A stretch of 64,000 nucleotides of DNA from contig PUDQ02000024.1 of the NCBI GenBank assembly GCA_002964805.2, positions 558,001 to 622,000 of the forward strand, read 5' to 3'. The position numbers and the translations under genes were made by a program. Each line of letters opens with the position of its first letter. Within the stretch, counting starts at the first letter, position 1. Under the pieces are notes generated by a model. It was not told the origin of the DNA and did not search any database. It was given only the letters and a program-made list of their open reading frames with translations. The DNA comes from Trametes villosa (Eukaryota > Basidiomycota > Agaricomycetes > Polyporales > Polyporaceae). This document shows positions 1-64,000 of this stretch, in pieces.

Positions 1-151
1 CAGCCCGGGAGCGCTGTGTTTCACCGCCAGCCCGTTAGGCAGTGTGCAATCCGGCAAGTTAACGTCTATACAGCAGTTAGGGAGAATACATAGTACTAGT
101 CTATCAAGAAGAGATTAGGCTACAAGAATTATGAGGCTTCGTACGGTTACT

Positions 152-1214
152 TCAGCACACGTCCATGTACTCGCGGCACTGACTGTACAGGCGCGCCCAC
201 CTCCCTCCGTTCCACTCGCGGATCCTCGCCCAACAATCGTGCGGGGAGATCTTCTCCACCCAGATCCTACGCACGCAGCGCGCGTTTCAGCTCAGCTCAG
301 CCACCCGATTGCTCCGCTGCAGCAGAAGAAGAAGAAGAGACTCACAGCACGGCGCACAGAGCGAAATCAGCGTAGGTGATCTCCTGGCCCATCGCGACCA
401 CCGCGTTGCGGTCGACGAAGTTCTTGTCCAAGATCGAGGCGAGGAAGTTGAACTGCTCCTTCACCGCCAGCCACGCCTGGTCATGCTGTGGGCCGCCGCT
501 CGCCATCACGGGGGCAGTCGAGAGCCCGCCGCGCTTGAAGTGCGCCTGGCTGCGTTCCGGCAGGCGTTGGTGCGTGAGCGGCACGAGGAGCGGGAGGAGC
601 GGGCGCGCGAAGATCTCCTGCACGTAGTGCACGAAGAGCGCCTGCAGCGCGCGCGAGCCCTCGGGGAAGATGGGGCGTGCGGGGTACGTCGCCTCGAGGT
701 ACTCGGCGATCGTGTTGGCGTTTGTGAGCACGACTGGCGAGCTCTTCGACCGCAGGGTGTCGACGATGACGGGGAGCGTGTAGACGGGGCGGCCGTCTGA
801 CCTCTGTGCGGCGGGCGGGGCGCCGATTGCGCGGAGGGCGGCCTCGACGTCGGCCAGCTCCACCCAGACGGTGCGGTGAGGCAGGCGTTTGTAGTTGAGA
901 ATCATCCTGCATAGCGGTCAGAATGTGCAGGGACGTGGCCAATGTGAGAGGAAGTATCGATCACACCGTAGCGGCAGCCGGCGCAACCCTGGACGGTGCA
1001 CGGTACCTTGGTCACTAGCGGCGGCGACCTCGATGACCAATGACCTAGGGCTCACTAGCGGCGAGGCGGCCCAGGTCCTTGTGACCTGCGACGCGCCGCT
1101 ACGGGTCTGACTCTCTCTACAGCAGAGGACTCACCGTATGCGCCAGATATTAGGGGCCCACGGCTGAGGAGCCGTAGAATGTATATCGTAGAGGGTAATG
1201 ACCGAGTGGGGCAT
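152..1214 (-). CDS. Glutathione S-transferase, GTE (etherase)-like class
   Basis: Cytosolic glutathione transferase probably involved in detoxifying aromatic or wood-derived compounds. Three exons were assembled on the minus strand: 1214-1135, 906-346 and 266-152 (251 aa). The N-terminus reads ITLYDI, then a WAPNIWRIR segment, then ILNYK; this is the thioredoxin-fold start typical of the fungal GTE/Ure2p-like group. TNANTIAEYLEATYP around residues 85-100 is the end of the GSH-binding fold (the usual 'ES/DS' position is AN here). An all-alpha C-terminal domain follows, ending in IREWNGGRW, a common fungal GST ending. Donors are GTGAGT in both introns; intron 1 is long (228 nt) and intron 2 is 79 nt. 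Splicing keeps frame at both junctions (CG|G and CT|G). No duplicate or cluster partner is nearby. Class assignment (GTE versus another Ure2p-like class) is from memory of motifs and less certain than the GST call. Confidence 0.85.
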
Positions 1215-3766
1215 GGCTGCCTGGGATGAGGGGCATCTTCGTCCGCGCACACTCATGTTTTATTCCCGAGCGCAGAGCTGTGGGCGCAGTACAAGGACGA
1301 GTGGAGGGGCCGCTGCAACAGAGATACGGTGATTAGCGGCAAGGGACAGCGCCCTGCGAGGTGCAAACATCCGGAGTCTAATATCAACGCCCGTGGTGAG
1401 GCGGAGTGATAGATCCCGGAGCGTAGGTTTACGTTTCTGCGGACGGGTCCTAGGAGAGCACTCGACCTACGTCAGTTGACATCTGTCTGGACAAGTACAA
1501 TACGGCACCGACAGATGAGTCGAGTCACCGCAGGCCCTGAAGGACAGCCTCCACATCACAAGTAAGCTCGAAGCATCGGATTGTGCGTGACAGCGAGAAC
1601 GTCGGAGCAGCCCGTCGAAGACATACAGCCCAAGGACTATCACTAGTAGCATCCAGATATGCGTCGTCAGAAGCACTAGACTTGTCATTTCCCGTGACCT
1701 TCCGGAGGTTCCCAGGAAAACCGAGGGCATAGAGGGTGTACCGGTCATTGTTGTTGTCGAAGTAGTCCGCACGATGCCTCGAGGCGCGGATTGCAAACAC
1801 AGCATGATCCTTTTTGGGCGATGAGTGTTGCCACGTTTTCCCGTGTGTCGTACTTGCCAGTACTTACATCAGCTTACATCTGGACTGCCTCCAGCACAGG
1901 CTGGCCTTCTAGATAACTTGCTCGCGAATGATGGAAAGCCCGCAAATCTATCTCTCAACTGCCGTTCTACGAGGTGCTGAGGTCAGCGTTCGTGCTGAGC
2001 TCGGCCGCCCTAGTTTCTAGAGGCGGTTCAACAGGGCTCTTCCATTAACTCGACACTGTCTGGAGACCTCGGGCATCTACGACGCGAAGAGTTACAACCG
2101 GGCAGATACAGCCACCGACTACGACTACGCTCCCTCAAGATCAAGATATAGTCTATATCTGTCGCGGAAGGGCAAGAACCCGCACATTCACCGCTTTTAG
2201 TGGATATCACCGGTCCACCAGTCCTAGGCCGCCCATCGCGGAGCAACCCAGGATAGCTTCTATTGCCTGAGATTGCCTGAGTCCTGCGGCCGCGGTCAAC
2301 GCTGAACTCCGGCAGCACTTCAATCACTCCGGAGTGCGCTGTTCTCCTAGATTTTGATTGATCGACTTTGTACTCGGTAAGTACATCCTTGTCTATGTAT
2401 CTGCCACATCTCGGACTCGGCCCTGAACCGACGTATGTACAGATGCCGTCGACGTTCACGACCATCAGTGCCACAAGTAGCTAGCCACAGATAGCGTTCA
2501 AGCAAAGGTTTCCGGTGCTTGCACAAACTTTGTACAAGCGCGGATGCAAGGTCTGTATCTCGGGTTTTCACGTGAGCTCACACTGAGCAGATCTCATATG
2601 CATATCCATAGACGACTACGATTTTGGGCTCCCCACGGATCCTTGGAGTAATTCACTCTCAGTTGGTAGGTCGAGCCGCCTCGCACCACGGGTCACCATG
2701 CACTTGCAGCTTTCGCCGGCACTTGTTGTGGCGGTCGGGTACCGGATTGGCGCCTTCGACCGCGCGAGTTCGCCGCTTGCGCTTGGCGTAAAATGCCGTG
2801 GGGCTGCGAGTACCAGCTCACGATGGTGCGGGGGAAGTCCTACGAGATACTTGGTCTGCATGAAGACTTTGACTATGTGCCAAACCTAGACTGTGATCCA
2901 GCTGTGTTGCCTCTGCCATCCGATTCCTATAGCATCCGACGGACGTGCTCCGACATGTCGATCCGGCTGCGCACCCGGCCCTCCTCGGCCACGTCTTCCC
3001 CAACTTCACCCCAGCTTCCCCCTTCATTCGTTGGACGCGCACGTTTGCCGATGTACGTTTCGGCACACCGGCAGAAGACGGGAGCCTCGTATGCGGGCCG
3101 CTGGGAGATGCATTCCCTGCTAGCACCGGCCGCTCATGTACGCAGCGCTGCGTGGTATCCTGGCGCCCTTTCCGGGAGGCTCGCATCGCGCTCCTGTCCC
3201 GGCCCCTGGCGACTCTGGGAGACCCTTGGCGTTACGGTTATGTCATGGTGCGACTCGTATTGCACGCGATCCTGCGACAGGCCGTACTTCACGCGCAGCG
3301 GTCCTGACACATATCGCCGCTTGATCACGATTCCGAGGGAAGCTCTAGGGTTGTCTATAACCCTGTTCGTCTCGACTTGCCCCCGGGCTCGTTCAGGAAA
3401 TATTCTGTTTAGTGTTCACGACGGCGATTAAACATAGTTTGGATGCACTTTCCTGGTGTCGAGCTCACCGCAGAGCCCCCTATCGTACGATAGCGATTCG
3501 CAGGTGACTGGCAGGACCGTGCTGCGTCGCGACGGTCGCGGCGTGTGTGCGACAGTGAGAGGAGAGCGGCAACCTTCGCACCACCACCGGCGCAAACCTG
3601 ACCATAGCTCCGACTGTCCGAAAGGTCCCGGTCGCCGGTCCGTGTGTAAGCGCCCGTGATCACGATGAGATCACACCCCAAGCTCACTCAGCCCCGAGCT
3701 CGACCTACTTTACCCGCCATCGGCCTGCGCTCTCTTGCACAGTAACCACCACCCACCACCACCACC
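1215..3766. other. Gene-poor stretch with coding-like remnants
   Basis: No complete gene could be assembled here. Two stretches look coding-like but resist modelling. On the minus strand, about 1640-1800 reads RADYFDNNNDRYTLYALGFP. On the plus strand, about 2790-2935 and 2920-3300 read in two different frames, including a segment FIRWTRTFADVRFGTPAEDG. They could be exons of an unrecognised gene or a decayed gene or transposon. No terminal repeats, transposase or reverse-transcriptase motifs were seen. Confidence 0.4.
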
Positions 3767-5053
3767 ATGACCGCCCTCGACGCTCTCAAACAGACCGGCA
3801 CCGTCGTCGTCTCCGACTCCGGCGACTTCGAGTGTGAGTGCTGCCATCTGCGACGCGCCTCGCTTAGATCGGGACGGGGGCTGATTGGGACTGCTCATCG
3901 TTAGCTATCGATGTCTACAAGCCGCAGGACGCGACCACCAACCCGTCGCTCATCCTCGCCGCTGCCAACAAGCCCGCTTACAAGCGCCTGATCGATGCCG
4001 CCATCGAGTACGGCAAGAGCAAGGGCGGTTCCGTCGAGGAACAGGCCAACGCTGCCATTGACCGCCTCGTAAGTGCACTCGTCTTAGCCTATGGCGCCGT
4101 GCGTATCAATCTAACGTCTACGCGTTCGCGCTGTACAGCTCGTCGAGTTCGGCAAGGAGATCCTGAAGATCATCCCCGGCCGTGTCTCCACTGAGGTTGA
4201 CGCCCGCCTGTCCTTCGACAAGGAGGCGACCAAGAAGAAGGCGAAGGAGCTCATCGCTCTCTACGAGTCCGTGGGCATCAAGAAGGAGCGCATCCTCATC
4301 AAGATCGCCTCGACCTGGGAGGGTATCCAGGCCGCGCGCGAGCTCGAGCGCGACGACGGCATCCACTGCAACCTTACCCTCCTCTTCGGTTTCGGCCAGG
4401 CCGTTGCTTGCGCCGAGGCTGGTGTCACCCTTATCTCGCCGTTCGTTGGCCGCGTACGTCCATATCGCATAGGGGTTATACGATTGTATCCTGACGCTCT
4501 GCGCGCAGATTCTTGACTGGTACAAGAAGAACAAGCCGGGCAAGGACTACGTCGGCGACGAGGACCCCGGTGTCCAGTCCGTGAAGAAGATTTTCAACTA
4601 CTACAAGCAGCACCACTACAAGACCATCGTTATGGGTGCTTCCTTCCGTAACGTGGGTTACAACACAGAGTCTATCTGTGCAATGCGCTAACCGCACGTC
4701 ATATACAGGTTGGCGAGATCAAGGCCCTTGCTGGTGTTGATTTCCTCACGATCTCCCCCTCCCTCCTTGAGGAGCTCAAGAACGACACCGCCGATGTCCC
4801 CAAGAAGCTCGACTCCAACGCTGGTAAGTGGTAGTGGGATACCTACTCGTCAGGCGGAGCTAACCTTGATTTCCCTACAGCTGCCCAGGGCCAGCCCATC
4901 CCCAAGGTCTCGTACGTCGACAACGAGGCTGAGTTCCGCTGGGCGCTCTGCGAGGACGAGATGGCGAACGACAAGCTCCACGAGGGCATCCGGAAGTTCG
5001 CGCAGGACGGCGAGGCCCTCAAGAAGGTCCTCCGCGAGAAGCTCTCCGCCTAA
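3767..5053 (+). CDS. TAL1: Transaldolase
   Basis: Transaldolase of the non-oxidative pentose phosphate pathway, moving a dihydroxyacetone unit between sugar phosphates in the cytosol. Six exons: 3767-3833, 3905-4068, 4139-4453, 4509-4652, 4709-4823 and 4881-5053, giving 325 aa, the normal length for the family. The DATTNPSLI motif lies near residue 35. The Schiff-base lysine region [11 protein letters not shown] is near residue 135. [23 protein letters not shown] follows, then the late GASFRN segment. All introns are short GT-AG with phases that keep the frame. The chosen ATG follows a CCACC-type repeat leader (ACCACCACC) and is the first ATG of the open frame. Codon use is strongly GC-ending, as expected for a well-expressed housekeeping gene. 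Confidence 0.96.
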
Positions 5054-5675
5054 TTTGTAGGCGTTGTCTCGGCGAGGCCTTGAGCGTAGCTCAGCGTCAT
5101 AGCATTGGAGGGGTATTAGGAAGAAGATATCTGTACATGTGTAAAACGTAGCCTGGATTCATCAGCATCTAGACGTCCCGCAGCTGGATAAAGGAACTCA
5201 CCGAAGTCCGAGAAGCGCACTGTCCCAGTAATCCTGAGAGTCGAGCTCAGTAAGAGCTCGGAGGTCGGCGGTGAGTAGGATGATGCCGATGACGCCCGGA
5301 GAGAGCGGCCAAGTGACCCGCGCCCGATGCGCGCGCACACCGCTCCTTTGCATTCACCTGTTAACGTTCAGCATGCTTTCCCCCCAAACTCACCTACCCG
5401 CTTTCTCTTCTCCCCTCGCGTCCCACTGTGGTCCCCGACAACAAATCCGCATCCCCCCTATCTGAGACGTACGTTGAAACCACCAGGGCCAGTCGGTGCA
5501 GCGCTCACGCCGTACCGCCCATACATCAGGCATATTCGCGGCTATCGCCTTACTATTCGCATCCCCTCCGGCCCCGGATCGTGGGTTGTGCACGCGCATG
5601 CCAAGTGGTTGAAAACGCGACGCCTTCATCCCCGCCCTCCTCCTCGCCCGCTCGCGCGACCCCCGTCCTCCAGGC
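5054..5675. other. Intergenic spacer, transaldolase to ArAE gene
   Basis: About 620 nt without a supportable gene. The part just before 5676 is C/T-rich, as is common in leaders of fungal genes. Nothing else recognised. Confidence 0.5.
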
Positions 5676-8600
5676 ATGCCGGAGTCCGTGCAGGAGAAAG
5701 CGCAGAATGGGACGACCTCTGAGAAGGCGGAGTCTCAGCCACCCGCCGCGGCACCGCGTAAACACAGCGCATGGGACAAGCTGCCGCCGTGGATGTCGAA
5801 GCACCTGCGCTCGTGGAAGTCCTGGAAGCTGCTGCTGAGATGTTGGGTGGCTTCATGGGTGTGTTTCGTGATCATGGTGCCGAACAAGTCGCTTGCGACC
5901 TTGGGAAATACGTGAGTGCGCTTTTCCAGGGTGAAGGAGATACGGCTGAAGAGAGGATGTATGCTAGTGCGTTCTTTGCGCTGCTACTAAGCGTGATGGT
6001 CCCCCCGAACATGCCCTTCCAACTGTTCATCTTCGTGAGTGTCATGGCGGTCAGCAACCCCTGGAGCACCGCTAACACTTACGCCGAATAGGCGATCACA
6101 ACCATTGTGGTGGGTATCGCACTTGGATGGGCGATATCGTGCGCCGGTATGGCGGCCGCGCTCGCCGTGAGGGATCAGACATTGGTGAAGGCAACCCTCC
6201 AGAAAGAGGCCCAAAGGTGCGCGGACCGTCCCATAGCATCCCCTTCTGTGCTGATGTCCCTCCTAGTACGGCTGGTCTAGCGAATCCCGACGCGTTGTTC
6301 AGGAACGGCATATTCAACGGAGATTTCCTGGACACTAAGTCGGTAGTGCGCATATATTCAGGCGCATATACTCATGTCTTCTCAGGTCTACGGTCATCTT
6401 CGGAGTCTTCATGGGCTTCGGGTGTTTCCTGTTCGCGCTGATAAGAGCCTACGCCCCCAAGCTCACGATCATGAGTGTCTTCGGCACCATTGCCATCGAC
6501 ATCTTCTGTGTGAGTCCTCCATGTCGATCGCGAGAATATCATCTCATACACGTTCAATGCGCAGAGTTTCGGACCTCTGTTCCCGGTCGCGCAGTACACG
6601 CTCCTCAATTCCCTGTTGACAGCCGTCGCATGCTACATCGCGATCGCACTGGTGTTCATCGCCTTCGCGTTCCCGGAGTCGCTGAACCACTCCTACCTCG
6701 GTTCTGCGGCGGAGCTCATCGAAAAGTTCAAAGCGGTCCTTGCGATGCAGGAAGAGGTGTTGAAGACCGACCCGCATGACATTGTCGCTGGTAGCCCTCT
6801 TGCCTCCAAGACAGTTGCGGCTCGTGCAGGCATGATCCAGCAACTACAAGGATGTAAGTATCACCATGAAATTTCCGCGGACGGCAAGGCTGAATTCCGG
6901 GGCAGTGATGGCTCAGAAGCAGTTCCTTAACCTTGAGTTCAGCTGGGGCAGATGGAATGGCGACGATATCAAGGACATGCTCGAGCCCATGCAGATTGTC
7001 ACCACACGCTTAGGTCCGTGTTCCTCGTACCCTGTTGTGTATTCCATATGCTCATGGAAGCCTCCAGCTGCACTGAACGGTTTCGCCAAGATCATGGGCC
7101 ACCCTCTCTCGCTCTCGGACCACAAGCACGAGGACACTGAATCCGTGTCCGCATCCGCATCCGACGCCAGCGGCCCCGCCGTCGACGACACCTTCCTCCT
7201 GCGCCAGTTCCGCGAGCGCAATCTCGCCGCTGAAACCGAGCACGGCGTGCGCCTCGTCGACGTCCTCCCAAACATCCGCGAAGCGACTGCAGACCTCCGC
7301 GCTGCAGGCGTAGCAACCCTATCCTCTCTCCAGGCTCTCGTCATCGCCGTGAACACGAACCGCTACAGGCGTGGACACGCGTTACAGGACGCCCGCCTCG
7401 CGGACCTTGACCTGTCGCTCAACGCCCTCCGCGCAGCCATCGAGGCCTTCAAGACCGACCGGCGGTTCGTTCTCCTCCAGCCATACCAAGCTGTCTTGGA
7501 GAAGTTGGATTCCGGCGCGGTGAAAAAGATCCCGCTGCGAGCGCTGTATCAGTCGTACGTGTTCGCGTCGAACCTCGCAGTGGTGTGCAACGGGATTGTG
7601 CAGCTCGCGGAGCTCGTGAGCGAGACAGCGGCGAAGCGAACGAAGGCAAGGTTGTGGGCGCCCAAGGGATTGAGGGCGATCGGGAAGTTGCTGCGTTCGT
7701 CGGATGGCGCGGGAGAGGGTGCGGTCGGTGAGGATATGCAGCCGGAGCAGGCTGTTGAGACCGAAGAGCGGAGGGAGTACAGTGAGTATCGTCGAGTTCC
7801 GGAGGGAGTAGGGTACTGACCTTTGTTTGTCAGAGCTTGACCCGGATAGCAAACCGCCCGAGAACTTCCTACAGCGATTTGCCGGTCTATTCCACTCGCT
7901 GCTCCGGTGGGCGAAGACTCCAGAGGCACTGGTTTGTGCAGTTTCCCCGCATATACGGACACGACTGATCGGATGTTGGCCCAGTTCGCGTTCCGCTACG
8001 TTGTGGTTACCATCGCTCTTTGGCTGCCGGCCGTAATCAGGTCCAGTGCCCGTGAGTACACCAGCTTACATAGGTTCCTCTGCCTGCTGACAGGCTGTTC
8101 CAGACTTCGCCTATTCTCAGCGAGCCGTATGGTGAGTGGGGAGCGGAGTGCGTTCATGGCGTGTACTAAATGTTGTCGCAGGGCATTGATCATGGCGCAA
8201 ACGACTTTGAACATCTACGCGTCGGACCAAGTGTTCAAGTACGTCACATATCATCCTGATCACAGTGTAAAGTACTGACGGCCATGCCAGCTATGCGATG
8301 CGTTTAGGCGGAACGTTCCTCGGCGCTGTGCTGGGTATGGCTTGCTGGTACATAGGTGCAGGTCATGGCTCCGGAAACCCGTACGGCATGGCTGCCATTG
8401 TGGCGGTTTTCCTCCTGCCTCTCGTCTTCTTCCGTATTTTCGCTCCTCCACAGTACCTCATCGCCGTCCTCATGAGCGGGGTAAGTCGTTCCATTCAAAC
8501 CGTAGGGAGCCATACTAACCGTCTTCTTGTAGGCGACGTTCGTCCTCGTAGTAGGATACTCCTGGATCGACGGCAACCTGCCCGGTATCTTCCAGAACGT

Positions 8601-9627
8601 CGGGATAGGCTGGGAAGTGGCCTGGAGGCGATGGGTGCTGGTCATGATCGGTTAGTCCCCTATCCCCAATTCACTCACAACGACAACTTCGACTAATTCC
8701 TTTGACAGGGTGCGCGGCCTCGTTCATCCTCATGATGCTCCCGCCTAAGTCCGGCCGCAAGGCCGTCCGACTGCGGAACGCCTCCGTCCTCTCCGGGCTC
8801 TCCTATCTCTACTCGCACCTCACCTCGCTCTGGCTGAATCCCTCCGAGGGTGCGCTCGCCAATGCGAACCATAACTGGTCCGAGGAGCTCCGGGCGAAGT
8901 TCATCACGCTTGCGGAGCAGATCCAGGACCTGCGGGTGCGCACGGCGATGTCGAAGTGGGAGGGGAACATCCGCGGTGCGTGGGCCGTCGAGGAGTACAA
9001 CCAGTTGTTGGAGGTGGAGAGCGACATGCTCTCGAGTCTCGTGCTAGTACGTCATTTTAGCCCATCACTAACGAAAGTGAGCTGACGCTATCGCAGATGG
9101 GAGGCGCACTGGCTAACCTCGACCCCGAGCTCAGGAAGTCCACGCTGCCCTACACGCACGTCCTCAACCCGCACTTCGTACGCCGCCTCCGCCCTGTATT
9201 CCATCCTCCCGGCTGACCGTCCGTGTGCAGATCAGCGATGTCATGTCAACGTTCTTCCTCATCGCGCAGTCACTCCGTACGGGTGAGCCCCTGCACCAGG
9301 CGCAGTACAAGAACCTCGCCGACCGGCTGCACTACCACGGCGGGAACGCTGCCGCCGGCCCAGGGTCGGGCGCGGCCGCGCGCAAGAGCCACTCGAAGCA
9401 GTCGCTTACGAGCTACGAGTATATGTTTTACGCGACCGCGGTCGTCGCGGTGCTGCAAGTCGTCAACGTGAGTGTTTCTTCCCCAGGCCCTGGTGTGTGG
9501 GCTGATCGTGAGTATACAGTCTTTGAACGAGGCGAGGACGGTTGTAGCGCGGTTATGCGGCGAGGTCCCGCTCGAGGGCTTCGAGCGGTGGAGGGAGGAG
9601 TACGACCGCGCGCACACGCTCGCATGA
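5676..9627 (+). CDS. ArAE_2/BRE4-like multi-pass membrane protein
   Basis: Large polytopic membrane protein of the fungal family with an 'ER transporter, 6TM, N-terminal' domain plus an ArAE_2/FUSC-type second membrane block (brefeldin A sensitivity BRE4-like). Its substrate is unknown. Eighteen exons: 5676-5911, 5968-6034, 6092-6216, 6267-6338, 6386-6509, 6565-6853, 6906-7013, 7068-7781, 7834-7931, 7985-8051, 8104-8131, 8182-8238, 8291-8480, 8533-8650, 8709-9046, 9097-9177, 9231-9467 and 9520-9627, giving 1018 aa. First membrane block: VPPNMPFQLFIF, NPDALFRNGIF, SFGPLFPVAQYTLLNSLL. A soluble linker (EFSWGRWNGDD) follows, then a second membrane block from FAFRYVVVTIALWLPAV through WALIMAQTTLN to the ATFVLVVGYSW helix. 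The tail is soluble. Every junction keeps frame. The weakest splice call is the GTCGGT donor at 6339, chosen because GTAGTG at 6343 breaks the frame. Confidence 0.9.
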
Positions 9628-12600
9628 GCGAAACAGTTCTTGAATTAAGTATTCTATCTTACTCGCAGAAGAGCAGACTATTTGGTACACTACAGCAACA
9701 ATCTACCGACGTTTTATGGCGCCCACAGGCCTGTAGCGATGGTCCCGCTGGTACTGTACCTGCAAGGCTCGCCGGCGACGCCAGCTTGGAAGCACGCCAT
9801 GACGTATCCCTGTCGAGCCGGTTGTCCGACGTCCACTAGTTTCACCTTTCGGGAACAGTGCCCTTTGGAAGGTACTCGTCCATGGGCCGGGCTCGAAGAC
9901 GCCGTCGGATGACCCACCACGATCGAGGGCCGAGACATAGCTAGCGCTCCCGCCAGCCTCAGCCAGCCTCATCGGTGAAGTCAGCATCGGAGTCGGCCTA
10001 GGCTCACCGTTCGATGTCATTGTCAAACCCGGCGACTCTGAAACGTCAGCCGCGAAATTGTCTCCTCCGTTCCAGAGGCGTCGGGGAATGACAGCGGGTG
10101 GTCTTGTCAGCCGCTGACTCGAGGACATATAAGGCGTGCTTCCGCGCTCTTCCGAGCCCGGGAAGAGCTCGTCGGAATGCGTGGAGAGCGGCCGATATTT
10201 GTCGCGGGCATCGATGAGGCTGAAGCGCTGCGCTCAAACCAGGCAAAATTGTAGCCTGAATCTTCGGCAGTGTATTTGGTCAGCCATATTCCGACACAAC
10301 CGTTGCAGCTGGAGGTGAGGTTAGTCAAGACGGATATGTATGTACACCGCTCACCAGTGCACCAAGCTCGGAGGCTGGGTTGGAGCGTCGCCGCTGTCAG
10401 CCTCCCGGAGTCCGCGAGCTCCCGCCGATCGCCAGCTCCGAGCTCGTCGACGCACCCCGCGATCGCCCCCGCACGGCCGGCCACTTCCGCGCCCCCGACG
10501 TCGTCCGCCGTCTCCGCGCTTCCGACTCCGAGCCCTGAGTCCGTCGATACGGGCGCCAAAAGTCTCGTCTCTGCCGGTCGGCACCGCGGACGGCGCCGCG
10601 CCCCACTCGGTGCGACGTTCGCGCTGCATGGCATGGCGGGCGGCGGGAGACGTTTGAAGCAGGCTTTCGATTACCTCGCAGGGAGCTGTCAGCCGCACGC
10701 TAGCGATCGATGTCGCGCGTGCGCCCGACGTCGGACGTCGAGGCTTGACGTACTCGGTGCGGGGGGACAGGCTTCGTGGCGGGGCGCGCCGCAGACGTCA
10801 TGCTAGCATCCTATCGTAGCGTCGAGTAAGCTTAGCGGCAGGTTGGGTGCGAAGGAAATGGCTCACCTGTCCGAACGCATGCCGAGCGGTTGTGGTCGGC
10901 CCGCTGAGGAGGTGGGCTCGTTTTGGGCGCGATGTATCCGATGTTTGCGGAGGAAGGCAGCGCTGAAATGCACGAGCTTTCACATGATGATGACATGACT
11001 ACTGAGGCCGACCAGCAAACAGGCAATCTCCAGCCAATGATCGGCGCAAGAATACAGAACGGCACAAGAGGAGCTCAAAATCGGAAGACACCAGAGCTCG
11101 CGTTTATGAGCGCATAGTCGACGCTGCCGCGGAGGCAATTCGAGAGAGAAACTTCAAACGGGCAAGGTCTCATACGGGCATGCTACGGGCATGTCCTCGT
11201 TATCAAGTGATAGAAAGAGCCCCCGGAGCTTGCGCGATAACTGCACCCAGGCTTGGCGGGATCCTTTAGTGTGCGCGTCCGCGCGATACTGCCAGGAGCC
11301 GGGGGCTCGAAGGCTTGCCCTGGCGCGACCATCAGACTGCACAGCACGGCTCGGCAAGATTCGCCATTGAGTATCGAGATGGAGAAGAGGCGAGCGAGGG
11401 ACGCGAGACGGGTCCAGGAACGCGCGGGGATCTCGAAGGCGAGCTTGAGCTTGTCCTTTTCTGCGAGCAAGTCGGGCGAGCATGGGAGACTTTGACCGCA
11501 AGCTTCCATCGAACACACTGACCGGAGTCGCACCGGGGCGGAGGCGCAAGGTTCCGCGACGCTAGCGCTGCGCGGGAACCGGGATATCGCGCCAGGCTGC
11601 AGCGGACCGCGCGATACGACGGAATCACACGAGCTATCAACGGGCGCGAGACGCATGCAGATGGATCACCGCGCAACTTGGCGAGGGCCAAGGGCAGCGC
11701 ACGCCGATGTCGACATTGCAGGCCCCGCGGCCAAGAGCGCGGGCCACGCACGGCAGCATGTGCGCGGGCGGGCGAGCCATCTGACCTGGCCGCTGGCGGC
11801 AGCGTGAGACGGTTTGCGGGACCATGCCGGTGCGGGAGGAGGAGCTGCGAGCAGCGGCGCGCGGTTGGTGAATTGATTGGAACGCAGAAGGACGATACGG
11901 CGTGCCGGGGAATGCTGCCAAGTTTAGCGGCGGGTGTCGCGATGCATTGCGCCGCCTAACGGGAGGAAGACCGCAGAAACGCAGCGGCGGGGTTGCGCCG
12001 TCGAAAATCGAGCATCACGGACGTTTGTTTCCCGCCGTCGAGCCAAGCTCGCTGGAGGAGATCGATGGATGCGAGGGCGGCACGCAAGTTGTGTGGCGAC
12101 TGGCGTCAGCGGTACATTTTCCAAAGCGGGCAGCCCGACCAGGCACCTCTGGAACGATCCACAAACCGTCAACGGTCGATGGGCCTGGGGCAGCTCGCAA
12201 GTTCGCGCTGCGTCTCGAGAGGCGGGCTGGAAATTTTCCTATCTGCGACGACGCCTGAATGGCGTTATCGCAGAGGCGCGGGGAGAGGAGGGCTGAGCGA
12301 GTCGGGTGTGCGCGCAGTTGTCGGGATCGGGCTGGAACTGGAAGGCATCGGGCTGGGGTGTTACAGGCGTGACCCATCTCCCGCCGATCGACCACACAAA
12401 TTTTGTGGGCGCGCCGCGTCTTCTGTGCGCCCGACGCGAGCCACAACGGCGCCGCTAGCGCTCGGCAGCGTCTTACACATTGCTTGCTGAGTAGGTTCGC
12501 GCACATTCGCAGCCTCCGAGCGGACCCGCAGCGGGAATCGAGTCGGACGCTGGGCGCGCCGGGGTGGCTGACGGCACACGAGCTGGCGCGCGGGAGGAGT

Positions 12601-12850
12601 GGGAGAGTGCGGGGGCGATTGGAGAGGCGAGGGAGAGTGCCTGGATCAATTGCTGGCCCCAGTGATGGCCGGGAGGAAGGCAGAACCATATGGACGTCGG
12701 GGCCATGTGCTCATAAAAGCCCCCGTCCGCCCGGCTTCTCCGCGAAGGCTCCCCCTCCCGTCTCCCCAGGCCACGGTCTCTTTTCTGTCCCCGGACGCAC
12801 CGTCGCCCCTGCAAGATCCGACCCTCCCACCACACTCTTCACTGAGCGAC
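9628..12850. other. Gene-poor GC-rich stretch
   Basis: Over 3 kb without a recognisable gene. The best coding hint is a Ser/Pro/Ala-rich open stretch on the plus strand at about 10366-10800, preceded by a plausible intron (GTGAGG near 10316 to CTCACCAG at about 10359), but it has no recognisable domain. Around 10923-11117 is another short open stretch. No transposon motifs were seen. A TATA-like CATAAAAG at about 12713 lies roughly 140 nt upstream of the next gene. Confidence 0.4.
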
Positions 12851-15214
12851 ATGGCTGGTCTGCAGGCTGACACAGACATCCTCGCTGGCCTCGCAGAGGC
12901 CAAGCGCGTCGAGGCTGAGATCGACGAGAAGCACGCCCGGCTCGAGTCCACCACCTCCCACGAGCACGAGCTCGACGGCATTCACGACGGCCTCGAGTTC
13001 CCCACCGTTGAGGAGCGCAGCACCCTCCGTCGCGTCTCCGACACCATCCCCTGGAGCGCCTACCGTACGTATCCCTCCGCGTCCAATCGCAGCCCGCCCG
13101 ATGGTGGCACGGCAAACGTCGCACCCAGGACCCCTGGAAAGGGCCAAGATCTTGTAACGAACTAGAAATGTCGTAAATCCCTTTGTCCCGACAAAGACAT
13201 TTCTAGCTCGGTACAGGATTGCGTCCATGTCAGAGACCCCGGAGTTGCTGGATGTTCGGCGTGTGGAGGAACTGGATCGTCACGCAGTATATCCAGTTCT
13301 TCGACTCGTGACAAGGAGACAGATCCGTGACCAGTTACGATTCACTTCTTGACCTTCAACCACCACCATCGCTCTGTAGGCGTAGTGTTTCGCTCTCGTT
13401 GTTTTCGTCCTGCCCACCCTCGGCTCGAGTCCGCGCTCACCCTGTCATCCCCCAGTGATCGCGTTCTGCGAGCTATCGGAGCGGTTCTCGTACTATGGGT
13501 CCACCGTCGTATTTGTGCGTGCTCTCGATCCCCGATCGACATCGCTTTGCGCTGATCGCTACCCCGCGTGCTGCAGACGAACTTCATCCAGCAGCCGCTC
13601 CCGCCAGGCTCGCGCACGGGCGCCAACGTCAAGCAGGCCGGCGCCCTCGGCCTCGGCCAGCGCGCCTCCACCGGCATCGGCACCTTCAACACCTTCTGGG
13701 TGTACATTATCCCCCTCTTCGGCGCGTACATCGCCGACACGCGATGGGGTCGGTTCAAGACCACCTGCATCGCTGTCGCTGTCGCGCTCGTCGGCCACGT
13801 CCTCCTGATCATCTCCGCGGTCCCCGGTGTCATCGAGCACTCCCATGGCGCGCTCGCATGCTTCATCATCGCCATTATCATCATGGGTGTCGGCACGGGT
13901 GGCTTCAAGGCAAACGTCTCGCCGCTCGTTGCTGAGCAGTACAAGCGCTCCAAGCTCTTCATCGGCCACACCAAGGAGGGCGAGCGTGTCATCGTCGATC
14001 CCCTCATGACGACCTCCCGGATTTACATGTACTTCTACCTGTTCATCAACGTCGGGTCGCTCATTGGCCAGATCTCCATGGCTTACTCGGAGAAGGTGCG
14101 CTTTCTCGTCTCTGCTCTCGGCTGGTCAGGGTACTGACAGAATCCTGCAGTACGTCGGGTTCTGGCTCTCGTACACGCTCCCTACGCTCGTCTTCGGCAT
14201 TTGCCCCTTCGTCCTGTACTTTGGTCGCCACCTCTACGTCACCTCTCCCCCTACAGGATCGGTTCTCGGCAAGTCTCTGCGGATCTGGCGCTACGCCGCC
14301 AAGGGCCGCTGGACGTGGAACCCCGTGCAGACGTACCGCAACCTCAACGCCCCCGATTTCTGGGAGAACGTGAAGCCCAGCAACTTCAACAGCGAGACCC
14401 GCCCGAACTGGATGACCTTTGACGACCAGTGGGTCGACGAGGTCAAGCGCGGCTTCAGGGCGTGCAGCGTGTTCCTGTGGTTCCCCATCTACTGTGAGTA
14501 GATCATTGTTTAGGGCCTCTGTTGCGATTTGACTGACTGTATGTTTCGCAATCAGGGCTCACCTACAACCAGCTCAACAACAACCTGACGTCCCAGGCCG
14601 CGACGATGGTCACGAACGGCATCCCCAACGATGTTCTGTCGAACCTCGACCCCTTCGCGCTCATCATCTTCATCCCCATCGTCGACCAGTTCGTCTACCC
14701 CGCCCTGCGCCGCGCCAAGATCAACTTCTCGCCCCTGAAGCGCATCACGCTCGGCTTCTTCCTCGGCTCCTTCGCGATGATCTGGGCCGCCGTCGTGCAG
14801 CACTACATCTACAAGCGCAACCCGTGCGGGTACCACGTCGCGACGTGCACGGACAGCGCGGGCGAGCCGCTCACGTCGGACCTGAACGTGTGGATCCAGA
14901 CGGGGTCGTATGTGCTCATCGCGTTCTCCGAGATCTTCGCGTCGATCACCGGGCTGGAGTACGCGTTCACGAAGGCGCCGAAGAACATGCGCTCGCTCGT
15001 GATGAGCGTGTTCCTGTTCATGCAGGCGATCTCCGCCGCGCTCGGGGAGGCGTTCGTGTCGCTCGCGAGCGACCCGCTCCTGGTGTGGAACTACGGCGTC
15101 ATGGGCGTGCTCGCGTTCATCGCCGGCGTGATCTTCTGGTTCCAGTACCGCACGCTCGACTCGCAGGAGGACGAGCTCAACAACCTCTCCGAGGGCCACT
15201 ACGAGGCGAACTAA
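12851..15214 (+). CDS. PTR2: Proton-coupled peptide transporter (POT/PTR2 family)
   Basis: Plasma-membrane di/tripeptide importer driven by the proton gradient. Five exons: 12851-13064, 13456-13514, 13577-14095, 14151-14493 and 14556-15214, giving 597 aa, a typical fungal Ptr2 length. The proton-coupling ExxER motif is visible as ELSERFSYYG, reached across the intron 1 splice. The POT signature region follows: FGAYIADTRWGRFKT and then GTGGFKANVSPLVAEQY. The WLTYNQLNNNLTSQA segment starts the second half, and the LFMQAISAALGEA helix is near the C-terminus. The N-terminal 60-70 residues are acidic and cytosolic. Intron 1 (391 nt) is much longer than the others and carries a hairpin (separate entry). 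A TATA-like element is near 12713. The stop follows a short hydrophilic tail. Confidence 0.95.
13162..13206. repeat. Inverted-repeat hairpin inside PTR2 intron 1
   Basis: The left arm CTAGAAATGT and inner arm CTTTGTC pair with GACAAAG directly followed by ACATTTCTAG. A 9-nt bulge sits in the left arm and the loop is CC. The stem is AT-richer than its surroundings and lies inside an unusually long first intron. It could be a tiny MITE-like insertion or a structured intron element. No other copy was noticed by eye in this window. Confidence 0.6.
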
Positions 15215-15754
15215 AATCCCGGGCCCCCTTCCTCACCCTCTTCTCCCGTTTTTGCGACCTCCTCCGCCTTTACCCCGTTTTCTTGCCCCCACCCCGGATT
15301 TGTCCTCTTGGTAGCCCCGCGATGTCGTTCTCCCGTTCTCCCCGGACCGTGTACGTGTATATTCCGCGCGTGTCGCGCTCATGTCTTGATGATGACGACC
15401 AGTCGACGATATATCCCCCCATCACACGCGCCGTGTTGTAGAGCAGTCGTCTTCGTGCTGTTTGCTGTTGCTGTTCGATATATTGGTAGTAGCGGGTAGG
15501 CCCTAACGAAGTAGCTAATGTGCGAGTAATGCATACCACGCATCGAAACTCTGAATCTGTCCGGTTCTCAGAGCTCAAGATCTCATGTGTGCACCGATGG
15601 GCGCTGCGTGCGCGTGAAGGCTTCTGTCAGGGTCGAGCTGGTACATTTGTAATAAGCGCCCGTATGCGGGATGGACTTGGACCGTGTCCATGACGCTCCT
15701 GCGAGTGCGACCGCATACACCCACCTCCCTCGCCTTCACGAAACAACACAACAG
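15215..15754. other. Intergenic spacer, PTR2 to JmjC gene
   Basis: About 540 nt, including the pyrimidine-rich 3' region of the PTR2 gene. No gene recognised. An in-frame ATG at 15684 could extend the next gene upstream (see that entry). Confidence 0.45.
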
Positions 15755-16788
15755 ATGCAACCATCTCCGTAGCTTCATTGGTAGCTCTGCACGCGATGGC
15801 TACCTATTCCTGAGAACGCGCCCCGTCCCCGAGGCTCCGCCCGCCCTCGCCGCCTCGCCGCACGCCTTCCTCGAGTACCTCCGCGCGCCCAGCGCCGCCC
15901 CATTCCTCCTCCGCACCCTCGCGCGCCCGGACGGCCCCTCCAAGGCGGAGACGCTGTTGCGCACGTTGCGCGCGGCGGGCGACCGCCTCGTCGAGGTCGA
16001 GGTCGGGCGGTACGACAAGCCGGGCGCGGGCGGGCGCGTGGACGTCCCGCTGAGCGTGTACTTGGAGTGGTTGGCGGGCGCGCAGGGTGCTGGGGAGGGC
16101 GAGCGGATGCAGCTATACCTTGCGCAGTGGAGAGCGTGCGATGAGGTGCGTTGAACCTACGTCTTCAGTTTCGCAGGTGCTGAATGCTCTTGTCTGTGTG
16201 CTGCAGGTTCCCGGACTTGTGGATGCAGTACAAGCCCCGTCTCTCCTCTCGCCGCTCCTTGAGGATGGTTCGGTGGACCTGTACCAGACAAGCTTCTTCG
16301 TAGGCCCTTCTGCGACGGTACGTTTTTCGCCACGGTTCGGGACGTCCCTCTAGTTAACGATTCTACGCCGCGCATAGGTGACACCGCTGCATTATGACCC
16401 GTACTTCAACCTCTACAACGTCTACGCGTCTTCAGACCCGGCGGGGCACGCGAAGCATTTCGTTCTCTTCCCGCCCTCCTTGTCGGAATACCTCTCGCGC
16501 GCGGACGGGTCTGTACTTCGGAACACCTCCCTCGTCGATCTCCATCTCCAGAAAGGCGCGGCTGAAGACGAGTTAGAGGTCGCGATCGACCCGAGGACCG
16601 CCCCCGTAAACACGAGGGAGGCTCTCGCCAAGTCCGACTCCGCCCTGAGCTGTGTCCTGCGCGAGGGCGACACGCTTTTCGTGCCGCGCAAGTGGTGGCA
16701 CCGCGTCGAGAACGTCCGGTTGCGGGATACGGCGGCGACAGGCTGGACGGCGGGCGTCGGATGGTGGTTTCTGCCGCGGAATTTTTGA
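15755..16788 (+). CDS. JmjC/cupin_8 domain protein (Fe(II)/2OG oxygenase-like)
   Basis: Small JmjC (cupin_8) protein of the JMJD7/TYW5-like type; the substrate is not deducible. Preferred model: 15755-15768, 15815-16145, 16207-16317 and 16378-16788 (288 aa). An alternative start at 15684, with no first intron, is open in the same frame. The metal site is intact: H-x-D in TPLHYDPYFN (residues about 155-165) and the distal His in FVPRKWWHRVENV. KHFVLFPP carries the usual co-substrate Lys position. The C-terminus GWTAGVGWWF is typical of the family. Exon 3 is 111 nt, a length reused exactly in the second chimera downstream. This gene is the parent of the JmjC halves of the two chimeric genes that follow. 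Confidence 0.82.
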
Positions 16789-18480
16789 CGGAAGGCTATC
16801 TTTGCCTGTGACCTTGACTTACAGGAGTCGCGACAACTTGGCACGCGTAAGTACGCAAAGTTACTCATGAAGTTTCTACCAAGGGGGACTCTGTTTGCTG
16901 AATGGCGATTCGCATGCAGGCTCCAAGTACCAAGACGCGCAAAGTGTGCTGGAAAAAAGACGTACTTGCCACCCACCGACTTGGCAGCACTCAAGTCCGA
17001 CACGGGCTGCGCGATTCTGAGGCTCCCGCAGTCGTCTCGTACGTCGCACTCAAGTGCTCACGTGTGACTGCGAGTGGCGGTCGCGACGCACCCACACGGT
17101 GATAACCTCGGCTATTGGACCTCTCTTCCCGCTCCCACCAACGCCACAAAATCCGCATCCCGAATATGTCAAGTTTCTTTTGGAGCTAATATACACCTGG
17201 CGAACTTTCTCAAGGGCGCCTACTCGGCCATGAGGCGTCCGTGCTTTATCTGCCGATATATATCGGCCCCTCTACGATCTGAGAAGGCGGTAATATTCGT
17301 TTTCTAAGGACGCTCAATCATCGCAGGGGTGCGCCACTTATACGGCACGCTTCCCTTATAACGAACCACGCATATAAGTCGTCCTAGTATCGCGCTAGTA
17401 CTACGTCCTGCTACTATGTCTGGCGACGTCCAACTGCGTAGGGCCGATCACGTAGCCTACAGGTTATACCCCAAACTGGCCCAGCTTGTTAGCAATGCAA
17501 GAGCTACCGTGGAGCCCGATTCCAATGGGAGGATCGACAAGTGGGTGAGTGTTCTCCGTTGGTGACCCATTCAAGTCTCATGTAACATTCTCGCCACGGC
17601 TGTAGTTCAACCTGGAGACTCCCCACTACAAGCTCTTCGAGAAACCCATCTCCCCATATCGCACTATCTCGTCCGCTATATCCGTGCCCATTTTCCAGAT
17701 CCAAGTCCTCCTCTGCATCCCCAAGCTGGCCCCGAACCAGGTGCTGCGATGTATCGCCCCCGACTTTTACGTGCGCGTCGAACCCGCCCCGCGGTTCATC
17801 ATGCTCGAGTCCTGGGACCTTGAATTCATCGGGCACCCAGACGGCCATGCTCACACCGATGCCGCGCCTCCCGCGATGTACAAGCACGCCATCTCGCTCT
17901 TTCGGGGCATATTCACGCTGCTCCGCGTCCTGCCCGCCTGGCAATTGGCTCGGCGCCTGCGCGAGCGAGCGTGCGGCGGGACGTGCCTGGATGGCGGATT
18001 CAGCATCCTCCTCCGCTTAGACAACGTGAACGACGGAATCAGCCCGAATGAGATCATGACCTTTGGTGAGTCCTTAGCTTTCCATCAAACTGCAGGTTCA
18101 TCTTATGCGCGAGAACAATGATCGTTAACCAAGGCTTCGGAATCCAGATAACACCCCTGCTTCTCTCGCGACGGTATTGCAGAACGAGAGGCATTCGCTT
18201 CCTTCTATCGCACATCCCGTCGGCGAGCTGAGCTTCTCAGTGACCTACCTGCTCGACCCTAAGTTTGATCTGGAGACAACAGAGGCGCTCCACCCTCCGC
18301 GATTCCCTTCAGGTGACTCGGACCTCACCCCGACGTCCTTGCCCGGAGGCGAGAATGCGCGCACGCCATTGTCGCTTCTGCAACAATTGCTACAGGGTGG
18401 ATACAAGCAGGACGACGAGCCGGAAAACGAGCCGGCCTTATACGATAGCCTGGCCGACCCTCTCGATCTCTCACAATGGT
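16059..18480 (+). repeat. Tandem duplication unit 1 (JmjC 3' half - spacer - ATG13 5' half)
   Basis: First of three diverged copies of a segment of about 2.4 kb. It starts inside the JmjC gene (around YLEWLAGAQ) and ends inside an ATG13-like coding region. Boundaries are approximate because the copies are diverged. Shared non-coding blocks support duplication of the whole segment and not just its exons. Confidence 0.7.
16789..17415. other. Duplicated spacer with promoter of chimera 1
   Basis: Holds blocks shared with the other two spacers. CACGCGTAAGTACGCA (near 16845) and GACTCTGTTTGCTGAA (near 16888) recur after chimera 2. GAGAAGGCGGTAATATTCG (17281) recurs with small changes upstream of chimera 2 at 19667. 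A CATATAAG element lies at about 17370, some 45 nt before the start codon. Confidence 0.6.
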
Positions 18481-19138
18481 CGGTGGGCGACAAAGTACGT
18501 AGATTCAAGGGCCTCTTTCTAGTGTGCCTGCGCCCCCGCGAGCAGCTGACTGAACGGAATCCCAGACACGATGGCCCACGGCAGGTGTGGGGGACTCGTC
18601 GTTCCTTGACAGCCGCGCAATGTTCCTGCTAGAGCAAGCTCGTCGCCTCGATGGCCCCCCTGCGACGGTGAGCCGCATCGTTTTACAATTTAGACGGCGC
18701 GCCGTGTGGCACGCGATATTGATGACGTCCTCACAGCTCTACGACCAATACAACAATTCCGACGTCGACTATGCGTCGTCAACCCACGGGCTTTGGATGA
18801 CGGACCTCGCGCAACTCTCGACTTCCCGATCAGAATACTTGCCGCACATATTCGGGTCTGTACCACCGGGCACCTCTCTGGAGGACTTCGAACGCCGGCA
18901 GGGCGCATCCAATGCTCACTACGAGGTCGCAATTCGCTCGAGTACGTCATTATCGAACATGAGCGACGATCTCGCTCAGTCAGCCTCCGTCCCGAGACGT
19001 ATCCGGCTCGAGGATGACGCGCCGCCCCAGTGGTTGTACCGCATGGAAGACGTCCCAATGCAAGGCATATCGGTCTCCACCACATCGACAGACTGGGGCG
19101 CGGGCATTGGCTGGGGCTCTCTGTCGCGGAGCTCTTGA
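17416..19138 (+). CDS. Chimeric ATG13-HORMA / JmjC-like protein, copy 1
   Basis: Predicted 479-aa fusion. Exons: 17416-17544, 17606-18065, 18148-18494, 18566-18667 and 18737-19138. Residues 1 to about 245 follow the Atg13 HORMA domain (YRLYPKLAQLV, QVLLCIPKLAPNQVL, FIMLESWDLEF, AHPVGELSFSVTYL). The linker to about residue 312 is acidic. Residues about 313-479 follow the JmjC gene (DGPPATV, then LYDQYNNSDVDYASS, then DWGAGIGWGSLSRSS). The JmjC H-x-D has become L-Y-D and the distal His position (WWHRVENV in the parent) reads WLYRMEDV. Two metal ligands are therefore gone and catalysis is unlikely. Atg13's long disordered tail is absent. Intron 4 (18668-18736, 69 nt) is open and in frame, so its retention would not break the protein. 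This is the most diverged copy. Expression is unknown; an old pseudogene is possible, but the open frame across five exons argues against it. Confidence 0.72.
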
Positions 19139-20898
19139 TGGGGGACACGTTCGGGGGACACGCTCGCTTGTGGCGTTCACTCTCGAGCCGGCACGCATAG
19201 GTATGTCGGTGATGTACAGTGCCTCTGCGAGATGTTTTTTTGCTCAAAGATATTCTGCATCCTGTGGCGACCACGCGCTCAGCGCGGCAAGGTGCCCGAG
19301 GAAGAGTAGGAACCATTCGAGCAGTGCACCGGCGCGCATGATACGGTGCGAAGACAGGCTTGCCGCCACAAATCAATGTGAAGCCGCACAACAGCTATCA
19401 AATTACGACACCCGTGCCCAAAGGGGCGGTGGACCTGAGCCGCGCGGGGCCATTTCGAGGGCGCCCGCTGCAGCGTAGACTAGCGATCACGGCGGACTCG
19501 CGTGGAGGCATCTCAAGCTTCCCTCGTACAGCCCCCTCACCAATACCGAACACTGCAACGAACGTATCTCGGAGCTGATGTATAGGTTGTAAACGTAAAC
19601 AAAGGCGTCTCCCCGATCCCGAGACGCTTTCCATCTGTCCTACCAAGTACACAGCCTCCTGCGCCCTGAGAAGACGGTGATATTCGTTTTATTAGGCCCG
19701 ATCATGGCGGAGACACCCACTTACGGTATCCCTCCCCCGCCACCCGCTCGAACCACACATATATTGCCTGGATGCCCTCTGCTCAATTCTAACCGCACAC
19801 TATAGTACCCGCGACCAGCCATGTCCGATGACTTCCGGAAAGCCGATCAAATAGCCCACAAGCTGTACTGTAAACTGGCTTCGGTGGTTAACCATGCGCG
19901 GGCCACACTGAAGCCGCCTCCAAATGCGAAGGTGGACAAGTGGGTGAGTATCCTACCTCTTGACGTGTCTGCTTCGGCTCCGCTTAACACTACTGCCGGG
20001 GCGTAGTTTGGTCTAGAGACTCCGCGGACCGAGCTCTTCGAGGAGCACACCTCGATGTATCGCTCTCTCTCATCCGCCCCCTCAGTTCCCGGCTTGCGGC
20101 TTCAGGTCCTCCTCTGCATCCCCGAGCTAGCCACAAACCAGGCGCTCTTCCACGTCGCCCCGGACTCCTCCCGTGTGCGCATCGCCTCCCCCGCCTCCGC
20201 CGGCCCGCGTTTAAAGTCCATCGTGCTCGAGTCTTGGGACGTCCAGTTCTCCCCGAACTACGATGGTCCCCAGGAAGACGAGGCCCACACTGGCGTCGCG
20301 CCGCCCGCGATGTACCAGCACGGCGTCTCGCTCTTCCGGTGCATATTCACGCTCCTGCGCGTGCTCCCCATTGGGAAGCTTGCGCGGCGCCTCCGCCGAC
20401 GGTTTGGCGCCAACGCGAATATCCCGCCTGGCCAATTCAGCATTCGCGTCCGGGTGGATAGCGAGGACGAGAATATCCGCCCACACGAGATCATGACATT
20501 TGGTGAGTTAATAATTGGGTGCAGTCCCACGGGCGGCGGGCGAGAATAATGGTCGCTAACCGAGGCTTCGAAAACCAGATACCATTCCCGCGTCTGCATC
20601 GGCGGTGTTGAAGACGCAGAGGCAGGTGCTCCCTCCCATCACGCACCCCATGGGCGAACTGGGTGTTTCCGTGACGTACCTTACCGACCCAAACTTCAAG
20701 CTGGAGACCAGCGAAGAACCGCTCTTCCGGTGGTCGCCCCCCGGCGCCTCCGGCTACTCCCCAACGGTCCCGTCTCAGCTCGCGCCCCTGCGCGCGTCAC
20801 GCCAGCAAACTTCCTCACCGCTCGAGGAATTCGAGCAGCATGACGAAACCACTCGTAAAGAGGCCTCTCACGATGATAAGGGTGATGCTTTCAGAGAT
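18481..20898 (+). repeat. Tandem duplication unit 2
   Basis: Second copy of the segment: the JmjC-like end of chimera 1, a spacer, and the ATG13-like start of chimera 2. Edges are approximate. The right edge lies between about 20765 (end of clear ATG13 similarity) and 20899 (HLEWLAEMQ, matching YLEWLAGAQ of the JmjC gene). Confidence 0.68.
19139..19820. other. Duplicated spacer with promoter of chimera 2
   Basis: Shares CACGCATAGGTATGT just after the chimera 1 stop with the other post-JmjC spacers. GAGAAGACGGTGATATTCG (19667) is shared with the spacer upstream of chimera 1. A CACATATATTG element lies about 65 nt before the next start codon. No further gene seen. Confidence 0.58.
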
Positions 20899-21627
20899 CA
20901 TCTAGAGTGGCTAGCAGAGATGCAGGCCCGCCCGCGAGAGAGCGGAAAGACGCAGCCGCTCCGTGCGCCGCTGAAGGCCAGTGAGGAGGTGCGTCAAAGC
21001 TCAATGTTGCCTTTTGTTCAGCGTTTCCGAGGAACTGCCTAAACAACGTATTAGATGTCCGGTCTCGTAGAGGCCCTGCGCAACTCGCCTATCCGCTTGT
21101 CGCTGCTCGACAACCGTGCTGCCGGCCGGCGCTCGCCGGGTCTCCTCCGTGACCCTTCTGCTACGGTAAGTTTCTTTGTGCATGACTTCTGGCGGTAAAC
21201 CCGTTCTTGGGTCCGGTGCCCGATATTGATGACACCGCAGCAGCACTACGGCCCCTATGATAACCTCGATGTCGTCTACGCGTCGTCGGACCACGGCCTG
21301 AAGAACCTCTCGCCTTGCCTATCGGAGTGCTTGTCGCGTCGAGGCGGGCCTATATCGGGCACCTCTATGGAGGACCTTAAACCCCGGCAGGGCACGTACG
21401 GCATCGCGTTAGAGGTCGCAACCGATCCGAGCATGGCCCCCGTGAACATACCAGACGCCCTCGCACAGTCAAACTCCGCCTCGAATCGTGTCCTGCGCGA
21501 GGGCGCCGTGTCGCGCCAGTGGTTGGATCGCCTCGAGGAAGTCCGAAGGCAAGGCACGCCAGGCTCTACAGCGTCAGCCGACTGGACGGCGGGCGTTGGC
21601 TGGGGGCTTCCGCCGCAGAATTCCTGA
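19821..21627 (+). CDS. Chimeric ATG13-HORMA / JmjC-like protein, copy 2
   Basis: Predicted 508-aa fusion. Exons: 19821-19943, 20007-20502, 20579-20988, 21055-21165 and 21241-21627. Residues 1 to about 245 are close to the intact ATG13 copy (NHARATLKPPPNAKVDKW, LQVLLCIPELATNQALF, APDSSRVRI, THPMGELGVSVTYLTDPNF). From about residue 310 the protein follows the JmjC gene: HLEWLAEMQ, then a 37-codon exon identical in length to the parent exon (SGLVEAL ... RDPSATV), then YASSD and ADWTAGVGWGLPPQNS. The parent H-Y-D metal motif reads H-Y-G. The VPRKWWHRV segment is shortened to VSRQWLDRL, losing the distal His. The splice donor after the LEWLA exon (GAG|GTGCGT) is the same in parent and chimera. Likely a non-enzymatic JmjC fold attached to a HORMA domain; the function is unknown. 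Confidence 0.75.
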
Positions 21628-23270
21628 GGGAACGTCCGAAGCGGTCACGCTCGCCTGTGTTATTCACTTACGAGAGGGGCATGGCGACCCGACACGCGTA
21701 GGTACGCAGGCTATTTGCATGAGTGCTTCTGCGAACTCTGTTTGCTGAAGGCTGTTTCGTAGGCGCGTGCGTCTTCCAGGCGAGGCGCGACCGTGCGATC
21801 TGCGTCGCAAGGTGGCCGTCGGCGGACACATCGCCCCAGGCACGCTGGTACGAGCCACCACGACGTGCAGGGCAGAGGGGAGAGAAGGCGTGCTTGTCGC
21901 CTTTTGCTTTTGTCGATGGGGGGAACGTGTCGGACACCGGTCGGGGCAGCAGCTATCGATTTCGCAGCACCCAAGGACAAGCCTGAGCAGATCGGCGGAT
22001 ATTGAATGTGGGCACGCCTCGCTGCGCGCATGCTGTATTTGTAGAACTTCGTCTTTGGAAAGAAACGGTTCTTTGTCTCAGAGTCGCTGACTGGGCGTGA
22101 CTCGCACGGAAGCGGAGGAGGAGGAGCGGTCGAATTAGGCACCTTGGGGGACGGGGCGATTGGCGGAGACGGCGGGCGCCTACCGGATCGAGTGCGCTCA
22201 TCCGCGGCACGCGCGCGCGGCGGCAGCCTCGACTCGTCCTCCTTTCCTCCTCCCACCACCTCCCCCCACCTCCCACCGCCTCCTCGAGCCATACATATAC
22301 GACCCTAATGTCTCGCTAGTCCGCCTGCACGTCGTCACGCCCGCGCCCTGCCATGTCCAATGACACCCAGAGGGCCGACCAGATAGCTCACAGGTTATAC
22401 TCTAAACTCGCCCTAGTCGTCAACCATGCCCGAGCCACCGTCGAGCCCCCGCCCAACGCAAAGGTCGACAAGTGGGTGAGTTATCCGCGGCTACTCTCTG
22501 GGTGCTCCTTTAACACCCCCCTGCGCGGCAGTTCAACCTCGAGACTCCAGACCCGGAGCTCTTCAAGGAGCACACCCGTATCTATCGCTCTATCTCGTCC
22601 GCCCCCTCCGTCCCTCTCTTCCGGCTCCAAGTTCTCCTCTGCATCCCCGAGCTAGCCACGAACCAGGTGCTCGTCTACGTCGCTCCGGACTCCTCTCGTG
22701 TGCGCATCGACCCCACTCCGCGCTATATCGTGCTCGAGTCCTGGGACCTTGAATTTGCCCCGAACAGCGGTGGGCCCCAGGACAGCGACGACCGCATCGA
22801 TGTCGCCCCATCCACGATTTACAAGCATGGCATCCCGCTCTTCCGGAGCATATTCACGCTGCTCCGCGTGCTGCCCGCCTGGAAGCTCGCCCGGCGCCTC
22901 CGCAGGCGGGTGGGTGGCAGCCGGAATGGCCAGTTCAGCATCCGCCTTCGGGTGGACAGCGTGGACGGAAGCGTGCGCCCTGATGAGATTATGACCTTTG
23001 GTGAGTCACTTGTCACCTGCGTGCAATCCGAGCACGGGCGCGCGAGAACAATCGCCGCTAACCGAGGCTTCGAAAACCAGATACCACCCCCGCGTCTGCT
23101 GCGACGGTATTGAACAGGGAGAGGCATGTGCTGCCCCCCATCCCACACCCCATGGGCGAGCTGGGCATCTCTGCGACCTACCTCACCCAGCCCAACTTCC
23201 AGCTGGACACCAAGGAGTCGCTGCTCTCTTCGCGGTTCCTTTCGGAGGGCCCGGATTTCACGCCGACGCT
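20899..23270 (+). repeat. Tandem duplication unit 3
   Basis: Third copy: the JmjC-like 3' half of chimera 2, a spacer, and the 5' part of the intact ATG13 up to about the DFTPTLV codons, beyond which ATG13 continues into unduplicated sequence. Edges are approximate. Confidence 0.68.
21628..22352. other. Duplicated spacer with ATG13 promoter
   Basis: After the chimera 2 stop, CACGCGTAGGTACGCA (near 21694) and AACTCTGTTTGCTGAA (near 21734) match the spacer after the parental JmjC gene. The ATG13-proximal part is C-rich, ending with CATACATATACGACC about 60 nt before the start codon. Confidence 0.58.
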
Positions 23271-24880
23271 GGTCAAGAACCAGCAGCGCGACAGCATATC
23301 GGGGTCACCCGGGAGTCTAGCCCTGCGCACGTCGCTCCCTCGATCACCACCACGCTCTGTTGCGGACAGATTCGTGGTCCCGCCGTCCACACACGCTCGA
23401 ACTACCTCCTTCTCCTCGACACAGGGTGTGCGGGGTAGCCCGAGTGGCAGCCCGCGGCTGGGCAACATTCCGCTTCCGGTCACACGCAATCTATCTGGAG
23501 CCGGCATGGGCACGTCTGGGGTGTCGGATTCGTCTTCGTCGAGGCAAGGTGCAGCTTCGCTGGGCTCGCGGGAGGACGTGTCTTCGCTGGCAGCGCGCGT
23601 CCGACGCGAGAGCATGCACGGTCGAAGCTCGGTATGCAACGTCATTATGTGGGTGTATGCGATCACTGATGCCCCTATAGCAGGACGGCACGACCCCCGG
23701 AGGGGTACCGATTCGCCGCACGCCCATCACGACCGTAAATGCGTTCAAGTCGTCTACCATCTCGTCAGGCTCGCCTTCTCTACATTCGCCGTCGCCCTCC
23801 CTCCGGCAACAGTCTCCGCTTTCAACCGGCGGCCCGTCACTCCCGTCTCGTCCAGCGCAGTCGCCTACGGCTTCCCGTGTGCCACCGTCGCCGATAGGTG
23901 TTGGGAGCAACTTCGCTTCGTCCCCTGTTGCCCCCTTCCGGCCTTCCCCGACGTTCGCACCCTCGAGCCTAGGCAGTGGACGATCTCCAGCATCTGGGGA
24001 GGGCGTGCCTGCAAGTCCCGCCTCAGGGGGCATGCAAGGCTCCCCGCGGCAGCAAGGACGCCGATACACGAGCAGCTTTGGCCCGCGCGTCCCCGGTGCA
24101 CCCGGCAGCCGCGAGGCGAGTCCGCGCGGCAGCCCGCGGGGCGCGGTGAAGGAGCTGGACAAGGTTCCGGTGAGTCGATCGCTGCTTTACGTGTAGAGAT
24201 CGTCGCGCTGAACGCGCGTGCGCACACAGGGCACGTCATACCTCACACACACGGACGATGACGACATCTCTGCGTTCGTGCAGGACATCGACGCGCGGCG
24301 CCCGCTCGCGAGCAGGCGCGACGGCGCCGAGTCGCCCATGTCTGCGCCTTCGCCCGCGCCCGCGCCTCTGCCGGCGTACGGGAGCCCGCCGCGGCATGCG
24401 CGCGAGCGCACGATTCGCGAGGTTTCCGAGTCGAGCGATAGTGCCGCCTCTCAGCCTGCGCGCGCGCCGTTCCCGATGCTCACGACGGAGGCGGACGTCG
24501 ACGAGCAGCTGCGCCGGATGAACGAGAACTTCCTCACGTCGCTGCAGGGCCTCGAGGGCCTCGGCGGCCGGCGCAACAGCAACAGCGGGAGCAGGAGCCC
24601 CGTCTCCACCACTGCCGCGGATCGGGGCACGAGCGTGCGCCGTGTCCCGCTCGACCCCATCGCGTTTGCTGGGGGTGCGCCGCGCACGAGTGCGCTGTCG
24701 ACGCCGCCGGACGGGGTGGGGCTGCCGCCGGGGTACGTGCGTCCGCGGCTGGGGTCGACGGGGAGCGTGCGGAGCGGGTTCAGCATCGCGTCGGAGGAGG
24801 TCATCGGGCGCATGGACCCTGAGATCGGCTCGTCGAGCGACGAGCGGCGGCGGAGCGCGCTCGGGCGCGAGTTCTCGTGA
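22353..24880 (+). CDS. ATG13: Autophagy protein Atg13 (HORMA domain, complete)
   Basis: Scaffold/regulator of the Atg1 kinase complex that starts autophagosome formation; the HORMA domain recruits PI3-kinase/Atg9 partners. Five exons: 22353-22475, 22532-23000, 23081-23631, 23681-24169 and 24230-24880, giving 760 aa. HORMA spans residues 1 to about 245 (QIAHRLYSKLALVVNHARAT, FRLQVLLCIPELATNQVLV, IYKHGIPLFRSIFTLLRVLP, HPMGELGISATYLT). The remainder is Ser/Pro-rich and disordered, as in other Atg13 proteins, and would carry the Atg1- and Atg17-binding and phosphorylation sites. It ends with FVQDIDARRPL, RMNENFLTSLQGLEGLGG and SGFSIASEEVIGRMDPE, all typical of basidiomycete Atg13. It is the only one of the three local copies that keeps this tail, so it should be the working autophagy gene. 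At exon 4 a CAG acceptor three bases downstream is also possible. Confidence 0.93.
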
Positions 24881-25442
24881 ACTTGCACGACGTGCGCTGC
24901 TATCTATGGGGGCGCGCTCTACGCCTGCGCCGCGCCCCGCGGTTTTCCTGTGATTATCTTTCCTACTATGTAGCATGCATCTACTACTTCAGCCTTCCAC
25001 GGACGTTCGGACGGGCCCCCGCCCCGCACCTGTTGCATTATTAGCCCGCGCATATACTCATCGCCTCCACCACCTCCACCACCTCCCATCCCCATCCCCA
25101 TCCCCCATCCCTGGCCTCGGTATACGTATCGTACCGCCCGCCCTTGACGTTGTCCATACGTGCTGTGATCGCATAGACCGCGCCGCCAGTTGTACAGTCC
25201 CATTCCACTTCACCTTCAATATACCAACACCACCTCTCTGGACGGATATTCTCTCTGCGATGTGCTCGATCTGCGTGGGCTGGGGAGGGGGAGACGAACT
25301 GTGCATTCGATGGATGTATTCGTACACGCGGCACACGAGGGAGGCAGAGTCGAGAGAGCATAGGACAACATAAGCGAGCAGCAATCCAGGGAGGACTTTT
25401 TACACTGCCGATCACAGAGTAGGTAGCACGTTAGGGCCTGTT
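24881..25442. other. Convergent 3' spacer, ATG13 / ECM14-like
   Basis: Region between two converging genes. It holds a short run of CCACCACCT- and CCCATCC-type tandem tracts (about 25067-25110), likely 3' UTR. No gene seen. Confidence 0.5.
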
Positions 25443-27450
25443 TCAAGAAGAGAGAGGAGCTCGAAACGGCGCACCTTTCTTGTTGCGGCCGGAGATGAAG
25501 CCTGCGAGGAAGCGGATCATGCTCGCCGTCTCCTCGCCCACGGGCCTGATCCACTCCGCGGGCAGGGAGAAGCCATACTGTACGTACATCTCGTCTGAGC
25601 GTCGCGCGCATATCGTAGGGAAGAGAAGGAGGGCTCACTGTGCCGGTGTCGCGCAGGTGCACGGAGTAGGCGTACTTGATGCCCGCCCGGGCGTACATGT
25701 AGTCGACGACGTTCCCCGACGCTCTGTGGAGGCAGGGGATGTCAGAACCCACCGTGACTCTAGCGATGAATGAGGATGTGAGAAGAATGTTCACTTGTAC
25801 AGCTGATCGCACAGGCTGCCGGTCTGTCGTGGCGGTCAGCAGGGGTTGCAAGAGGGATGGCGGCAGTTGCACTCACGGTGAAGGAGGTACCGTGGATCTG
25901 CTTGATCGCGTTCGCAGCCCCCAGCGCGGCCTCGAGGAGGTCCTCCGCGTCCTTCGGGACCTTCTTGCACGAATACGAGTACGGCGTCGACACTACATCC
26001 ACATCCGCCCGACAACCCCATTCAGCCTCGCACCCTTCCCAGCAAAGAAAATTGCAAGAGGGAGCACGCACGCATCTGGCCGTAGCTCCGCAGGTCGACG
26101 TACGCCCGGAGCGCGGGCAGCGTCGTGATGAAGTTCGCGATGTTGTTCACCTCCGGCGCCTCGAACGGGCGGTGGCCCGGGTACCACGGCGAGCACGGGT
26201 CGGCTTCGGGGCGCTTGGACGACATGGTCTCGTTCCCGTCGCCCGAGAGGGAGGGGAGGTGGGACTTGGACTTCCATTTGTGGCCCTGGGGAGAGTTTGT
26301 ACACATAGGGAGCGTGGAGCTATGCGGGGCTGAGACGTACCCAATTTCTGGGAGGCGCTCAATACGGGGAGACGGGTGCGGGAGAGAGGTCACGAACCTG
26401 TTCATGTCGACGCCTACACACTTCTCTGCGGGGCCGACGATCTGCCTGTTCTTGTACCTAGCGGACCGGTTGTAGCATGCACAAATAGGCATGATGGGTG
26501 CGCTCTCACCAGAGGCGGTCATGGTCCCAAGTGTGAACATAGCCGTCCGGGTTGGGTACCGGGATGACATAGAAGTCCTACGACTCTGCGGTTAATGACG
26601 CTTTGTGACTCTCATACCGATGGTGCTCACGAAGTAGTCCAGCCAAGAGGAAAGCGCGAAGTCTTCGGCTTCGTCAGCAAGCAAAGCGTGGGTCAAGTAC
26701 ATTGCGGTAGATGTCGCTATCCACTACACGTATAGTCGAGAAGATGCGACGAGTGAGTGTACCGCGACGCCCGAAATAGACATGCGGGCTGACCTCGCGA
26801 GCGTGTTGAGCGCCAGTTATCACAAATCCGACTTTCTTCGAGGCAGAGTTGTGGCCGGGTTTTCGCAGGCCGTCTTCCCGTGCAGAGATGCGCATCGCGA
26901 GCATCTCCCGCCCCTCGGAGGAGTGCCCCAGGTTGGTCAGTTGGACTAGATGTGGATGCGTCCGCGCCAACGTCTCCATAAACTCCTCTACCTCGTATAG
27001 TGGGTGGTATACGGAGTGGTATGTCGAGTTAGACAGGGTGCCGAGGTCCCAAGCCCCAGCATAGCGGCCCAAGTCCTCAAGATTGTTGAGCGGTACCGAT
27101 CCTACTTCCGGGAACGGGAGGTGTAGTTGTGATTGCTGACCGTGTTGTTGGAAGAGGACATCCACATGCGAGGGTCCCACTGCCCAGATGTCAGCATCCG
27201 CCGCCTAGAAAGCGCGACACGGTCAGTGATATGTCTCAGGTACACGAGCACGAACGGCCGGAGCGCTGACCTCTGCCTGTTTCAGCAGCTCATCCGGGCG
27301 CGCACCCTGGAGCCCCGAAAGGGCATATCGCTTCAGGTATCCTTGGGGTGTTCCCTCGAGCGGTCCAAGAGGCTGCTGTTCAGTTGCAGACTGCGAGGAC
27401 GAGTAGACGAAACTGGCACACGACACGAATGCGAGTGAGCGCCAGAGCAT
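25443..27450 (-). CDS. ECM14: ECM14-like M14 carboxypeptidase homologue, probably inactive
   Basis: Secreted M14-fold protein resembling fungal Ecm14 pseudo-carboxypeptidases. Eleven exons: 27450-27271, 27204-26794, 26723-26631, 26577-26510, 26457-26398, 26347-26341, 26285-26072, 25992-25877, 25823-25795, 25723-25639 and 25577-25443 (465 aa). The start was chosen at 27450 because it opens a signal peptide (MLWRSLAFVSCASFVYS); an upstream ATG at 27558 is in frame. The first zinc site GAQHARE is intact, as are DRLW (Arg127 position) and NRNW (Asn144/Arg145). The His196 zinc ligand reads Arg (DLRSYGQ) and the catalytic Glu270 reads His (SVHLRDTG). A 7-nt microexon supplies R-N-W. A short propeptide (HVDVLFQ, LHLPFPE) precedes the domain. 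Family known: Ecm14 is catalytically dead and linked to cell-wall function. Orthology is inferred. Confidence 0.88.
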
Positions 27451-27590
27451 CCTCGCGGCTGTGTTCAAGCTGCTCGAGCCCCGCCGACGCCGCGCGAGTT
27501 CCATGTTGTGCGCGGGGAAGACGGTCCGAGGCTTCACGAGAGAGTTTGAGACAAGCATGTTAGGTTAGCTTGCTTTCAACTCATTCCAAG

Positions 27591-27676
27591 CCTTCGATAG
27601 CTCAGTTGGAAGAGCGCAGGACTGTAATGGTTAAACCGTCATCCTGATGTCGCTGGTTCGATCCCGGCTCGAAGGA
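27591..27676 (+). tRNA. tRNA-Tyr (GTA anticodon) with intron
   Basis: Cloverleaf folds by hand. Acceptor stem CCTTCGA/TCGAAGG, discriminator A. D stem GCTC/GAGC. Anticodon stem CAGGA/TCCTG with a seven-base loop CTGTAAA. The T arm is GCTGG-TTCGATC-CCGGC. The anticodon GTA is at 27624-27626. A 13-nt intron (27628-27640) sits one base 3' of the anticodon, the canonical place, and eukaryotic tRNA-Tyr genes normally carry an intron. Confidence 0.95.
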
Positions 27677-27680
27677 TACC

Positions 27681-27684
27681 TTTT
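27681..27684 (+). terminator. Pol III terminator of tRNA-Tyr
   Basis: TTTT four bases after the tRNA end, the minimal RNA polymerase III stop signal. Confidence 0.6.
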
Positions 27685-27803
27685 GCCTTCCATTTCCATA
27701 TCGCTCCGTCGCACATCGTTGTTCTTGTTCAACCTTATGAACGATCCGTACGCCGCAAGATACACACAACAGTAAGTTTTTATTTATTTAAGGTTACATG
27801 TTA

Positions 27804-29771
27804 TCAGTGTGAACGTCGCAGAACGCTGTCAGCCACAGCTCCAGGGAGCGTCAAGCGGAACACCATGAACTGGTTATCGTTATCCAACCCCGCATTGAAT
27901 GGGACTCCAAGAGCGATTCCCTGCGTGCTGATGAAGTCGTTATCCGCCTGAAAGCAGTACAATTAGCAACATGAACGGTATTCGAGGGATCAGGCCACAT
28001 ACCGCCGTGAACAGGAAGAAGTCGTCCGGGAAGTCGGGATCTAGGCAGGGCGCAAGAGCGAGTGATTCCCACTTCGCGTCGATGAGCGTCTGGTCGACCG
28101 GTTTGCCTGGGTGTGGGATATAAATGTCACGGAGACTACAGGATGCGGAGTGTGGACCTACCGTTGTGAACGCCGAACCTAGCAAGCTGGGTGTCGTCGA
28201 TGAGGTCAACAAAGGAAACGTAGTTTCCAGGGGTGATGCTCTTATCCAGCTTCCCCTTCTTGGCAATGGGGTTGCTGGGGTCGTCGAACTTGGTGCCATG
28301 AATGTCCGTGGCGCCGGAGATGTCAAGGAGGTCGGCTTGCCTGCATTCCTGTTACTTCGCAAATCCTGTGAAATGCATGACTGTGACGCTCACTTGAAAG
28401 ACGACTTGGCGTCATCTCCACCATGGCCGTCTCCATCTCGCGACAGGACGAGGAACACGCCCTCGCTCACGAAGTGGAGCTCACTCGCAGCAAGCGTGTT
28501 TCCCTTCTTGTTCTGCGGAAGAGGCACGACGAACTCGCCGATCAGGGGCGGGCGCACGAGGAGCGCGTTCGAGACGTCGTAAGCTAGCAGGCGCGTGAAG
28601 CGGGAGGTCGACTTGTCAGTCCCGCCGTCCTGAATGGTTGCGGATTGGAGGAGCGCGTAAAGTGTCTTTCCAGTCGAGTCCAAGGTGAGGCCTTCGAAAC
28701 CTACACGCATACCGTCAGTCATCGGGAGATTGGGTGAGTTGCACGATCGCTAACCTTGGTTTCCGGCACGCCCCGTCGTAGGGTCCGTATCCGACGTGAA
28801 GTTCAGCGCACCCTTCACGAAGGGGAGGATTGCCTTGGGCGGTTGTATGGTCTCGATGAGCTGGCCCTCGGGAGAAAACAAGTAGATGTACGGTCCGTAC
28901 TCGTCGCTGACCCAGAACCTGCAACGGACATCAACGATGAGCGGTGTGTATGCATCAGCGAAACCTTGCACGTACGTTCCGTCTGCGTTGAGCGCAAGCC
29001 CCTCTGCATCCACGGAAAGATGGCCGTTGGAAGGCGCGATTGGGAGAGCGGGATCTTCGATCGTGAGCAGACGCTCCAGGATGTCTGGGGCTCCTGGGCG
29101 CACGCCCAGAGCATCCAGACCGGTCGTCTTCTGTGACGCGCGTTCCGTGTACAGAAGGGTGTTCTTATACGTAAGCTGGAGCGTCTTCAGGCCGTCCGCG
29201 AATGAAAGGTCGTCGGCATCGTAGTACGGCGAGAGCACGAAGTCGATCTGGAGCTGGCGGGCTTGGTAGTCGATCGTCCCGTCGCTGCAAAGTGAAGCGT
29301 CAGAGGCAAATATGAGGAGCGTTTTAGTATGACTCTAACACATTGAAGCCCCGGTCAGGCTGCGCAACAATCGTGCCCGTAAACGAGCCATTCGACAGTT
29401 GCGTAAACGACCCTCTCTTAAGGGCGATAGCACTGCCTATGCCTCCAATTGTGTCGCCTGAGAGACAACATGAATAGCAGTATTGGAAGGTAGCACGCGG
29501 GTAACGCACCTGTGGACTCCCTAGCGTTTGAGGGTATCAAGCCAAAACCGACCAGACCCTGGATCGACAGAGGATCAGCGTCGCTGAGGATCCACAATCA
29601 TCAAACTATGCTTACCTTGTTGATGTACTGCTTCCCATTCAGCTTCACCGTGACGGCAAAGGACCGGTCGGGCTCCGGTCGAGAGCCACGTTGCTCGTAA
29701 GGACGTCCGACGGCAATCCCAGCCTGCAAAAGCAACGCTGCCAGAGTCAGCCCGCGCATGATTGCCCACAT
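27804..29771 (-). CDS. Secreted phytase-like (esterase-like activity of phytase) domain protein
   Basis: Predicted secreted protein of the 'esterase-like activity of phytase' domain family (PF13449), a beta-propeller-like group distinct from histidine acid phytases; enzymatic role unproven. Nine exons: 29771-29616, 29558-29510, 29457-29340, 29284-28976, 28918-28755, 28700-28394, 28340-28162, 28106-28003 and 27947-27804, giving 509 aa. The signal peptide is MWAIMRGLTLAALLLQAGIAVG. Family features: GIGSAIALK, PDRGFNVDGT, YDADDLSFADGLKTL, VDAEGLALNADGTFWVSDEYGPYIY, GNQGFEGLTLDSTGKTLYALLQ and a C-terminal KWESLALAPCL/DDFFLFTA/DNDFIST. A TATATAA box lies about 50 nt upstream of the start. The first GTG-initiated reading in the same frame was rejected in favour of the ATG that begins the signal peptide. 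Confidence 0.9.
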
Positions 29772-29816
29772 CCTCGTCCAGGGGATCGGCGCCCTCTCTC
29801 TTCTCACCGTGCCAAC

Positions 29817-29823
29817 TTATATA
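29817..29823 (-). promoter_or_regulatory. TATA box of the phytase-like gene
   Basis: TATATAA on the minus strand, about 46-52 nt upstream of the start codon at 29771. Confidence 0.55.
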
Positions 29824-30774
29824 CAGAGCGGCCCCATGTGCTTGACAGGAGCTACAGGCCCCCGTAGCCAAAGCTCTTGATGGGAGATGCGATGGGGCGC
29901 ACGTTCGTGCGTTCCGAGACGCCTTCCGGTCGTGTGCGCCTGCCGGCAGAATCGCGCCACCGCACGGACGACGGCTCCCATCGCGCTGGGTTTGTACACG
30001 GAAATTGCGAAGGAGGTCCCATGTGGCCGCGCCCAGGCAGAGAAGCTGTGGTTCGGGCGGCGGTAGTAACCAAGAATATCGCGGCTATTCATGTGCAGGC
30101 GTAGGCGAGCCCGTGTCCCCTATTTCTAGGCGGCGTTAGTGTGGGCGTGCAACCAGCGAGCGATACCAAGTGTCTGGAGGCGAATGAAATGATTCTTGTT
30201 CGACTCGGCGTAGTGATTGGTACCGCCCTGGACAGTGATGCTACGCAATCACTATGAAAGCGCGAACGTGGTGGTATCGTGCGATATACATTCCTGTTGA
30301 TATCTTGACGCATATTCAGTATAAGAGAGATGTAAATAGACAAAGTCGAACGCGGTGCACCTACGACATGGCTGGTGTTGTGCTGTTGGCCTGCACAGCG
30401 GTGATCGTAGAAAGAAAGCAGACTGGGCTACAATAGGCGCCTGAGTTTCGGGGTTCGGAGAGCCCATCGTCTATCTTTCGACCACACCGCGACGACCGAC
30501 AGAACACTGTTTCAGATGTACCGCTCGCCACATAGCTCTTTGCTTCAAAGCTAACCATGGTGTGAAGAATACAGTCCTAGCACCGCGCGGTGGTGCGTGT
30601 TCCAATCTGTTCAACCAATGGTGCCATGGCCGCTCAGAATTAGCAATTAGTCTGACATGAGAAATTCGCAGGGTGTGGGCTGCTGGGAGTACACTCCAAG
30701 ATATCGTTGTGCGGCTATATACGTCCCAGCGGCTCCTCGTCAAACATCTACTGGCCTGAGCGGTGATCCATATC
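29824..30774. other. Divergent promoter region
   Basis: About 950 nt between two divergent genes. Holds the TATA box of the leftward gene and, at its right end, that of the methyltransferase. No gene recognised in between. Confidence 0.5.
30716..30721 (+). promoter_or_regulatory. TATA-like element of the methyltransferase gene
   Basis: TATATA about 55 nt upstream of the ATG at 30775. Confidence 0.45.
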
Positions 30775-31899
30775 ATGGCCAACCCAGAGGGACAAGTCGA
30801 AGCGTCCGTCATACCGCCGCTCGATCCTAGCCTGCTTCGCCTGTCCGATGTTGAGCGCACTTTCCTCCGAGCGGCGATCACGGAAGATGAGGATGAACTG
30901 AAGGCGCGGATTTACGACGTTCAGAAGCGGTAGGCCTCGATATTCTACTCATCTTTAAGATCTGGACCATACTGACATTGTCATGCAGGGCATAGTGAGG
31001 GTCCTCATACCGGCTGTGTTTAGCGCGACGCTGATTTTTGCGCGATCAGCGAGAAATATCCGTATCCATGTATCCAGGCCTTCCACTTCGTCAACCTCAT
31101 GATGGGAAACAACCCCATCTATCCTACCGTGCTCGCAGCGGGAAAGAGCGACAATAGCGCTCTACTTCTGGACCTCGGATGCTGCAGTAAGTGCTCTTGA
31201 ACCCCTCCACCTTCCAAAGTGCTGAATGTTACCGCTCGCGCTATTAGTGGGGACGGATGTGCGCAAGCTCGTTCGGGATGGCTACCCTGCCTCACAAGTC
31301 CTCGGCTGCGACCTCCGCCCCGAGTACATCCAACTCGGCCACGAGCTCTTTGGCGACGCCGACAGCTGCCCCATCCGGTTCTTCACCTCGAACGTGTTCG
31401 ACCTTCCCGCCTCGGTGGAGCCCTCGAGCGCTGACACGACGCTCGACCCGGCCGCCGTCACGGATCTAGCGCAGCTGCGCGGCTCGCTGACGCACATCTA
31501 CACCGGAGCCTTGTTTCATCTGTTCGACAAGGAGACGCAGCATGGGTTGGCGCTGCGCCTGGTCACCTTGCTGAAGCGCCGACCGGGTGCGATCGTATTT
31601 GGGCGACACCAGGGCCTGCAGGAAGAGGGATATATCGACGACCACCTCGGACGGTACGCCGCTGACTCCGCTACCTAGGCATAACAATAAGTGCTTATAC
31701 GCTCGAGTGCAGAAAGCGATACGGACACTCGGAGTCTTCCTGGCCGCGCCTCTGGCAACAGGTCTTCGCCGAAATCGAGGGCGACGGCTCCGCGAGCGGG
31801 CTGGTTATACAGGCGAAGCTGGTAGAGGCGTGGGGAGACAAGGCGCCGAGCGCGCTGCGGCGCACGCGGATGCTCTACTGGAGCGTGCAGATTGTATGA
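30775..31899 (+). CDS. SAM-dependent methyltransferase (fungal secondary-metabolism type)
   Basis: Class I methyltransferase of the kind often found near fungal terpenoid or meroterpenoid genes (AusD-like), although no such cluster is visible here. Four exons: 30775-30929, 31050-31186, 31248-31653 and 31713-31899, giving 294 aa, the usual length. The N-terminal helix region ITEDEDELKARIYDVQKR is followed by EKYPYPCIQAFHFVNL, then the SAM-binding motif LLLDLGCCMGTDVRKL across intron 2, and CDLRPEYIQLGHELFG (motif II). THIYTGALFHLFDKETQHGLALRLV and GAIVFGRHQGLQEEG are typical of the group. Intron 1 (120 nt) is the longest; its acceptor (GATCAG|C) was chosen because nearer AGs break the frame. 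Confidence 0.88.
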
Positions 31900-32212
31900 A
31901 AGGCAGAAGGATCATAGGGGCACGACCGAGAAGGTACGGAAGGGTGCAGCTTGTACAGTAATATTGAAGAAGAGGGAGTTGCTTCGCGATGCAATCCATG
32001 TATAGTGACTGACAGACTTACAAGGGATTGTAGCAGGAAACTGAAGGGGAAATGGACGACCTCACAAGGCCGTGCTTCATGCCGATGGGTTAACGAAGTC
32101 TGGTGGCGCAACACGTATAAGGAATGCGATCGGAATACATACGGTATCCCGCGGAGCCCTGCTGCTTACGCCATCCTTGGAACATACCGCCATCATCGCA
32201 ACGTAGTTGGAC
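31900..32212. other. Short spacer
   Basis: About 310 nt between the methyltransferase and the small orphan gene. Nothing recognised. Confidence 0.45.
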
Positions 32213-32807
32213 ATGACACGAAACAAACCGCAAAAGGCGTTGGCAGAGATACAGAAAGCCATCTCTACGGAGACAGAAAAGTTGACAAGGTAAGCGTTCT
32301 ACGCCCGGGCCTACGGTCTCCCATCGAGCCGTTCAACACTCGTGCAATGGGCAGCTAATAAAGTGATTCACTGCCTCTAAATAGGGCCTATCGCGAGTAT
32401 CACTCCGAACGAAAGGAGCTCGAGTATCTTGAGGCAGTTGTACCTCATATGCCGGATGAACCGGATGGCAATGTGGCTATACCCCTATGCTTCCACTCCG
32501 TGCAAAGCATAGCTGATCCATTAATGTGCTGCGCAAGCTCGCGGCCCTACAGGAAACGAGAACAAGGGCTCAGAGAACCAAGCAGGCCCTCGATCACCAA
32601 GTGAAAGCGACAGAGGAGAGCATTGTGCGTAGACATATGCTGCCTCCGAGTGAGCTGGTGTCACGGTCGGAAGCTCATACCTTGCGCCATGCGCAGTACC
32701 CGTTCCGATGCAACGACAATGTTCTAGAGACTGAAGAGTACAGAGCTGCGGCCCAAATCTTAGAGAAGATCAAACAGGGGAGCCATGTCCCCGCAGAGGA
32801 GTCGTAG
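32213..32807 (+). CDS. Small hypothetical coiled-coil protein
   Basis: Not recognised. Three exons are proposed: 32213-32289, 32385-32472 and 32538-32807, giving 144 aa. The first intron has good GTAAGC and AATAG ends. The second (GTGGCT ... GCAAG, 65 nt) is frame-perfect but has a weaker donor; it contains a CTGAT branch-like sequence. The protein is rich in Lys/Glu/Gln/Arg with helical runs (KALAEIQKAISTETEKL, then LEYLEAV, then LAALQETRTRAQRTKQALD), suggesting a coiled coil. The C-terminal part, EEYRAAAQILEKIKQG, looks like one more amphipathic helix. No signal peptide or membrane segment. It could be a subunit of a larger complex. Confidence 0.5.
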
Positions 32808-32996
32808 CCTGGGGATTAGGACGAAGTCGATGCCACAAGCTGAACAAGTCGCCGTCTGAAGATAGGGGGAGTTCCGTGAATTAATATGTACTATATCCTC
32901 ATGGAAACTGAAGCCAGTACTGTAACAACATCACCTATTAACAGACCTATAGTCTAGCATAGCGTGCCAGAATTTGGTAGGAGGGAGGGGACCGCT

Positions 32997-34353
32997 TTAC
33001 GGCGTGATGACCGCCCGGAAGCGCGCCGTCTCCCTGCGATCGAACGCCTCTTGCGCCTTGTGCAGCGGGAACCGCTCCACCATACACTTGATGTTCTTCG
33101 CCTGCGCGAACTTGAGGCAGTCCTCCGCGTCCTTGGGCGAGCCGCACGGCCAGCCTCGGATCGAGAGGCGCTTCAGGAGCAGTGCCACTACACGACCGCC
33201 AAAGAGTCAATACACCACCCCACTAGCAGCGCCCCAAAAAGATATGTAGTAGACTCACGCGGCGGGATCCTCATCGGCTCCGGCTCGACCGCGAGCACCA
33301 GAAGCGTGCCATCCACACAAAGGCCGTTGATCAGGCTCTCTGTCACCGCCGCGTTCGGCGCGGTCGACATGATGACCTTCACGCCTCCGAGCCGCTGCAG
33401 CGCCTCGGCCTGGTTCACCTTCGAGCCGTCGATGAACTCGTCCGCGCCGAGCTCCCGTGCGAGCTGCTCCTTCGCGGGGTCGAAGGAGAGCGCGATCGTC
33501 CGGAAGCCCATCGCTGATGCGAACTGCAACGCGAGGTGGCCGAGGCCGCTGCAGATTTAGGAGTGAGCTCCGAGTACAAGTAACTGCTAGAAGTGGGTAG
33601 GTGCGCACCCGATGCCTTGGATCGCGACCCAGTCGGGGGGAGACACATTCATGTTTCGCAGCGCATCTAGGATTCTTGTTTAGCCGTAGTGACGGGTGCA
33701 CCAATTCTGCGAACGCACTAAACGTAGTGATCCCTGCGCACAGGAGCGGCGCAGCCTCGGCGGGGTCCATGTTCTCCGGTACCGCCACGACGGCCTCGGA
33801 CCTGAGAGTCACATATTCTGCGTAGCCCCCATCCCTGATAGCACCTAGCAATCCCAGCCACAGTCAGCAGGTGTCCCACTTCGCGCTACACGCACGAGCA
33901 TGCATACCGTTGATGTCCTGGTTTTCGCACGTCATGTAGTCGCCCGCGCGGCACCGCGCGCACGTCGCGCAGTGGCCGCCATGCCAGCCCGCGCCGACAC
34001 GCTGGCCGACCTTCCAGAGCCGCTCGCGCCCGGAGATGGCGACCACGTCTCCGACCACCTCGTGCCCGGGCACGCGGGGCAGCTTCACCGGCATGACTTG
34101 TGAGGGGCAGATTTCGTCCCTGCACCGTTGTCAGTATTAAAGACACTCGGAAGCGAGGCGAAAGAGGTAAAGAAAAGGGGGACAAGACGTACGTGCCGCA
34201 AACGCCGCAGGCGAGCACCTTGATCACGATCTCGCCGTACTTAGGGAACCGCCAGGGGACGGTGACCTTCTGGAGCCGGCCGCCGGGCTCCAGGAAGGCG
34301 TACGCGGTGTACGTCGCCGGGAACTTGGGACTGGGTTGGACGCGGGCGGGCAT
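32997..34353 (-). CDS. Zinc-dependent alcohol dehydrogenase (MDR family)
   Basis: Cytosolic medium-chain zinc alcohol dehydrogenase, NAD(P)-linked. Six exons: 34353-34193, 34119-33908, 33844-33719, 33666-33609, 33548-33259 and 33187-32997, giving 345 aa, normal for the family. Catalytic zinc ligands sit in ACGVCGTDE and VPGHEVVG. The structural zinc loop has four Cys in CATCARCRAGDYMTC. The nucleotide-binding glycine motif is GIGGLGHLAL. The exon 3/4 junction (TTT A|AT GCG) restores the conserved TTFNALRNMNV segment; the alternative read-through frame lacks it. The substrate is unknown; the family includes ethanol and aryl/cinnamyl alcohol dehydrogenases. Confidence 0.92.
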
Positions 34354-35589
34354 GTCGTGTGTGTTGTGTCTTGTCGATGTGTGTTGAGTGGGAATACTTG
34401 GGAGTATTGTTGGTGATAGCAAGCATCCTGGTTGCGCCCGCGCGGCCTTTAATACTCTACGTCGATCGCTGGACTCGGAGACGAGGGGGCGCGGCGCAGC
34501 CCACCGAGGGTACAATTTGTTGCCGCAGAACTAACGTCCGTGGCGGCGGAGGAGAGTTGTGTCGCAGGTAGGCGACATGTATGTTTGCTGGTGGTGGCGC
34601 GGTGGGGCTCATCGAGCCCGCGGACGCGCCTCAACACGACGCCCGGCGTATGTCCACCGCCAGCAGCATACGATGCTGGCCGATGCGCGACGGAGTCGGT
34701 GAGGGAAGGTGCGCAAAACTCGTCTTTCACGACCCTGTCAGCACTGCCGTGAGCGATGTATACAGGATGAAACCCACCTACACGCTGGTGAGTGATCGCG
34801 CCGACACCGGACGCAAAGGCGTGTCAACGCGACACCGTGAAACACGCCTAAACATCGCTCTCACAACAGGCGGGTACACACGACACCGAGTGCCGCGGAG
34901 ATGCGACCGAGATGGGTGGCCGCCGTGTACTAGAGAGCCCCCATCGTCATTATACCACGGACACAGGTATGTTATGAACTTGAAGGGGAAACATACTCGC
35001 CATGTCTGTTCCCCTAGCCTGCTTGAACGCCGCGCGGTCCGACCGATGCGGGCCCGAGGGCGATTTTCCTGCTCTAGGGCGTGGCACATCCTCGAAGGAG
35101 GCTCCGTGGCCGACCGGAATATGGAGGTTCGTAGCCTATCGTCGCGTTGCTAGTCCGAGGACAAGTTCAGGTCGCCACAGAGCGGAGTGGGGGTGTGCCA
35201 GTACTCGCTGACACGACGCTCGCGGCGCACTGGCTGTCTTGGTGCAATGCACCCCCGCTATACTTCAAGCTTCAAGGGCTGGGGGACGGCAACCTCTCGT
35301 GGTAGATCTGCATGCATTACGGCGTTCAGTCGAATCCGAAACATAACCGAAATCGGTCGCGGTGCCGTGCGGCATGCTCATAGATTCGCATGCACCGGAC
35401 GCTCTGCGTTGTAGCACAACGTTTGAAACACCGATGTCGACGCAGGCGAAATTCTCAGACGCAACCGTTTGATCCGAGTTCACGATCCAGTGACATTGCG
35501 AATATCGCGAACGTATCATATGTATGAACGGTGGCCGTGTATTCAACACCGCAGTAACAGTCAAGTAGAGGAAATGAATCAAGAACTCA
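34354..35589. other. Intergenic stretch
   Basis: More than 1.2 kb upstream of the alcohol dehydrogenase and downstream of the HNH gene. No gene, RNA or repeat that can be supported. Confidence 0.45.
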
Positions 35590-36857
35590 CTAGGAAAGCG
35601 ACGGCGACAACGCACTAGACTGACTCTGCTTTAACCGATGATCGAACAAGCGATTCTCAAGCTCCAGCTCCAGACGCTCTTTGCCTTCATCGTTCCCCCA
35701 CACCTTCTCGTCCGAGAGGTCCAGTGCGCCGATGCCGAAGTCCCAGTGACGCTCGCCGCGACCCTTGACATGCTTCAGCAGACCCTGGAGGAAATGATCG
35801 CGGAGAGGCTGGTCCAGAGGGCGAGTGACGGGGTCCGAGATCTCGTCGAGCTGCAAAGCCCGACCTGCGAGGTTGTCGTGTCCAGGAACGAAGGCCGTGA
35901 TGCGGTAATCGTCCTGCGCAATCATGCCGTTAGCTGTATCGCGTCGCAGGCATGAAGAGTTCTGCGTACATCTGGGTCGACGCCGAACTCATAGTCTGCC
36001 CATGCGCCGTGGAGACCTTCCCGCAGGAGCAGCATGTTCTGGAGGGAAGCGTGTTTCGGTACGATACTGGACGAGGGCACTGTGCCTGTTGGTGTTGGAG
36101 GGCAAGCGGAGCACCGTGTTCGGGCCAACTATAGGATAGTGAGCTACGAACCTTGGTCTAGACATCAGATGCCGCCGCGCGTGCGAGGAACAGACGTCGA
36201 AAGGGGCGACGCTTGCTGCGCTCCTGGAACCATCAGGCACCTGGGCCCGAAGGAGGTCCAGCCGAGCCGAGTGGAGTCTGCACCCGAACGCGCGAGACAT
36301 CCGGCCGAGAGGGCCTAACTGCTATGCGCACCTCCGAGGGATGGGGCGCCGAGAAGATATGGGCAGCTTGCAGCTTGCACCATGATAGCTCTGCGTCTGA
36401 GGACATGGATTTCCGGTCCCTGTCGCGAGCATGGTTGAGGTTGAGTTCGCCTTGCTTTACGCGGCGTATCGTGGTTTGCCGACGCCGCGCATGGGTGGGG
36501 ACGAGCGAGATGTGGATGGGGGTGCGATCTGCTCGAGGTTAGTGCTGAGGTGCAAGAGCGAAGGAGGGAACCAACCTGCTGCGAGGAGAGTGTATTTGCC
36601 GGGCATAACAACTGCGTTCGTGGGCGGGTACTCTTCTGAGGCGAATCGGTCACCCTGTACGATGGTCCAGGGCTGATTGGTGTCGAAAAGCGAGGAGAGC
36701 CATCGGTAAAACGTGGTCCAAGAGACTGATCCGTATTGGTGAAAGCCTGAGGTACAGGACGTGTTCAGTGGGGTGAAGCGTGGACCGCAACGGTTGACTT
36801 ACCGGCGAGATCGGTGCCGTAGTAGTCGGCGAGGGAGACGTTGCGCTGCTTGGACAT
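35590..36857 (-). CDS. HNH_2 domain protein (basidiomycete HNH nuclease family)
   Basis: Member of the expanded basidiomycete family of HNH_2 (PF13391) proteins; function unknown, possibly a nuclease. Proposed exons: 36857-36803, 36746-36576, 36528-36332, 36240-36152, 36066-35970 and 35913-35590, giving 310 aa. The N-terminal part (FHQYGSVSWTTFYRWLSSLFD) is the usual family start. The domain core is HARDRDRKSM, then LQAAHIFSAPH, then LQNMLLLREGLHGAWADYEFGVDPD, then DDYRITAFVPGHDN. The AAHI histidine and the QN-LLL-LH helix are present. A Cys usually seen just before the AAHI block is KLQ-adjacent (SWCKLQAAHI). Exon 4 and its junctions are the least certain part: they keep frame, but the residues between do not resemble the family. 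Truncated or modified function is possible. Confidence 0.7.
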
Positions 36858-37752
36858 GATTGCGAGAGGGAAAAGCTGAACGGTCCCGCCAAATGGGCGG
36901 CGGTTGTTATGTAGCAAACCCGCGGTAAGGTTCGCAGGAAGGGGGCGGGATCTCATCGAGAAACTCCGGCAAGACGAGGCACGGAATCGAACCTTGCCGC
37001 TCGAAAAGGGCAAAAAGTGGCCTGGGACGGCCTGCATATGGGGAAAGGTCAGTCCAAACGCGGAAGCGACGCGATCTACTGCCGTCCGCTCGATGCGCAT
37101 CACCCAGACCTGGAAAGCTTCCGCAGAGGTCTCGCAGTCCGAAGTGGCCGATGCGAGCAGAAGAGCTACACTGTTGAGCACCTGCTTAAAACAGAGCACA
37201 GCGGGAGCCAAGTTTTAACAAGAACGTTCGTGATCTCAGTCGCACGACCAGCCTAGACGGAAGACTCAGTGACTATTCTGCAGCCAAGCTGCGAGATCGC
37301 CAGAAAGCATGGGTGCGGGTTGGGGGCGAGATCGAATCCTTAGACGCCCAGTAACGGCACCGCGGGACCCCTGGCTGAGTCGCGTTTGTCACGTGCACGG
37401 CGCACACATGTCTTCCGCGAACTTGCAGGGGGAGCGGAGGTTTGCATAGTTGCGGTTCTAGCTAGCGCAGCCTTGACGGTAGAGGGTACTGTGTATAATC
37501 ACGATACTCCCGAGGCTACCATGAGCCTCGAAAGAGAGGTCGCGATTTCTCACCCAGAGAACGTGATGCGAGGACCCGGGACACCGGGCCGATTCAGATC
37601 TTTCCTCGTTCAGCCACGTTCTACAGCCCGCGCGCACACTGCGCACACAGGCGCACACGCACGCCGTCCTCGACGTCCTCCTCGTCCTCCAAGCTGCCGC
37701 CATCTGGGGCTAGACTTACTACTCCGTCTTATCTAGCGTGGTCGACGCCGCT
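36858..37752. other. Divergent promoter region, HNH / VHS-GAT
   Basis: About 900 nt between divergent genes. A tRNA T-arm-like sequence near 36980 was examined and rejected. The right part includes CA/GC-rich leader sequence. No gene seen. Confidence 0.45.
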
Positions 37753-39666
37753 ATGTTGAACTCGTCCGCGGCGTGGTCCTCCAATGTCTCGCAGCTGGAG
37801 GTCCTCGTTACCCGCGCATGCAATCCCGCCCTCGGCGAGCCCAACTATGCGCTCCATCTCGAGGTTGCCGACTACATCAACCAAAAGAAGGCCAATACGT
37901 ACGTCCAACCATCGGTCTCTTGCTAGCGGGATGCCCAGCCTCACCCCACCGCCCACCAGCCCGCGGGAAGCAGCGATGTTTATCGCCCGGCTCGTCAACC
38001 ACCGCAACCCGCACGTCGCGATGCTCGCCCTCGCGCTGCTCGAGACGCTCGTGCAGTCGTGCGGGTACCCGTTCCAGCTGCAGATCGCGACGAAGGAGTT
38101 CCTGAACGAGCTCGTGCGCCGCTTCCCCGAGCGCCCGCCGCCGTTCCCGGGCCCGGTCATGCAGAAGATCCTCGACCTCGTGCACGGCTGGAAGGAGGGC
38201 ATCTGCGTCGAGTCGCGCTTCAAGGACGACTTCGGGAACATCCGCGACATGCACCGCCTGCTCACCTTCAAGGGCTACCGCTTCCGCGACCTCCCCCGCC
38301 AGCCCGCGGCGCCGAGCGCAGCGGTGAGTGTGCGCGCGAGCGTCCCCGGATCCGGCGTGCGCGCGGCTGATCGGCGTGTTCGGATGTATGTTTAGAACTT
38401 GAAGTCGGCGGACGAGCTCGAGGCGGAAGATCGCGAGGCGCAGGAGGCGAAGCTGCAGGAGCTCATCCGGAGGGGGACCCCACGAGACCTCGCAGCCGCG
38501 CAGGAGCTCATGAAGACCCTCGCGGGCGCGAACCCAGATGCGAAGCCTGATTACCGAACACAGGCTTTGAACGAGCTCAATAAGCTGGAGAGCAAAGTAA
38601 TCCTGCTGAACGAGATCCTGGATAACGTGGACACTGCGAGGGGAGAGCAGTTCGCGCAGGGAGACGTATACGATGTGAGTATAATCTGCGACCACACTTG
38701 CTTCCAAGCGATAGGAACTCACCCGCTCGCGCGAACAGCAAGTCGCATCAATACTCAAAGACGCACGGCCAAAGATCCAGAAGTGGATATCGAACGCCGA
38801 GAGCGACGACCCCGAATCGCTCAGTACGTCCTCCCCGCCCCATCCCCCCATCCACACCACCCCCGCTCTCCCTTCTCAACTAACCCTTCGCCCACGCAGA
38901 CCTCTTCCTGCAGATCAACGACCAGATCAACACCGTCCTGAACCGCTACGAGGCGTACAAGAAGGGCGACTACTCCGCCGCGTCGAACCCCATCCCGCCC
39001 GAGCTCAGCAACGGCGCCGCCGGGCCGAGCACGCAGCCCGTCTCCCTCATCGACTTCGACGACGCGCCCGCACAGCCCGCGCAGCCGTCCGGCGGCGCGG
39101 GCGGCCTCGACGACCTCGCGAGCCTGTTTGCGTCGGGCCCGGCGCCCTCGATACCGACCACGGCGCCAGGGCTGGGCGGGATGGGCTTCGGCGGGATGGG
39201 CATGGGCATGGGCATGAACGCGATGACGAGCGCGCCGCCAACGCCCGCGTACCAGTCGCCACAGCCCGTCTCCTCACAAGGGACGGGGTCGGGCGCGCCG
39301 TCGACGCCGTCCAGCGCGCGCGCGGGCACGGTATCTCCGCCATCGGGGGCGCAGCTTGGCTCTATCAGACTGGGCACGCCGCAGCTGCAGGCGCAAAGCC
39401 CGTCGCTGCATCACACACAGTCGACTCCAGGCTTCTTCGGGCAGCAGATGCAGCCGCAGTTCCAGCAGCAGCCGTTCCAGCAGCAGCCGTTCCAGCAGCA
39501 GCCATTCCAGCAACAGCCGTTCCAGCAGCAAGCGTTCCAGCAGCAGTTGTTCCAGCAGCCGACCCAGCCCCAGCAACCGCAACAACCCCAGCAGCAGCAG
39601 CCTGCCGCGACGGCTGGCCAGGCGCAAGGGAAAGACCCATTCGCAGATCTTGTAGGGCTATTCTGA
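37753..39666 (+). CDS. VHS-GAT clathrin adaptor, Gga2-like without visible ear domain
   Basis: Trans-Golgi/endosome sorting adaptor. Five exons: 37753-37898, 37960-38323, 38396-38674, 38739-38823 and 38900-39666, giving 546 aa. VHS domain at residues about 10-155 (VTRACNPALGEPNYALHLEVADYINQ, ending DMHRLLTFKGYRF, a Gga2 hallmark). GAT three-helix bundle at about 175-300 (DLAAAQELMKTLAG, LNELNKLESKVILLNEILD, INDQINTVLNRYEAYKKGDY). A clathrin-box-like LIDFDD follows near residue 325. The C-terminal 220 residues are Gly/Met-, Pro- and Gln-rich, with seven 15-bp repeats, ending in KDPFADLVGLF. The gamma-adaptin-ear (GAE) domain that ends true Gga proteins is not visible. Mechanistically it would bind cargo, Arf/ubiquitin and clathrin. 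Confidence 0.88.
39460..39564 (+). repeat. Seven tandem 15-bp units encoding FQQQP-type repeats
   Basis: TTCCAGCAGCAGCCG repeats in register from 39460, degenerating at the right end. It encodes a Phe-Gln-Gln-Gln-(Pro/Ala/Leu) run near the C-terminus of the VHS-GAT protein, so unit number may vary between strains. Confidence 0.9.
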
Positions 39667-39886
39667 TCACGATGTATCGACTATCGCTATTTACTACGAC
39701 CGGGGCGGGGACGGATGGCGCTTGTATGCTACTTGTGCAGATAGGCATTTGGAGGGATTGTTCACGCGTGACGCATCGCACAGGAAAGACGGATGCGCGA
39801 TATTGAGACGAGAGTATATGTACATGCCGTGTCGCGCTCGTTCCATTGTCCGCGCCGAGCATACGAGGGTATATCGCTTGCCGCGT

Positions 39887-40871
39887 TTATGTGTAGAACT
39901 TGCGGTTAGGGTTGGGGCCGAACAGGTCTGCCCGGATCTCGGGCAGCATCTAATCGGCGTGGTGAGGAATGTCAATCCCTGAAAGCAACAGAGACCACCT
40001 ACCCTGTCCTCCAGTAGCCGTAACCGCTCATCGAGGGTGTTATCGAGCGTAATGCGCTCGGTGCCGCTGATGAGCTTCACACCACCCGCACTTCAAGCCA
40101 ACAGTTCAGCACGATGATGTCATGGGATACCGCTCGCAGCACTCACATATCGTTGCTCAGCGTGCCGTACACGGTCGCCTTGACCGTGCGCCCGCTGATC
40201 TCGTTGTACTGCTTGGAGGCACCATCCACCGCGCGCTGCACGAGCTTCACGTCCTTCTCGCGGGCGTGCACGGTGACGTCCGGCTCGAGCAGCGAGAGGA
40301 AGCCCTGCACGATGACCCCTTCGAGGAACTGCACGTAGCGGCCCTCGTCCTTGGCGAGGGCGTCGATGCTCTCGCGCGCGGTCGAGAAGAGGTCCTGGAG
40401 GTGCTCCTCGCGCTGCTGGAGCAGCTTCAGGCGTGACTTGTTCGTCAGGGTGGACTGTGCGCTGCATTGTTAGGCGTAGCGTGAGCTCCAATAGACCACG
40501 GATGGTAAGGGAGGCACATACATCTTCTGCGCGACCTCCGCACCCTTGCGCTTCTTCTCGTACTGCGCATCAATGGCCTGCTGCTCCTGCTTCACGAGCT
40601 TGGCCTATCTCCACATTCGTCACCTCTGCAACCGTCCGCGCACTCGATCTTTCGGCACGCACCTTCTCGATGGCAAACTCCTCGTCCGCCTTGACCTTGA
40701 TCTCGCGCGCCTTCTCGAGGGCCTCCTGCTTGATGAACGCGACCTGCAAGAATGCGCACCTACGTCAGGCACAACTGGCTCCGGGACCGCCAATGCGGGC
40801 AAGGCGCGGACTCAGACCATCTTGTTCATCTCGCTGAGGACCTCATCGTCATTGAGCGGCCGGCTCGCCAT
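39887..40871 (-). CDS. VMA4: V-type proton ATPase subunit E
   Basis: Peripheral-stalk subunit E of the vacuolar proton pump V1 sector. Six exons: 40871-40818, 40743-40663, 40604-40522, 40461-40147, 40090-40003 and 39949-39887, giving 227 aa, the expected length. The N-terminal long helix is NDDEVLSEMNKMVAFIKQEALEKAREIKVKADEEF, followed by KIAQSTLTNKSRLKLLQQREEHL and the C-terminal globular part GGVKLISGTERITLDNTLDERLRLLEDRMLPEIRADLFG. All of these match the subunit E consensus. The phase-2 junctions (AT|C and AT|T) restore KIAQS and DIAGG. The final exon is very short but carries the conserved MLPEIR end. Confidence 0.95.
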
Positions 40872-41594
40872 CGTGTCGTATCGTCGTGGGTGGTGGGGGT
40901 TGTCGGTCGCGGTGGTCGGGGACAAGAGCAGCAACCGTAGGAGCACGCCGACTCGCCGAATTCGGGTGGGCGGCAAGAGTTACGCGGTGACGTAACGATG
41001 GGTGACAGGGTGTCACATCCTACTGGACGCCTGCGCAACCGCCGAAATCTTGACCTCAACCCTCATCCTCGTTGACTTTGTTCAATGCTTCTCTGATCTT
41101 CCTGCGAGCATTCTGCAGTTTTCTTTCTGCTCGCTAAACCGCCTGTGGGTAGCATGTGTGCCCTGAGAAAAGTTGACCCTTTCCTACACACGGAGGCGCT
41201 GAGGTTGAAATTGTTGACCACGTCCTCGGCGATTAGCAGCAGCAGCACGAAGCACGAATTTTCCCTACAACCGGAAAGGCGCGACTACGAATACTCGCGA
41301 CTTTTATGAGAACTCGTATGCAACGCATCGAAGGACTTGGGTCGGTGGCGCTGTGTACTACTGAAAGCTCAAAGAGTAGGCTACTCAGAGTCGGCGACGC
41401 GATCTCCCCCTGTCGAAATGGGGCGACGAGCGCTGCTCAACAGGAGGCACGTCGATCAGGACAGCCTCGTGCCAAATCTCGACGGCCTCTCGCCACACCG
41501 TCCCTCGCCGCCTTGACTGGTCCTCTCCCTCTTTGCCTTGCTTCTCTCCTTTCCCTCTTCGCTCATTCACTCCATATTTCATTCTTTCAGCACA
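40872..41594. other. Intergenic stretch
   Basis: About 720 nt upstream of the V-ATPase gene. Nothing supportable besides its promoter. Confidence 0.4.
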
Positions 41595-41909
41595 CTAGGG
41601 CATCCAGGGTCTGGTGATTTTAACGCTTGCGTCTTCCTCAACCTCTGGGAAGTTATCAAGAGCTCGCCTCAGATGTTCTGCCATCTCAGGGAGTGAAGCA
41701 AACGTTCTAACATCATACCGAAGCGATATTGCACCCACATTAAGCGGTCGGCAAACGCGAGCTGACATGTCCAGGACGTCCGGGAACGTTCGGGATGGGT
41801 CCTCTTTTGACAATATATATGCTACTCCAAACTCCGGGGAGAGTACACAGCCATCACTCAAACTGTGGTCAGTGTTCGCAGCATTGATGGTCCGGATGAT
41901 GTCCGCGAG
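41595..41909 (-). pseudogene. Orphan 3' exon of an unrecognised protein
   Basis: Open from a good acceptor (CCTTTTAG|CTCGCG at 41910/41909) to a stop, 104 codons. It begins LADIIRTINAANTDHSLSD and ends ASVKITRPWMP. Composition and codon use look coding, but no upstream exon could be joined, so it may be a gene fragment or the end of an unmodelled gene. Family not recognised. Confidence 0.35.
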
Positions 41910-43673
41910 CTAAAAGGATCCTTCAGATATGACATGGTTGTTTGTTCGTATCCGTCATTACTCCATGCGTAGTGGGAATCCCCGGCCAGGCCTATGCTGC
42001 TATGAACCAGGCTCCACCTACAACTGCTGGCGTTGCTCGGGGGAACTACTGCTGTGTGCGGCGGGGCGGTCGGCTTCGCGATTGATTGCTCACCTCCTGG
42101 TCCCTGTGCAGTATACCAGCGGTGCTCCCTCCGTCATCTTGCTGTCCAAGCACGGAGGGCGACTTGCTTTAGCGCAACATCCTTCCACAGGGAGACGAAG
42201 GCTGTGCTCCACGCAGACGAGTATCCCTATATACCCTCGCAACTGAGGTAGAGGTGTCATGGTGAGCCTCTGCATGAGTTCAACGTTGGCAGATTGATAC
42301 CACAACATGCCGACTATGGCTGTGCCGCACAGCGCCAATTGCTCATGTCCATTGCAGAACGGAAATACCTAGCCCGCATGTGAAGGTATGCACGTTCCAT
42401 CAATCGTACTGTCTGGCTTACAGATTGTTACGCTCACGGGAGTCGCCCGGCACGACTCCCCGTCCGTCGGATTACACCCACATCACAAGCCGCATTTCCC
42501 CACACAAGGGCATCAACATGCGGAGTCTCTTGACGTTCTGCTGTTACCGAGGGCGGCCTTCCTCGTCTTCTGCTCATCATCTCTGTCCACACCGTGAGGC
42601 GCATCAGCCCTCGCTTCTCGTGCTAACTGTGTATCTAGGATGGCCACGCCGCATCTGCGAAGATACGTAGCCCAACATGCTCGAATTGTGCGTTCGGACC
42701 GCAGCTCAACTATGGCCGATCACTGGCCTAGAAGCCGGCGAAGCGCACGCTTCCGCATTGGACGACAGATGTGCGTGCAGGGTGCGAGGGATATGTTGCC
42801 CACCAATCATGATGGTAAGCCTCCGCTGGCACCCCATGGTACGGTGATCATCGAGGCGTAGGATTGGACTGTAAGCGGTTGCCCCAGGGCCGACGCTGCT
42901 GGGCGGCGGTGCGGCCGTGGGAGCGATGGCGAGTGATCGACAGACCGTGTACGCACGTCGGCGGATGGGTATGGGCGGGCTGTTTACACATATTACATGC
43001 GCGCATTTGACGGAGATTGGACCTCGAGCCGGAACTCGACGGTGTGGTTACGCGCCCACGTGCTCGAGGACGTTTCCCAGGGGCAACACAGGTTCGACGC
43101 GCCGCCCGGCTGTGCTGCTCTCTACCGCGTCCTGGCTCGCGCGTCCATGCACGCGTCGACCCCATGAAGTACTTCCTCTCTCTCTGTCGAGGCTGTCTGT
43201 TGTCTGCACAACTTGCAATGCGCCTGCTCGGCGCAGTCGGCCGTGGTCCGTGGGGGTGACGGATGCGCAGACGGATTGATTGCAGTCGCAGCTGATCGTT
43301 GGTGGCGATGTGGGATCACCATCCCCCGGGTGCGCCTGACGACTCGCGTTCCATCATCGCGAGGGCAGCGAGCCGGCATTGGCTGCGCGAGGCCCCGAGA
43401 GCAATGAGGCCTCCAAGACAACCCAGGTCCCAGCCAGGCTGACAACCGAGCGTCCCGGTTTGCCTTTAGAGCGCGCCGCGAACGCCTGTCTCTCTGGTTC
43501 CCTCCCACCTCCATCCCGTGGCCAACCTTTTCCTTTCGCACATCGCAGGTCGATTGTACAGCTCCTCTTCGCCATCCCATCTTCATCTTTTGTTCTTCAT
43601 CTTCTAAGGAGCTTACAGTCACTTTCGCAACGCAAGTCCCAAGCATCGTACGCTCACGAACCTCCACGCCGTC
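41910..43673. other. Gene-poor stretch with a coding-like segment on the plus strand
   Basis: About 42024-42246 on the plus strand reads LALLGGTTAVCGGAVGFAID, then a Cys- and Arg-rich segment ending YPYIPSQLR before a stop. It looks like a hydrophobic segment plus tail but has no clear start. The rest (42250-43670) shows nothing recognisable apart from the T/C-rich leader of the next gene. Confidence 0.35.
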
Positions 43674-44664
43674 ATGAACGCAAAGCTCGCCGCCACGCCC
43701 TCCCGCCCCATGGAAGCCCCTGCGCACCCTGCACGCCCCTCGCTTTCCGTCCGCCTGCCCTCCACCACGTCCGGCGCGGCCGCCATCACCGAGCTCGCGA
43801 TGACGATCGCCGAAGAGATCGCTCGTCTCAGTCGCTCCCCGCAGCCCATCGGAGTCGACGTCCCCCTCATGCACTCGGGCCTTGACCCCAAGAGTCTCTC
43901 CCACCTCCAGTCCTGGCTCAAGTCCGCCCACGACTTTGACGTGAGCCTGAGCCGGCTCCTGGAGCGCGATATGACGGCAGAAGTCCTCGCTGCCGATATC
44001 GAAGGTATGTGTCATACTCTGGGCGCGTCGCTCTGCTTGTCCCTCATCCTCCGAAAGCGTCCCCGAGGACGCGCCAGCGCCGCGCGCTGCCCAAGCCGCC
44101 GAAGCAAGCCGGCTCGGGTTCGTTCGCCATGTCCCGGCGCGCCCGCCGCCTCCCCCCGCACGCGCCCATGTGTCTCGACGTCACTACCGAGGCGGAGGAG
44201 GTCCCGGTCGCATCTGCCGCCGTTAAGCAGTACCAGATTGCCGGCGACATCGGAATGGCCCCATACGACTCCTGGGCGAACAAGAAGACCGGGTACGCTC
44301 CATTCCAAACCTGTTTGAGCATCGTGATGAGGAGCTAACCCGGCGGCACAGGCTTATGTACGGTCTGCTCGCCCTCGGTCTCGTGGGCTCGCCGCTTTCC
44401 CCGTCGTATGGCATCAAGTCCCCCGCGATGCCCGCGATGAAGTCGCCCCTCGCACTGGGGACGCGCCTGCGGCCGATCCCGCCGCAGGAGGACCCGCGCG
44501 CGGTCATGCCGACGCGCACGCCCCTCTTCGCGTCCTTCATGGACGCGGTGCACATGCCCGGCGTCGAGCCCATCCAGTCCCCGTGGGTGGCCGACCGCCA
44601 GTACGCCAGCCTGGACGGCATGTTCGCCGACATGTCGTTCCCCCAGACCCCCGAGAGCTTCTGA
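43674..44664 (+). CDS. Hypothetical protein with acyl-carrier-like N-terminal domain
   Basis: Three exons: 43674-44004, 44058-44292 and 44352-44664, giving 292 aa. Residues about 35-110 resemble a phosphopantetheine-binding/acyl-carrier fold: ITELAMTIAEEIARLSR, then VDVPLMHSGLDPKSLSHLQSWL, then FDVSLSRLLERDMTAEVLAADI. The usual D-S-L attachment motif is altered to D-P-K-S-L, so whether the Ser is modified is unclear. The rest is Pro/Arg/Ala-rich and looks disordered, with short motifs YDSWANKKTG and SLDGMFADMSF near the end. There is no enzyme domain and no neighbouring synthase. It could be a stand-alone carrier relic or an unrelated helical domain. Reading frame and splice sites are convincing; the function is not. 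Confidence 0.65.
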
Positions 44665-45424
44665 CCCTGTGCGGCCAAGCTCGACCGAGACACCCCCACG
44701 AGCCTTCTTCCGGCTGTGGTGAGTAGTAATAGAGAGAACACGGACTCGGACTCTCTGGACACGCGGACCTTCCACGCAAAGTGACATTCATTCGTTTCGT
44801 GCTTTCGCTCGCTGCATTCTTCCATTCCTTCACATTCCACCCCCACCCCCCGCATGCACGTCTACGGTCTCCCGCACACGACACCACACACTGCATCCAC
44901 ATGGCATCGACTTTTCATTCACGTTCATCTTCATCCTCGGTGTTACACAAGCTTCGTTTTCGTCTTTGCTTTCGCTTCGTAGGTGCGCGCCACGCCCTTG
45001 TATCACTATGTACTGCTCCCCGCTCTGCGTTGTGCTCCCCCGAGTCCATGCTGCAACGTTATGAGAATATGATGCAAGGGTTTCCTTTGGTTCAGGGAAC
45101 CCACTATAACTTTCGTGTGCTCGCGTGTTCTACCCAGGAAACTGCCTCCCTTCAAGTATACGGTGGTAATACAAGAAGGTCTGGATCATATGTCAGTACA
45201 TGTCAGTCTTAGGGGCACGTACTTGCGGAGCCGTCCCGCTCAGGTTAGAGCGCGCGCCAAAGCGCATATCGACAGGCTTTGATGAACGCCTCGGCGCAGG
45301 CCAAGACATTTGCACCCAGAATCACCGGCGGCGGTGCGCGTTCCTACCTTCTCCTCCCCGACCGCCAGCGTGCTGACCGACACGCATCCAACAACCGCGA
45401 ACAGCGTAGCCAGAGTCGCCGTCC
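44665..45424. other. Intergenic stretch
   Basis: About 760 nt, T/C-rich at the start (3' UTR of the preceding gene). No gene recognised. Confidence 0.45.
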
Positions 45425-47215
45425 ATGGCCTTGCTGCTCACTCCGGCAAAATGGGTAATCCGCCTCCTCCCCGGGGGCGCGCGGGCCGCCGACTACGAGC
45501 GCCTCCCCGGAGCTGCAGGTCCTTCGAAAGCGCGAGCGCACGGCCTGCGGCGCGTCCTCCACGTCGTGTTCGTCCGGCGACGCGCGCGGACGCTCTTGGT
45601 AGCCCTCGGCCTTCTCGTCGGGGCCGCGGTGGCGGTGTTCGTGTATGTGCTCACGATCCCGCTGCCTCCGCTGTACTCCCGCTTCCACGAGGCGGAGCTC
45701 GCGCTTCCGCAACACGACCCGGCCCTCCCGTTCCCGGAAGGCAGGGACGGGAAGTACCTGTGGGTCGCGAACCATGCGAGTAGTAAGTATTCGGAGCGCA
45801 TCGACGATTAATTGCGCGCGCGGCTTGCTGAAACTCACCCTAGAATGTGGCTGGGGAAACGCGATGCAGGAGCTGTTCCTTAACGCCTACCTGGCGTATC
45901 GGAGCGACCGAGCGTAGGCTTCCCCGATTATGCTCGGGTGTAGGTACCGGGGAACGCTTACACCGGTGCTTCAGATTTGTGTTCGACAACTACACTTGGA
46001 GCCGGGACGAGGCGGACTATTCTCTGTATAATCTGAAACCAATACCCTCAAGGATACCCTTGACCTCTCTAATCCGAGGTGCGCGAGTATTCCTCAGCCT
46101 GTCACTCTTTCGCGTAGCGTCTGTCACTAACACGTAGTTCAGGTCCCATTGTAGGAGGCGATTTTCCCGCAGGCGACCACGCACCAAGAGGCGTCGTGCC
46201 CGAGTACTTCTACGATGTGTGCCAGGAACGCACAATCATCGGGAGCTACGCGGTCAATGGACCGCTCGCTGACGCCTCCGCCGAAACGCTCGTTCAAGCT
46301 TGGACGGAGCGCATGGCGCCGCACCGATGTGTGGAGGTCGAGTTTACTCCCCCCGAGGTCTTCGACGAACAGTGAGTACCACCCGCTCATCCGTACGATT
46401 GAATGCGGAGGATAACACACTCGCGACACAGCTTATTTGCGGACGCTAATCGTCTCCTTGACGTGTGGCCCCTATTTTCGCGCTCGCCCATAGTGCAGAA
46501 CTTCAGCTGGTCCGCGCTCGTCGAGCTCGCGTTCGACACTAACCGCGGAGTGATCTCACCCACCATCTCGCCTCTCGCGCCGCCCCTCTCAGCCGCGCCG
46601 CTATCCGAGGGTCTCGCGCGCTACGATGCTATCCCAGGTCTTCTCGCGCTGCATATCCGGCGAGGCGACTTCGGGAGCCACTGTTTCGACGTGCTGGCGC
46701 ACCGCTCGATCGGCTACACCGGGTTCAACTCCTTCCCCTCCCTCCCGGACCACTGGGACCTTCCCGCAGACCTCTCCGAGCACGACAAGCGCGCGCTATA
46801 CAGCCGCCACTGCTTCCCGGACATCGACGCGATCGTCCGGCGCGTGGAGGAGATTCGCGCGACCCCGCACGGGCGGGATCTATCGCACATCTACATCATG
46901 ACGAACGGCTCGCCGTCGTGGGTGTCGCGGCTGAAGGGCGCGCTGCGGAAGAAGCACGCGTGGGCGCACATCGCGAGCAGCAAGGACCTGATGCTCACAC
47001 CGGAGCAGAAGTACGTCGGGCAGGCGGTGGACATGCTCGTCGCGCAGCGGGCGCAGGTGTTTGTTGGGAACGGGGTGCGTGCACTGCTTTCCTCCTAGCT
47101 TCTTTAGGTTCTCATTGCTCTGCTTTCGGTGACGCAGTTCTCGACACTGAGCGGGATGGTGGTAATGCTTCGGATGGCTGGTGGTGTGCCTCCGGACGCG
47201 ACTAGGCATTGGTAA
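45425..47215 (+). CDS. O-fucosyltransferase-like type II membrane protein
   Basis: Probable Golgi glycosyltransferase related to protein O-fucosyltransferases. Six exons: 45425-45782, 45844-45913, 45975-46078, 46143-46371, 46432-47074 and 47138-47215, giving 493 aa. A short basic cytosolic N-terminus is followed by one signal-anchor helix (TLLVALGLLVGAAVAVFVYVL, about residues 57-78). The lumenal domain starts with CGWGNAMQELFLNAYLAYRS and has FVFDNYTW. The donor-binding motif is ALHIRRGDF, and GYTGFNSFP follows. HIYIMTNGSPSWV and a C-terminal AQVFVGNGFSTLSGMVVMLR motif resemble the GDP-fucose binding tail of the family. The K-C-G-W junction at exon 2 needs phase 1 splicing (A|AA), which fits. 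Acceptor and donor substrates are unknown. Confidence 0.87.
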
Positions 47216-47874
47216 AGCCCTGCTGTAACATATGTTTGCTCATTTACTTGCTATAATTTGGAACGACTCGATGTAAAAGCGCATTGGCAGGCATTCATAC
47301 CTGCGCCATAACCAATGAGTCAATGACAACAGAGTAGATCCTGTCGGTCATGTTACTGAACAACTTCATACTAGCGGTGCCAAAATGGTCCTGCCAGAGT
47401 CCTGTTGTGAGTTACTGGGCGCTTAGTGATCTACAAGAATGATCGACAAACTCTGGCTTTTGGACGACGCGCGTTACACTCACAAACCGTCTTCAACTCT
47501 TCTAGGGTCTGCGGAGGTCCCGAGCTGATTCACTCAAAGTCCCAAGGAGACATAATGCATAAGAGTTCGCCGGCCGCCGCACGCTGAGTACTGAGTTCTG
47601 AGTTCTGAGAGTTCGGTGGTCCGGTGACGAATGGTTGCGTGCTCGTGCGCATCCTGTGGGATTGCGCTGACCAAGCCGCCTGCCTTAGCAAGATCCTCCT
47701 TTCTCTACTCAGCTCCAGGGAGAGATTACATATCGCAGCTCCTCGACGTCGTATATAACCTCGGGCAGCCGTGCCACAAGTGCATAGCACATACCCCGCA
47801 TCCCCAGCACCGCACCGACCGAGCCACACCAACCACACCACACTCGGGTACACCAGAACTTCACCGGCTCAGAA
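47216..47874. other. Intergenic stretch with promoter
   Basis: About 660 nt. Holds a TATATAA element near its right end (separate entry). No gene seen. Confidence 0.45.
47752..47758 (+). promoter_or_regulatory. TATA box of the AsaB-like gene
   Basis: TATATAA about 120 nt upstream of the ATG at 47875. Confidence 0.45.
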
Positions 47875-48829
47875 ATGACGTTCACGAACCCCGACACGGT
47901 GACCGCGACGCTCGAGTACTTCACGCCCCCGGCGGACGGTTCGAAGCCATACAACTTCATCACCTGGTCCCCGGAGTCGGGCGTGCCGCAGCGCAACTGG
48001 GAGAAGGCCAAACACGACGTGCAGATCGAGAACCTCCGTGGTAAGGAGGACTCCGTCTCGCTCGACACGACAGGTTTCACGTACGGCCGGCGCGCGGCCG
48101 CGCACAAGTCTTTCGCGAACGACGAGGAGGTCGCGAAGGAGTACTACCCGGAGTCAGTCGAGCTCGTGAAGGAGCTCACGGGAGCTTCCCTGGTCGTCCC
48201 CTTTGACCACAGTGAGTACCCCTCCTTGACCGTGTCAGAACGTCCGCGTATTGAGCACGCACTACAGCCATCCGCCGCCGCCGCCCCGGACAGACTGAGG
48301 ACACGCCCGACAAGCGGCAGCCCGTGCCCCTCGTGCACATCGACCAGACCCCCGGCTCCGCGACCGCGCGCGTGCACCGCCATCTGCCCGCGGAGGATGT
48401 GCCCAAGCTGCTCGCGGGCCGCTTCCAGATCATCAACCTCTGGCGGCCGATCGGGCAGCCCGCGTACGACTGGCCGCTCGCGCTGTGCGACTGGCGCAGT
48501 GTGGACGGGAAGAACGACCTCGTGCCGACGACGTTGCGCTACCCGGACCGCGACGGGGAGACGTTCAGCGTGAAGTTCAACGCGAGCCAGCGGTGGAAGT
48601 ACCTGCGCGGGATGGAGCCGGACGAGTTCGTGCTCATCAAGTGGTGCGTTTGCGTTTGCCCAAATGTGCGCAAAGGAGGAACTGACGGACGGCTTGCAGC
48701 TTCGACTCGAAGGATGACGGCGAGACGGCGACTTTCACTCCGCATACCGCGTTCCAGGACCCCACGACGCCGGAGGGTGCGCCGCTTCGGGAATCCATCG
48801 AGCTCCGCCTGCTCGTATTCTACGACTGA
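47875..48829 (+). CDS. AsaB/CmcJ-like hydroxylase or desaturase family protein
   Basis: Member of the fungal family annotated as AsaB-type hydroxylase/desaturase or CmcJ (7-alpha-cephem-methoxylase P8-like), often seen with secondary metabolism; the real reaction is unclear. Three exons: 47875-48211, 48268-48643 and 48700-48829, giving 280 aa, the normal length. Family landmarks: the start up to PYNFITWSPESGVPQRNW, the switch TTGFTYGRRAAAHKSF, TIRRRRPGQTEDTPDKRQPV across intron 1, VPLVHIDQTP, FQIINLWRPIGQPAYDWPLALCDWRS, and the C-terminal CFDSKDDG and FQDPTTPEGAPLRESIELR. Cytosolic, without signal peptide. No partner biosynthetic gene lies nearby. Confidence 0.9.
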
Positions 48830-49515
48830 GGGTTGTGGTTGCGAAGGGTTCCAAGATGATGATCGTGCCTATGCCTCACGCCACAATGTTGTTTGTATGT
48901 AACATACTCACCTTATATTACCCTTGACTCGCTGTCGTCGCTGTGCTCGTTCGTCTACCGCACCTCATGCGCTACTATCGCCGATTACTTGAACTTGATC
49001 GTGGCCGCTTAGCCTTTCGACGCCGCGTAAAAGCAGTTTGCTGTGTTGAAGTGATGTCCGAAATCACGCAGGGCTCTCGTGTATGGAGGCACCGCTACTT
49101 GATCACGACCGTCATGCCTCTCACCTTGCCCGAACTTGTGATCCGTCTTGAAGAGATGGAGCACGGCCGCACGTCAAAGGGATGCATATTCGCGGGCTAC
49201 GCACCAGACTGAAAAGCGTCCGGAGCGGTACGCCGGGAACTTTGCCTTCCCATCCCAACATCCGCTTGAGGACTGCGCGCCGCACAGTGTTGCCCCCCGA
49301 TACAATGAGATGACCGATACGAGTGAGTTCCATTGTCATGTCACGTCCACAGTCCAGCTGAATTCGAGTGAGTAGGAAGAGGGAGAGTGACAGGCGAATA
49401 TTCAATTTGCGGGTCCGTCCAGGATATTACGGGCGCCTGTCGATGGTGGCACCGAGACCAGGCCTCGGGGATGATGTCACTGGGCTACTCGACTTTGTAT
49501 CACTGAACGACGACG
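48830..49515. other. Intergenic stretch
   Basis: About 690 nt between two plus-strand genes. No supportable feature. Confidence 0.45.
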
Positions 49516-51503
49516 ATGGTGTTGTCCAAGGTGCGATTGCCCACATGCCTCATATATGTGCGGGTGCGGGAAATTGATGTAGTATTGTGCAGCATCTGAA
49601 TCCCGACAAGCTTGTCGAGGAGGCCCAGGTAATTGCGGCTGATGTTGAGACTTAACGATGCGGCGAAGGTCGAAGCTGAACGCATCCGCAGGACAACAAG
49701 TGTCATGGCGTCCATATCCACAGCTCTACAAACCACCACGCCGTCCACGCGTACGGCGCTCGCTACGGCACAGAGCCAATCCCGAAATACAGGCTGCCTT
49801 CCAAGGTGCGCTAGAATGGCAGACTTAGCATCTGTGCAGTCCTTCAAAGCTTCACGCTCTGTTGTAGGGAGTCGGCGCAGAGACAACATACCAGCTGATC
49901 CACGACGAGCTTGCCCTCGACGGTGCGCCAGCGCTCAACCTCGCCTCCTTCGTGAACACCTGGATGCCCAAGGAGGCGAACCAGCTCATGCTCGAGAACA
50001 TCTCCAAGAACTTCGTCGACCAGGACGAGTACCCGATGACGCAGACGCTGCACACGCGCTGCATCTCCATCCTCGCCGACCTCTGGCACGCGCCGAGCGC
50101 GCAGCAGGCGATCGGCACCGCGACGACGGGCTCGTCCGAGGCCGTCCAGCTCGGCGGTCTCGCGATGAAGCGCATTTGGCAGGAGAAGCGCAAGGCCGCG
50201 GGCAAGTCCATCCACGAGCCTGGCCCGAACGTCGTCATGGGCGCGAACGCGCAGGTTGCGCTCGAGAAGTTTGCGCGTTACTTTGATGTCGAAGCGCGAC
50301 TTGTGCCCGTCTCAGAGGAGAGCCACTACAGGCTCGACCCACGCCGTATGATGGAGCATGTCGATGAGAATACTATTGGAGTGTTCGTCATTCTTGGCAG
50401 TGAGTTCTCCTGGCCCCCATCTTCAAGCTACTCTAAAAGCTGACGATACAAACCGTAGGTACGTATACCGGCCACTACGAGCCCGTGCAGGAAATCGCCA
50501 CCCTCCTGGACGAATACGAGGCGCGCACGGGCCACTCCGTCCCGATCCACGTCGACGCCGCGTCGGGCGGGTTCGTCGCGCCCTTCGCGACGCCCGCGCT
50601 CGCGTGGGACTTCCGCATCCCGCGCGTCGTTTCCATCAACGCCTCGGGCCACAAGTTCGGGCTCGCGTACGTCGGCGTCGGCTGGGCGCTCTGGCGCGCG
50701 CAGGAGTTCCTGCCGAAGGACCTCATCTTCGAGCTGCACTACCTCGGCTCGGTCGAGTACTCGTTCTCGCTCAACTTCTCGCGGCCGGCGCACCCGGTGA
50801 TCGCGCAGTACTTCAACTTCGTGCATTTGGGCCGGGAGGGGTTCCGGAACGTCGCGCTGCAAGGGCTGAAGAACGCAAGGGTGCTGAGCAGGGCGTTGGA
50901 GAAGAGCGGGCTCTTCGTCGTGTTGAGCGATATTCACCGGCCGGCGGATAAGCTCACGACGGCGATCAAGAACACGGTCGGGTATGACGAAGAGAACATC
51001 GAGGTGAGACACCTCCCCGCCGCCTACAGCCTGTACTCCGAGTCGATACTGAGCGCAAGCGCAGAACTACGTCCCCGGACTGCCCGTAGTGTCATTCAAG
51101 TTCTCGGACGACTTTAAGCAGAAGCACCCAGACGTACAGCAGAAGTGGGTGCAGGTCCTGCTCCGCGCAAAGGGCTGGATCGTGCCCAACTACGAGCTCC
51201 CGCCGGACCTGCAGGCGATCGAGATCCTCCGCGTCGTCGTCCGCGAGAACATGACCGCGACCATGGTCGACCGCCTCGTTGCAGACCTCGTGAGTGCCTC
51301 CTCGCCTGCAAGCAAGGGATGTATGTTGACGGCGGCAATGGGGCGTGTAGCTTGAGATCATGGAGGGCCTGGTGATGGCGGACTCGCCCATGCACGCGCT
51401 CGCGGTGCTTCAGAGCGGCCGGAATACGGTGGAGAGCTACCATGGACGGCTGGACGCGGGCTCGGGCAGCAAGCCTAGCGGGACTTTCGCAAGGCAGTGC
51501 TAA
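49516..51503 (+). CDS. GAD1: Glutamate decarboxylase (PLP-dependent)
   Basis: Converts glutamate to GABA in the cytosol, feeding the GABA shunt and acid or oxidative stress responses. Seven exons: 49516-49530, 49593-49628, 49692-49805, 49868-50399, 50459-51003, 51065-51289 and 51351-51503, giving 539 aa. The first three exons are tiny (15, 36 and 114 nt) but rebuild the conserved start MVLSKHLNPDKLVEEAQ and then HAYGARYGTEPIPKYRLPSKG. Core motifs: LNLASFVNTWM, TGSSEAVQLGGLAMKR, IPIHVDAASGGFVAPF-type VPIHVDAASGG, and the PLP lysine in INASGHKFGLAYVGVGW. The C-terminus includes LRVVVRENMTATMVDRLV and a short Ser/Gly tail. The 5' end is the least certain part. An ATG at 49705 in another frame was rejected because it misses the conserved HAYGARYG segment. 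Confidence 0.92.
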
Positions 51504-52183
51504 TGCCGTTGTCGGGTAAGGAAGATAGACTGGACGCGATTCGGAGGGAATGGGGTACAAATCGAGACTGAAGGGAATAACTGCAAGCAGACGACCGTGT
51601 ACTGTTAATTGTGGAAATTAATAGACTCCTGTGGGAACGCATCGAGCAGGTGCCGTAGGCCATGATGCATGATGCATGATGTTCAGCGGACCCCCATTAC
51701 CTAGAAGCCTTTTGCACAGGTGGCTCGACCTGAGACTAAGTTTACCACGGTCGGATGCTCTTTGCGGTATGCCTGATTCCGTATCGCACTGTGACTACGC
51801 ATGGTCCGCCTGGCCAGCTTGAGGGTCGCTCTTCTCTGCACATCCCGCCCCTATGACGCGTTGAGCTTCTTTGTTCGTTCGCTCGCCGTTGACCTCGCCT
51901 CGCCATAATGGCATGAGCACGATGTCCCAACAGTTTCGCACCGCCAACGGCATACCGGGAGGACCAGCGGCCTCACTATATCGCGCGGCTGCGTCACTGG
52001 TACCACCCCGAGGGCGAGCATCGAGGAGCGCTCCGACGCAGCGTAGTCGTCACCCCAGCTGCCTGTGAGGGTATAAAGCCTAGTAAAAATTGATCTGCGT
52101 CTCATCGTCACCATACACTCGTCAGTCAACCGCCGCACCACTCTCACCGGCTTCACTAGCTTCTATATTTATAACCACTCACC
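51504..52183. other. Intergenic stretch with Con-6 promoter
   Basis: About 680 nt. ATGATGCATGATGCATGATG-type short direct repeats lie near 51660. A TATAAA element is at 52072. No gene seen. Confidence 0.45.
52072..52077 (+). promoter_or_regulatory. TATA box of Con-6
   Basis: TATAAA about 107 nt upstream of the Con-6 ATG. A TATATTTATAA at 52164 is too close to the start codon to act as a TATA box. Confidence 0.5.
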
Positions 52184-52545
52184 ATGTCCACTGGCAATGT
52201 ATGTACTATCGTCGATATGATAGGATGTATCAACTAACGAGTTCCCGCAGGTCCAGCGCGGCTTGAAAGCTGCCATCTCGAACCCGCAGAACTCCGAGGA
52301 GGCCAAGGAGCGCGCTCAGGCGCGCCTTGATGAGATGGAGAGGAGCGGCGAGCTCCAGTCCCGTGAGGCCCACGAGGACAACGTCGCAATCGGGCATAAG
52401 GTCTGTCGCTGAACCGTTTCATCCCTTTTTCTTTGAGAGAGTGCTACTCACCGTGACGCGCTAGGCTAATCTTTCGAACCCGAACACCTCGGAGGAGTCG
52501 AAGGAGCACTCGGCGCAGGTCCTTGAGGAGTTGGGCCGCTCTTGA
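52184..52545 (+). CDS. con-6: Conidiation-specific protein 6 (Con-6)
   Basis: Small hydrophilic stress/conidiation protein. Three exons: 52184-52198 (15 nt), 52251-52400 and 52465-52545, giving 81 aa. Two copies of the Con-6 repeat (PF10346) are visible: AISNPQNSEEAKERAQARLDEM and NLSNPNTSEESKEHSAQVLEEL. The exon boundaries separate the two repeats. Proteins of this family accumulate in dormant or stressed cells; their molecular role is unknown. A tiny first exon (MSTGN) is typical of the gene family in basidiomycetes as far as remembered. The gene has a TATA box, which fits inducible expression. Confidence 0.95.
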
Positions 52546-53262
52546 AAGTCCTAGCCTTCGATCGCTTTGCATGCTTGATGTATCCGTATCTGTACCGTAA
52601 TCATGGCACTTCTTGAACCAGTTCTATGAGAGTATCCCATGTGCACTGGACGAGTGTGTCAAGCGACCGAGCGCAATTTGCACAGATGGTCGTTCTATAT
52701 AGCCTGCACACACTAGGCAGTGATGTTGGCTACTAGCAGGCAGTGCACCAGCCCCAGTAGGACGTTATGAAACGTCCCAAACGTTGCCACATCCCATTGA
52801 AATGCACCCTGTGTGTGAACATGAGGCCGCGTTATGGCAAGCGCTAGCCCGCCGGAGTCCCGATTGACGTACCTGGTTCAAGACCCGTTCATTCTACCGT
52901 TACGCGGACCTTAAGCTAGTCATAAAGCAGCGCTAGCGGTCGATGATGTCCCATGTTTTGAGGTAAGAATGGGTAAGGACCGGCGGTAAGAATCGTCAGG
53001 AGACCCGCAGTCCAGAACGTCGCCGGCAGGACGCGCTCGGCAGATGCCCAAATTAGGCAGGCGAGTAAGATCGCTGCGACAAATTGTTCTTGCGGCAGGC
53101 ACGACGGCGGTCCGCGGTGATCTTACGTGCTCACCCTCACTGCACTTAGCCTTTAGCCTACAGGCATATCGGACCATACAAGAGGGCGAATCTTCTTGGG
53201 GTGGCCCTCCGTTCCTACAGCAGAACGCCCTCATCTAGCTGCCAGAAACATCCCCGACACAC
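52546..53262. other. Intergenic stretch
   Basis: About 720 nt. Nothing supportable beyond untranslated regions. Confidence 0.45.
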
Positions 53263-55082
53263 ATGGACTCCTCCGAGAACTTCGCCGCTAGCAAAACCAG
53301 CGTGGCTACTGTTGCAGCAGGACAGGAGTATGAGCTCTCGACCCTTAAATTCGACGGAGGCCCCGCTCCACACGAGTCCACGCGCGCCTCGTCCCCTGTG
53401 CCGTCGCATGCGACGAGCTCCGCGTCCGTTTTCCGGCACACGGAGCCTCAGGAGGGCGCGGCCATCCAAGAGCTCGCACCCATCGACCGCGGCATCCGCG
53501 CATGGTCATTCTGCGCATGTGGCTTTGTCGTTGAGATGATGGTTTGGGGTTTCTTGTTCAGGTGGGCATATCCGCTGAGCGATTATCTAAGAGCAATGCT
53601 GAGCCGTGTCCACCAGTTACGGTATTTTCCAGGGTATGATGGCCGCGGCGATCCCTGTCCTTCTATCGAGCTTACGATGACCCGATGCCATTTCCACAGA
53701 ATATTACACCTCGCAGCCACCCTTCAACAAGTCCTCGCAAGTTGCGATCGCCGCTGTCGGAACTGTCGGCCTCGGCATCCAGTATGGAGAGGTAAGCCTG
53801 CTCAACACCACTACGCGGTAATATTTGAGAGCTGACCCGTTCAATGGCAGGTTCTCTTCCTCTCGGTCCTCTTCAGGAGATACCCTGATTATATGCGCCC
53901 TGCAATGTGGTGCGCCTTGGTATTCTATTTCGTCTGCCTCGTAGGCTCAAGCTTCGCAACCAAAGTAAGTCACCATCCATCGATGCACAAAGCAGAAGAA
54001 CACTCACATGTTCTTCAGGTCTGGCAGCTCATCCTCCTACAAGGCGTCGGGCTCGGCTTCAGCGGCGGCTTCATGTACCTCCCGGTCATGATCCTCCTCC
54101 CCCAGTGGTTTTCCGAGCGCCGCGGCCTCGCCGGGGGCATCATCTTCGCAGGCACCGGCGTCGGCGGCTTCGTGTTTCCGTTCATGCTCAACTCGCTCCT
54201 GAACAACGTCGGCCTCCGCTGGACGCTCCGGATCTGGGCGATCATGACGTGCGTGAGCACCGGCATCGCGTTCTTCGGCGTCCGCCCGCGCGTGCCAGTC
54301 GCCAAGTACCGCGCCGGACAGAGGCGGCCTCTCGCCCCGCGGATGGAGTCCTTCAAGAGCCCGCTCTTCCTCAGCTTCGTACGTCTCCCCCCTATCAGCA
54401 GCGCGACACGATACTGACGGCCGCGGTTAGTCGCTCACCTGCCTCATCCAAGGCCTGTCGTACTTCCCCGTCTCGCTCTACATCGCGTCCTTCACGCAGA
54501 CGGTGTCGACGCCGCTCACCGCGACCGTCGTGCTCTCGCTCTTCAACTCCGCGGGCGTCGTCGGCCAGGTCGCGCTCGGCTACCTCTCCGACCGCGTCGC
54601 GTACCCGTGGGTCATGTTCTTCAGCTCGCTCGGCAGCGCGCTCGCCGCGTTCTTCCTCTGGGGTTTCGCGAGCGGCCCCGCGCTGATATACCCCTTCGCG
54701 GTCATCTTCGGCGCGCTGGTGAGTGGCATACACCTCGTTCTGTTTGAGGCTTCGTACAGGGAAGGTACTCACCCTGCAATGCGAGCAGAGCGGGGGCTTC
54801 TCGTCGGTGTGGCCGAACGCGGCGGTCGACTGCGCGGGGCGGATGCCCGAGAACGCGGACATCACGTACGCCGGGACGGCCATGTTCAAGGGCGTTTCTG
54901 CTGTCATCGGGCCCATCGTCTCTGGTGTGCTCCTGGAGGCGGGCAAGTCGTCGACCCTTGGTCACGGGTACGGCCGCGCAGGGTACGGCGCCGTCGAGAT
55001 CTTCGTGGGCTCCTGCGCGCTCGCGACCGGGGTCGGCAGCATTGCTGTCGCGGCGGCAAGACAGCGACCAGTTGCCGCCTAG
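53263..55082 (+). CDS. Monocarboxylate-type MFS transporter
   Basis: Twelve-helix major facilitator of the fungal monocarboxylate permease (MCT/SLC16-like) group; substrate unknown. Seven exons: 53263-53561, 53617-53633 (17 nt), 53700-53791, 53851-53964, 54019-54378, 54431-54718 and 54789-55082, giving 487 aa. A cytosolic Ser/Ala-rich N-terminus of about 75 residues comes before the first helix (RGIRAWSFCACGFVVEMMVWGF). The microexon supplies YGIFQ, joining to EYYTSQPPF, the family's conserved end of helix 1. The motif WFSERRGLAGGIIFAGTGVGG lies in helices 4-5. The second half begins TCLIQGLSYFPVSLYI and ends with a GAVEIFVGSCALATG helix. The stop TAG follows a short tail. Confidence 0.92.
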
Positions 55083-55373
55083 GAGGGGAGAGGGGTAGTG
55101 CCTGAATGAGGTATGTGGGGGGACGAGAAGACGATCACAGTTGACCGACGTCTCGAGATATATAGAAGTTTGAGCGAAGATACAAAACAGGAGGCAGGGG
55201 CAGTGAAGCGTCGCGGAGAGGGCTCGCGCATAGAAGTAGACAGCTTAGGGATACAAAGTGAACATGTACGACACTAACAGCGTGTAGACAACAAATTGTG
55301 CGATAAATAGAAGTTACGAGTTGGAATGTTGACAAAAAGAACTGCACAGCCGTTGGCCTTCCAATGAAGGCCC

Positions 55374-58300
55374 CTACAAGACACCGTTTCCTTCCTCCAA
55401 GTTCGTAGCAAACCGGCCCTGATGATACCCAGGCGAGTGCGGCGCACCGTCCCCACCCCCAGGCGCAGACTCCGTGTACGCCGAGATATAGTCAAAATCA
55501 TCGTCGTCCTGCCGATAGTGCGTGAGCGGCCGCTCGTCCACCTGCTGCCCGAACCGCTCCCCGCCCGACGCAGACACGCTCCGCGGCATGCCGATGCCCC
55601 CGGGCGCCTGGAGGTTCGCCGCCGGGTGCGGCGACGGGTACGGCGAGGTCGGGAGCGGCCGCTTCTTCACCACGAGCGGGCTCGTGTCCGCCAGCCCGGG
55701 GCTCTGCGGCCGCCCGGGGCCCTCGACGAGCGTCCCGCTCGCGTTGCGCACGGGGCGGCGGAACGCGGCCGCGGAGATCGTGCGCACGCCGCCTGCGGCG
55801 GAGAAGGACGTGTTCGAGCCCGTGGTGCCGGGGAGGTTGTACAGCGAGCCGGTGGGCGGCCCTGCGAGTGGTGTCTCGAGCGGCGTGCGGAAGGGCGTGC
55901 CGCCGTTGGAGCTGGGCACGGGGGAGACGCGAGGAAGAGAGGGGATCGAGCGCTGCATTTGTTCGCTGCCGTCGTTGCTCGCAGAAGGCGACGAGGGCAT
56001 CGGGATAGCCTCTGGGGGAGGAGGCGGGGGCGGCGGTGGAGCGTTCCGCCCGACGGACCCACTTGCGGAGCGGTCGCGCTGGCGCACGTACATCCCTTCG
56101 AGCTTGGGACTACTCGCTTGCGACGCCTGACCAGATGCGGGCTGGTCGAACGACGGCCTAGGAGACACGCCCTGACGTTGATAGGGCGGAATCTGTTGGC
56201 GTGCTCCCCACGGAGATGCAGGGCCCTTGTCCGAGGGGGATACAGGCGGAGAGGACATCATCAGTGCGTCAAGTTCGCGGGAGACCTCGCGAGCGGCGGC
56301 GGCATTGAGCGAGCGCTCGTCGAGAGGATCTTCAGACGCTGGTGGAGGCGGAGAGGGTATACGGGGAGCAGATGGCGAAGAGGGCGACTGGCCACGCTCA
56401 TCCGAGACTGGAGGCACGTTCTTGGTTAGGGTTGCAGGCTGCCACGACGAACGTGCAGCTACACGAACCAGCGTGAGTGTAAGCTTTATGATTTAGTGGT
56501 GTCAACATACCTTCAGGAGACGTACGACCCGGCTGACTTTCGCCCACACTCTGCCTGACAGGAGGACTCTGGGACCGTTGAGCAGTCGCTGCAGCCTCTG
56601 CAGCCTCCTGCTCCGCGTGGCGCTTATCCAGCTCCGAGTTCATGTCGCTCACACCGCCGAACCTCACCCTCCTGTCACCGGAGTCGGAGACCGATTCGGT
56701 CGAACCGTTGTCGTTGATCATGTATGCCAAGCCTTCCTCTTCCTCTGCTGTGGAATGCGGCCGCGATCCTGGTTGCTGCTGCTGACCCGGAGCCGCAAGA
56801 CCCTTCCCGTTATCCAGCGAGCTGGGAGGATTGGGAGGGGCCGCGCCGGCAGGGAGGCCGTTGCTGGGCGACGGGGAGTACATGGGCGGGGGAGGCGAAT
56901 AGCGCTGAGGCCCGAAGTCCGTGCCGCCCTTGACGTCCCGGGGCGGAGGAGAGCCTGGCTGGCCTGCGAACTGGCTCGAGCTGGCGCCGGGCGTACTGCC
57001 AGAAGCGACTTCCCCGCTCAACCGCGCCCCGAGCGCCTGCGCGATGCTGGAAGAGAACGACTCGTCGTTGCGGTCGATCTCGATGGACGGCGCGCGGTCG
57101 CCGTCCCTCATCGCCGGCGGGGGCGTGATGTACGGGTTGGTAACCGACATGACGCTGCCACCCGCGGCTCCGGGAGGCGGCCTCGGGCCACTCGCCTTGA
57201 CGGGGAACGTAGCGAAGCGCCCTCCGCGAGGGCTGGTGGCCTTCTCTCTCTCTGCGGGGTTCAGCGAGTGAGTTTGCGGGATGGGCCCGCCTCCGAAGGT
57301 TCCGAATTCGTTCACGGGCGGGAGCTGATTCTGCGGCGTCGGCGGCTGTTCGTTGCTCATGAACTGCTGGATGTTGAAGCCGGACTCCTCCACCTGGGGA
57401 AGGCCCGGGTACGCGCCGGGGCCGGGGGAAGTCATTCCGTAGCCTGGCTGGCTGCCTCCAGACATGCCGGACATTGGGCGGTCCAACGGGATTGCGGGGA
57501 GCTCTGCGCCCGGTAGCGGGCGGATGGTGCGTTGTGAGGGGTGCGGGTTGGGGTCAGGCGAGTATGGGACCTCGGAGACCGACCGCGCTGCTTCCGCCAC
57601 GAGGAATTCGGTACGCGCATGTCCGCTGTAGTATGGGCGGGGTAGCCCTGGCTGTGTAGGCTCGAGCGATATCTCCTATATGCGTGTCAATTCATGTCAG
57701 TGGTGTAGGTTCCCGGGCGCACGTACGGAGATGACCAGCTTCCCAAGTTCACCGACGATCTGCAAGATGCACAGGTATTGACACGGAGATCATGGATGTC
57801 AAGAAGAGCGGACATACTGCGCCCTTTTCGCAACACTCCAGGAGCCCCCCAAACTTCAGCCCCATCCACGCACGGGCACTGTGGCGCTTGAAGTCTCCGA
57901 GCCCGGCCTCTTCGTTCATGATGTCCGTGTCCATGGCGCGGATCTCGTCCCTCAGCCTGTTCAAGTGATCGGTCTGCTGCTGCAGGTTCTTGTTCTCCGG
58001 GTTCATCTTGCTGAGCTTGCGCTCCGCGGCCTCGGCGTCGTTGAACACGGACTTGCGCCGCCGCTTCATCTCGTCGAGGCCTTCCTCCCGTGAGCGCACG
58101 GACTTCATGTGATCGCGCACGTTGAGCTCATGGTTAGCGAACGCGGCCAATGCAGACGAGTAGTGCAAAAGTAGCGTCGTTGATGCACCAAGGGTATCCT
58201 AGGCAGGAATGAGGCGCATACACCGATCAGCTGGAGAGGGGCGTACCGCGAGGTCTTCTCCTTCACCGGCTCCCCATACCCTCAACGCCTCCGACGCCCG

Positions 58301-58506
58301 CTGGAAGTCTGCGCTCAGCCGCTGTAGCCTGCACTCGCTCAAAACGGTAAGTCAATCTGACAGTGCTGATCCACATACGAATTCAATATCGCCTTCTCCG
58401 CTGTGATGAGCTCCTGCAACGCCCGCAGGTCCTGTTTCGCCGACAGGCCTGGGAGACCAGGCATCGTCGTATTGTGCGCGATCTTGCGCGCCGCCGTTTT
58501 GAACAT
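55374..58506 (-). CDS. Pil1/Lsp1-type eisosome BAR protein with long disordered tail
   Basis: Plasma-membrane-bending BAR-domain protein that builds eisosomes. Six exons: 58506-58379, 58328-58247, 58198-57818, 57759-57727, 57675-56511 and 56458-55374, giving 957 aa. The Pil1 domain fills residues 1 to about 255: FKTAARKIAHNTT, LQELITAEKAILNSLQRLSAD, VWGAGEGEDLADTLGASTTLLLHY, MKRRRKSVFNDAEAAERKLSKM, LGDFKRHSARAWMGLKFGGLLECCEKGA, EFLVAEA. Residues 260-957 are Pro/Ser/Gly-rich with no fold, about three times the tail of yeast Pil1. The final acceptor (GTGTAG|CTGCAC) was chosen because the next AG leads to an early stop (TGA) after 13 codons. The tail may be regulated by phosphorylation, as eisosome proteins are. 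A short 33-nt exon 4 keeps IVGELGKLVIS. Confidence 0.9.
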
Positions 58507-59201
58507 GCTGGGCTATCCTCCGAGCTGGTGTCGAGAGAGGTAGTGGTACAAGACGATGAGGAGGATGCCCTGCCGGTCGGACGAGGAGGAAGAGTTGGCG
58601 GCCGAGCGTGCTGCGCAGAATGGAGGCTGTTTCCGGACGTTGTGGCGTCATCATCATGCACAGCGCCCGCACAGCGCCTCGATCACCGCTAGGCACCGGT
58701 TGCCGTCCACTGCATGTGTTTCTGCAAGTGTAAAATATACTGTACTTACTACTGCCAGCTCGGAGGAGGATGACCGATTTGCTAAGTGCTTGCGGCATGA
58801 AACATAAATATTGAAGTTCGGAGAGACATGTAGCGACCCTCAGCCAAAATGTAACTCAATTGATACTGTAGATTGTATGGGCCACCCCAGTTCACTCAGG
58901 AAACTTGGAAGGCAGTGTCGCATATATGCAGCTTGTCCCAAGGACTGGGGTTGTCTCAAGGACGGGGCCATAATTGTACATAGAAGTGTACATAGATCAT
59001 ACGATACATGAGCACTAAGAGTTGGTTCATATGATACAACAACATGAGAGGCCGAGGTCAACAGTAACAGAGCAAACATAGAAACCACCCACGAAAAAGG
59101 ACAGAACACCGTATCACGATCGTAACACACCTGCAACCCCAACGCTCGGCCGACGACAGAAGAGATCCAGCTCCCCTGCACAGGTCCAAGACACAAACGG
59201 A
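58507..59201. other. Spacer between two minus-strand genes
   Basis: About 700 nt holding the promoter of the Pil1-like gene and the 3' region of the next one. No gene recognised. Confidence 0.45.
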
Positions 59202-60302
59202 TCACCACCCGATACCAAAACCGCCACCCCAAACGCCCCCAATCTGGTCCAGCGAGACCTCGCCCTGCACGAAGCGCCGCGACTTGCCCATGCCCTGCAT
59301 CCCCGCGCTCGCCGCAACGCCGACGCAGACGATGTCGCCCGAGGTGACGGCAGCATCGGGCGAGTTCTCCGCGATGCTCTCAAGGCGCTTCGCGCCCTTC
59401 GACGGCTTCTCCTTCGGCCGCTCCTTGAACAGCCGGTGGCGGACGCGGAACGGCTCCTTCGGCGCGGCGATGGGGAGTTTCGGCAGCGGACGCTCGGCGA
59501 CGTGCTCTCCAGGCGGTAGCACGAGCTCGAACTCCGGCTCGCCCGGGAGAGGCTTGTGCACGAGCAGCCACTCCCGGCTCGCGGTGGATGTCGGCGTAGA
59601 GAGGAGGGGCGAGTCCTCCTCGGAGTCGGACTCCTCTGGCGAGGACGGGAAGACGAGGTCCGTCGGGATGTTCTCGCCCAGTCTTCTCCGGAGGCGGCGC
59701 ATCTTCTCGCGGCGCACCGCCGCGTCCGATGGGATAGAGAAGGACGGAGGGTCCATGGAGAACGCGGTTTGGTCGAACGGCGGAGAACCGGGGATGGTCT
59801 CCAGCCGGGGCTTCCGGGAGCTGTTCGGCGTCGAGAGCTTGAGTAGCGGCGGGCGTTGTGCGGGGTATGGGCTGCGCCACGACTGCTCGTTGTCGGCGAG
59901 TGAATGCGCGCTGCTAGACGACTTGCGCGATGACGTTGAGCCACTCGAAGAGACCGAGTCGGGGCTGTTCGCGCGAAGACCGTCCATGTCGACCTTGGGT
60001 ACGGACTTGCTGCGGCCGTGGGCCCTGAAGGGGTTCCTCATCGATGTGGGGGTCTTCGGACGGGGAGGCGATGGCTCGCGCGGACGCTGCACAGGCACTA
60101 TGCACGTATGTAAGCAACGACAGCGCCTGAGTGTGAACAGACGGAACTCACCTCGGTATGTGAGGTCGAGTACGTGGGGCGTGCTGCCGAGCACCTGCCC
60201 GAGCTTGTTGTTCGTGCGGATGAGCTTCGCCCGTTGCTCGCTCGTCAGCTCGTTGTGCGTCGGAGGGGGCGGAGGGAAGCGGATGGCGGTGGTAGTGGAC
60301 AT
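59202..60302 (-). CDS. Hypothetical Ser/Pro-rich disordered protein
   Basis: Not recognised. Two exons (60302-60152 and 60097-59202) give 348 aa. The 54-nt intron is open and in frame, so retention would add 18 residues (366 aa). The N-terminus has FPPPPPTHNELTSEQRAKLIRTNNKLGQVLGSTPHVLDLTYR, a segment that looks folded and conserved. The middle is a Ser-rich stretch (SVSSSGSTSSRKSSSS), a basic patch REKMRRLRRRLGENIPTDLVFPSS, an acidic cluster EESDSEEDS, and a short C-terminal block of RFVQGEVSLDQIGGVWGGGFG. The KLGQVLG and LRRRLGENIP segments suggest conserved interaction motifs. No membrane segment or signal peptide. Likely a regulatory or scaffold protein of Agaricomycetes. Confidence 0.75.
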   Translation of the reverse strand: MSTTTAIRFPPPPPTHNELTSEQRAKLIRTNNKLGQVLGSTPHVLDLTYRGEFRLFTLRRCRCLHTCIVPVQRPREPSPPRPKTPTSMRNPFRAHGRSKSVPKVDMDGLRANSPDSVSSSGSTSSRKSSSSAHSLADNEQSWRSPYPAQRPPLLKLSTPNSSRKPRLETIPGSPPFDQTAFSMDPPSFSIPSDAAVRREKMRRLRRRLGENIPTDLVFPSSPEESDSEEDSPLLSTPTSTASREWLLVHKPLPGEPEFELVLPPGEHVAERPLPKLPIAAPKEPFRVRHRLFKERPKEKPSKGAKRLESIAENSPDAAVTSGDIVCVGVAASAGMQGMGKSRRFVQGEVSLDQIGGVWGGGFGIGW

Positions 60303-61629
60303 CCTGGCGGTCTACAGAGATATAGTTCGACAAGCGACGAGCGAAGTACCAGCGCGCGGATAAACAGACACAGCAAGGGACAGATTTAGGCGAGAGCAAC
60401 AACAGGAGCAGGAGCAGGATATGGTCCGGAGACAAGACCGCTAGGGTCGTTGCGAGCGTCGAGCGGCGAGCGGGCGATGGTAGCAACCACTGTCCTCGGG
60501 CGGCGGTCATATATTGTCTGCGCCGCGGTAACAGCTTCGGGCTAGACAAAAGGCCCGCAGCCGCGCACTCGACTTACCTAACTGGAGTGCAGCGCCCGCG
60601 GCGGCACACAAAAGAGCGAGTTCATAGGTGCGTCTGGAATGGAGGGAATCAGGCGAATATATGCCTTCGCCCGTCATGAGGAACGGCCGTCTGCGCACGG
60701 TTGCTGCAACACAATAAAGACGGGCGCTTGCCGGCAGAGATCGATGGGCGGCGCATGCAGCGCATGCCGTACGGGTGTTCCTTGGAATATAGAGCTGTGT
60801 GCTTCACAAGCAGGTGTTAGCGCAAGACAATAAGGTTCGCTCGAAAGGCGGTGGTAGCAACCGATCTCAATTATGCGAGGAACCCGCCGGCATCCTCGAG
60901 CTCATACCTGGGGGGTGGCTGGATCGCCGGCAGGTAGCTCCGTGTCTGCCGGCACAGCTTACATCTGGATCCTGCAAGTATAGAGGGCCTTTGGGTATGC
61001 TATGCGCTTTCGCTGAAACTTTCGGTCAGGAGGCTCCGATGTGAGCACTACGATTAATATTGTGTATGAAACTGGGCTCACCGCGATGTTTCCGTTGACG
61101 AACCAAGCTCAAACAGGCTCGTAGGGAGGATAGACTTTTTCTCTCTTTTTCTACATGCCGCAGGTCTATTCACGCAGTGCAGCAACAGTACTTGCGCATG
61201 CTGCACTGGTGTGCAAGTCCGGGATTACAGCGCGCACGACAAGAAGAAAACAGAGCTTTGGCGTCTAACACAGGTCGTAAGGACATGCCGGGGTTTGCCG
61301 GGCCGTACTTGCCAATATTTCGTCCATCGACGGGCGCTTTCACAAAGTGGCAGGAAACTGGCAGAGCGGCGACCAGCACACGACCTCCATCTCGACAGCA
61401 GCCTGCACGACGCTGCGGGCCTCCGAATCTGTCTTACCTTGCTTCACGGCTGTCTCTGTATTCTAGGTCTCTCACCGCCGTGGCTTGGACATGTCATAGA
61501 GCCAGTCGCACCCTCTTCAGCCTAGCTGCCTCTGCTCGTCCATCCAAGTTCCACTTGCGGTTCGCGCACTCCGGGACTCCTGCTGCGAATAATCTTGAAG
61601 CGAGGACTTACTACGAAAATTCCAGTGGG
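60303..61629. other. Intergenic stretch upstream of tRNase Z
   Basis: About 1.3 kb. From 61177 the frame is open into the tRNase Z coding region and contains an Arg/Ser-rich, acid-poor segment (LYSRSLTAVAWTCHRASRTLFSLAASARPSKF) that could be a mitochondrial presequence if translation begins upstream. Otherwise nothing recognised. Confidence 0.4.
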
Positions 61630-64000
61630 ATGCATCCCTGGAATGTCTCCGTGCTCAGCGAGGCAACTTCGGACACTGAGCCCACACTACTCGTCGACTT
61701 CGGAGTCGCCAAGTATGTGTTCAATGCAGGCGATGGGACAGGTCGCGCGTGGATAGGAAGCCACTACTCTTTCCGGAAGACGAAAACGCTGTTTGCAACG
61801 GCTGCAGGGACCCAGCGATGCGGTGGTGTATCAGGTACGTGAGTGCTCTACCGGATCCTTCTGCCAGGTTCGGACAGTGAGAGTGAGGTCCGAACAGCTG
61901 TGCGCACGGCGGGCATGTTCAGCGGGTGCGTTGGTTAGGCCCGCTCGGCTACAAGTAGGTGGGATCGTCTTCGCGATGAGCCTAGCGTGGACGACCATTT
62001 CCAGCTATCCTGGATCCGCACTTCCACTCTCCACCTAGTACATCCTCGTGCCTGTCATCTGTGAACACTGTCTTAACATGGGGTTCATATAGGACTCCTC
62101 ATGCTATGCGCGGACTCAGCGGTTCCGAAGCTAGACATCTTTGGCCCTTACGGCCTCATGCACTACCTGGCCACTATGCGCGGTTACACGTACCGGTATG
62201 TACGAATTTCGTCTCAGTAGTGCCACATTCTAACGAAGGGGTGAAGTTCGACTATGTCCGTGCAAGCAATCGAAGCACCCTCCGCGCCAGTCTATCCTGC
62301 GCAAAAGGACGACAAGCCTCCGGAACCTCTGTTCAAGGACGAGTTCCTCACAGTCTACTCCATTCCCATCTACCCCACTCCTGGTACTATGGTTGAGGAC
62401 TTTGCGCAATCTGAGGAGATACCTGAATCAGCGTCCGAGGCTGTCGATCGTCCCCTCAAGCGAAAACGTACCCCATCTCCCCCCGGACCTGCCAGACAGA
62501 AGAGCCCACCAGCCACGCACCACACGCTCGACTCGGCCTCCCCAGTAGCAAAACCATTCCTGGAGCGCGTGCACTCCCCCGGCTTCAGCCCAGAATCACT
62601 CACCGGTGACGACGCACAGGAATGGCGCAAATTGCTCTTACAGGAGATGTTTCCGATGGAGGCGCCGCCCTCCACCGACCCTGGACAGTCCAAGGGCGCA
62701 AAGGACAGGGAACGCGAGAAACTGCGTGTTGCGCAGGTCTCCGCCAAGAAAACGCGCGGCGGGGTCGACGAGGGCGAGGGTGGCATGAAGCCGATCGTGA
62801 GCATGCACGCTCGCTTCTCGCGCCTGCCGCCTCTTGTGGAGGGCAGCGACGCGCATGCGCATCCCGCGCTCCCGACTCTGGCGTATCTGCTCGTCGGGCC
62901 CAGCGTGCGCGGCAAATTCGACGCGAAGCGAGCGGAGGAGCTGGGTGTGCCGCGGGGTCCAATCCGCGGGAAGCTTACGAGGGGCGAGACGATTACTTTC
63001 GAGGTGGACGACGGCGCAGGCGGGAAGATCAGGCGGACGGTGAAGCCTGAGGATTGTGTTGGGCCCAGCGAGGCTGCGCAGGTGAGTTGGCATAGAACTC
63101 ACTCTCGTAGGCGTAGAGCCTGACGCTGGCATTCAGGCGGTTCTCGTCTTGGATGTGCCATCGGCAGCATATATCCCGTCGCTCCAAGCATCTTTCACGG
63201 AGTCACCTTTTTTCTCCACGTATCGCTCGCGTTCGGAGGCGAGGCGGAAGGAGTCTCCTGTCCACGCCGTCTTCCACCTCTGCGGTGAAGGCGTGCTCGA
63301 GGACCCGCGATACAAGGAATTCATGAACGGGTTTTCTGACGAGACTCACGTACGTCCAGTAAAGTTCAACTTCCTCAGCCCATATTCTCAGTGTCTTCTC
63401 GCAGCACGTCGTCTCCTCGCGGCAGCACACGCCGGACAAGATCGTTTTCGGGCGGTCTGCGCTCGTCGAGGCCAAGCTGAACCAGCTTGACGCAGATATG
63501 TTCCCGCTCACGAAGTATAGTCTACAGGCTGCGAAGGATTTCTCCTGTAGGTGTGCCATATCTGCCTCCGAGCGACGTCCACTCACGTTCATATAGCGAT
63601 TACTGGACTCCCTCCGAAGGCCACCCTTTCGCATCGGAACCTCGTGGTCCACATACGGCCTCCGCGGCCTCCCACAGACGACGATAAGGCCAAGGAGGAT
63701 GAATTTAACGGCCTCGCCGTCGAGAATTCGCTTCCCGAACTTTCGGATTCTATCCAACAGAAGTTCGCTGAGGTCAAAGCCTCTATTAGCGAGCGCATCG
63801 AACGCAAGAGCCCGGCACCTCAGCCCGGGGACGACGTCGTAATCACCCCGCTTGGCACGGGAAGTGCCATCCCAACAAGGCTACGGAATGGTACGTCTCC
63901 CGCACACGGGTTTCCCAAGATTGTCACTCGACACTGATCTGTCGCGCCCCAGTCTCCGGCACGCTCATCCAGGTCCCCGGGCACGGCACCATCCTGCTCG
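61630..64000 (+). CDS. TRZ1: Long-form tRNase Z (ELAC2-like), 3' end beyond window
   Basis: Endonuclease that removes 3' trailers from precursor tRNAs in nucleus and mitochondria. Exons: 61630-61834, 62093-62195, 62247-63081, 63137-63349, 63405-63546, 63597-63890 and 63953 onward, cut by the window edge. The start was placed at MHPWNVSVLSEATSDTEPT, the usual family beginning; an in-frame ATG at 61177 would add 151 residues, perhaps a mitochondrial presequence. N-terminal inactive half: KYVFNAGDGTGRAW, then VPKLDIFGPYGLMHYLATMRGYTYR, the long insert with KRKRTPSPP, PRGPIRGKLTRGE, VLVLDVPSAAYIPSL, and HVVSSRQHTPDKIVFGRSA. The catalytic half has just begun: ITPLGTGSAIPTRLRNVSGTL. The metal-binding HxHxDH motif should lie beyond 64000. 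Intron 1 (258 nt) is long and contains a small hairpin. Confidence 0.92.

Follow-up and report, generated by a model that had tools for sequence, protein, structure and literature searches.

Chimeric genes are known to arise by tandem duplication when the duplication ends inside genes, which places a fusion at the join between the repeats; that both parents stay intact follows from this geometry. The closest reported cases are polymorphic and many are very young. The locus described here, in Trametes villosa, resembles them in that a duplication appears to have ended inside two genes and left a fusion at the repeat join, but the fusion is strongly diverged, is itself duplicated and seems to be under purifying selection. 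The mode of origin, tandem-duplication fusion, is already known.

Two protein families are involved. Human ATG13, as described in PMC9931213, has a disordered tail that binds FIP200 and ULK1, and a HORMA domain that forms, together with ATG101, a groove for ATG9A. Like ATG13 (PF10033), the chimeras have a HORMA domain, and their introns 1 and 2 match those of ATG13 in position and phase. ATG13 at the locus has 760 aa, with a long tail and, next to HORMA, a conserved block; the chimeras have 479-508 aa, lack both and evolve faster. The second family comprises the JMJD5/KDM8-like Cupin_8 oxygenases. The C half of the chimeras descends from exons 2-3 of a neighbouring gene of this type, but has no intact metal-ligand set, lacks most of the invariant residues and gives no Pfam signal.

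Gene models and domain content

The T. villosa genome analysed comprises 46.7 Mb in 140 contigs. Models of four genes were built from the sequence at 15.7-24.9 kb of the window, the whole stretch of 64,000 nucleotides that was analysed. The features, in window positions, are as follows.

15690..16788, + strand: JmjC/Cupin_8 parent gene, intact, JMJD5/KDM8-like, 325 aa; exons 15690-16145, 16207-16317, 16378-16788
17182..17376, + strand: chimera 1 promoter region, homologous to the chimera 2 promoter; contains CGGTAATATTCGTTTT
17416..19138, + strand: chimera 1, ATG13 HORMA half (exons 1-3) and degenerate JmjC half (exons 4-5), 479 aa; exons 17416-17544, 17606-18065, 18148-18494, 18566-18667, 18737-19138
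17416..18369, + strand: ATG13-derived part (HORMA) of chimera 1; nucleotide alignment to ATG13 until about 18335-18369
18595..19138, + strand: JmjC-derived part of chimera 1, in which neither metal-ligand histidine is left
19571..19763, + strand: chimera 2 promoter region, homologous to the chimera 1 promoter
19821..21627, + strand: chimera 2, ATG13 HORMA half and degenerate JmjC half, 508 aa; exons 19821-19943, 20007-20502, 20579-20988, 21055-21165, 21241-21627
19821..20731, + strand: ATG13-derived part (HORMA) of chimera 2; nucleotide alignment, 73/91 invariant residues
20905..21627, + strand: JmjC-derived part of chimera 2; 20905-20988 probable only, exons 4-5 from 21055 clear
22353..24880, + strand: ATG13 parent gene, intact, 5 exons, 760 aa; comprises HORMA and a long remaining region

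The JmjC parent matched Pfam Cupin_8 with 72.8 bits. When it was searched against the PDB, JMJD5/KDM8 was nearest among solved structures (best E 3.1e-11), and its identity to relatives in Trametes and other polypores was up to 71%. The ATG13 parent scored 161.5 bits against Pfam ATG13. Its HORMA part was 77-88% identical to that of 14 polypore orthologues and 57% identical to that of Lactarius (alignment A3, which used 15 of 24 matches). The nearest PDB entry to the HORMA part was S. pombe Atg13 of 4YK8, which we take to be its complex with Atg101. A profile search of the PDB aimed at human ATG13 returned only S. pombe 4YK8 and Lachancea 4J2G.

Both parent proteins were nearest to those of Trametes and allied polypores. 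ATG13 and JmjC proteins lay on equal-sized contigs in 11/13 of the named species with both matched, so the linkage of the two genes is old. The tags of the two genes are consecutive in Trametes cinnabarina (g3, g4), and the exceptions were Cubamyces menziesii and Dichomitus squalens. The JmjC proteins of T. versicolor and T. pubescens were matched, and no ATG13 so named was present among the 24 ATG13 matches; the ATG13 gene models of these species may be unusual or fall outside the searched length range. Directly upstream of the JmjC gene is an exon of a POT/PTR2-family transporter (14537-15214, 134.9 bits). A tRNA gene at 27591-27676 (Rfam, 55.7 bits) was missed by ARAGORN with the bacterial setting, perhaps because it contains an intron.

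Both chimeras were modelled with five exons and translated without internal stops, in agreement with the first-pass annotation, which had reported two spliced open frames of 479 and 508 codons. The open frames were obtained with junctions 18494/18566 and 20988/21055. All of the chimera introns (8/8) are GT-AG, which is partly by construction because the boundaries were set at such sites using homology and the junctions of that annotation.

The same annotation had described both genes as starting like ATG13 and ending like the JmjC gene, and each end was borne out, the former by Pfam and the latter by DNA alignment of the C halves. PF10033 was found with 127.6 bits in chimera 1 and 144.7 bits in chimera 2 (cut-off 25), and the matches cover positions 3-233 and 2-233, respectively, of the 233 in the profile. 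Cupin_8 was found only in the JmjC parent in the full-length Pfam search. When the C halves were searched alone, 0 Pfam families were found at E<=10 for both copies, while the same stretch of the parent scored 72.3 bits. The C halves align instead at the nucleotide level with the last two exons (2-3) of the JmjC gene. JmjC positions 16065-16917 align with 20905-21764 of chimera 2 (E 2e-55), extending past the JmjC stop, and 16393-16791 align with 18740-19141 of chimera 1 (E 8e-29). Judged from the sequence, the match of the chimeras to ATG13 and JmjC is far beyond chance.

The fusion and its origin

The gene order is J - A/J - A/J - A, where J is JmjC and A is ATG13, with corresponding introns. 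The two chimeras match each other at the nucleotide level in both the ATG13-side and the JmjC-side parts, and their 3' flanks are homologous. Homology to ATG13 ends near 18369 in chimera 1 and near 20731 in chimera 2. The source of roughly 18370-18594 and 20732-20904 is unclear, so the fusion point is only bracketed. Within chimera 2, 20905-20988 scored 13.1 against JmjC exon 1 alone, under the 95% level of shuffled sequences (17.0).

The introns differ in how much of their ancestry can still be read. Intron 2 of the chimeras is clearly ATG13-like. Similarity at intron 1 and the JmjC-side introns is close to that of shuffled sequence or exceeds it only slightly. For introns 3 and 4, likeness to the JmjC introns did not exceed that of shuffled sequence; their positions correspond. 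The 3' half of intron 2 is highly alike in both chimeras and ATG13 (18105-18147, 20536-20578 and 23038-23080) and contains a CTAAC- or TTAAC-like branch point; it is a possible intronic element.

The promoters of the chimeras (17182-17376 and 19571-19763) are 62.9% identical over a 202-column alignment (E 2e-9), and the ATG13 promoter aligns weakly with them. A 16-mer, CGGTRATATTCGTTTT, is found upstream of each chimera at 17288-17303 and 19675-19690. It is conspicuous against an identity of about 63% elsewhere in the promoters, and these are its sole exact matches in the 46.7 Mb genome. An element of a shared regulon was ruled out, as the exact 16-mer is confined to the two chimera promoters genome-wide.

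The simplest origin consistent with this arrangement is a tandem duplication of [3' JmjC, intergenic, 5' ATG13]. The duplication would have ended inside the JmjC gene and inside ATG13, and its internal join would have created a gene with an ATG13-side promoter and a HORMA domain running into a JmjC tail. The two copies would most likely have arisen by one later duplication of the fusion. A partial tandem duplication also explains the architecture without domain shuffling. As in chimeric genes formed by tandem duplication, intact parents flank the locus, the 5' and 3' parts of the chimeras come from different parents, and the intergenic DNA is paralogous. Domain shuffling or transposition was ruled out on the grounds that the pieces keep a collinear order and their flanking DNA is paralogous, and no matches elsewhere in the genome were found among the best candidates scored. 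An assembly artefact was also ruled out, as the aligned copies differ at 26-39% of bases. The locus would show new-gene birth at several stages side by side: the parents are still intact, a fusion sits where the repeats meet, it has been copied once, and selection has acted for a long time since.

Kinship was examined with two trees. In the HORMA tree (21 rows, from 18 of 24 ATG13 matches, with P0018-P0020 and P0022-P0024 excluded), support is weak both for the pairing of the chimeras (70/82) and for their grouping with ATG13 of the window (60/64). The JmjC tree had 24 rows, from 21 of 50 matches; here the chimeras are sisters of each other (99/98), group weakly with the JmjC gene of the window (69/75) and, together with it, fall inside a nine-row Trametes/Pilatotrama clade (96/94). 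Branches of the chimeras in the HORMA tree measure 0.78 and 0.49 vs 0.055 for ATG13, and the placement of the chimeras is uncertain because both rows are long. Five of 20 invariant JmjC residues carry the same substitution in both chimeras (P32 to S, N49 to G, C92 to R, W107 to L and W130 to G). A single fusion followed by duplication is supported by these five identical replacements at otherwise invariant residues.

Retention, selection and rival readings

The HORMA domain is well preserved. Of 91 HORMA residues that do not vary among 18 rows of polypore ATG13, the window's included, and Lactarius, chimera 1 keeps 72 and chimera 2 keeps 73. The block that follows HORMA in ATG13 (residues 241-300, exon 23081-23631) reads SLLSSRFLS..DFTPTLVKNQQRDS.SGSPGSL.LRTSLP.SPP and is strongly conserved from Trametes to Lactarius. 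This conservation suggests a binding motif, which would be lost from both chimeras. At 39 positions of the block invariant in 18 polypore rows, chimera 1 keeps 8/39 and chimera 2 keeps 2/39, a count in which the last columns could not score, the chimera rows ending at 260 and 268 aa. No clear counterpart of the block was found in the full exon 3 of either chimera. Likewise, nucleotide alignment gave no significant counterpart in either chimera for the rest of ATG13 exon 3 and exons 4-5.

The JmjC half is far more eroded. The JmjC alignments (A1 and A2) used 24 of 50 matches. Of 20 residues of JmjC exon 3 that are the same in all 25 rows, chimera 1 keeps 9 (11 lost) and chimera 2 keeps 8 (12 lost). 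The H-x-D...H positions, the metal ligands of the JmjC/Cupin_8 family, are affected in both copies. The first H is a gap in chimera 1 and is kept in chimera 2, the D is kept in chimera 1 and is G in chimera 2, and the distal H is Y in chimera 1 and D in chimera 2. With AlphaFold2, exon 3 of the JmjC parent alone gave pLDDT 86.8 and pTM 0.79. Exon 5 of chimera 2 alone, given the same family rows plus chimera 1 exon 5 and the parent exon, gave pLDDT 47.8 and pTM 0.33; use of a single exon and a shallow alignment limits this test. Despite these limits the contrast in pLDDT is large. The JmjC metal site and the remainder of ATG13 are gone from the chimeras, and the JmjC fold has probably been lost too.

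Selection was examined with indels, a neutral simulation and codon models. Compared with the parents, a length divisible by 3 was found for 17/17 indels in exons 1, 2, 4 and 5 vs 5/12 in introns (Fisher p 0.0005); exon 3 was excluded, and indels common to both chimeras by inheritance count twice. In the C halves, 11/11 indels relative to JmjC are multiples of 3. When exon 2 of chimera 1 was aligned directly with that of chimera 2, two gaps, of lengths 1 and 20, departed from the multiple-of-3 pattern; they may be alignment noise. When neutral evolution was simulated over the aligned 239 + 146 codons, 5/600 runs remained stop-free for each chimera.

Codon models were fitted to 239 + 146 gap-free columns. 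With branch times shared across both halves in a joint model, omega was 0.38 (0.23-0.50) for the HORMA half of chimera 1 and 0.18 (0.12-0.27) for that of chimera 2. The C halves gave 0.56 (0.31-0.86) and 0.26 (0.16-0.38), respectively; the ranges are 5-95% from 32 bootstraps. The parents gave 0.13 (ATG13) and 0.53 (JmjC). These estimates depend on strongly diverged synonymous sites. In the joint fit, neutrality of all four halves was rejected (LRT 81.0 vs a maximum of 13.8 in 24 null simulations), as was neutrality of the C halves (LRT 35.9 vs a maximum of 5.7 in 24 simulations). Equal times on the chimera branches and the ATG13 branch were not rejected (lnL -3431.93 vs -3430.92). The HORMA halves fitted alone also rejected neutrality (lnL -2068.84 vs -2025.61). 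The C halves fitted alone gave omega 1.0 for chimera 1 and 0.43 for chimera 2, and neutrality of both was not rejected (lnL -1402.26 vs -1399.38, LRT 5.8, 2 d.f.). The changes unique to chimera 1 in HORMA are nearly even over codon positions (38/30/39), which looks relaxed; constraint on this copy may have been lost in part. The case for selection is stronger for chimera 2.

The best explanation of the whole, which we consider probable from sequence evidence, is a fusion formed by tandem duplication and then copied, with both copies under purifying selection, the JmjC site dead and the products HORMA-only paralogues of ATG13. Both copies would have diverged as protein-coding genes, with selection clearest on the HORMA half. 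The first-pass annotation had argued against neutral decay. The indel phase, the stop simulation and the joint codon model uphold that view, and the chimeras do not look like neutral debris, but the C halves taken alone do not reject neutrality. It is unlikely that the genes, chimera 1 above all, are decaying pseudogenes that were once coding, are now relaxed and have stayed open by luck. The long branches of the chimeras, the even spread of changes over codon positions in chimera 1, the separate fit of the C halves and the loss of the motif and metal ligands point that way. Such decay fits poorly with the in-frame indels (17/17), the joint LRT of 81 and a simulation in which just 5/600 neutral runs per chimera stayed free of stops.

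Slightly less likely again, and quite improbable, is that the halves are not joined at all. Retention of intron 3, or a transcript ending at that point, would then yield a short protein with HORMA only and leave the JmjC remnant untranslated. The frame of exon 3 does continue into intron 3, up to a stop at 18632 in chimera 1 and at 21042 in chimera 2, and the ancestry of the junction stretch is unclear. An untranslated remnant is difficult to reconcile with C-half omegas of 0.56 and 0.26 in the joint fit, with the LRT of 35.9 against C-half neutrality, or with 11/11 C-half indels that preserve the frame. The first-pass annotation had proposed a protein joining a HORMA domain to a JmjC fold. 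That the C half derives from a JMJD5-like gene is in keeping with a folded, perhaps catalytic, JmjC domain, but the triad is broken in both copies, neither C half has a Pfam family, and modelling of chimera 2 exon 5 fails (pLDDT 47.8) where the parent exon succeeds (86.8). That proposal is very improbable. On the best reading, the genes could aptly be called fast-evolving ATG13 chimeras with HORMA alone, whose JmjC-derived tail is dead and has been repurposed. A catalytic domain would have lost its active site while its coding frame stayed constrained.

Similar proteins and possible function

Searches with the ATG13 and JmjC proteins scored 7995 candidates in protein collections, and genomic DNA was searched in the source genome. 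No protein with both halves was present among 24, 0 and 50 matches in the protein collections, as assessed from coverage and precomputed domains; scoring was confined to word-sharing candidates in a length range. Residues 300-508 of chimera 2, used as a query, gave no match at E<=10 among 1735 candidates. Among the papers found by literature searches, titles and opening lines of abstracts contained nothing relevant on such a fusion or on Trametes ATG13. The statement in the first-pass annotation that no described family joins HORMA to JmjC thus stands within the matches and the portions of abstracts covered.

The chimera products would be expressed HORMA-only ATG13 paralogues. They would keep the HORMA surface for partners (Atg101, perhaps Atg9), while recruitment of the Atg1 kinase would be impossible. 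When autophagy is initiated, the chimeras could then compete with ATG13 or modulate it, and the former JmjC tail could become a new interaction or linker segment. Because the chimeras keep HORMA without the rest of ATG13, the most economical guess is that they compete for HORMA partners or serve these as an alternative adaptor, and a role as autophagy regulator or decoy is possible. Tentatively, they may be a HORMA-only paralogue pair that arose as a tandem-duplication fusion in one Trametes lineage and works either to restrain autophagy or as a HORMA adaptor in its own right. The pair would compete for Atg101/Atg9 but be unable to recruit Atg1, with the dead oxygenase tail as a new binding segment. 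If expressed, they would be a natural case in which HORMA of ATG13 is split from the kinase-binding tail, useful for studying what HORMA does alone. No HDIR-like tail was seen in the Atg9 locus when it was read by eye. The genome contains matches to both the Atg101 and Atg9 families.
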